A stretch of 34,707 nt of DNA. It comes from Polyangium aurulentum. Its GTDB lineage: Bacteria; Myxococcota_A; Polyangia; Polyangiales; Polyangiaceae. Made by a program: the position numbers and the translations under genes. The notes under the pieces are model-generated. The model was given only the letters and a program-made list of their open reading frames with translations. It did no database searches and was not told the origin of the DNA. Location of the stretch: NCBI GenBank assembly GCA_945875545.1, contig CAMCKZ010000029.1, positions 1 to 34,707 of the forward strand, in the 5' to 3' direction. Below, piece after piece: positions 1 to 34,707 of the stretch; positions within the stretch are counted from its first letter, which is position 1; every line of letters begins with the position of its first letter.

Positions 1-78
1 GGCGTACACGCCGGCGCCGAGGAAAAGGCCTGTACCGAGGAGGACAGCGAGAACACGCGAAGTCGTTGAAAGCTTCAT
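1..78 (-). CDS. N-terminus of an exported protein, cut by window edge
   Basis: Reading the minus strand from an ATG at 78-76 gives 26 open codons to the window edge. The peptide starts MKLSTTSR and continues with a hydrophobic stretch (VLAVLLGTGLFLGAG), the charge-then-hydrophobic pattern of a Sec signal peptide or N-terminal membrane anchor. Nothing of the mature protein is inside the window, so no function can be given. No strong Shine-Dalgarno is visible upstream. It is divergent from the helicase gene starting at 263, so 79-262 should hold both promoters, though none is clear. Confidence 0.55.
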   Translation of the reverse strand, partial: MKLSTTSRVLAVLLGTGLFLGAGVYA

Positions 79-262
79 GGTGCTCTGGGTTACGCCGCAA
101 TGCCCTCTGGTCTGACGGCCCACACTCTATTTTTTAGCGGACATCGCGCAGCGGGGCGTGGGGGGACGGCGGGTCGTGTGACCCGGCAAAACGGGCACCA
201 TTTGCGGGTCTAGCGTGGGGTCGCCCTATCGCCGAAGGGCAAAATCGCCTAGGGGCTGCCGC

Positions 263-3200
263 ATGAATCCCGTGGATGATCTCCTGCGTCGGTGGCTCGT
301 CGAAGACCCGGTCGCGCGGACCATGCTGGGAAGCGGCGCTCCGCAGCCCATGCGCGTGAATGTGGAATCGGGGTCCGTGTCGATCGATCTCACGTTTTAC
401 GACGGCTCCAAGGTGACCATCCAGCCGTTCGCTCCGGGGCCTCCCACGGGCAAGCCCCGCGTCTCGATTGTGTGCGGCTGCGAGTTAGGGAAAGGTGTAA
501 CCTGCAAGCATGCGTTTGGGTCGGTTCGGTACCTTCTCACGCGCCTCCGCGACGAGACCGAAGTGCCATTGTGGGCGGGCCCGTGGGCCGATCTTGTTTC
601 GCCCGTTACAGCAGAAACGACGCAAGAGCGGCTCTCCGCAATGCTCGGAACCATCGGCATCGACCGGCGCAAAGGTGCCCTCGTCGAGTGGGTTATTCGC
701 TGCGAAGACGGCGATAATTCTCTGCCCAAAGTAAACCCCATGGTGCAGTTGCTGCTGCGCAATGGCACGTACGGAGCCGCCAAACGCATTCCCGACGCCG
801 AGCTGCCGAGCATGCTCGCGGCCTCTTCTGAAAAGCTCGATCGCCGCATCGGCGACTACCTCGCCATCGACGCCGCCGCGCGCCCCGATGACCGCCATCG
901 GGCCCACGTGTTGACGGCGCTTTTGCCAATGCTCGTCGGGCATCCGCGCGTGCGCCTCGAGGAGGAGGAAGCCCTTCTCCGCGTGGAAGCCTTGAGCCCG
1001 CGCCTAGCCCTTATCGAAGAGGGACGCTCCATACGCCTTCGCGTCGAGTCCCATGGGCTGCCCCTCAAGGTTCACGGCGGCGTCACGCGCACCGGGCCTC
1101 GGCTCATCGCCCTCCTCGACCGTCCCCTCGGCCGCCTCGTCGTTGGGCACGCGTCGCCGGAGCTCATTCGAACCATTGCCCTCGTCGAACGCGAGCGCTC
1201 TTTCGACCGCGCCTTCACCCCCGCCGTGCTCGAAACTCTGGCAAAAACCACGCTACCGCTGCCGCTGGAGCTTCCGGCGTCCCTCGCGCCCACAGAGGTG
1301 CCGTGCGATCAACGTCTTCGCGTGGCCTTCGCCCAAGAGGCTGGCGCGTGGTCCGTCGCTCTCGTCGTGCGGCCCTTTGGTGCGGCCGTCGCGGTTCCGC
1401 CGGGGCAAGGCTCGGTCAAACCGTTCGCGGCGATCGCGGGCGTATGGAGCTTCACTACGCGCGATCTCGCGGACGAATCGCGCCGCGCCCATCGCCTCGC
1501 AGAAGACCTGCAACTGCCCCTCGAGGCGCCCGACTGGCTCTCGCGCCTCGACCTCGGTGAAACGCTCGCACTTTCTGAGCGTATTCAAGGGCTTGAGGGC
1601 GTGGTTGTCGAGTGGCCCGAGACCCCGCCGCGGCTTCTCGCGGGGCCGGCGCAACTGCGCGTTACGCTGGCGCGGCGCACCGAATGGTTCGACGTGGAGG
1701 GCGCGGCCGAGATCGACGGCACGGTGGTTTCGCTCGCGGTACTTCTCGCGGCACGGCGCGCGCGGCAGCGGTTCGTCGAGGTCGAGCCTGGAAAATTCGT
1801 GGATTTGGCCCGCATGTTCGACGAACGTCTCGAGCGTCTCGCGGCGGCCACGCGCGATGAAAAGGGCAAGCAGCGATTGTCGCGCGGCGCGGCCTTCGAC
1901 GCGCACAAGCTTTTTGAGGGCTTTGAGAGCATCAAGGGCGGCGGCGCGTGGCTCGAACTCACGAAAAAGTCCGAGGCCCTCGACCAGCTCGACATCTCCA
2001 TTCCGTCGAACTTGATAGCCGAGCTTCGCGACTACCAAGCCTCGGGTTTTCGCTGGCTAGCGCGCCTCGCGGAACTCGGTCTCGGCGCCGTTCTCGCCGA
2101 CGACATGGGCCTCGGCAAAACCGTGCAAGCCATCTCCATGCTCCTGCGCCGCGCCGACGGCGGGCCCGCGATCGTCGTCGCGCCAACGAGTGTTATTTTC
2201 AATTGGCAACGGGAACTCGCACGCTTCGCGCCGTCGCTCAAAGTCATCGTTTACCGTGACGGCGATCGCGTGCGGATTCTTAAGGGTGCCAAAGGCGGGA
2301 TGGTCATTCTCACGACGTGGGCGCTCCTTCGCCGTGACGTCGAGGCTTTTTCGGGCCTTACGTGGCACACCGTCGTGCTCGACGAGGCCCACGCCGTCAA
2401 AAACGCGAAGACTGCCACCGCGAAGGCCACCAAGGCCCTGAACGCATCGTGGATTGTGGCCCTAACCGGAACTCCCATAGAGAACCATATGGGAGAGCTC
2501 TACAGCCTTATGGAGACTGTGTTGCCGGGCCTTTTCGGAACCTGGGAGCATTTCGCGCGCACCTTCGCGACGCCGATCGAGAACCACCGCGACGCCGAGG
2601 CCCAGGCCCGTTTGGCGCGGCTGGTCCGCCCGTTTCTCTTGCGGCGCACCAAGTCCCAGGTCGCGGTCGAATTGCCGCCGCGCACCGAGGTTCGGCTCGA
2701 CGTGGAGCTCAATCCATCGGAGCGCAAGCTGTACGACGCCGAGTGTTCGCGCGCGCTTGGTCTTTTGCCCAACGGCATGAACGAGTCCGAGGGGCGCATT
2801 CAAGTGCTTGCGGCCCTCACGCGCGTGCGTCAGCTTGCCTGCGCAGCCCACCTCCTCGACGACCGCCAACCGCGCATTTCCTCGAAGATTCTCACGCTTT
2901 TGGATGAAGTCCGCAGCGTGCACGAAGAGGGCCGCGCCATGCTGGTCTTCAGTCAGTTCACGTCGCTTCTCGCCCTTGTCAGCGAGGCCCTCACGAGCGA
3001 AGGCCTGGTCCACGAATCCCTCACGGGAGAAACGCCCAGCGATGAAAGACGCCGCCTCGTCGACGACTTTCAAGCGGGCCGGTTTCGCATCTTTCTCCTC
3101 TCGCTCAAAGCGGGCGGCGCGGGTCTCAATCTCACCGCCGCCGACACGGTCTTTCTCCTCGATCCGTGGTGGAATCCTGCGGCGGAAGACCAAGCCGCCG

Positions 3201-3388
3201 ACCGCGCCCACCGCTTGGGGCAAACGCAGCCTGTCACCGTGGTGCGCCTCGTAACGCTCGAGACCGTCGAGGAAAAAGTCCTGGAACTCCATACAAAGAA
3301 GCGCGACCTCGTTCGGGGCATTCTCGAAGGGGCCGATCTTTCCGCGAAAGTTACGGTCAAAGAGCTGGTAGAACTCCTCAAAGCGTAA
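263..3388 (+). CDS. SWIM zinc-finger SNF2/RapA-type DEAD/DEAH helicase
   Basis: Predicted Swi2/Snf2-family ATPase that translocates on double-stranded DNA to remodel protein-DNA complexes; cytoplasmic. Near the N-terminus is a SWIM zinc-binding motif, CxCx7CxH (C71, C73, C81, H83), then a long middle region without clear motifs. Next comes the two-lobed helicase core: motif I DDMGLGKT (613-620), motif II DEAH (707-710), motif III LTGTPIENH, a helicase-C segment with FSQF and GGAGLNLTAADTV, and motif VI with RAHRLGQ near 981. The length (1041 residues) fits bacterial SWIM-SNF2 proteins. The frame is open back to a GTG at 215, but the ATG at 263 has AGGGG seven bases upstream and is preferred. 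It ends 16 bases from the convergent subtilase gene. The family is certain; the cellular role is not known from sequence. Confidence 0.93.
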   Translation: MNPVDDLLRRWLVEDPVARTMLGSGAPQPMRVNVESGSVSIDLTFYDGSKVTIQPFAPGPPTGKPRVSIVCGCELGKGVTCKHAFGSVRYLLTRLRDETEVPLWAGPWADLVSPVTAETTQERLSAMLGTIGIDRRKGALVEWVIRCEDGDNSLPKVNPMVQLLLRNGTYGAAKRIPDAELPSMLAASSEKLDRRIGDYLAIDAAARPDDRHRAHVLTALLPMLVGHPRVRLEEEEALLRVEALSPRLALIEEGRSIRLRVESHGLPLKVHGGVTRTGPRLIALLDRPLGRLVVGHASPELIRTIALVERERSFDRAFTPAVLETLAKTTLPLPLELPASLAPTEVPCDQRLRVAFAQEAGAWSVALVVRPFGAAVAVPPGQGSVKPFAAIAGVWSFTTRDLADESRRAHRLAEDLQLPLEAPDWLSRLDLGETLALSERIQGLEGVVVEWPETPPRLLAGPAQLRVTLARRTEWFDVEGAAEIDGTVVSLAVLLAARRARQRFVEVEPGKFVDLARMFDERLERLAAATRDEKGKQRLSRGAAFDAHKLFEGFESIKGGGAWLELTKKSEALDQLDISIPSNLIAELRDYQASGFRWLARLAELGLGAVLADDMGLGKTVQAISMLLRRADGGPAIVVAPTSVIFNWQRELARFAPSLKVIVYRDGDRVRILKGAKGGMVILTTWALLRRDVEAFSGLTWHTVVLDEAHAVKNAKTATAKATKALNASWIVALTGTPIENHMGELYSLMETVLPGLFGTWEHFARTFATPIENHRDAEAQARLARLVRPFLLRRTKSQVAVELPPRTEVRLDVELNPSERKLYDAECSRALGLLPNGMNESEGRIQVLAALTRVRQLACAAHLLDDRQPRISSKILTLLDEVRSVHEEGRAMLVFSQFTSLLALVSEALTSEGLVHESLTGETPSDERRRLVDDFQAGRFRIFLLSLKAGGAGLNLTAADTVFLLDPWWNPAAEDQAADRAHRLGQTQPVTVVRLVTLETVEEKVLELHTKKRDLVRGILEGADLSAKVTVKELVELLKA

Positions 3389-3404
3389 AACGCTTGGTCG
3401 GCGG

Positions 3405-5174
3405 CTATTTCTTTTTGGCGCTCCACGCCAACACCGCGTGGCGTATGGAGTTTCCGCCGAGGCGCTCGACCACGACCCGGAAGGTCTCGCCGGCGGCGGC
3501 TGGCCACGTCGTCACCTCTTGGTCCGAGTCGAAAGACTGGGCGTTCGCCACGGTTTCACCGGCGGAATTGATGACGCGAAGGTCGAGGTCCGCGGCCGGG
3601 CGCAGCGCGTCGATCCATCCGGTCCCGGGCTCCGCCTCAAACGCCAAGGCCGCGCGCATGCGGTAGGGCCCGCCGGTGGCCGGTGCCCTGACCTCCAGCG
3701 TCGTCGTCGCCTGCGCGCCCAAACGCTCCGCGACCCGGTCGTCAGCATCGCCCCGCAGCGCAGCGCCCGCACCGGTCAGGTCATCAGTAATACCGGAACC
3801 ACACGCGGAATCTTCAGCGAGTGGTGGAGGTTCCATAGTATCGACGGGGCAGGTTTCGGGGCGGGCCCAGCCCAGAAGCCGGGCGCGAATTCCCAGGGGA
3901 CGAAACGGAGAACTTGCCAAACTGGGGAGCATTCGCAGGGCGGTGGCCGCGGTGCGCGGTGCCGAAAAGCTTGTGCCTTCGCTGCTCCCCTCGAGGTCCG
4001 TGACGATGCCATTGTCCAAAAGGTGTACGCCCCTGCGATCGCCAAACACGCTGTAGGGATGTACCATACGCATGGACATGAGCGGCGCGTCGTGATCGTT
4101 GACGGCCCCTACGTCGAGGGCGCCGGCGACTCGATGCACGACGGGCTCTGTCGGATCGCCGTTTCCCGAGGCCCGAACGAGGATGGTTCGCCCGTAGGCC
4201 GCCTCCACGAGCAGCATATCGAGGGCATCATTTGCCCCCTCGAAAACGCCTATATGGATGGTCTGTACAAGAACGTCGGTGTTCTGCCGTTGCATGGCCC
4301 AGAGAGCCGGCGCCGCGAGACTCTCCGGTGCGTCCGTCGTGGCCAGGGTGAGACCCGCGGCCAAACGGCGCGCACCCTCGGGCAAACCCGCGAACGCCAA
4401 GGCGCTTACCCGAGACCCGTGGGTCGAGCTCAGACACGTGACCCCCGCCGCATCGGCAAACGACGCGTGGGCCGGCAGCGCGGGCGCGCCCTCGGCGCAA
4501 TCGTCGAAGACGGCAATCGTGCCCTGCGAATGTACGGCAGATTCGCCCAGCGCAAGCGCCCGCGTCACATCTCGGGCCGCACTGGCCGCATACCGCGGGT
4601 AGACGAAAAATAGCCGCACCTGGTCCAAGGCCGCAAGGGCGAGAGCGTCTTGGCGACTCACGGTGCCGACGAGAGCGAAAGACCCAGAAAGCGCCGTCAG
4701 GGTTGCACGCAGGTTCGGCGGAAGCTCCAGCGCGCGTCGGTCCCGTTCCGCGTCCACAGCCGAAAGGCTTAGGGGGGTTCCATACTCCCGCCGAGAGCCG
4801 AGCCAGATTTGGACCGTGACTTGCTCGTCGCCTATGGAGTTTACCTGTAGCGCGCGCCGAGCGTTTGCGGCGCTCGTGAGGTGGGCCGCGACCTCGACAA
4901 GCGAAAGCTCGCGGCAATCGTTTGCGTAATATCGTATCTGCGTCTGCCCCGCTCCGCCGAGCGTCTTTGTGCCGAGGAGTTCAGCGTCCGGTGCCTCGCG
5001 CCAGTATTCCAGCAGTTCTCCTGGCGGTGTGTTGCACCGGGCGGGGGGCGGAGGCGCCCATGTGGCCGCATGTTGCCCGCGGCGGTCGATGGCACCCGGA
5101 TTCCCCGCGCTGCATCCGGCAACGCTGGCGAACGCGAGGAAACCTGCTGCGGAACGGCGCGAACGAGGGCCCAT
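3405..5174 (-). CDS. Subtilisin-like (S8) serine protease lipoprotein
   Basis: Predicted exported protease of 589 residues. The N-terminus is a lipoprotein signal with lipobox VAGC (Cys21). All four S8 landmarks are present in order: Asp in IAVFDDC (224/225), His in STHGSRV (252), oxyanion Asn in RASGNGDP (338) and Ser in EGTSFSAP (402). The roughly 200 residues before the Asp may act as a propeptide or binding domain. The last 110 residues (DLDLRVINSAGE, then RVVVERLGG) look like a beta-sandwich of the pre-peptidase/P-domain type common at the C-terminus of secreted bacterial proteases. The Asp motif (FDDC rather than the usual DTG) is atypical. The gene starts 10 bases after the sdhB stop on the same strand, so it is probably co-transcribed with sdh, an unexpected neighbour. 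Protease assignment is strong; substrate unknown. Confidence 0.82.
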   Translation of the reverse strand: MGPRSRRSAAGFLAFASVAGCSAGNPGAIDRRGQHAATWAPPPPARCNTPPGELLEYWREAPDAELLGTKTLGGAGQTQIRYYANDCRELSLVEVAAHLTSAANARRALQVNSIGDEQVTVQIWLGSRREYGTPLSLSAVDAERDRRALELPPNLRATLTALSGSFALVGTVSRQDALALAALDQVRLFFVYPRYAASAARDVTRALALGESAVHSQGTIAVFDDCAEGAPALPAHASFADAAGVTCLSSTHGSRVSALAFAGLPEGARRLAAGLTLATTDAPESLAAPALWAMQRQNTDVLVQTIHIGVFEGANDALDMLLVEAAYGRTILVRASGNGDPTEPVVHRVAGALDVGAVNDHDAPLMSMRMVHPYSVFGDRRGVHLLDNGIVTDLEGSSEGTSFSAPRTAATALRMLPSLASSPFRPLGIRARLLGWARPETCPVDTMEPPPLAEDSACGSGITDDLTGAGAALRGDADDRVAERLGAQATTTLEVRAPATGGPYRMRAALAFEAEPGTGWIDALRPAADLDLRVINSAGETVANAQSFDSDQEVTTWPAAAGETFRVVVERLGGNSIRHAVLAWSAKKK

Positions 5175-5184
5175 CCCCCGGTGG

Positions 5185-5949
5185 TTAGCCGAAGAGCCAG
5201 CCGAAGAGCATGTGCTTTGTGGCCTGACGCGACACTTGGGCGATGGAATCGACGAGCGGGATGCCTTTCGGGCACACCTCCACGCAGTTTTGGGCCTTGC
5301 CGCACCCCGCGAGGCCGTCTTCGCTCATGAGGGACTCGAGGCGCTCTTTTGCGTGCATGCTCCCGGAGGGATGAAGGTTGAAGAGGCGCACTTGGCTAAT
5401 CGCCGCGGGGCCGATGAAGCTCGACGAAGAATTGACCTGCGGGCAGGCTTCAAGGCACGAGCCGCACGTCATGCAGCGCGACAAAGGGTAGGCTTCTTCC
5501 TGGTTTTCCGGCGATTGGCGCGGGGCCGCGCCGAGCTCGTGGGTGCCGTCGAGTTGAACCCAGGCCTTCACGCGTTTCAAGTCTTCGAACATGCGCGAGC
5601 GGTCGACCACGAGATCGCGCACGAGCGGGAACTTGGTCATCGGCTCGAGGGTGATTTCTTCGCCCGCTGGGGCCACGTGATCGATGAGGGCGGTGCACGC
5701 TTGGCGCACGCGGCCGTTGACCAGCATGGTGCATGCGCCGCACACTTCTTCGAGGCAGTTGGAGTCCCAATTGACCGGCGCGACTTTCTGTTTCGTGTCG
5801 CTCGTCATGGGATTTTTTCGAATCTCCATGAGCGCGCTGATGATGTTCATCTGCGGCAGCCACGGGACCTCAAAGCGGTCGTAGCGCGCCGCTTCGGCGG
5901 GAGCCTCTTGGCGCTTGATGCGGAGCTTGACTGTCTTTGCCTGGCTCAT
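5185..5949 (-). CDS. sdhB: Succinate dehydrogenase/fumarate reductase iron-sulfur subunit
   Basis: Electron-transfer subunit of complex II, passing electrons from the SdhA flavin to the quinone site at the membrane; 254 residues, normal for SdhB. The N-terminal plant-type ferredoxin domain has NCLEEVCGAC followed by a fourth Cys in VRQAC, for the [2Fe-2S] cluster. The C-terminal domain has CMTCGSCLEACPQ and CGKAQNCVEVCPKG, for the [4Fe-4S] and [3Fe-4S] clusters. The frame is open to 6024, but the extra 25 residues are encoded by a short tandem repeat and look non-coding; the ATG at 5949 begins MSQAKTVKL, typical for the family, with AGAGG upstream. It lies downstream of sdhA (103-base gap) and just ahead of the subtilase gene. 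Confidence 0.94.
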   Translation of the reverse strand: MSQAKTVKLRIKRQEAPAEAARYDRFEVPWLPQMNIISALMEIRKNPMTSDTKQKVAPVNWDSNCLEEVCGACTMLVNGRVRQACTALIDHVAPAGEEITLEPMTKFPLVRDLVVDRSRMFEDLKRVKAWVQLDGTHELGAAPRQSPENQEEAYPLSRCMTCGSCLEACPQVNSSSSFIGPAAISQVRLFNLHPSGSMHAKERLESLMSEDGLAGCGKAQNCVEVCPKGIPLVDSIAQVSRQATKHMLFGWLFG

Positions 5950-5950
5950 G

Positions 5951-5990
5951 TCTGGGTGCCTCTGGGTGGCGCTGGGTGGCGCTGGGTGGC
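5951..5990. repeat. Ten-base tandem repeat between sdhA and sdhB
   Basis: Four consecutive ten-base units of the form TCTGGGTGCC / TCTGGGTGGC / GCTGGGTGGC / GCTGGGTGGC sit immediately upstream of the sdhB start codon (minus strand). They cover the region where the sdhB ribosome binding site must lie; the unit nearest the start (AGAGGCACCC on the coding strand) supplies the only AGAGG match. Copy-number change would alter sdhA-sdhB spacing. Confidence 0.8.
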
Positions 5991-6052
5991 GCTGAAAAGT
6001 TTTTCGATGGTGCGCGGAGCTCACTCGTTACGGAGTCGCCGCGCGCGGGATT

Positions 6053-8092
6053 TCAGACGGATACCGCGGGTTTCGCGCTGGCATCGCCGGCCTTTGGCGC
6101 AGCGGGCGCCGCCGCATTTGCCGCACCGGCCTGCTCGTATTTGCGTGGGCGCGGGGTCACGAGGCCCACGTCGACGGAGTCCGACACCGTGAGGGTTTTG
6201 CCCGCGATGGCGTAGGATAGTTCGCGCACGTAAGTGACCTCACCGTGGCCGTTCGGGCCCTCGCGATGCATGGCCATGGTGGTGCGCAGCCAGTTGGCGT
6301 CGTCGCGCTCTTTGAACGCCGGCTTGAAGTGCGCCCCGCGCGACTCATCGCGGTTGCGCGCACCCTGCGCAATGACGCGCGCGAGCACGATCATGTTGCT
6401 CAAGTGGCGCACAAATTGGGCCGATTGATTCATGCGGCTCGACGTGTCGAGAACACTCACGCGCCGTTGCCGTTCGTCGAGTTCGTCGATCTTTGCGATG
6501 ACTTCGTCGAGGCGCTCATTGTGCCGCTCGATGGTCACGTCGATGAGCATCATCTGCCCAAGTTCTGCGTGGAGTTTGAACGGATTTTCCGGGCCGTCCA
6601 TTTTAAGAATCGCGTCGTATTTTGCCTGCTCCCGCTTCTTCGCGCCGTCGAACAGCGACGACGAGGCATCGTAGGCGCTGCGGCCCATGTTCTTGCGGTA
6701 ACTCACCATCGCCGGGCCCGTCACCATGCCGCCCCAGAGGCACGACAGCAGCGAGTTGGCCCCGAGCCGATTGGCACCATGGTATTGGTAGTCGACTTCA
6801 CCCGCCGCATACAAGCCTGCAACATTGGTCGCATGGTTGCGCGGCGAATCGTGCACCAGGCTGCCGTCTGCACTGCGTTCGAAGTCGACCCAGAGACCAC
6901 CCATTGAGTAGTGAACCGCTGGAAAAACCCTCATAGGATTTTCGTACGGGTCTTCGCCCACAAACTTTTCGTAAGTCTCCAAAATGCCCGCGAGCTTGCG
7001 CTTCAGCGTTGGTTTTGGAATGTGCGTGAGGTCGAGGTAGACCTCGTTCTCGTTTTTTGCGGTACGTGTATTGTACACGCCGCGGCCCTCGTGGAAGCAC
7101 GTGAGAAAGAGTTCGCGCGAGGCGATGTCGCGCGGCACGAGGTTGCCGTAACCGGGGTAACGGCGCTCGAGAAAGTAGTCGCGCTCGGACTCAGGAACAT
7201 CGCGGCCCCTGCGCGATTCGTTCGGGCTCTTGGGCACCCACACACGGCCACCTTCGCCGCGCGCCGACTCGCTAATCAGACGAAGTTTATCGGCCGCTGG
7301 AATGGCGGTCGGGTGAACCTGAATGAACTCGCCGTTCGCGTAACACGCGCCCTGTTGGTAGGCGGCCGAAGCGGCAGTGCCCGTGTTGATGACGGAGTTG
7401 GTCGACTTGCCAAAAATGATGCCCGGGCCGCCCGTGGCGAGGCACACGGCGTCGCCGGGAAAGGCCTCAATTTGCATGTTTTTAAGGTCTTGAGCGACGA
7501 TGCCGCGGCAAACGCCCTGCTCGTCTTTAATGAGCGAAAGCATGTCCCAGAACTCAAACTTGCGAACCATTTTTTCGCCCGGGATCGCGATGCCGTTGTC
7601 GTCGTCGACCCCGAGGGTTTCGTAACGGCGCACCTGCTCGTCGAGGGCGTAGAGAAGCTGTTGGCCGGTGGTGGCGCCGGCGAACGCCGTGCGATGAAAA
7701 AGCGTGCCGCCAAAGCGTCGAAAATCGAGAAGGCCCTCGGGGGTGCGGTTGAACGGCACGCCCATGCGATCGAGCATGTAGACGATGCCCGGCGCGGCAT
7801 CGGTCATGCCCTTGATCGGCGGTTGGTTGGCCAAGAAATCGCCGCCGTACGCGGTTTCTTCCAAGTGAATTCGCGGCGAGTCGCCCTCGCCCTTTGTGTT
7901 CACGCTGGCATTGATGCCGCCCTGAGCGCACACGGAGTGCGAACGCTTGACCGGAACGAGGGAAAAGAGATCGACTGGAACTCCTGCTTCGCAAAGCTTG
8001 ATCGTGGTCATCAAACCGGCGAGGCCACCGCCGACAACGACGACGCGACGGACTTTCCCAGACTCACTTCGGATTGCGCTTTTCGCTGCCAT
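6053..8092 (-). CDS. sdhA: Succinate dehydrogenase/fumarate reductase flavoprotein subunit
   Basis: Catalytic subunit of complex II, interconverting succinate and fumarate with covalently bound FAD. The 679 residues hold the N-terminal dinucleotide-binding motif VVVVGGGLAG (about 17-26), the flavin-attachment region HSVCAQGGINAS, the substrate-site motif QVHPTAIP, EGGRVW, and the C-terminal FAD-binding NRLGANSLLSCLWGG. The length and the direct sdhA-sdhB order match the SdhCAB type (Bacillus/epsilon/delta) rather than the E. coli CDAB order. The start at 8092 is chosen because AAGGAG stands eight bases upstream; the longer reading (from 8185) adds basic, non-family sequence. The start overlaps the 3' end of the upstream membrane-protein gene by 29 bases, indicating translational coupling. 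Confidence 0.95.
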   Translation of the reverse strand: MAAKSAIRSESGKVRRVVVVGGGLAGLMTTIKLCEAGVPVDLFSLVPVKRSHSVCAQGGINASVNTKGEGDSPRIHLEETAYGGDFLANQPPIKGMTDAAPGIVYMLDRMGVPFNRTPEGLLDFRRFGGTLFHRTAFAGATTGQQLLYALDEQVRRYETLGVDDDNGIAIPGEKMVRKFEFWDMLSLIKDEQGVCRGIVAQDLKNMQIEAFPGDAVCLATGGPGIIFGKSTNSVINTGTAASAAYQQGACYANGEFIQVHPTAIPAADKLRLISESARGEGGRVWVPKSPNESRRGRDVPESERDYFLERRYPGYGNLVPRDIASRELFLTCFHEGRGVYNTRTAKNENEVYLDLTHIPKPTLKRKLAGILETYEKFVGEDPYENPMRVFPAVHYSMGGLWVDFERSADGSLVHDSPRNHATNVAGLYAAGEVDYQYHGANRLGANSLLSCLWGGMVTGPAMVSYRKNMGRSAYDASSSLFDGAKKREQAKYDAILKMDGPENPFKLHAELGQMMLIDVTIERHNERLDEVIAKIDELDERQRRVSVLDTSSRMNQSAQFVRHLSNMIVLARVIAQGARNRDESRGAHFKPAFKERDDANWLRTTMAMHREGPNGHGEVTYVRELSYAIAGKTLTVSDSVDVGLVTPRPRKYEQAGAANAAAPAAPKAGDASAKPAVSV

Positions 8093-8705
8093 TGTCCATC
8101 TCCTTCGGGGGTTCCAAAACGGCCTGAGAGGCCGCGCAAGGCACCGTACTTTGGGCAGGCGCAGCTTCGAACCACGCCTCTCCACAGCCTGTTGCGTAGA
8201 CTAGCGTTACGCCAGTCGCAAAAAGAAGCGTCACGCCGACGAAAATGCCAGAAACCCCACGCGAAAAATTCGCGCGCGCGCTTTCGAACGCGGCAAAGCC
8301 CAACGCGGCCGTGAGCCCGAAGGCCCCAAGCCCGCCCCAGGGAATACCCGCGGAAACAAAACTTGCCGTGGCCACCAGCATTTCGCGCGAGGCGTCGGCG
8401 CGCGCGGGATTCCAGGGTTGATGGGTCGCCGATGCCGCGGTGCGTTCCAAAAGCAGAGCGAGCAGAGCTGCAACATCGCGGAGCCGCGGCACCGTTTTGG
8501 CGAACGCCGAAGCCCCGACGGGCCCCAAAATAGCCGCCGCCGAGAGGCCCACACGTAGGCCCGCCATCCAGCCCGCCGCCAGCGTATTCTCCTGTAAATT
8601 ACCTGACCATAGGACAATCGTCTCATCGAGCAACACGCACACAAGCGAGGCCACCAGCGCGCGGCTGATGACGGATGATGGCGCGCCAGTTAGGGGTGAC
8701 GTCAT
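8064..8705 (-). CDS. Predicted membrane protein in the sdhC position
   Basis: A 213-residue, very hydrophobic protein with four or five likely membrane helices (around 12-34, 43-67, 72-88, 110-148 and 158-178) and a polar C-terminal tail. It lies directly upstream of sdhA and overlaps it by 29 bases, exactly where cytochrome b558 sdhC is found in SdhCAB operons, so a role as complex II membrane anchor is the best guess from context. Against this, it contains only one histidine (in ATHQPW), whereas the classical single-subunit anchor needs four to hold two hemes. I do not recognise the family by sequence. The ATG at 8705 has no evident Shine-Dalgarno and shares the bases CATG with the start of the divergent gene, so the true start may lie further in. 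Confidence 0.6.
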   Translation of the reverse strand: MTSPLTGAPSSVISRALVASLVCVLLDETIVLWSGNLQENTLAAGWMAGLRVGLSAAAILGPVGASAFAKTVPRLRDVAALLALLLERTAASATHQPWNPARADASREMLVATASFVSAGIPWGGLGAFGLTAALGFAAFESARANFSRGVSGIFVGVTLLFATGVTLVYATGCGEAWFEAAPAQSTVPCAASQAVLEPPKEMDNGSEKRNPK

Positions 8706-10401
8706 GGGCGGCAGCGCACGCTACTCCAATCGACGGCGCGAGGTCGGGTTCGGTGCCGCGGTAACCGCCCTTGCATGGTGCTGCGCCGGGTGCGCCACGG
8801 TGCGCGAGGGCCTTGATCCCGGACCGTTCCTGGCGGGGAACGCGGACGCCCGCCGGCTGGAACGCGCCGCGCATTTGTGCATGAGCGATGGCCGATGCCC
8901 GACCTCCGAGCGCATCGCCGCGTGGCAAAAAGTTCTTGAGCTTTTTCCGAGCGATGGCCTTCGCCTGCACGCGTCTCTTGGTCTCGCCCTCGCGCTCATC
9001 GCGGGTGATCGGTTGATCGAAGCCGACGACGTGGTGGCCTCGCTGACCGCCGCAAACGCCCTGTCACCGCCCTTGCGCGACGGGTTGGAGTTAGTCCTCG
9101 CCGCTCTCGACAACCGCCGTGAAAGGCCTGCCAGCGCCCTCCGTCGGCTCGATGCTTTGGAGGGTCGGTTCATCGATCCGTGGCTCACGGTCCTGTGGAC
9201 GCGCGAGCGCGTGTTGGCGTTCCGTCGCGCGGGCCGATCCGAGGAGGCTCTGCGCGCCATCAGCGCGTGGGTCTCGCGTATCCGCGACGACTCCCCCGAG
9301 CTTTTGGAGGCACGGCAGCTCACCGACGGCTTCGACGACGTGGCCGTCGAGACCTACCTGCGCGTGCGATCGGCGCGCCCCAAACCCGAGCCCATCGCGC
9401 CGGCCTGGCTGCTTTATTTGGTCGATCGCGTCGCCATCGTGACCTTGCGCGAGCGCCACCCGCTGTCGGCCCAATGGCTCCTCGAAAACCCGCTCCTCAG
9501 CGCCCGGCTACGGCCCGCGATCATCGACGCGCTGCGGCTCCTCGCATCGGAACTGGGGCGCCGCGGCGGTGACGATCGCGTCCACGCGGTGGTGGTCATT
9601 CAGACCGGAGATGAGACCGTGCTTCGGCGCGCTTTGGCCTTCACCGATGGCCTGGCCCGGCAGACCGCGAGCCTCGCGGACAAGCTCATGATCGAGACCG
9701 TTTTTCTCGACGCGACGGAGTCCCTCGAACGGCGCCTCGGGCGTGGTGCGGGCACCGATGTGCTCATTGGCGCGTTCGCCAGCAGTGAACTTCCGATGCT
9801 CGCGGCCTTCGCGGAAACACGCTCGATCCCAGCGATTTTGGCGGTTGGCAGGCCCCCAGATGCCAAGGTCGCGCACCGACTTTTCTTCGCGGGCCTTGAG
9901 TCGCGGGCCGCCACCGAAGCCTTGCTGGCGGCCCGACAAGGCCCCCTTCGGCTCGCGTGTATAGGTGCAGAGTGCACATACCTGGAACCTCTGTTTCGCC
10001 TTCGTGAGAGCGGCGGAACCTTTCAAGCCCCTATCTTCGTCCGCGGCCCGGTGAACCTCTCGGCGGCCTTTGCGACGGCCGCGGGGCTCCCCACGGTTCT
10101 TGCCCTGCCCGACGAAACGACCGAGGCCCCGACCAACTGCTCCGAGGTTGTCACCCTCACGCCTGTTTACGATGCGCGCGTGCCCGCCCGCGGCGACTGG
10201 TGGTTCGATCTTGGCGGCGACGTGGGCGCATTTCTCGTCGCCGCCGCGAAGTCGAACGGGCCCTCGGAGCCGGTTTTCACTGGGCGCTTGCAGTCTGCAA
10301 CTATCTCCTCGCGCACGGCGGAAGTCGGCCGTTTCGACGAGACCGGCGCGCTTGTCAGGTCATGGAAACTCCTGCGAATTGCCTGCGATTCGAAGAAATA
10401 G
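8704..10401 (+). CDS. Lipoprotein, helical N-terminus and periplasmic-binding-like C-terminus (LpoA-like?)
   Basis: 565 residues starting at an ATG with AGGGG seven bases upstream. The N-terminus has a basic patch, a hydrophobic stretch and a probable lipidated Cys30 (CAGC; the -3 residue is Cys, unusual for a lipobox). About residues 40-280 are rich in helical, TPR-like Leu/Ala patterns (for example LHASLGLALALIAGDRLIEA). The C-terminal half alternates strands and helices like a type 1 periplasmic binding protein (VHAVVVIQTGDE, TDVLIGAFASSE, IPAILAVG). Helical repeats followed by a PBP-type domain on an outer-membrane lipoprotein is the layout of LpoA, the activator of penicillin-binding proteins, but branched-chain amino-acid receptors share the fold. 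The protein is not part of an ABC importer here. Function is an inference. Confidence 0.7.
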   Translation: MGGSARYSNRRREVGFGAAVTALAWCCAGCATVREGLDPGPFLAGNADARRLERAAHLCMSDGRCPTSERIAAWQKVLELFPSDGLRLHASLGLALALIAGDRLIEADDVVASLTAANALSPPLRDGLELVLAALDNRRERPASALRRLDALEGRFIDPWLTVLWTRERVLAFRRAGRSEEALRAISAWVSRIRDDSPELLEARQLTDGFDDVAVETYLRVRSARPKPEPIAPAWLLYLVDRVAIVTLRERHPLSAQWLLENPLLSARLRPAIIDALRLLASELGRRGGDDRVHAVVVIQTGDETVLRRALAFTDGLARQTASLADKLMIETVFLDATESLERRLGRGAGTDVLIGAFASSELPMLAAFAETRSIPAILAVGRPPDAKVAHRLFFAGLESRAATEALLAARQGPLRLACIGAECTYLEPLFRLRESGGTFQAPIFVRGPVNLSAAFATAAGLPTVLALPDETTEAPTNCSEVVTLTPVYDARVPARGDWWFDLGGDVGAFLVAAAKSNGPSEPVFTGRLQSATISSRTAEVGRFDETGALVRSWKLLRIACDSKK

Positions 10402-10621
10402 CTCGACGCGTGGAATAGACTGGCGAGAGCGCGCGTTCCTGCCCGCACGCCCTCGCAGAGCGCGGGCAAACGGCCCACTGCGTCGACGAAAGTTGACAGC
10501 CCATGGTGCTTTCGGCCAAAAGGCCCCCAAACATGCAGAAGCCGAGAATTTTTTTCTCAGCACGGCTGCCACGGGAAACCGGCCGGTCGCACGACGGCCT
10601 CGCCCACGGTGAGAAGAATCG

Positions 10622-11620
10622 ATGTCCAGCGAACTGATGATCCAGACCCAAGACCTCACGAAGAGCTACGGCTCGTTCACTGCGGTCGACCGCATCTCCT
10701 TTGAGGTTCGCCGCGGTGAAATCGTAGGCTTTCTAGGGCCAAACGGAGCCGGCAAGTCCACGACAATGCGCATTCTCACGTGCTACTTGGCGCCCACCGG
10801 CGGCACCGCACGCGTGAATGGCAAAGACGTCTTCAGCGATACGTTGGGCGTCCGCCAGTCGCTCGGTTACCTGCCGCAACGCGCGCCCCTGTACCTCGAC
10901 ATGAGCGTCCTCGAGTACCTGCAATTTGCCGCCGATCTTCGCGAGCTCGACGCCAGCACGTTCAAGAAACGCGCCCGCAACGTCGTCGAAGTTTGCGGCC
11001 TTGCCCAAGTGCTTGGCAAAGAGATCAGTGAACTTTCGCACGGCTACCGCCAGCGCGTCGGCCTCGCGCAGGCTCTCATTCACGACCCACCGATTCTCAT
11101 TCTCGACGAGCCAACGAGCGACCTCGACCCGAACGAAAAGACGGAATTTCTGGAGTATTTGAAGCGCATCGGCCAAGAGCGCACGGTCCTTCTCTCCACA
11201 CACAATCTCAGCGAAGTTGAGGCCGCTTGCGCCCGCGCCATCATTGTTTCGCGTGGTCGCGTGGTCGCCGACGGCGCCCTTTCGGACATTCGAGCGCGCT
11301 CCGGGTCCGTCAGCACGTCCATCATGGTGGCGGCGGAAAACATGAGCGGATCGAGCGTCAGTCAGGTCGAAATCAAAAGCGCCCTCGATGCCCTGAAAGG
11401 CGTCTCGAAGGTCGAAGCGCCGCCCTCGAACGGCCAGGCCTACCGCTACGAGCTCGCCACCCCCCAAGACGTGGATCTGCGCGCGGATTTGTACCGCCTT
11501 GCGGTGCAAAAAGGCTGGGTATTGCTTGAACTTGTGCGCGCGTCGCAGGCTCTCGAAGACGTGTTTCGCGACCTCACCCTCGGCGACGAACGCAAGAACC
11601 GCGAGATCTCCGCAGCCTGA
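10622..11620 (+). CDS. ABC transporter ATP-binding protein, GldA-like
   Basis: ATPase subunit of an ABC-2-type transporter; 332 residues. Walker A GPNGAGKST (39-47), signature LSHGYRQR (138-145), Walker B ILILDEP (158-164) and the switch His in LLSTHNLSE are all present. The roughly 90 residues beyond the ATPase domain match the C-terminal extension usual in ABC-2 (NatA/GldA-type) ATPases. GAGAAG precedes the ATG. It is followed by a permease (16-base gap), a GldG-like protein and a DUF4340 protein, the arrangement seen in many Bacteroidetes, myxobacteria and spirochaetes and, in Bacteroidetes, tied to gliding. The transported substrate is unknown. Confidence 0.92.
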   Translation: MSSELMIQTQDLTKSYGSFTAVDRISFEVRRGEIVGFLGPNGAGKSTTMRILTCYLAPTGGTARVNGKDVFSDTLGVRQSLGYLPQRAPLYLDMSVLEYLQFAADLRELDASTFKKRARNVVEVCGLAQVLGKEISELSHGYRQRVGLAQALIHDPPILILDEPTSDLDPNEKTEFLEYLKRIGQERTVLLSTHNLSEVEAACARAIIVSRGRVVADGALSDIRARSGSVSTSIMVAAENMSGSSVSQVEIKSALDALKGVSKVEAPPSNGQAYRYELATPQDVDLRADLYRLAVQKGWVLLELVRASQALEDVFRDLTLGDERKNREISAA

Positions 11621-11636
11621 TTTTTTAGGACACATA

Positions 11637-12377
11637 ATGAGCAGCAAGGTCATCACCATCGCGAAGCGCGAGCTTCGTTCCTACTTCGATTCCCTCGTGG
11701 CCTACGTGGTCGTCGGCGGCAGCATGCTCGGCCTCGGCATCTGGTTTTTCCTGATGCAGCAGGGCGGGTTTTGGCAGATCGACCGCGCCTCTTTGGGCCG
11801 CATGTTCGACTTTCTCCCGTGGGCGCTCTCGGCCATGGTGCTGCCCCTCGTGACAATGCGTTCCCTCGCCGAAGAGAAGCGCACGGGCACATTGGAGCTG
11901 CTCATCACCATGCCCGTTACCGACGCCGACGTGATTCTCGGCAAGTATTTGGCAGCCCTCGGCCTCGTCGCCGTGCTGCTTCTCGCCACGTTTTTGTACC
12001 CGGTGGCACTCTTCGTTTTCCCGTGGCACTTGGGCGCGCTCGATTGGGGTCCGCTCGTCAGTGGCTACGTCGGCACGCTCCTTTTGTCTGCCGCTGGTTT
12101 GGGCGTTGGCCTGGCTTTTTCCGCGGTAAGCGACTCGCAAATCGTAGCGTTTTTCTTCACCGCGCTGACGCTCATCTTCCTGCATGTCGTCGGCAACGTC
12201 GTCGAACTCGTGCACGGCCCCGTGGCCGATGTCATCTCGTTCGTGTCCTTTCAGACGCGGTTCGCGCCCTTCGCGCGCGGCCTCATCGACATGCGCGCCG
12301 TCGTGTATTTCTTGTCCGTTACTGCCCTCTCACTGCTCTTCGCATTCCGCTCCCTTGAGAGCCGGAAGTGGAACTGA
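11637..12377 (+). CDS. ABC-2 type permease, GldF-like
   Basis: 246-residue integral membrane protein with about six helices, the partner of the ATPase encoded just upstream. It begins MSSKVITIAKRELRSYFDS, the amphipathic N-terminus typical of ABC-2 permeases, and contains the conserved segment RSLAEEKRTGTLELLITMP, which links the membrane domain to the ATPase. The ATG at 11637 follows AGGA by six bases; the reading frame stays open upstream into the ATPase gene, but that part is the shadow of the latter. Gap to the following GldG-like gene is 37 bases, consistent with one operon. Confidence 0.9.
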   Translation: MSSKVITIAKRELRSYFDSLVAYVVVGGSMLGLGIWFFLMQQGGFWQIDRASLGRMFDFLPWALSAMVLPLVTMRSLAEEKRTGTLELLITMPVTDADVILGKYLAALGLVAVLLLATFLYPVALFVFPWHLGALDWGPLVSGYVGTLLLSAAGLGVGLAFSAVSDSQIVAFFFTALTLIFLHVVGNVVELVHGPVADVISFVSFQTRFAPFARGLIDMRAVVYFLSVTALSLLFAFRSLESRKWN

Positions 12378-12414
12378 GCCCCCGATCTTTTTGAGCTGAT
12401 TAGCGAGCCTGACC

Positions 12415-14250
12415 ATGGAAAAAAAAGCACGAGCCTCCCTTGAGAGCGGCGCCGTCATCGGAATCGCGGCGGGCGTCCTTATCGCCGTAAATGCATTCGG
12501 TGCATTTGGCGGCTTCGGTAAGGCCACCCGTATCGACACAACGTATGCGAAGCGTTTTACCCTGTCAGACGGCAGCGGTCGCCTTCTTCGCAGCATGAAG
12601 CAAGACCTTCGCATCGAGGCCTACGTCACCAAGGGTCTTCCAAAACTCGACGCCTTCGTGCGCGATTTGCGCGACCTTCTGCAGCAGTACCAAGACTCCT
12701 CCGGCGGGCGCCTCACCTACGCGATTATCGAGGCAAAAGACGATGAAACCAAGCGTGCCGCCAAAGACGCTGGGCTCAAAGAAGTGCCCTTCGGCGAAGC
12801 CAGCGAGACGGGCGATCAGTCGGCCGCGGTAGCCATGGGCTTCATGGGCATGGTCATGAAGTACGGCTCCGAGAAAGAGGTCATTGAGTACCTCCCGCCC
12901 GAGCGCACCGACGGCCTTGAGTTCTGGATCACCAACAAAGTGCGTCAGCTTCGCGACACCGGCGACAACGTGAAGCACAAGGTTGGCGTCCTCTCGGGCC
13001 AAGACGAGATGAAGCTCACGGAGGCGAACCTCATTCCCACCAATCAGGGCAAGCCATCGATCCAAGCGATCATGCAGCAGAGCTTTCCGTTCTACAGCTT
13101 CTCAGACGTCGACACGCACGGCGGCAACCAGGCGATCGACGACACCCTCGACGGCCTCATCATTATGCAGCCCGCGAAAGACTTCGAGGAGAACGAGCTT
13201 CGCCGCATTGACGAGTTCGTGATGAAGGGCAAAAGCCTCGTCGTGATCGCCGGCGCCGTCAACGTCAAGGCCAACGATCCGACCATGAAGGCCGAGCTCA
13301 ATACGCACGGGCTCGAGAAGCTTCTCGCCGGGTACGGCATCGAGATGCGCAAAGACGTGGTCCTCGATTTCGGTCGCTCGATGCGCCTCCAAGTTTCCAC
13401 CCAGGGCGGGGTTGGGACCGTGCAGTTTCCGCAAGTCCTCGACGTCATCGACGACCCGCGTTTCTCCGGGAACGAGCAGCTCCTCGACACCACTTTTCCT
13501 GCGTTTTTCCGCATCCAAGAGTTGGCATTCCCCTTCGCCTCTTCGGTCGCACTCCTCGCCGACAAGCAGCCCGAGGCCCAGCTCAAGATTCTCGCGCGCT
13601 CCACGCCGCGCGCCCTCGTCGAGAAGACCGACACGGTCGATTTGCGTCCGTTCCAGCGATGGGGCCGCAAGGGCGAATTCGGCCAGTTTGGTTTGGCGGC
13701 GTCCGCCGAAGGCACGCTGAAGACAGCATTTCCCGGTGACGCGAAGGGTATGGAACGTCCGGAGAAGAGCAAAGACAAGGCCCGCGTTCTCGTCGTCGCA
13801 TCGTCCCTGTTTTTGGCGAACCCCTTCGCGCGTGCGGGCAATCCTCCCGACATGGGCCAGATGGGCGGGATGTTCGCGGGAATGGGCGGCGACGATGCGC
13901 TCCTTCAAGTGGCGATGCCGTACGCGCAAAAGCAACTTTCCGCTGCGCTGCTCGCCTTCAAAAACACCCTCGACTGGGCAACCGGCGACACGGATCTCTT
14001 GGCAGTTTCGGCGAAAATTCTGAGCGAGCCGGGCCTTGTGTACGGCGATATCAGCAAGATGACCTTCGATCCGAACGAGACCGAACAGATGATCATGGCG
14101 CGGGAGGGCGAGTCGAAGAAGGCGCGCAAGACCACGCAGCGGGCCGTCGAAGTGATTCTAATCCCTGGAATTCCCCTGCTCATGGGGCTTGTGGGCCTCC
14201 TTCGGTGGCAGAGCCGCAAAAAATCGCGCGCGAGCTCCTCGCTGGCTTGA
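12415..14250 (+). CDS. GldG-like ABC transporter auxiliary protein
   Basis: 611 residues. A transmembrane helix near the start (about 12-33), a large soluble domain and a second helix near the end (about 584-602, followed by RKKSRASSSLA) give the layout of GldG/ABC_transp_aux proteins, which sit in the inner membrane with the bulk outside. Family-like segments are YAKRFTLSDGSGRLLRSM, VTKGLPKLDAFVRDLRDLL and DTLDGLIIMQPAKDFEENE. It probably forms a complex with the preceding ATPase and permease. A Met/Gly-rich segment (MGQMGGMFAGMGG) near 480-495 is a likely flexible loop. No good Shine-Dalgarno is seen before the ATG at 12415. Confidence 0.87.
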   Translation: MEKKARASLESGAVIGIAAGVLIAVNAFGAFGGFGKATRIDTTYAKRFTLSDGSGRLLRSMKQDLRIEAYVTKGLPKLDAFVRDLRDLLQQYQDSSGGRLTYAIIEAKDDETKRAAKDAGLKEVPFGEASETGDQSAAVAMGFMGMVMKYGSEKEVIEYLPPERTDGLEFWITNKVRQLRDTGDNVKHKVGVLSGQDEMKLTEANLIPTNQGKPSIQAIMQQSFPFYSFSDVDTHGGNQAIDDTLDGLIIMQPAKDFEENELRRIDEFVMKGKSLVVIAGAVNVKANDPTMKAELNTHGLEKLLAGYGIEMRKDVVLDFGRSMRLQVSTQGGVGTVQFPQVLDVIDDPRFSGNEQLLDTTFPAFFRIQELAFPFASSVALLADKQPEAQLKILARSTPRALVEKTDTVDLRPFQRWGRKGEFGQFGLAASAEGTLKTAFPGDAKGMERPEKSKDKARVLVVASSLFLANPFARAGNPPDMGQMGGMFAGMGGDDALLQVAMPYAQKQLSAALLAFKNTLDWATGDTDLLAVSAKILSEPGLVYGDISKMTFDPNETEQMIMAREGESKKARKTTQRAVEVILIPGIPLLMGLVGLLRWQSRKKSRASSSLA

Positions 14251-14371
14251 TTTCTCTTGACAAGACGCTCGCGGCCCTTTGGCTCCGGCAAACAAGGCCC
14301 CGTTTGGCCTGCATGGTTCCCCTCCTGCCCTCCTGCCCTCGCGCCATTTTGGCCGCATCTGAGATTTTACG

Positions 14372-15331
14372 ATGACCCGTGACAAGCAACTTGCCGTGGG
14401 CGCGCTCGCGCTCATGCTCTTCGGTGGCCTTGCAGTGAAGCAGTTCCGCGACGACTCCAAGATCGGTTCCAGGGCTGCCCAAGACGCCGCGCTTCCGAAG
14501 CTTGAGAGCACCGATGGCGCCGACAAGCTCACGGTCACGAACGGCGAAAAGGGCACGTTCGTGCTCGAGAAGAAGGGCGAAAACTGGAGCCTCGTTTCGC
14601 CCATCGCCGCGAAGGGTAACGGGCAAAATATCAAGCTCGCCCTCGACAACATCAAGGAGCTCAAGGTCCGCGAACAGATCTCGTCGAACCCCGACGCCGA
14701 CCTTCTGAAGAACTACGAACTCGACGCCGCCAAGGGCGTGCGCGTCCTCATTGAAAAGGGCGGCAAGGCCGTCGTCGACGCGACCTTCGGAAAGAGCGGA
14801 GGCCGAGGCCAGCTCCTGACGGTTGCGGGAACACCTGGTATTTTCGCGGCGATAGGCTTTTCGAACTTCCTGTTCACCCGCGACGCAAAAGGCTGGCGCG
14901 ACATCGAGGTGTTGAAGTTCGAGGACGAAAAGACGACGGGCTTGCACTACGAGGTCGGCGGAAAGACCCTCGACTTTGCCCTCGACGGCGCCGCGTGGAA
15001 GGGCACCGAAGGCGGCAAGCCTCTCGAGCGTTTTGACGGCGAGAAGGTGAAAGACGCCCTCCGATCCATCAAGCAGCTCAACGCCGACGACTTCGGCGGC
15101 ACCAAAACCGACGCGGAGCTTGGCCTCGACAAGCCTGTGTCCGTGGTCACCGTGACCCTCAAAGAGGGCCCGGCCCTCAAGGTCACCGTTGGCGGCGAGA
15201 CGGCCTCCAAGGGCCGCTGGGTGAAGCGCGATGGGGCCGCCGAGGCCACAGCGCTGCCTAGCTACGCCGTCGACTGGCTCGTGCCGGACGCCGCGCGATT
15301 TCAGAAGCCCGCGCCCGACGCGGGAAAGTAA
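14372..15331 (+). CDS. DUF4340 domain protein
   Basis: 319 residues: an N-terminal helix (QLAVGALALMLFGGLAV) that anchors the protein in the inner membrane, then a periplasmic domain with the repeated pattern of DUF4340 (DKLTVTNGEKGTFVLEKKG..W.LVSPI, later ELGLDKPVSVVTVTL). DUF4340 genes regularly follow gldG-like genes in such clusters, so this is probably the fourth component of the ABC system upstream. A 121-base gap separates it from the GldG-like gene. The ATG at 14372 has only a weak ribosome binding site. Biochemical role unknown. Confidence 0.85.
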   Translation: MTRDKQLAVGALALMLFGGLAVKQFRDDSKIGSRAAQDAALPKLESTDGADKLTVTNGEKGTFVLEKKGENWSLVSPIAAKGNGQNIKLALDNIKELKVREQISSNPDADLLKNYELDAAKGVRVLIEKGGKAVVDATFGKSGGRGQLLTVAGTPGIFAAIGFSNFLFTRDAKGWRDIEVLKFEDEKTTGLHYEVGGKTLDFALDGAAWKGTEGGKPLERFDGEKVKDALRSIKQLNADDFGGTKTDAELGLDKPVSVVTVTLKEGPALKVTVGGETASKGRWVKRDGAAEATALPSYAVDWLVPDAARFQKPAPDAGK

Positions 15332-15406
15332 GTCCCGCGGTTCGTTCGCCTCACGGGTCTCGTGTGTGGCTCGTATGCGCCGCAGAAGTGGCGCATGTGC
15401 TTGGCC

Positions 15407-15456
15407 TATGCTAAGCGTGTGCGTTGCGTAGTTGTGCGTATGCTTAGCGTGTGCGT
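15407..15456. repeat. Direct repeat in convergent intergenic region
   Basis: TATGCTAAGCGTGTGCGT (15407-15424) recurs with one change at 15439-15456, start to start 32 bases, between the convergent DUF4340 and E1-beta genes. The CTAAGC/GCTTAG parts are also complementary and could pair. The surrounding 15360-15500 stretch is unusually rich in alternating GCGTATG-type sequence. Confidence 0.75.
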
Positions 15457-15536
15457 GGCGCAGCGTCCTCGTACCTGCTGCATAGCTTCCGCGTACGACG
15501 GCAACTAGTCTGGCTCAAAATGGGCCAAAAAGGCTG

Positions 15537-16598
15537 CTAAAATGCCCCGGCGAAGGGCTTTGCGTGGCCGTTGGCGGTGGCGTCGCTGGCCACAAAGTGG
15601 CTCTGAAGGGCGGCCAGCTCGGCGCCGCACAGCTCCCTCGCAACCCGCAAAACGTCGGCGGCCACGGGGTAATAGGCGGCCTCCAAAACCGGGGCGCAAG
15701 GTGTAGGCACGTCGGGCAGGGCGATGCGACGAACCGCCGCGCGCAGCGATGAAAACTCGCGCTCGGCCACGACGGCGGACACCTCCGAGGCCAAACCGAA
15801 GTGGCCCCAACCCGGGTCTGCGACGATGAGCCGACCGGTTTTGCGAACCGACGCGCACACGGTCTCGACGTCCCAGGGGCGAATGGTGCGCAGATCGATG
15901 ACCTCCAGATCGATGCCCAAGGCCGCAGCCTGGTCCGCCGCGCGGAGGGCCTCGGTCACCATAAACGAGGCGGCAACAACCGTGCAGTCTGCACCTACTC
16001 GTGCGACGCGGGCCTTTCCGATGGGCTCAACAAAGTACTCCGCGGGCACCTCTTCGCGAAGCCCGTAGCTCCATCGGTGCTCGATGATCACGGTGGGTGT
16101 GTCGCCCTCGAGCGCCGCGAGCAGCAGGCCTTTTGCATCCCGGGCGCACGACGGCATAAGGACGTGAAGTCCTGGAAAATGAGCCACGACCGCGTGCAGA
16201 CTCTGCGAGTGCTGGGCCGCCTGACCCCACCCCCGACCGATGATTCCGCGAATCACAATGGGGCACTTGAGACGCCCGCCGGACATGTAGCTCCACTTGG
16301 CCGCGTGGTTCGCGATTTGGTCCAGCGTGAGCAGCAGAAAGTCGTTTCGCGCGTGCACCAAAATGGGCCTCATGCCGCACAGCGCGGCGCCGATGGCGGC
16401 CCCGGTTGTGAGCTGTTCGCTGATTGGCGTGTCGAAGACGCGGGCGTCGCCGAAGCGCGCATACGCCTCGTTCGTTGTACCGAAAATACCGCCCGAGTCG
16501 TCGACGCCGACGCCCATGACGAAGACCGACGCGTCGCGTTCAAGGGCCTGGCACGTGGCCTCGGAGATGGCGTCTGCAAACGACAGGACGCGGCTCAT
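15537..16598 (-). CDS. TPP-dependent dehydrogenase E1 beta subunit (pyruvate/acetoin type)
   Basis: 353 residues. It matches the beta half of heterotetrameric 2-oxoacid or acetoin dehydrogenase E1: pyrimidine-binding domain with the family stretch DTPISEQLTTGAAIGAALCG, then NDFLLLTLDQIANHAAKW and the transketolase C-terminal domain (LEVIDLRTIRPWDVETV, TGRLIVADPGW). Its ATG overlaps the E1-alpha stop by four bases (16595-16598), so the two are translationally coupled and surely form an alpha2beta2 enzyme. No lipoyl E2 or dihydrolipoamide dehydrogenase E3 gene is adjacent. Substrate cannot be read from the sequence. Confidence 0.93.
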   Translation of the reverse strand: MSRVLSFADAISEATCQALERDASVFVMGVGVDDSGGIFGTTNEAYARFGDARVFDTPISEQLTTGAAIGAALCGMRPILVHARNDFLLLTLDQIANHAAKWSYMSGGRLKCPIVIRGIIGRGWGQAAQHSQSLHAVVAHFPGLHVLMPSCARDAKGLLLAALEGDTPTVIIEHRWSYGLREEVPAEYFVEPIGKARVARVGADCTVVAASFMVTEALRAADQAAALGIDLEVIDLRTIRPWDVETVCASVRKTGRLIVADPGWGHFGLASEVSAVVAEREFSSLRAAVRRIALPDVPTPCAPVLEAAYYPVAADVLRVARELCGAELAALQSHFVASDATANGHAKPFAGAF

Positions 16599-17605
16599 CG
16601 CTGGGACTCCGCGTGAAGGTCTTCAAACATCGCGCGCACCATCGGTGGCTCACTTTCTTTAGCAAATACAAGGGCTTCTGCGATATCGCGGGAGACGCGG
16701 GCCTTGACGCTTTCGACGATTTCGCCCGCCCCCCTGTCTCGCAATTCCCTCTCCGCTGCGTCGATCGGGCACTTCGCTTGCCACGCCCGTAGCTCGTCTG
16801 CGGTGCGGCGCATGCGCCCGGTGTCGGGCTCGGTGCCCACGTGAGAGAGCCAACGATAGGCTTGAACTTCCAGCAGTGCCGGCCCGCGACCACTGCGTGC
16901 ATACTGCACAAGTTCCTGCATGGCCTCGTAGACCTTCATCAGGTTCGAGCCCTCGACGCACACCGACGGCATACCGAAGAGGCGTCCGCGATCGGGGATG
17001 GGCACCGTTTGACGGCTCTCGACGTGGGACAGCGTGGCGTAGAAATTGTTCTCCACCAAGAAGACCACGGGCAATTTTCGGAGTGCCGAAAAGTTCAAAG
17101 CCTCGGTGAAAAGGCCTTGCTCCACAGCCCCGTCGCCGAGGCAAGGCATGGCCACATTCGCAAGACCGCGCAGTTGAAAAGAGAGCGCCGCGCCCACAGC
17201 CAGAGGCACGGAACCTGCGACAATGGCCGACGATCCGAGCATGCCCATGGCCCCATCGACGAGGTGCATGGAGCCGCCTTTGCCCCGGGAACATCCGGTC
17301 TCTTTACCGAACAGTTCTGCCATCATGGCCCGGAGATTTCCGCCTTTTCCGAGGTAGTGGCCATGGCAGCGGTGCGTGCTGAAAATGACGTCGTCCGGGG
17401 TCAACGCAAAGCCGATGGCGGCCGCGGCGGCCTCTTGCCCAATGCTCATGTGCGTGGGGCATTTAATGGCGTGGGTGAGGGGCTTCTTCTCCACAAGAAG
17501 ACGATTCTGCTCCGCGTACTGGTCAACGACCGCCTCCTCGGCGCGGCGAATGAGCAGGGCCCGCTCGTAAAGATCGGTGAGGGAAACGGTGCGTGCAGAC
17601 TGCAT
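16595..17605 (-). CDS. TPP-dependent dehydrogenase E1 alpha subunit
   Basis: 336 residues carrying the thiamine-diphosphate motif: GDG at 157-159 and the closing NN at 186-187, about 30 residues apart as in the family. Other markers are STHRCHGHYLGKGG (substrate-loop region), GCSRGKGGSMHL and the C-terminal RWLSHVGTEPDTG, which replaces the usual RYxGHSxxD region. It begins 13 bases after the radical SAM stop and overlaps the E1-beta start by four bases. Decarboxylation of a 2-oxoacid with formation of an enzyme-bound hydroxyalkyl-TPP is the family reaction; the acceptor here is uncertain because no E2 is nearby. Confidence 0.93.
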   Translation of the reverse strand: MQSARTVSLTDLYERALLIRRAEEAVVDQYAEQNRLLVEKKPLTHAIKCPTHMSIGQEAAAAAIGFALTPDDVIFSTHRCHGHYLGKGGNLRAMMAELFGKETGCSRGKGGSMHLVDGAMGMLGSSAIVAGSVPLAVGAALSFQLRGLANVAMPCLGDGAVEQGLFTEALNFSALRKLPVVFLVENNFYATLSHVESRQTVPIPDRGRLFGMPSVCVEGSNLMKVYEAMQELVQYARSGRGPALLEVQAYRWLSHVGTEPDTGRMRRTADELRAWQAKCPIDAAERELRDRGAGEIVESVKARVSRDIAEALVFAKESEPPMVRAMFEDLHAESQR

Positions 17606-17618
17606 GTTTGTGTCGCCG

Positions 17619-18803
17619 TTAGATGAAGTTGACGTGGGGCCCAGGACTGGCGACCTCGTGGAGGTATTTGTTGACGTGGTGCATGCGGCAATTCTTGCGG
17701 CACTCGGTCACGTCGAGATCGTGCATCACGTAACGCCAATTTTCGCGTCGGCGATCGCCCTGCCAAATGGCGTGAAAGCTCTCGGCGTTCACGTTGCCGT
17801 ACCGAAAGCGATCGTCGCCGTAAGTGACGCCTTTTTCCTCGCGACCGAGGTACGTGCTGCACCCCCAAACTTCACCGTCGGCCTCAAGGTAGGCCCACAC
17901 GTAGGGCGTCGCTTGGCACTTGGTGTAGCCGCGCTCCTCGGTGGCGAGAGAGGCCATGGTCTGCCTGCGAACGACGACCTTGAACGAGTCGGTGGACACC
18001 GCTTCGAGAGCTGCCAACCAGGCCTCTTCGTCGCGGTACTGCACGCCGTCGTACATGCGCGTCCACTCGCTAATAAGGTGCTGCGAGTAGGGTTTGATGA
18101 CGAGGTAATCGAGACCCATGTCGCGCAGCGTCTCGGCAAGTTTGATTGCAGTATGCACGTTTGCGGGATGGTGCTCCTGCAAAAGCGATCGCCGCGTACG
18201 CCCCGAAGCCTCCGGGAGGGCCACCATCTGCGCGCCTATCGTGACGTGACCCCCGACCTGCTCGCGGACGCGAACCGCGCGCTCGAGGTTTTCGAGGACC
18301 TTGTCGAAATCCTCGGGTTTTGTCTTGTGAATCGCTGCGTAGGTGTCCCGATCTCCGGCATTCAGCGAAACTTTTATCCACCGAAGTCTCTCGAGGCCGA
18401 GGGTCTGCTTCGCGAACGAATCGGTCAGAAGCACGGCGTTGGTGGTGATCGAGGCGTCGAGGCCGATGGAGTCGGCGTGGCGAAGGGTGTCGGCGAGGGG
18501 CTTGTAGAGAAGAGGTTCGCCGGCCCCGGCAAACATCACGCTGCGCACGCCGGCCTCGTGCATGCCGGTCAGGGTTCGTGTCATAACCTCTTGAGAAAGC
18601 TGCGGTTTCTCCGGCCTCGCGAGCATGTAGTCGACGCCGCAAAAGGTGCACGCGTGGTTGCAATACCCGACGGGAGAAACCTCGACGTACAGCGGAAAAA
18701 TGTTCTTCGCCTTTTCCCAATCGTCGCGCGCCTCGAGCCACGCGGCCACGCGCGACGGGTGCAGTGACATCTTCTCGCTGTCGATGCGGTGGCGATCGTT
18801 CAT
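17619..18803 (-). CDS. Radical SAM/SPASM-type protein
   Basis: 394 residues. The radical SAM motif CxxxCxxC is CNHACTFC (C48, C52, C55), preceded by the usual beta-strand (PLYVEVSPVGY) and followed by the SAM-binding FAGAGEPLL (the GGE-like motif) and ASITTNAVLL. The C-terminal 110 residues carry further cysteines (KCQATPYVWAYLEADGEVWGC, then CRKNC), the pattern of a SPASM/twitch domain holding an auxiliary iron-sulfur cluster. The chosen ATG (18803) has AGGG upstream; the frame is open to 19079 but that part is the shadow of the divergent gene. First gene of an operon with E1-alpha and E1-beta. The radical chemistry is certain as a family trait; the substrate (sugar, peptide or small molecule) is unknown. 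Confidence 0.92.
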   Translation of the reverse strand: MNDRHRIDSEKMSLHPSRVAAWLEARDDWEKAKNIFPLYVEVSPVGYCNHACTFCGVDYMLARPEKPQLSQEVMTRTLTGMHEAGVRSVMFAGAGEPLLYKPLADTLRHADSIGLDASITTNAVLLTDSFAKQTLGLERLRWIKVSLNAGDRDTYAAIHKTKPEDFDKVLENLERAVRVREQVGGHVTIGAQMVALPEASGRTRRSLLQEHHPANVHTAIKLAETLRDMGLDYLVIKPYSQHLISEWTRMYDGVQYRDEEAWLAALEAVSTDSFKVVVRRQTMASLATEERGYTKCQATPYVWAYLEADGEVWGCSTYLGREEKGVTYGDDRFRYGNVNAESFHAIWQGDRRRENWRYVMHDLDVTECRKNCRMHHVNKYLHEVASPGPHVNFI

Positions 18804-18881
18804 TGACGGAACCCTAAGCAATCGCGGTGCCAACTCAAGAAACTTGCGAGACTCCGCGGGTTGGCACAAACGTTGCCAGCG

Positions 18882-20066
18882 ATGCTTGGCATGCCCGTTC
18901 CACACCCACCGCCGCGAATCGTCTTCGCGGAAGCCGTCGCGCTTTACGAGCGGTCCCTCGTCGACAAACTGCGGGGATTTACAGCAGGCGGCGACGTTAA
19001 CGCTTTTCTTGAGCGATGGGTTCACGATGAAGATCCCGGTGCCAGCGTGCGTTCGCTGCTCGAGGCCGCGGCGGAACACGGCATTGCGTCCATCGAATTG
19101 GCGATGACGCCGGCGGTGCTCGACGCGATTGGCCCCGGTCGCCTCGCGGAGCTGCTTGGCGCGGCCCTCGTGAACCGTCAGCCCAGTGACGGCGGTGACG
19201 TTTGGTTGACCCTAGAACCGCCGCAATTGCCCCGCCTGGCATCGGCGGCGTCGGTGCCGCGAAAGGGCCCTCACGAGGCGGCAGGGGCCCGTAGCGACGA
19301 CGACGCCGAGGAGCTTCGCGCCGTCTCGTTTCTGCCAGCGGCCTACGCCGAGGCACTGGCGCAATCAGCGTTCGCGGCGTCGCTCGGCTCCTTGGAAGGC
19401 ACCGATGCGGGCGCGGAGACCGTTTGGGACAACGTGCGCTGGACGATCGCCACACGCGGCGAGATCGTTGCCGCCGCGTCGGTCGTTTGTTCGTCAGCGC
19501 CGGGCCAAGTGGCCACGCTTTTATCCTTTGCTTCCAGCCACTTCGTTGGCCTGTCGCTTCGCGAAGCGCGGGAGCATGGGGTCGCAAGGGTGGAGCTTGC
19601 CCTTCGCGGTCGTGGCGGCGTGCGCCCGGTTTTGGGCATCGTTTTGCCCACGCGCATGGCCCTCGCTTTCGAACAGCTGCAAGAACATCTCGATGTATTA
19701 TGCACACGTATTTGGCGCGGGCAAAACCCACCCGGGTCCAACGAGTGGCTCGATGCACCTCAAGACGGGTGGCGCCTGTTGACCGCCGATGAGAAACGCG
19801 ACACGTGCGCACAAGTGGTTGAAAAAACTCTTGTTTCCGCGGGTCTCGACGCGCACGCCATGACGGTGGAGGCCGTGGAGCGCGGCATTCTTGTGCTGTG
19901 TTCGCAGCCCGATGTGGCCACCGCGGGCGGCAAGGGACGGGTGCTCATGCTCGTCGAGCGGGCGCTGCGCGACAACGTGGAATCTACACTCATCGTCGTC
20001 ACCGAAGAGCGCCGCGATGCCCACAAGGGCCGTCGCCTCAAGCTGGCCGAGGAGCCGCGCACGTAA
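18882..20066 (+). CDS. Conserved-looking protein of unknown function
   Basis: About 394 residues, a mostly soluble alpha/beta protein with no signal peptide and no motif I recognise. The C-terminal third is charged and regular (DTCAQVVEKTLVSAGL, then GKGRVLMLVERALRDN and ESTLIVVTEERRDAHKGRR). The start is uncertain: ATG at 18882 or 18891, or a TTG at 18861; none has a good Shine-Dalgarno. Base composition and codon use look like the neighbours, so it is likely a real gene. It is divergent from the radical SAM operon with about 80 bases between starts and may share its regulation, but nothing in the sequence ties it to the same pathway. Confidence 0.72.
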   Translation: MLGMPVPHPPPRIVFAEAVALYERSLVDKLRGFTAGGDVNAFLERWVHDEDPGASVRSLLEAAAEHGIASIELAMTPAVLDAIGPGRLAELLGAALVNRQPSDGGDVWLTLEPPQLPRLASAASVPRKGPHEAAGARSDDDAEELRAVSFLPAAYAEALAQSAFAASLGSLEGTDAGAETVWDNVRWTIATRGEIVAAASVVCSSAPGQVATLLSFASSHFVGLSLREAREHGVARVELALRGRGGVRPVLGIVLPTRMALAFEQLQEHLDVLCTRIWRGQNPPGSNEWLDAPQDGWRLLTADEKRDTCAQVVEKTLVSAGLDAHAMTVEAVERGILVLCSQPDVATAGGKGRVLMLVERALRDNVESTLIVVTEERRDAHKGRRLKLAEEPRT

Positions 20067-20659
20067 CCCAATGGGGCCCAGCTGGACCCTCGCCGAAAAG
20101 GGTCTAACATCTCCGGCTCTCGCAAATTTCCAACGCGACGGACCCTCGCCCAAAAGCGTCGCGAGCGACGAATCCCTAGGAAAAGCGAGCGATAGGCACT
20201 TTCTGTGCCTTGAGCGACCCCGACCGACGGGATTTGGCGCGCAGCAGCTTTTCGGCGAGGGTCGAGCTGGATCGCGGCCGCGACGTTCCGGGGTTCAAGC
20301 GCAGATGCCTCGACCGCGCGCCATAGCGCATACGATGTATGTGATTGAGCAGCATAGGAACGCAGTGGTGGGCTGCGAACGGGCCGTACGCGGTATTGAT
20401 ACAGAATTGCGCCGCCCTCGGACTGCTTCTCGCCCCTCGCGGCGAAGACACGCCCCCTGCCCGTGGTCCCGTCGCTCGGCCCACCCCCCTGGATCGGAGG
20501 GTTTTCACCTGGTCCAATCATTGCTCAGATTGTGCTTCACTGTTCCGTCCTTAGCGGTCAAATTCCCCGGGTGGCCGCCAGGTTAGCGAGCAATTATGCT
20601 GCGCGCCGGCTTTTGGTGGAGTTGGCATCGATGGTGCTTACGTCCGGTGGAGACTTTGC
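20067..20659. other. Non-coding region with inverted and direct repeats
   Basis: About 590 bases without a convincing gene. The left part (20079-20269) holds a 22-base inverted repeat and an internal third copy of its core. A six-base-pair hairpin (GACCCT ... AGGGTC, 20085-20104) lies 18 bases after the preceding stop and might end transcription, though no T-run follows. A CGTCG-CGAG-CGACG hairpin is at 20157-20170. At 20326-20343 is an alternating GCGCATACGATGTATGTG stretch. The right end should contain the promoter of the lyase gene. Confidence 0.7.
20079..20269. repeat. 22-base inverted repeat with third core copy
   Basis: The left arm (20079-20100, starting CAGCTGGACCCTCGCC) is the reverse complement of the right arm (20248-20269) at 21 of 22 positions. 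The core GGACCCTCGCCGAAAAG occurs a third time, in direct orientation with one change, at 20140-20156. The 147-base interior has no coding potential I can see. It could be a REP/MITE-like element, a structured RNA or a protein-binding array. Confidence 0.8.
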
Positions 20660-22213
20660 ATGAAATCCTTATTCACTTCCTTTCTCACCTCCCTCGCCCT
20701 CGTGTCCTGCGCGACGGGAGAAAAACTCGTATTGTCCGAACAAGAGTGGCCCGCCGATGCGGGCAATCCGCCCCAGTCCGGCCATGCTACCCCTGTTCTC
20801 ACCCCTCGGCCCGAGGTTCCCATCGTCGACGTTGGACTGCCGGCGTCCACGGATGCAGGCGCGGCGCCGTCGCTCGACGCGGGACCGGGGATTCTCCTGC
20901 GCACCGTCACAGACCTCAATCGCGCGATTGATGGCGCGTTGGATGGCGCACATTTCGTGCTTGCCAACGGAAGCTACCGCGACGTGCTGCTCGTGATGGC
21001 GAAGTCCGGGATGGCTGTGCGCGCAGAAACCCCCGGAGGCGTGAGTTTTACGGGCTCTTCGCGGGTCTTGATCACAGGCGATCGCAACAGGCTGTCGGGG
21101 TTTCAGTTCTTATCCGGCGCGGTCAACGGCAACGCGATTCTGGAGGTCAGCGGCGACTCCAACACGCTCGAACACCTCAACATTCAAGGGGCCGCCGCAA
21201 AAACGTGGATTCACATCGCAGCCGGTTCAACAGACAACGAAATACTCTATTGCAACATTGAGGACAAGCCTCCTACCGCTTCGATTATCGGTGCAATCAT
21301 TCAAATCAGCACCGATGCAGCCGTGGTCGGGCGTCATGGAATCCGCCGGTCGTCGTTTAGAAACATACGGGGCCCAAGTGGAGACTTTGGCAACGAGCCC
21401 ATTCGAATCGGTCTCAGTACGGAGCGCACCAACGTGTCACGAAGCGTGGTGGAAGATTGCTATTTTGATAATGTCGGCGGGGGCGATAACGAAACAGTCT
21501 CCGTCAAGTCCGCCGAGAATGCTGTGCGTTACAACACGTTTACCAACAACCCCGCGGGAATGGTGGTCTTCCGCCATGGAAATCGAAATGTCGCGTACGG
21601 AAACTTCTTTTTGAATAATTCAGGAGGGATTCGGATCAAGGAGGGCAACGGCCATGCCGTATACAACAACTACTTCGAAACCGGCAGCGCGGCAGCCTTG
21701 GTCCTGACGTTCGTGCCCGAGTATCCACTGGATAATCTGTCTTTCGTTCACAATACTTTCACTCAAATGGGAGGCATTTCTTTGGGTGGCAGCGGCCCCA
21801 CACGCGTTAGGTTTGTGAATAATATTTTTCAAAGGGCCACGGGCAATATTTTTGCGTCGGCCACGGGAAACGAGGTTTGGACTGGCAATCTTTATCAGGG
21901 CACGTTGGGTCTGGCGGCCGCGACGGGGCTTCGTTCCGTGGACCCCAAGCTTGCACCAAACCCCGTTGGCTACCGTGGCCCTTCCCTCGGAAGTCCTGCG
22001 ATTGACGGGGCAACGGACGCGGTGACCACGATTCCCGCGTTGCTCGGGCTGGACAACGACCCGGCGGTGCTTCTCGACATCGGTCGCAGGTCGAGGCCGG
22101 CTCAAAATCGCGAGAAAGATGTGGGATGCGACGAGTTCGGCGCGCAACCAGCCGTCAAGAGGCCGCTCTCGCTCGGAGACGTTGGGCCGTCCTACTTAGC
22201 GCCGCGCCCCTAA
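20660..22213 (+). CDS. Family 6 polysaccharide lyase lipoprotein (alginate lyase/chondroitinase B type)
   Basis: 517-residue exported enzyme predicted to cleave uronic-acid polysaccharides by beta-elimination. The signal peptide ends in lipobox LVSC (Cys17), followed by an Ala/Pro/Asp-rich linker. From about 78 on it is a right-handed beta-helix with the signature of PL6: GNEPIRIG (244-251), ETVSVKS with the presumed Bronsted base Lys283, then FRHGN with Arg305/His306, GNFFLNNSGGIRI and HAVYNNYFE. The tail DPKLAPN..GYRGPSLGSPAIDG is typical of PL6 proteins. GGAG stands seven bases before the ATG. No transporter or oligosaccharide-degrading genes are adjacent, so it may release sugars from prey or remodel the cell's own matrix. 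Alginate versus chondroitin specificity cannot be told by eye. Confidence 0.87.
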   Translation: MKSLFTSFLTSLALVSCATGEKLVLSEQEWPADAGNPPQSGHATPVLTPRPEVPIVDVGLPASTDAGAAPSLDAGPGILLRTVTDLNRAIDGALDGAHFVLANGSYRDVLLVMAKSGMAVRAETPGGVSFTGSSRVLITGDRNRLSGFQFLSGAVNGNAILEVSGDSNTLEHLNIQGAAAKTWIHIAAGSTDNEILYCNIEDKPPTASIIGAIIQISTDAAVVGRHGIRRSSFRNIRGPSGDFGNEPIRIGLSTERTNVSRSVVEDCYFDNVGGGDNETVSVKSAENAVRYNTFTNNPAGMVVFRHGNRNVAYGNFFLNNSGGIRIKEGNGHAVYNNYFETGSAAALVLTFVPEYPLDNLSFVHNTFTQMGGISLGGSGPTRVRFVNNIFQRATGNIFASATGNEVWTGNLYQGTLGLAAATGLRSVDPKLAPNPVGYRGPSLGSPAIDGATDAVTTIPALLGLDNDPAVLLDIGRRSRPAQNREKDVGCDEFGAQPAVKRPLSLGDVGPSYLAPRP

Positions 22214-22468
22214 AAGCTTCCGCGCATTGAAAAGAAAACAAACGTCGCCACCTTGCGACGCGCACCAGACCGTGGCCCGTGCGCCCCGGCTTTTGCTCGT
22301 GCTCGCAGACAGCGCATACGTACGATAGGTGGCAGATGTGCGCTGTATGTGTGCTGCTCGTGTCCGATGGGCGGCCAAGGGCCGCAGCGTCTGGCCGGCG
22401 ATTTGGCCCTCGACGAATCCAAGCAAAAGATGGCCCCAATCGCGCGCCCTTCGCTATGCTCGCGGGCG

Positions 22469-23728
22469 ATGCTCCGCTCTGAATTCTTTCGCCGGGTAAT
22501 TTTCGCAGCGATGTTGTCTTCCGGTTTTGCCGAGGCGCAACAGATTGTCATGTCGCAGGTGCCCGATCGGCGCGTGTACAGCGATGCGTCGAAGCAAGCC
22601 GCGTTCCGATCGGCCTCGAAGTTCCCCGATTGGATCAACTACGCCGACTGCGCGTCCAACGTCCTTCTGCACTTTCAGTTGGCGGTCACGTCCATTCCAA
22701 CCAACGGCAGTTTGCAAGTGTGGGCGGGCACCGACGACTGCTCGAAGAACGAATCCCGCACCGGCGAAACCACGCGCACGTGCTGGCCCGTGAGCGGCGC
22801 GCTGGCGAGCACGCAGAACGTTTCCGTCGACGTCCAGTCGCAACACCTCGTTTCGCCCCTCGGCAAAACAGCCGCCGAAAAGCCGAAGGCTTTCGCAGAC
22901 CTTCCCGCGGTGCCCAGTGCGGCCACGTGCACGTCGTCGTCCTCCGGTGCGACCGCGTTGAGCCTTTGGTTCATGTTCACCGACGGCTCGAACAACGTCC
23001 TCGGCACGCCCCTGAAGTGGGGCACAAGCGTCGACGTCGTAGGTCCCACGGCCCCCACAACCGTGTCGCCCACCGCCGGTGACGGCGCAGTGAACCTTGC
23101 CTGGGCAGTCGGAGACGCGGTCAGCGACGTGTCGGAATACGTGCTTTATTGCTTGGCGCAGACCACGGCGGATGCGGCGGTCAGCGGCGACGCCAGTGCC
23201 GACGCCGCGTCCGACGCAGGCACCACTACTGCGGATGCAGACAGTAGTACGGAGGCTGTCGACAGTAGTACGGAGGCTGTAGACAGTAGTACGGAGGCTA
23301 TCGACAGTAGTACCGAGGATGCCGGCGTCGCAGATGCGGGCGCAACTTCTTCCTCGACTTGCGTGGCACCATGGGCCCCGGAGCCCGCTTCGCCCCTCTC
23401 GGCGGAATTTGCAACGTCGATCGCGCGCTACGAGTGTGGCCGCGTGGGCGGTGCTTCGCGCTCCTCGCGCGTGAGCGGTTTGAGCTACGGCACGGCGGTC
23501 GCGGTCGCCGTCGCGGCGGTGGACCAGGTCGACAACATGGGGGGCATTCGCGCGGGCGGGTGCGCCACGCCGGTGCGCACCGTCACCTTCTGGGACCGCT
23601 ACGAAGACGGGGGCGGCGATGCAGGCGGATGCAGCTTCGGATCCCCTGGCGTTCCCGGGCAATCGTTTGCAGTTCTGGCGCTCGTCGGTCTCGCCGCAGC
23701 GCTTCGCCTTCGCCGAAAGGGCCGTTGA
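22469..23728 (+). CDS. Secreted protein with MYXO-CTERM-type sorting tail
   Basis: 419 residues. The N-terminus is a signal peptide (RRVIFAAMLSSGFAEA, cleavage expected before QQ). The body is a cysteine-containing extracellular domain, followed by a fibronectin-III-like segment (PTAPTTVSPTAGDGAVNLAW). A low-complexity Asp/Ala/Ser/Thr insertion includes the tandem repeat DSSTEAV. The protein ends in GGCSFGSPG, a hydrophobic helix (FAVLALVGLAAAL) and RLRRKGR, the pattern of the MYXO-CTERM sorting signal, which places proteins on the cell surface of Myxococcota. A long upstream extension of the frame lacks signal features, so the ATG at 22469 is used despite a weak ribosome site. Translationally coupled to the beta-barrel gene three bases downstream. 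The pair recalls the neighbouring MXAN_2561/MXAN_2562-type families of Myxococcus; that match is from memory. Confidence 0.8.
   Translation: MLRSEFFRRVIFAAMLSSGFAEAQQIVMSQVPDRRVYSDASKQAAFRSASKFPDWINYADCASNVLLHFQLAVTSIPTNGSLQVWAGTDDCSKNESRTGETTRTCWPVSGALASTQNVSVDVQSQHLVSPLGKTAAEKPKAFADLPAVPSAATCTSSSSGATALSLWFMFTDGSNNVLGTPLKWGTSVDVVGPTAPTTVSPTAGDGAVNLAWAVGDAVSDVSEYVLYCLAQTTADAAVSGDASADAASDAGTTTADADSSTEAVDSSTEAVDSSTEAIDSSTEDAGVADAGATSSSTCVAPWAPEPASPLSAEFATSIARYECGRVGGASRSSRVSGLSYGTAVAVAVAAVDQVDNMGGIRAGGCATPVRTVTFWDRYEDGGGDAGGCSFGSPGVPGQSFAVLALVGLAAALRLRRKGR
23240..23323 (+). repeat. In-frame 21-base tandem repeat, four copies
   Basis: Four units of GACAGTAGTACGGAGGCTNNN (21 bases, seven codons, peptide DSSTEAV/I) run from 23240 to 23323 inside the MYXO-CTERM-type gene, the last being degenerate. 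The first three differ only in the final codon, which suggests recent slippage. The repeat lies in a surface linker where length variation would be tolerated. Confidence 0.9.
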
Positions 23729-23731
23729 GCC

Positions 23732-24469
23732 ATGCGTCCGCGCATTTTTGTTCTGTGTTTGCTCGCGTCTCCGGGTTCTGCTTTCGCGGAGCTTCCGGGC
23801 TTCCAGCGGCCGTCCCACGCGTCGTCTCAAGACTTCGCCCTCGAGCTCCGGGTGAACTACGGCAAGCCCGAAATAGACTCCGCGCCCGGCCTTGCGCGGT
23901 CGCCGTATTCGTCGGCTTTCGGTTCCGAGAGTCGGATTGGTCTTGGTGCCGAACTCGACTGGCAGTTTCTGTCCATTCCGCGCGTGGGCAGCCTCGGGAT
24001 CGGCGTGGGCGTTGGTCGCTGGGCGACGGCCGCAAAAGCTGTAAACTACATCGATCTTTCGCCGACCGGAGACGACACAACGCTGGAACTCTGGCAGTTT
24101 GCGGGTCTCGGCGTCTTTCGCGTCGACGCCCTGGCCGACAGCGGCATCCCCCTTGTTCCCTACGCGAAGGCGGGCTTGGGTTACTCCCTGTGGCGCGCCT
24201 ACGGCCCCGACGGCACCTACGAGAGCAAGACCGGCTCGGGCAATCGCGCCATCGGCGGCAGCTACGGGTTTCAGTGGTCCGGCGGGGTCGCTCTGCACCT
24301 GGACCGATTCGACCCCTCGGCGGCCAAGAATATCGATGAGACAATGGGTGTAAACAACACGTATCTATTTGTAGAATACACCAATGCCACACTGCGCTCT
24401 GCGTCGTCGAAGACGGCCTTGTGGGTGGGCGGAAACACCTTCACCACGGGGCTGGCACTCGAGTTCTGA
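23732..24469 (+). CDS. Outer-membrane beta-barrel protein (MXAN_2562-like)
   Basis: 245 residues with a signal peptide (VLCLLASPGSAFA, then ELPG), alternating polar/hydrophobic strands rich in Gly and aromatics (RIGLGAELDWQF, SLGIGVGVGRW, PYAKAGLGYSLW, GFQWSGGVALHL) and a C-terminal strand ending in Phe (TTGLALEF), the recognition end for the BAM machinery. It starts three bases after the stop of the MYXO-CTERM-type gene with AAGGG upstream inside that gene, so the two proteins are made together. They may form an outer-membrane pair, the barrel possibly helping display its partner. No enzymatic motif is seen. Confidence 0.82.
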   Translation: MRPRIFVLCLLASPGSAFAELPGFQRPSHASSQDFALELRVNYGKPEIDSAPGLARSPYSSAFGSESRIGLGAELDWQFLSIPRVGSLGIGVGVGRWATAAKAVNYIDLSPTGDDTTLELWQFAGLGVFRVDALADSGIPLVPYAKAGLGYSLWRAYGPDGTYESKTGSGNRAIGGSYGFQWSGGVALHLDRFDPSAAKNIDETMGVNNTYLFVEYTNATLRSASSKTALWVGGNTFTTGLALEF

Positions 24470-24547
24470 ACCGGCTGCCGGCGGTCGTCTGTTTCGCGTT
24501 TTCGCATTTTCGCTCACCATTCGAGCTAACCACCAAGAGGAGCAACC

Positions 24548-25066
24548 ATGGCTGATGTCACCCTTCGTCACGATATTTTTTGCACCGAGAACGACTACTG
24601 GGAAAAGTGTGTTTGGGGCGCGCCCTTCAATGAAGGCCTCTATCTAAAGAGCCTGGGTTTTCCGCGTTACGAGGTCCAGAGCGACATCGACGGCACCGAC
24701 GTGCGCACGCGCCGCACGCTCATTGAGCCCCCGGTTGCGGGCCTTCCGGCACCCCTCAAAAAAGTGATGGGCGACACGCTGAGCTACGTTGAAAACGCCA
24801 CCTTCAACAAGGCTACGCGCGTCTACGCCTTTAAGGTCACTCCCTCTGTTTTCGCCGACAAGGCGAAGATCCACGGAACGCTCAGCTGCGAGGCCGCGGC
24901 GGGCAACAAGTTCGTGCGCGTGGCGAAGATCTTCGTCGAGGTCAAAGTCTTCGGCATCGGCGGCATGGTTGAAGAGCGCATTATGGCCGACCTTCGTCGT
25001 TCCTACGACGTGGGCGCCACCTTCACGAACGACTTCGCCGCGCAAGGCGGCTTCTCCACGAAGTAA
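24548..25066 (+). CDS. DUF2505-like protein
   Basis: 172-residue soluble protein without signal peptide, starting at an ATG with a strong AGAGGAG site. The arrangement (LRHDIFCTENDYWEKCV at the start, then VENATFNKATRVYAFKV, a strand-rich centre and a helical C-terminus FGIGGMVEERIMADLRRSY) resembles the START/SRPBCC-like DUF2505 family found in actinobacteria and myxobacteria. Members are thought to bind hydrophobic ligands, but no function is established. Its final 15 codons and stop lie in a 55-base unit that is duplicated in tandem immediately downstream. Confidence 0.75.
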   Translation: MADVTLRHDIFCTENDYWEKCVWGAPFNEGLYLKSLGFPRYEVQSDIDGTDVRTRRTLIEPPVAGLPAPLKKVMGDTLSYVENATFNKATRVYAFKVTPSVFADKAKIHGTLSCEAAAGNKFVRVAKIFVEVKVFGIGGMVEERIMADLRRSYDVGATFTNDFAAQGGFSTK

Positions 25067-25132
25067 TACGAAAGCCGTCACGAACGACTTCGCCGCGCAA
25101 GGCGGCTTCTCCACGAAGTAATACGAAAGCCG
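25023..25132 (+). repeat. Perfect 55-base tandem duplication across a gene's 3' end
   Basis: 25023-25077 and 25078-25132 are identical. The unit holds the last codons of the DUF2505-like gene (TNDFAAQGGFSTK), the stop TAA and the following ATACGAAAGCCG. Because 55 is not a multiple of three, the second copy is out of frame with the gene and is simply trailing sequence; the first stop ends translation. Each unit contains a GCCGC-GCAAG-GCGGC hairpin. Perfect identity points to a recent event. Confidence 0.97.
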
Positions 25133-25350
25133 TGCGCGTGTCATCCGCGGTGCGTGCGCGGTATGCGCGACGCATATGCTCGGGACTGTAAGCGTACAAC
25201 GGCGGCCGTGGCCCAACTGGGAGGCCCTCCGGGTGCCGCGAGAGGCCGTTGTCCGGCGGTCTTGCGCTGCCCTACGGAACGCGCTATGGGCACGGTCTCA
25301 CATCGCCGCGCGGCTTAAGCCGTGCACCCATTGGAGCCATTCGAGCCAAC

Positions 25351-25725
25351 ATGCAAAAGACCCCACTCGCGACCGTCAAAGCCAAATTCGGCGACAAAGC
25401 CAAACTTGTCGAAGCCCTTAAGTCCTTCATGGGAGACGACCTTTGGCTCGCTCACCCGCTCCAGTCGGGCACCCTCGAGCACGTCTCGAACTCGAAGCTT
25501 CTTCGGCTTCACGCCACGTTGAGTGCGGTCAAAACGCAGTTTGGCACCCGCGAGAAACTCGCCGAGGCGATTCTCGCGATCGAAAAGCGGACGAAAGACA
25601 CCGGCTACAAGGCGCGCCTCATGGGCTACCCTGTTCCCCGCCTCTACGACGCTTACAAGGCCACAAAGAAGCGCGCGGCTGCGGCTGCGCCTGCGCGTGC
25701 GACAGTGGCCGTAAAAAAGGCCTGA
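25351..25725 (+). CDS. Small basic protein of unknown function
   Basis: 124 residues from an ATG at 25351, MQKTPLATVKAKFGDKAKL, Lys/Ala-rich, helical, with no cysteines, signal or membrane segment. The regular pattern (KAKLVEALKSFMGDDLW, later REKLAEAILAIEKR, ending KRAAAAAPARATVAVKKA) and the Lys/Ala-rich tail suggest a compact helical domain with a flexible basic tail that could touch nucleic acid. This is a guess from composition. An intrinsic terminator follows 43 bases after the stop. The frame remains open to 25249 but the added part looks non-coding. Confidence 0.72.
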   Translation: MQKTPLATVKAKFGDKAKLVEALKSFMGDDLWLAHPLQSGTLEHVSNSKLLRLHATLSAVKTQFGTREKLAEAILAIEKRTKDTGYKARLMGYPVPRLYDAYKATKKRAAAAAPARATVAVKKA

Positions 25726-25768
25726 GCACCGGCACGTCCTCGCTGCCCGCGGGCAACGGATAGGCGGA

Positions 25769-25800
25769 GAAAGCCCCGTGACGTTGGTCGCGGGGCTTTC
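25769..25800 (+). terminator. Intrinsic terminator
   Basis: A perfect ten-base-pair stem (GAAAGCCCCG at 25769-25778 with CGGGGCTTTC at 25791-25800) encloses a 12-base loop 44 bases after the stop of the preceding gene. The stem itself ends in TTTC and is followed by CTGTTCTC, a modest U-tract. As the stem is nearly symmetrical (leading GAAA) it could also act in reverse. Confidence 0.8.
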
Positions 25801-25837
25801 CTGTTCTCGCTTGTCGCAGCTCCTTCCACCCTGGCCC

Positions 25838-26074
25838 ATGACAGACCCGACCACCGTCACCGATCCGCGCCTTGAGCTCATTGTCGAGCGGGCTTACGCC
25901 GTTTCCGGCGTGATCGACGTGCGCGCGTGGCTATGGAACAACACGATCTACGTGGGTATTCGCGTTGCCGCCCTTAGTTCGGGCCCGTTTGTCAAGCGGC
26001 AAGTCGAAGTCGCGGTGGCGGCTTTGGCGGAAGAGGCAGAGGTCGTCGAGGTGGGTTTTCTGGCGCACGATTAG
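25838..26074 (+). CDS. Small protein of unknown function
   Basis: 78 residues from the ATG at 25838 (MTDPTTVTDPRLELIV). The sequence predicts a helix, a short strand pair (VIDVRAWLWNNTIYVGIRVAA) and a second helix (QVEVAVAALAEEAEVVEV), an alpha-beta-beta-alpha outline similar to small BON-like or metal-transport-associated folds, but no decisive motif is present. An in-frame GTG at 25778 lies in the loop of the preceding terminator and is an unlikely start. No Shine-Dalgarno is seen, so expression is not assured. Confidence 0.5.
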   Translation: MTDPTTVTDPRLELIVERAYAVSGVIDVRAWLWNNTIYVGIRVAALSSGPFVKRQVEVAVAALAEEAEVVEVGFLAHD

Positions 26075-26418
26075 CGGCACATCCGCCGTATAGGCGTGGG
26101 GCGTGTAGTGTATGCGTATGGGCTATACCGCGAGAGCGCGGCTCGTCGGAGGTAAGCCCCGGAGGCTAAAGCTGTCGCGGCCCACCGGAAAGAGCGCTCC
26201 GGGCGCGAGGCCAACCGGCGTTCATGGTCCCGACGCTAACCAGAAGTAGAATGATAGCAAGGAGTTGCAGCGCAGCTGCGATGCGGAATTTACTCCTGCC
26301 TTGCCTTGCCTTGCCTTGCCTGGCGGCACGAAATGGCGTAATATCGCGCGCGCCGCACCTCAGAGATGACGTGCGAGGCGTCGTGTTGCCGTGGTTCGAG
26401 TGTCTCGTGAGGAAACCG
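26075..26418. other. Leader/promoter region of the giant lipoprotein gene
   Basis: 344 bases without a gene. It contains an alternating stretch (26089-26127, with GTGTATGCGTATGGGC), short hairpins CCGCG-AGAG-CGCGG (26128-26141) and CCGGA..TCCGG near 26180-26200, and the TTGCC repeat at 26301-26320. It should hold the promoter and an untranslated leader of the gene starting at 26419. I could not match it to any riboswitch I know. Confidence 0.6.
26301..26320. repeat. TTGCC pentanucleotide tandem repeat
   Basis: Four perfect TTGCC units, with four of five bases of a further unit on the left (TGCC) and a partial T-G on the right. It lies about 100 bases upstream of the start codon of the giant lipoprotein gene. 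Such repeats are prone to slippage during replication. Confidence 0.9.
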
Positions 26419-29400
26419 ATGAAGAGTATGGAACGCTGCGCCCAGTTGGGCCCGTCGATGTTGGCCGCTATGCTGTTTTTGAGCGGCTGCTCGGGTCGCG
26501 TTGAACACTCGGACGCGAAAGGCGTGGCGTCGTCGTCGGCACCCCTGTCACCCGCACTGTCACCCGCACTGTCACCCGCGGCTCTCGCGGAACCTGGGCT
26601 GACGACCATTGGCACGGGCGCGCAGGGCGCGGTGGACGACCTCGTGCGGAATGGCGTGCGAACGATGGCGGGCGAGGCGATAGCCGTCACCGTCTCTGGC
26701 TCGGCCCTCACGACCTTCGCGTCCGGCAGTGCCGCCACAGTCATCGACCCGGGCCTGACGGTCGTCAGCTCGGTGACGATACCGGGCGCCACGGTCACCC
26801 TTGGCGCGGGCTTTGGCGCCGGCGATTCCCTCGATGGCAGCCTCACGGGCACCACCGGCATCACGAAGGCCTTTAGCACGACGACCGGCGTCTTGACCTT
26901 CACGGGCGACGGCACCGCGGCCGTGTACCAGACGCTGCTGCGCTCGGTGACCTACTCGAGCTCCTCGACCACAAACGCGTCCCGAACGGTCACTTTCGGC
27001 CTCGGTACGGCCGTCGCGTACTCGGTCAACGGGCACTTCTACGAGGTTGTGTCCACGACCATGGGCTGGAGTGCAGCCAGAACAGCGGCAGCCGCGCGCT
27101 CGTACCTCGGCCTTGCGGGTTATTTGGCGACGATTACAAGCGCCGACGAGAACGCATTTGTGAAGGCGAAACTCACGGCAAGCACCGTCTGGTTTGCAGC
27201 CAACGCGCCGACCACGGGTTGTCCGCGCACCTGGAAGTGGGGAGCGGGCCCGGAGAACGGCACAGACGTGTGCAACAACACGGCCAGCGGAACGTGCAGC
27301 GCCATCGGCGGAGCGTTTGTCAACTGGGCCACCAACGAGCCCAACGGGTGCACCAGCGAAGGTTCCACCCAGATGTACACGACCGACGGTAAGTGGAACG
27401 ACCTCAGCGGGGCCAACAACCTCGGCTATTTGGTGGAATACGGCGACATGGTGGGAGACCCCGTCCTTGCCCTCAGCGCCAGCCACACCCTCACCCAAAC
27501 CTACGACGATTCGGTCCTCACCGCGTCCTCGGGCACCGTCACCGTCGCCGCGGGCGCCGCTGCGACGGTCGTGGACAGCCTCCTCACAGCCTCGGCGACC
27601 GCCACGGTAACGAGCGCAACGGTGGCGATTACCACTGGCCACGTGGCCGCCGAAGACCGTCTGGCCGTCGGAACGGCGGGCTCACTCACAGCTGCTTACG
27701 TCACGGCAACAGGTATTCTTACGCTATCGGGCAGTGCTACGGCTGAAACATACCAAGCCGCATTGCGTACGGTGACGTACCAGAACATCGTCTCGCCTTA
27801 CCCCACGGTCGCGGCGCGCAATATTCGCTTCGCGTTTGGGAGTCGCACGGCCAACCGGGCTCTCCAGGTCACGGCCGCCCCAACGGTCACTGTGTCGACC
27901 TCCGGTGCCTCGGTGCTGCCCGGCGTGTCGGTGACCCTGACGGCGAACCTTGTTCCCACGGCCGCCACGGGCACGGTGCAGTTTAAGTCCGGGTCCACCA
28001 ATCTTGGGTCACCCGTGAGCATTAGCGCGGGGGCCGCAGCCTATACCACGTCTGCGCTAGCGGTCGGGGTTCACAGCATTACCGGCGTTTACAACGGCGT
28101 TTCGCCGTACACAACGTCCACCTCGGCGGTACTCTCGCAAACGATTCTTGGAGGCGCTGGGCAAGGCACGTGCACCGCCGCAAACGCCGCGGCGGTTTGC
28201 TCCACCGGCCTGTGCAACACCACCACGGGCACGTGCGCCCTCGCAAACGCGGGCAGTTGCACGGCCGCCAACGAGTGCACGAGCAACAACTGCGGGTCCA
28301 ACAGCAAGTGCGGGCTCAACGATGGTCAAACGGGTTGCACAGCGGGCACAGCCACGACCGTGTGCCAGTCTGGGTTGTGTAGTACGGATAACAGCCACTG
28401 TATTTCGGCGAGTGGTTGCTGGGTCGATGGCGACTGTACTACGGCGGGCCAAACGTGCAGCGCCGTCAACAAGGTATGCGTCACGGCCGGCGTCGTGTCC
28501 ATGGCGACGGCGAGCGACACGGGTTTCAGCAACACAGACGGGGTGACGAGCGTTTCTCTGCCGACCATGCGGGTCACCCTTGGCGGCACGAGCGCGGGCG
28601 CCGGCGACGTCGTAAAGCTCTCGAACATAGGGATTCTCCTGGGCCAGGTCACGCTCACGGCGGCCCACATCACCGCGGGGCAGGTAGACGTTCCTCTCAC
28701 GACGGCCCTTTTGGAGGCAGGCTCGGGCGGGCTAACCGCGGCCGGTGTGTACTGGGTCGACTGGACGTCTCAGGCTGGCAACAATGTGTTCGGCACCTTT
28801 ACGACGGCGAGTGCCACCGTGTCGGTCACCTTGGCCAATACGGTTGCGTACCAGGGCGTGCAGCTCACGGGCGGCACCAACTATTGGGTGCCCGGCGGGC
28901 CGTACATTAGCACGGGAGTCGCCGCACCGAACCGGACGGACATCATTCAGTTCAATCTGAAGGGCACACGGACGCTGACCTTTTCCGAGCCCGTCGAAGG
29001 TCTGTACTGGGCGGTCGTCAGCATGAACGGCGCGGGTTACCAGTTCAACCGCGACTTCGACATCGTGAGCCAAACCGGCGTCGCGAACAACCCGGGCTAC
29101 TGGGGTAGCGGTCAGATGGCGAAACGGACGGTGATCATTTCCGACGGCTCGACCCGATGGGAGCTTTACGCCGTTAGCGGCGAGCCCCACGGCGTGGTCC
29201 GCTTCAAGGGGGCTTTCTCCACCATGAACTGGATCGCCCTCGTGGACGAGAACTGGAATGGCGCGACCCTCGGAATCGGCACGGCGTCGGCCGAAATCAA
29301 GGCCGTCGGCGGGGGCATTTTCACCGCGGGCGGGGTTCTCGTGGCCCCGGTGACCCAGGCCTCCGTGACGGTCGATCAAACCGCGCCGGTGGCTCCATCG

Positions 29401-32400
29401 GCACCGGCATTGGCCGCGGCGGATGACACCGGTTCCTCCTCGACGGACGGAATCACCAGCGCCACATCGGCCCTGACTTTCTCCTCGTTCGTCGAAGCGG
29501 GCAGCTACGTCACGCTCTTCGACGACGCCAACACCAACGGCTCCCTCGACGCCGGCGAGGCCCTCGTTACGGACGTGCAGTCCACGACGGGAACCTTCAC
29601 GACCGACATTTCGCTCGCCGCCGGAGCCCACTCGCTGCGCGCGTTTGTGAAGGATCTCGCAGGCAATCTCGGCCCGGTCAGCGCCGCGAGTGCCATCACC
29701 ATCGACACCACCAAGCCCACGATACAGGTCGGCGCGCCATCGGTGGCGTTGACGAAAAGCGGCGCGGTCACGTTCCTCGTGACCTACGCGGACGCGAACG
29801 CTCCCGCGAGCACCCTCGGCTCGGGGAACGTGTCTGTCACCGCCACAGGCACAGCCGCAGCAACTACAATCACTATAACGGGTACCGGTGTAACGCGCAC
29901 AATAACCGTTTCTGGTATTACCGGAGATGGCACCCTTGCGCTTACCGTTCAGGTGGGCACGGGTGTCGATGCGGCAGGCAATCTGGCCCTCGCGTCGGGC
30001 CTCACGTCGGCCTTCGCGGTCGACAATACGGCACCACAAGCGCCTGTATTTACAGGCTTTTCGCCGGACTCACTGCCCCTCGGCGACAGCGCAACCACGG
30101 CCAACACGGTCGTGGTCTCGGGCACCGGCGAGGCCGGTGTGACGATCACGATTCGTGATGGCGGAGCCGTTATCGGCACGGTTACCACCGACGGCGCGGG
30201 CAACTTCACGCACACGATCTACTCCATGGCTACCGGCGCCCACAGTTACACCGCGAGCGCCGCCGATGCCCTCGGGAACACAAGCGCGTGGAGCAATCCC
30301 CTCGCGGTGATCGGCGATATCGACGAATGCGTCGCGGGCACCTCCTCGTGCAGCGTGCAGGCGACGTGCGCCAACACGGTCGGAAGCTTCACATGCGCCT
30401 GTATCGCGCCGTGGACGGGCAACGGAACGGTGTGCCTCGCGCCCATCGGTGTCGCGTGTTCGGCCGCCAACCAATGTGCCAACGGGCTTTGTGGCACAAA
30501 TGGCAGTTGCGGCCTCGCCGATGGCCAAGCCGGCTGCACCGCGTCTACAGCGGCCCTGTGCCAATCGGGGGTTTGCGGTGCGAGCGGCACGAACTGCATC
30601 CCTTCTGGGGGCTGCTATTCGTCCGCGGATTGCGCGGCGGGCCAGCAGTGCAACAGCGTCACGCTCGCCTGCGAAATTGCGCCTAGACTCCAGGTCGCCT
30701 CGGGAACCACGACATACAGCGCCATGGGAAGCCCCATCGCCGTCGACCCGGCCCTCACGGCCGTGGGCGCACCGGCGGTCACTGGCGCGACGGTCAGCAT
30801 CGGAGCCGGATTTGTGGCCGCGGAAGACACGCTCGCCTTCGCGAATAGCAACGGTATTACCGGGACGTATAACAGTACGAACGGCGTATTGACGCTGTCT
30901 GGATCTGCGACGAGCGCCGTATACCAAGCGGCCATGCGCTCGGTGACCTATTCGAACTCCGCGGGAACTCTCCCCGCGACCGCCTTGCGCACCGTGACCT
31001 TCGGTCTGGGCACGGGACTTTCGAACCCGAGCAACGGCCACTTCTACGAGTTTGTGCCGACGACCATGGGCTGGAGTGCAGCCAGAACAGCGGCAGCCGC
31101 GCGCTCGTACCTCGGCCTTGCGGGTTATTTGGCGACCATTACAAGCGCCGACGAGAACGCGTTTGTGAAGGCGAAACTCACGGGAACCGCCTGGTTTGGG
31201 GCCTACGCGCCGACCACGGGTTGTCCGCGCACCTGGAAGTGGGGAGCGGGCCCGGAGAACGGCACAGACGTGTGCAACAACACGGTCAGCGGAACGTGCA
31301 GCGCCATCGGCGGAGCGTTTGTCAACTGGGCCACCAACGAGCCCAACGGGTGCACCGCCGAAGGTTCCACCCAGATGTACACGGTCGACGGTAAGTGGAA
31401 CGACTTCACCGGGACCAACAACCTCGGCTATTTGGTGGAATACGGCGGCATGGGCGCCGACCCAACGCTGACGCTTTACGGCTCAAAATCGCTGCAAGTG
31501 AAGGCACTTCCGGCGGTAACCGTCGCGACATCCAACGCCGGTGCCAAGGTCAATACCTCGCTCACGTTCACCGCGACCCTCGCACGCACCACCGCGACGG
31601 GCACGGTGCAGTTCCAGATTGCCGGCGTGGCTCACGGCAGCCCCGTAACCCTGGTGAACGGCGTCGCACTGGTTTCGTCCGTGGTACTCGCCGCCGGAAA
31701 CCATACGATTAGTGCGGTCTACAGCGGTGACACAGCGAACCAAGGCAGCACTGGCACACTCACGAACGGTCAGGCCGTCATCAAGCTGAACAACACGGAA
31801 GGCACGTGCACGGCGGCCAACGCGGCGGCCACCTGCGCCACGGGAGTTTGCAGCGCGGCAGGCACTTGCGGCTACGCACTGAACGAGGGTCCTTGCTCCA
31901 GCGCCAACGCTTCTACCGTGTGTGTTAGCGGGAGTTGCAGCACGGCCAATGTGTGCATCCCCGCCGGGGCTGGCTCGTGTTATGTCGATACGGAGTGTAC
32001 TTCGTCGCAGTTCTGCAGGCGCTCGACCTACACATGCACCGCGAAGCTCGCCGTCGGCGTAGCGATCGCGAGCGACACGCTCCACAACGGCACGTGCACC
32101 GCGGCCAACGCCGCGGCCGTCTGCACCACGGGCGCGTGCAACAGCGTGCAGAATACATGCGGCGCCGCAACGGGAGCGGCCTGCACCGCCACGAACCAGT
32201 GCGCGGCCAACGCGTGTTCGTCGACGGGCGCGTGTGTCCCCTCGGCGACGGCGTGTTACAACGACGGCGACTGCGCGGGCGGGCTCTTTTGCCACCGGTC
32301 GAGCGCCACATGCACCGCAAAATACGGCGCCGGCGTGGCCGTCTCAAACGACACCCTCCACGATGGCACATGTGCCACCGCAGCAAACGTGTGTGCGACC

Positions 32401-34707
32401 AATAGCTGCAACGTCTTCACCAGCACGTGCGCGGTCGGGAACGGAAGCGCCTGCGCCGGTGCGAACCAGTGCGGCTCCAATCAGTGCGCGGCGAGCGGAA
32501 GCTGCGTACCCGCGGGCGTGGCAAGTTGCTTCGCTGACAGCGATTGCGCGGCTTCGAGCTTCTGCCATCGCGGGACCTACACGTGCACGGCCGACCTCGC
32601 TCCGGGCGTGGCCGTTTCGAGCGACACCCTCCACGACGGCACCTGCGCCACCGCGGCAAACGTGTGTGCCAGCGGCTCGTGCAACACGAACACGAACACC
32701 TGCGCCGCGGCGGTTGGCGCGAGCTGCACCGCTGCGAACCAGTGCACCAACAATGTGTGTGGCACGAACAGTAAATGCGGCTTCACCGATGGCCAAGCCG
32801 GCTGCAGCGCGGCCACAGCGGCCCTGTGCCAATCGGGGGTTTGCAGCGCGAATGCAGGGTCGTGCGTTCCGGCGGCGAACGGCTGTTACGTCGACGCCGA
32901 CTGCGCGGGCGCAAGCCATTGCGACCGAAACACGCTGCTGTGCCAGGCTGATCTTGCGGCGGGCGCGCCTCTCCCCGTTGACGCCATCCACAGTGGAGTC
33001 TGCGGGCCAACCCTCGCGGGGCTTGTGTGTGTCACCGGTGCGTGCAACGCGGTTACCAACACGTGCGGTGAGCTAAACGGCGTCGCGTGCACGAGCGCCA
33101 ACCAGTGCACGGCGAACGTCTGCGGCGGCAACGCTCTCTGCGGACGCAACAACGGCGAGGGTGCCTGCACCGTAGCCACCGGTCCAGCGGTTTGCCAGTC
33201 GGGGGTTTGCAACAGCACGGCCGATGGTTCCGTGAGCGCCTGCATCCCCGAGGCAGCCGGCAGTTGCTACGTCGACGGCGATTGCGCGACCAGCGATTTC
33301 TGCGCCCGCAGCACGTTTACCTGCACGGCAAAACTTCCGTCGGGCACAGCTCTCCCGTTCGACTCCGTGCACAATACATGCACTGCCGCGGCGGTTAATG
33401 CGGCCTGCGTGACGGGCCTCTGCAACGCCACCGCGAACACCTGCGCCTCCGCCAACGTGGCCGTTTGCACCGCCCCAGCCCAATGCACGGTCAATACGTG
33501 CGGCACAAACGCCAAGTGCGGCGCGGCGAACGGCGATCCCGGGTGCACGGCCCTGAACGCCGCGACTCTCTGCCAGTCGGGTATTTGCTCGGCGGCAAGC
33601 GGCGCATGCATTCCCGCCGACGGCTGCTGGCTCGACGCCGACTGCCTCGCGGGCCAACATTGCAACCAACGGGCGTTCACGTGCGCGGCGGACCTCGAGC
33701 CCGGCATGGCGATTCCGACCGACGGACTCCACGACGGCCGCTGCGGTGGCGTAAACGCCGACGCCGTGTGTGTGTCTCGCCTCTGCAACGATGCCGCCAG
33801 CACCTGCGCAGCCCCAAACGGCGGCGACTGCGCGGTGGCCAACCAATGCGTGGTAAACGCCTGCGGCACCAACGGAAAGTGCGGACTCGCGGCGGGCCAA
33901 TCCGGCTGCAACGCTGCGAACGCCACGGTTTGCCAATCGCACACCTGCGGGGTTAGCGGTGTGTGTATACCCCAAGCAACGGGCAGTTGCTGGGCAGACG
34001 GCGATTGCGCGACGTCGCAGCACTGCAAACGCGACACGTTCACGTGCATCGGCGACCTCGCCGCGGGCGAACCCGTGCCGATGGACTCCCTTCACACGGG
34101 TATTTGCAGCGACGCAACGGCTCTGGCCACCTGCCTCTCGGGCTACTGCAATGCGGTGACCAACACCTGCGCATCGGTCAACAGCACACCATGTATTCGT
34201 GCGGGCCAATGCGCGGTAAACGTGTGTGGCAGCAACGGCAAATGCGGACTCAACGACGGGCAAAGCGGTTGCCTCGTCACCGGTGCCAGCTCCTGTCAAT
34301 CCGGCGCATGCAGCACGGGTGGCGTGTGCGTGCCCGCGGGCAAATGTTGGGACGACAGCGAGTGCGCGGCGGACCAATACTGCTCCCGGGCAACCTTCGC
34401 ATGCACAGCGAAAGCGCGGGCCGGCGAGCCCATCCCGAACGACGGACTTCACGACGGAAAATGCACCGAGGCGAACGCGAAGGCCACCTGCGCATCGGCT
34501 TTGTGCAACGCGGGCACCAACACGTGCGGCACAGAAAATGGCGTCGCGTGCACGGCCCCAGCCGAGTGCACGAGCAACATTTGTTCCACAGACGGAGCGT
34601 GTGGTTACGCCGCCGCCAAAGCGTGCACGTCGAACGCCGACTGCCGCAGCGGTGGGTGCGTCGAGGGTGCCTGCACGGTTCCCGGTGCCACGGTCTCGGG
34701 GCGAGGC
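26419..34707 (+). CDS. Giant surface lipoprotein: Ig/cadherin-like, C-type lectin, EGF and Cys-rich repeats (runs off window)
   Basis: One frame is open from the ATG at 26419 (GAGGA five bases upstream) to the right edge, 2763 codons without a stop; I translated it throughout. The N-terminus is a signal peptide with lipobox LSGC (about residue 24), followed by three LSPA repeats. Order, approximate residues: cadherin-like sandwich 84-190 (GVLTFTG..AAVYQTLLRSVTY); C-type-lectin-like 204-342; second cadherin-like 372-475; Ig-like Big_3 type 488-574; Cys-rich module 583-690; unassigned 695-980; three Ig-like units 983-1298, the first with a Ca-loop-like DDANTNGSLDAGE; calcium-binding EGF 1300-1339 (DIDEC); Cys-rich block 1346-1420; third cadherin-like 1425-1533; second lectin 1539-1676; Ig-like 1697-1790; then tandem Cys-rich modules 1795 to the edge. 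Likely a long extracellular adhesin or recognition protein; its ligand and C-terminal anchor are not visible. Confidence 0.93.
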   Translation, partial: MKSMERCAQLGPSMLAAMLFLSGCSGRVEHSDAKGVASSSAPLSPALSPALSPAALAEPGLTTIGTGAQGAVDDLVRNGVRTMAGEAIAVTVSGSALTTFASGSAATVIDPGLTVVSSVTIPGATVTLGAGFGAGDSLDGSLTGTTGITKAFSTTTGVLTFTGDGTAAVYQTLLRSVTYSSSSTTNASRTVTFGLGTAVAYSVNGHFYEVVSTTMGWSAARTAAAARSYLGLAGYLATITSADENAFVKAKLTASTVWFAANAPTTGCPRTWKWGAGPENGTDVCNNTASGTCSAIGGAFVNWATNEPNGCTSEGSTQMYTTDGKWNDLSGANNLGYLVEYGDMVGDPVLALSASHTLTQTYDDSVLTASSGTVTVAAGAAATVVDSLLTASATATVTSATVAITTGHVAAEDRLAVGTAGSLTAAYVTATGILTLSGSATAETYQAALRTVTYQNIVSPYPTVAARNIRFAFGSRTANRALQVTAAPTVTVSTSGASVLPGVSVTLTANLVPTAATGTVQFKSGSTNLGSPVSISAGAAAYTTSALAVGVHSITGVYNGVSPYTTSTSAVLSQTILGGAGQGTCTAANAAAVCSTGLCNTTTGTCALANAGSCTAANECTSNNCGSNSKCGLNDGQTGCTAGTATTVCQSGLCSTDNSHCISASGCWVDGDCTTAGQTCSAVNKVCVTAGVVSMATASDTGFSNTDGVTSVSLPTMRVTLGGTSAGAGDVVKLSNIGILLGQVTLTAAHITAGQVDVPLTTALLEAGSGGLTAAGVYWVDWTSQAGNNVFGTFTTASATVSVTLANTVAYQGVQLTGGTNYWVPGGPYISTGVAAPNRTDIIQFNLKGTRTLTFSEPVEGLYWAVVSMNGAGYQFNRDFDIVSQTGVANNPGYWGSGQMAKRTVIISDGSTRWELYAVSGEPHGVVRFKGAFSTMNWIALVDENWNGATLGIGTASAEIKAVGGGIFTAGGVLVAPVTQASVTVDQTAPVAPSAPALAAADDTGSSSTDGITSATSALTFSSFVEAGSYVTLFDDANTNGSLDAGEALVTDVQSTTGTFTTDISLAAGAHSLRAFVKDLAGNLGPVSAASAITIDTTKPTIQVGAPSVALTKSGAVTFLVTYADANAPASTLGSGNVSVTATGTAAATTITITGTGVTRTITVSGITGDGTLALTVQVGTGVDAAGNLALASGLTSAFAVDNTAPQAPVFTGFSPDSLPLGDSATTANTVVVSGTGEAGVTITIRDGGAVIGTVTTDGAGNFTHTIYSMATGAHSYTASAADALGNTSAWSNPLAVIGDIDECVAGTSSCSVQATCANTVGSFTCACIAPWTGNGTVCLAPIGVACSAANQCANGLCGTNGSCGLADGQAGCTASTAALCQSGVCGASGTNCIPSGGCYSSADCAAGQQCNSVTLACEIAPRLQVASGTTTYSAMGSPIAVDPALTAVGAPAVTGATVSIGAGFVAAEDTLAFANSNGITGTYNSTNGVLTLSGSATSAVYQAAMRSVTYSNSAGTLPATALRTVTFGLGTGLSNPSNGHFYEFVPTTMGWSAARTAAAARSYLGLAGYLATITSADENAFVKAKLTGTAWFGAYAPTTGCPRTWKWGAGPENGTDVCNNTVSGTCSAIGGAFVNWATNEPNGCTAEGSTQMYTVDGKWNDFTGTNNLGYLVEYGGMGADPTLTLYGSKSLQVKALPAVTVATSNAGAKVNTSLTFTATLARTTATGTVQFQIAGVAHGSPVTLVNGVALVSSVVLAAGNHTISAVYSGDTANQGSTGTLTNGQAVIKLNNTEGTCTAANAAATCATGVCSAAGTCGYALNEGPCSSANASTVCVSGSCSTANVCIPAGAGSCYVDTECTSSQFCRRSTYTCTAKLAVGVAIASDTLHNGTCTAANAAAVCTTGACNSVQNTCGAATGAACTATNQCAANACSSTGACVPSATACYNDGDCAGGLFCHRSSATCTAKYGAGVAVSNDTLHDGTCATAANVCATNSCNVFTSTCAVGNGSACAGANQCGSNQCAASGSCVPAGVASCFADSDCAASSFCHRGTYTCTADLAPGVAVSSDTLHDGTCATAANVCASGSCNTNTNTCAAAVGASCTAANQCTNNVCGTNSKCGFTDGQAGCSAATAALCQSGVCSANAGSCVPAANGCYVDADCAGASHCDRNTLLCQADLAAGAPLPVDAIHSGVCGPTLAGLVCVTGACNAVTNTCGELNGVACTSANQCTANVCGGNALCGRNNGEGACTVATGPAVCQSGVCNSTADGSVSACIPEAAGSCYVDGDCATSDFCARSTFTCTAKLPSGTALPFDSVHNTCTAAAVNAACVTGLCNATANTCASANVAVCTAPAQCTVNTCGTNAKCGAANGDPGCTALNAATLCQSGICSAASGACIPADGCWLDADCLAGQHCNQRAFTCAADLEPGMAIPTDGLHDGRCGGVNADAVCVSRLCNDAASTCAAPNGGDCAVANQCVVNACGTNGKCGLAAGQSGCNAANATVCQSHTCGVSGVCIPQATGSCWADGDCATSQHCKRDTFTCIGDLAAGEPVPMDSLHTGICSDATALATCLSGYCNAVTNTCASVNSTPCIRAGQCAVNVCGSNGKCGLNDGQSGCLVTGASSCQSGACSTGGVCVPAGKCWDDSECAADQYCSRATFACTAKARAGEPIPNDGLHDGKCTEANAKATCASALCNAGTNTCGTENGVACTAPAECTSNICSTDGACGYAAAKACTSNADCRSGGCVEGACTVPGATVSGRG
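26545..26580 (+). repeat. Twelve-base in-frame repeat after the lipobox
   Basis: CTGTCACCCGCA occurs three times in a row (last base G in the third), encoding LSPA-LSPA-LSPA just after the lipidated Cys of the giant protein. It forms part of the flexible linker between the lipid anchor and the first folded domain. Confidence 0.92.
27028..27444 (+). repeat. C-type-lectin-like domain, copy 1
   Basis: Encodes a C-type lectin-like fold: NGHFYEVV start, GYLATITSADENAFV, VWFA, WKWGAGPENGT, FVNWATNEPNGC, then GKWND and GYLVEYG at the end. The EPN triplet is the calcium/sugar-binding triplet of mannose-type lectins and WND the second calcium-site motif, so sugar binding is plausible. Four to six extra cysteines (GCPRT, VCNN, GTCS, NGC) may form bonds specific to this group. 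Its DNA is about 95 percent identical to 31033-31446 by my count. Confidence 0.85.
28168..28488 (+). repeat. Cys-rich module, full 16-cysteine form
   Basis: First occurrence of the Cys-rich unit, from GTCTAANAAAVC to VNKVCVTAG, with 16 cysteines in the order also seen near the C-terminal end. It stands alone, between an Ig-like domain and an unassigned domain, about 3.3 kb before the main array. Confidence 0.85.
30316..30435 (+). repeat. Calcium-binding EGF-like domain
   Basis: Encodes DIDECVAGTSSC, CANTVGSFTC and C.APWTGNGTVC: the calcium-binding DxDEC start, the hydroxylation-type Asn/aromatic region (CxNTxGSFxC) and six cysteines in EGF spacing. It is followed at once by a Cys-rich block that lacks its usual first four cysteines. 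Annotated as a domain within the giant protein. Confidence 0.85.
31033..31446 (+). repeat. C-type-lectin-like domain, copy 2
   Basis: Second lectin-like segment of the giant gene. Compared with 27028-27444 I count 19 base differences and one missing codon over about 414 bases. EPN and WND motifs are kept. The cadherin-like sequence just before it is related to that before copy 1 but far more diverged, so the lectin-coding DNA was copied or homogenised recently. Confidence 0.9.
31801..34707 (+). repeat. Tandem array of Cys-rich modules (nine, last incomplete)
   Basis: After the module beginning at 31801, units starting with LH(D/N)GxC (or IH/VH variants) begin at 32080, 32356, 32629, 32986, 33367, 33727, 34090 and 34447. 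Spacing is 92, 91, 119, 127, 120, 121 and 119 residues. The 31801, 32080 and 32356 units have 12 cysteines; the next five have 16, the extra four lying in an inserted block with CGTNxKCG..xGxxGC..xxCQSGVC. Every unit ends with C(Y/W)xDxDCAxxxxCxRxTxTC. The last unit changes pattern near the window edge. Confidence 0.9.

Follow-up and report, generated by a model that had tools for sequence, protein, structure and literature searches.

The gene that runs off the end of contig CAMCKZ010000029.1 of Polyangium aurulentum is best read as encoding a lectin-headed TraA-like receptor or adhesin with a TraB-like partner, and it is reasonably probable that it represents the recognition half of a two-component surface system of the TraA/TraB kind. 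TraA/TraB serves as the model of how bacteria recognize kin and exchange membrane, and it is mostly viewed as a single special locus. What is new here is the occurrence of C-type lectin heads in a TraA/TraB-like layout, the breadth of the paired and fused forms of that layout, and the cassette-like head with different triads in different congeners; the combination of a stalk, a MYXO-CTERM tail and a TraB-like anchor is already known from TraA/TraB, and the lectin unit is itself common.

The window analysed is the whole of this contig (C29; 34,707 nucleotides), which belongs to a genome of 3.5 Mb that is 97.5% complete and split into 188 contigs. A first-pass annotation, made from the letters alone, had described a single open frame with a lipobox, two lectin-like domains with EPN and WND motifs, a calcium-binding EGF domain, Ig- or cadherin-like sandwiches and at least eleven Cys-rich modules, all of which were borne out (Table 1). 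The frame runs without interruption from its ATG to the last base of the contig, with a Shine-Dalgarno sequence (GAGGA) a few bases 5' of the start. An alternative ATG at 26224, which would add 65 residues, was disfavored because the Shine-Dalgarno sequence lies at 26419 and the signal peptide follows directly. Congener alignments lead to an expected full length of about 2,805 amino acids, with only some 44 residues missing. A search for the missing C-terminus on the other contigs of this genome turned up nothing but paralogous OmpA pieces, and the partner gene was not found there either. A search of phage records gave no DNA match to the locus. Five exact copies of TGCCT occupy positions 26297–26321, about 100 nt 5' of the start codon; this pentanucleotide repeat could make expression of the giant gene phase-variable. 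A 55-bp exact tandem duplication (25023–25133) lies at the end of an open reading frame at 24548–25066.

Table 1. Features of the giant gene and its product, in window positions.
Feature	Position	Strand	Basis
Giant lectin/Ig/EGF/Cys-rich lipoprotein	26419..34707	+	Open frame to contig end, 2763 residues
Signal peptide and lipobox L-S-G-C, Cys24	26419..26490	+	Sequence and pattern check
Cadherin-like beta-sandwich flank hosting inserted lectin 1	26689..27027	+	Alignment; AlphaFold of unit (modelled on copy 2)
C-type lectin domain 1	27028..27444	+	EPN 27337-27345, WND 27394-27402; Pfam Lectin_C E 0.0013, below cut-off; PDB sequence matches; copy-2 fold
Big_3_5 Ig-like domain	27895..28146	+	Pfam
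Cys-rich module 1	28171..28482	+	Self-matches and signature
Big_13 Ig-like domain	29398..29709	+	Pfam
Big_6 Ig domain	30088..30288	+	Pfam
Calcium-binding EGF domain	30316..30435	+	Pfam EGF_CA E 1.2e-8
Cys-rich module 2	30436..30678	+	Signature
Cadherin-like flank of lectin 2	30691..31032	+	AlphaFold pLDDT 92.6
C-type lectin domain 2	31033..31446	+	EPN 31339-31347, WND 31396-31404; Foldseek E down to 2.5e-7; DNA near-identical to copy 1
Stalk, nine further Cys-rich modules (128 Cys)	31789..34707	+	Signature; tail just past contig end

Structural modeling, carried out on copy 2, confirmed the heads as C-type lectin folds with intact putative Ca2+- and sugar-site residues. The Pfam Lectin_C model falls just under its cut-off on these domains (19.9 bits against 22.6), while a sequence search of the PDB matched proteins of the C-type lectin fold. 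Lectin 2 within its cadherin-like host domain was modeled by AlphaFold2 from 44 aligned sequences with a pLDDT of 92.6, and among the Foldseek matches listed all were C-type lectin-fold structures, including macrophage galactose lectin, CEL-I and CD23. Both copies retain EPN, the Glu that follows it and WND. All 44 lectin homologues keep WND and the third Glu, with EPN in 38 of them and QPD in four. The unit of a C-type lectin within a cadherin-like domain is common across Bacteria and Archaea. The remaining globular domains (Big_3_5, Big_13, Big_6 and EGF_CA) scored above their Pfam cut-offs.

The protein contains 172 cysteines, 128 of them within residues 1791–2763. Modules were counted by the signature C-x-x-D-x-D/E-C and its spacing, giving 11 in total, nine of which are continuous in the C-terminal part, and they align with the corresponding modules of congeners. 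A two-module piece of the stalk was modeled by AlphaFold with a pLDDT of 91.5; a Foldseek search with the stalk returned no significant PDB neighbor, and the weak top matches include Dickkopf and knottin folds.

The end of the protein that lies beyond the window is known from congeners. A search with the Cys-rich part of the protein brought up orthologues in two genomes of the genus. One (G002:C51, public contig CAIQDA010000051.1 of the MAG Kiruna3_bin-1548), 1193 residues long and open at its 5' end, is 69% identical, and a second (G001:C279) is 57% identical. Both continue about 42–44 residues past the point at which the window stops, finishing with a single Cys, then a hydrophobic segment and RRRR. 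Two congener tails (L011, L012) scored 17.6 and 18.9 bits against the MYXO-CTERM model TIGR03901, for which the cut-off is 20; this shortfall is uninformative, because the genuine TraA of a relative (L097) scores just 15.0 bits on the same model. Against TIGR03382, the L012 tail scored 17.1 bits, above the cut-off of 15.85. The window's own genome carries a myxosortase (G000:C13) with 116 bits on Mrt_core (cut-off 100), closest to MrtC at 161 bits, under the 195 required by that model. Since a lipobox is combined with a C-terminal tag, the giant protein may be lipidated at both ends. The same combination occurs in two fused homologues described below (L185, L187), in L210 and in several other stalk proteins, and was not found in the TraA-type examples L098 and L303; a loose-rule lipobox scan was positive in 9 of 28 cases, a count from which the frequency of dual signals is only indicative. 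The N-terminal lipobox lies near lectin 1, a poor fit to a head placed simply at an N-terminal tip. A large, Cys-rich protein that is possibly lipid-anchored at both ends might instead be a structural matrix or S-layer-like component, its lectins cross-linking the cell's own polysaccharide. This is very improbable given the large specialized heads and the pairing of homologues with a partner that binds peptidoglycan, which points to an anchored contact protein.

That partner was found directly downstream in congeners. In L011 and L050 the next gene, on the same strand, begins 17–20 nt after the stalk gene and encodes a signal peptide, a barrel, TSP3 and OmpA, the L011 copy being truncated. On the window's own contig the sequence stops short of the tail and of the partner gene, both of which are known from congeners that are 57–69% identical. 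The best NCBIfam match of the partner is TraB (NF033763), at an E value of 7e-39 over model positions 40–496 of 522, with scores of 133 bits (L050) and 55 bits (the truncated L011) that stand far under the 700-bit cut-off. Pfam OmpA was matched at an E value of 2e-19, and TSP_3 above its cut-off only in L011. The two congeners supply the C-terminus that the first-pass annotation had suggested seeking to the right of the window, a MYXO-CTERM-like tail of about 44 residues, and after it a TraB-like gene.

Each of the 59 relatives searched has many TraB-like barrel/OmpA genes (6–29 matches per genome), while near-full TraB scores (525–570 bits) occur in only three of these genomes. A TraB-like neighbor alone was accordingly rejected as proof of TraAB kinship, and adjacency statistics and gene fusions were used in its place. 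The same abundance supports the view that the giant protein is a one-component adhesin to exopolysaccharide, particles or prey, and that its TraB-like neighbor is an unrelated envelope protein of the OmpA type. In keeping with this, the lectin unit is shared by many unrelated bacteria and archaea, one lectin/Cys-rich/MYXO-CTERM protein (L190) has no TraB-like neighbor, and a gene for a chondroitinase-B-like polysaccharide lyase (20660–22213; Pfam E 4e-28) lies a few kb upstream of the giant gene. However, the pairing is seen in two congeners and in a distant Deltaproteobacteria MAG (L210), where the gene for a stalk protein that has lectin and EGF domains and a MYXO-like tail overlaps a TraB-like gene scoring 285 bits, and it is enriched over background. 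Of 53 TraB-like genes in the order, taken in rank of TraB similarity with true TraB excluded, 19 had, on the same strand and no more than 300 nt away, a neighbor that is rich in Cys or carries a MYXO-CTERM-like tail. Such genes made up 21 of 83 adjacent genes and 6 of 147 other genes at the same loci (p 3e-6), figures that are approximate given simple gene calls and a TraB-ranked sample. The order of the stalk and TraB-like genes varies among loci. Together with the fusion of both halves in L185 and L187, this enrichment makes the one-component adhesin unlikely.

The two fusions, both from MAGs, were found by a scan of named genomes for the lectin unit. L185 (labeled Archangiaceae; JAACJQ010000026.1) has 2864 amino acids and two lectins, and is about 45–50% identical to the giant protein over much of its length; L187 (labeled Archangium sp.; CAIVGN010000037.1) has 4449 amino acids and three lectins. 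In both, a single frame encodes, in order, lectins, Cys stalk, MYXO-CTERM, signal peptide and a TraB-like barrel-TSP3-OmpA part, an example of the internal MYXO-CTERM being GGGGCSAGGGGSALWLLGLAMLLMRRSRR. The hairpin formed by a sorting tag and a signal peptide suggests that each is a polyprotein that would be cut by myxosortase and signal peptidase. The same MYXO-CTERM/signal-peptide/TraB-like junction, in frame, is found behind other N-terminal parts in about a dozen further loci from many genomes of the phylum (among them L285, L286, L289, L290, L292, L294, L295, L296, L297, L298, L100), and the L297 fusion sits in a genome assembled as a single contig (G036). L154 and L287 at first looked like fusions too but were discarded, as their junctions have no MYXO-CTERM and probably represent internal starts. 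Internal MYXO-CTERM motifs were called rare by Guo et al. (2025; PMC11980579), who described MXAN_5598 of M. xanthus as probably a fusion, similar to TraA joined with TraB. The recurrent in-frame fusions are suited to a direct test of internal processing by myxosortase. The window's own genome also has, on the minus strand of another contig (L057; G000:C4:46000-65311), a frame of at least 5823 amino acids with an N-terminal part unrelated to the giant protein and a C-terminal order of MYXO-CTERM-like segment, signal-peptide-like segment, TraB-like barrel, TSP3 and OmpA, which makes it one more fused polyprotein.

On the preferred reading, that of a lectin-headed recognition protein with a TraB-like partner, the giant chain would be exported as a lipoprotein, and its two C-type lectins and Ig/EGF domains would be held off the cell by the disulfide-rich stalk of nine modules. 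The C-terminus would be cut by myxosortase and anchored to the outer membrane via the MYXO-CTERM Cys, and the TraB-like partner (barrel, TSP3, OmpA), if also present in this strain, would fix the base of the stalk to peptidoglycan. The lectins may then bind, in a Ca2+-dependent manner, glycans of neighboring or prey cells or of the matrix. A role in cell-cell or prey contact, as the first-pass annotation had proposed, is plausible.

Its further proposal, a larger molecule of TraA-like design, is well supported by the Cys-transmembrane-Arg tails of congeners, the TraB-like next gene and the homologues fused in frame. With TraA/TraB of Myxococcus xanthus the giant protein and its congeners share a lectin-like head, a Cys-rich stalk, a head that is more variable than the stalk and, in congeners, a MYXO-CTERM-like tail and a barrel-TSP3-OmpA protein encoded directly downstream (PMC3325183; PMC12045341). 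TraA and TraB associate 1:1, with TraB providing the anchorage to the wall (PMC12045341). The giant protein differs from TraA in having two C-type lectin heads where TraA has a PA14-like domain, in being about four times longer, with Ig and EGF domains, and in carrying a lipobox where TraA has a type I signal; the congener partner is only a distant relative of TraB. No NCBIfam model, the TraA models NF033759 and TIGR04566 included, matched the giant protein at E<=1, and none of the three genomes of the genus had TIGR04566, which the same search did detect in G005, G015 and G020. Cys-rich repeats of the TIGR04201 type were likewise absent from the giant protein, whose Cys pattern differs, and were matched in the positive control L097. 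As both the TraA N-terminal domain and these repeats are absent, the giant protein is, as judged from these sequence models, not a member of the TraA family. It had been called an independent molecule; this is only partly right, since the protein belongs to a widespread TraA/TraB-like two-part layout.

The layout shared with TraA/TraB (PMC3325183, PMC12045341) could be taken to mean that the giant protein is a true kin-recognition receptor that, like TraA, uses homotypic binding to drive outer-membrane exchange. A variable lectin head on a conserved stalk would suit such a receptor, and in a genus without TraA the giant protein could take over that role. However, C-type lectins normally bind glycans, not themselves, the protein shows no homology, in sequence or in domains, to the variable domain of TraA from which exchange could be inferred, and the genus is represented by only three genomes; a kin receptor in this strict sense is improbable.

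Comparable to the fused homologues is MXAN_5598 (PMC11980579), in which an adhesin, MYXO-CTERM, barrel and OmpA likewise form a single chain, whereas the version in the window and its congeners consists of two genes. The heads are not comparable, as the paper gives only a "predicted large adhesin region". In the open-licence papers searched, no account of the combination of lectin heads, Cys stalk, MYXO-CTERM and TraB-like anchor was found. The earlier statement that no such protein had been described therefore stands for the exact combination within these papers, but not for the adhesin-MYXO-CTERM-barrel-OmpA fusion of MXAN_5598. Farther afield, bacterial and archaeal proteins with the lectin unit (L195 from Lyngbya, L199 from Limnoglobus, L231 from Methanolobus) also have the lectin in a cadherin-like sandwich, usually with EPN and WND, but a Cys-rich stalk with MYXO-CTERM was found in none of the scanned loci of other phyla, where other anchors are used. 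One small example, L189/L157 (G060:C514; 393 residues), joins an IPTL-CTERM-like sorting tail to a single cadherin-like/C-type lectin unit.

The lectin head has a history of its own. Lectins 1 and 2 of the window differ at a dS of about 0.05, against 1.0 for the preceding domain and 1.6 for the following region, which points to intragenic conversion or cassette copying restricted to the lectin. There have since been 14 non-synonymous and 5 synonymous changes (pN/pS 0.85–1.08; the flank upstream has 0.5). Positive selection on the lectin was considered and set aside, as the changes are few and, at a pN/pS of about 0.9–1.1, relaxed constraint fits equally. Between the window and G002, identity is 54% in the lectin, 76% in its flank and 68% in the C-terminal 708 Cys-rich residues, and EPN in the window is replaced by QPD in G002, so the head looks like a fast-evolving cassette. 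According to PMC5379193, EPN is generally linked with mannose and QPD with galactose. The triad of a C-type lectin can thus be read as a ligand prediction, here of mannose-type sugars for the EPN copies and galactose-type sugars for the QPD of the congener.

These observations suggest that the TraA/TraB layout, with its head, stalk, MYXO-CTERM and TraB-like anchor, can be reused as a platform for other lectins. More tentatively, and less probably than not, TraA/TraB may be just one branch within a wide class, the modular two-part recognition systems of Myxococcota, which would have swappable heads (PA14, C-type lectin and others), Cys-rich or other stalks and TraB-like anchors of their own, encoded by adjacent genes or as a polyprotein cut at the MYXO-CTERM/signal-peptide hairpin; in this genus, a lectin version that switches between mannose and galactose would replace TraA for kin or prey recognition. 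In L187 (4267–17616), three lectins with EPN, QPD and EPN, in that order, lie in one chain, which suggests mannose- and galactose-type heads on a single molecule; these lectins are without the sharp homogenization seen between the window's two copies.
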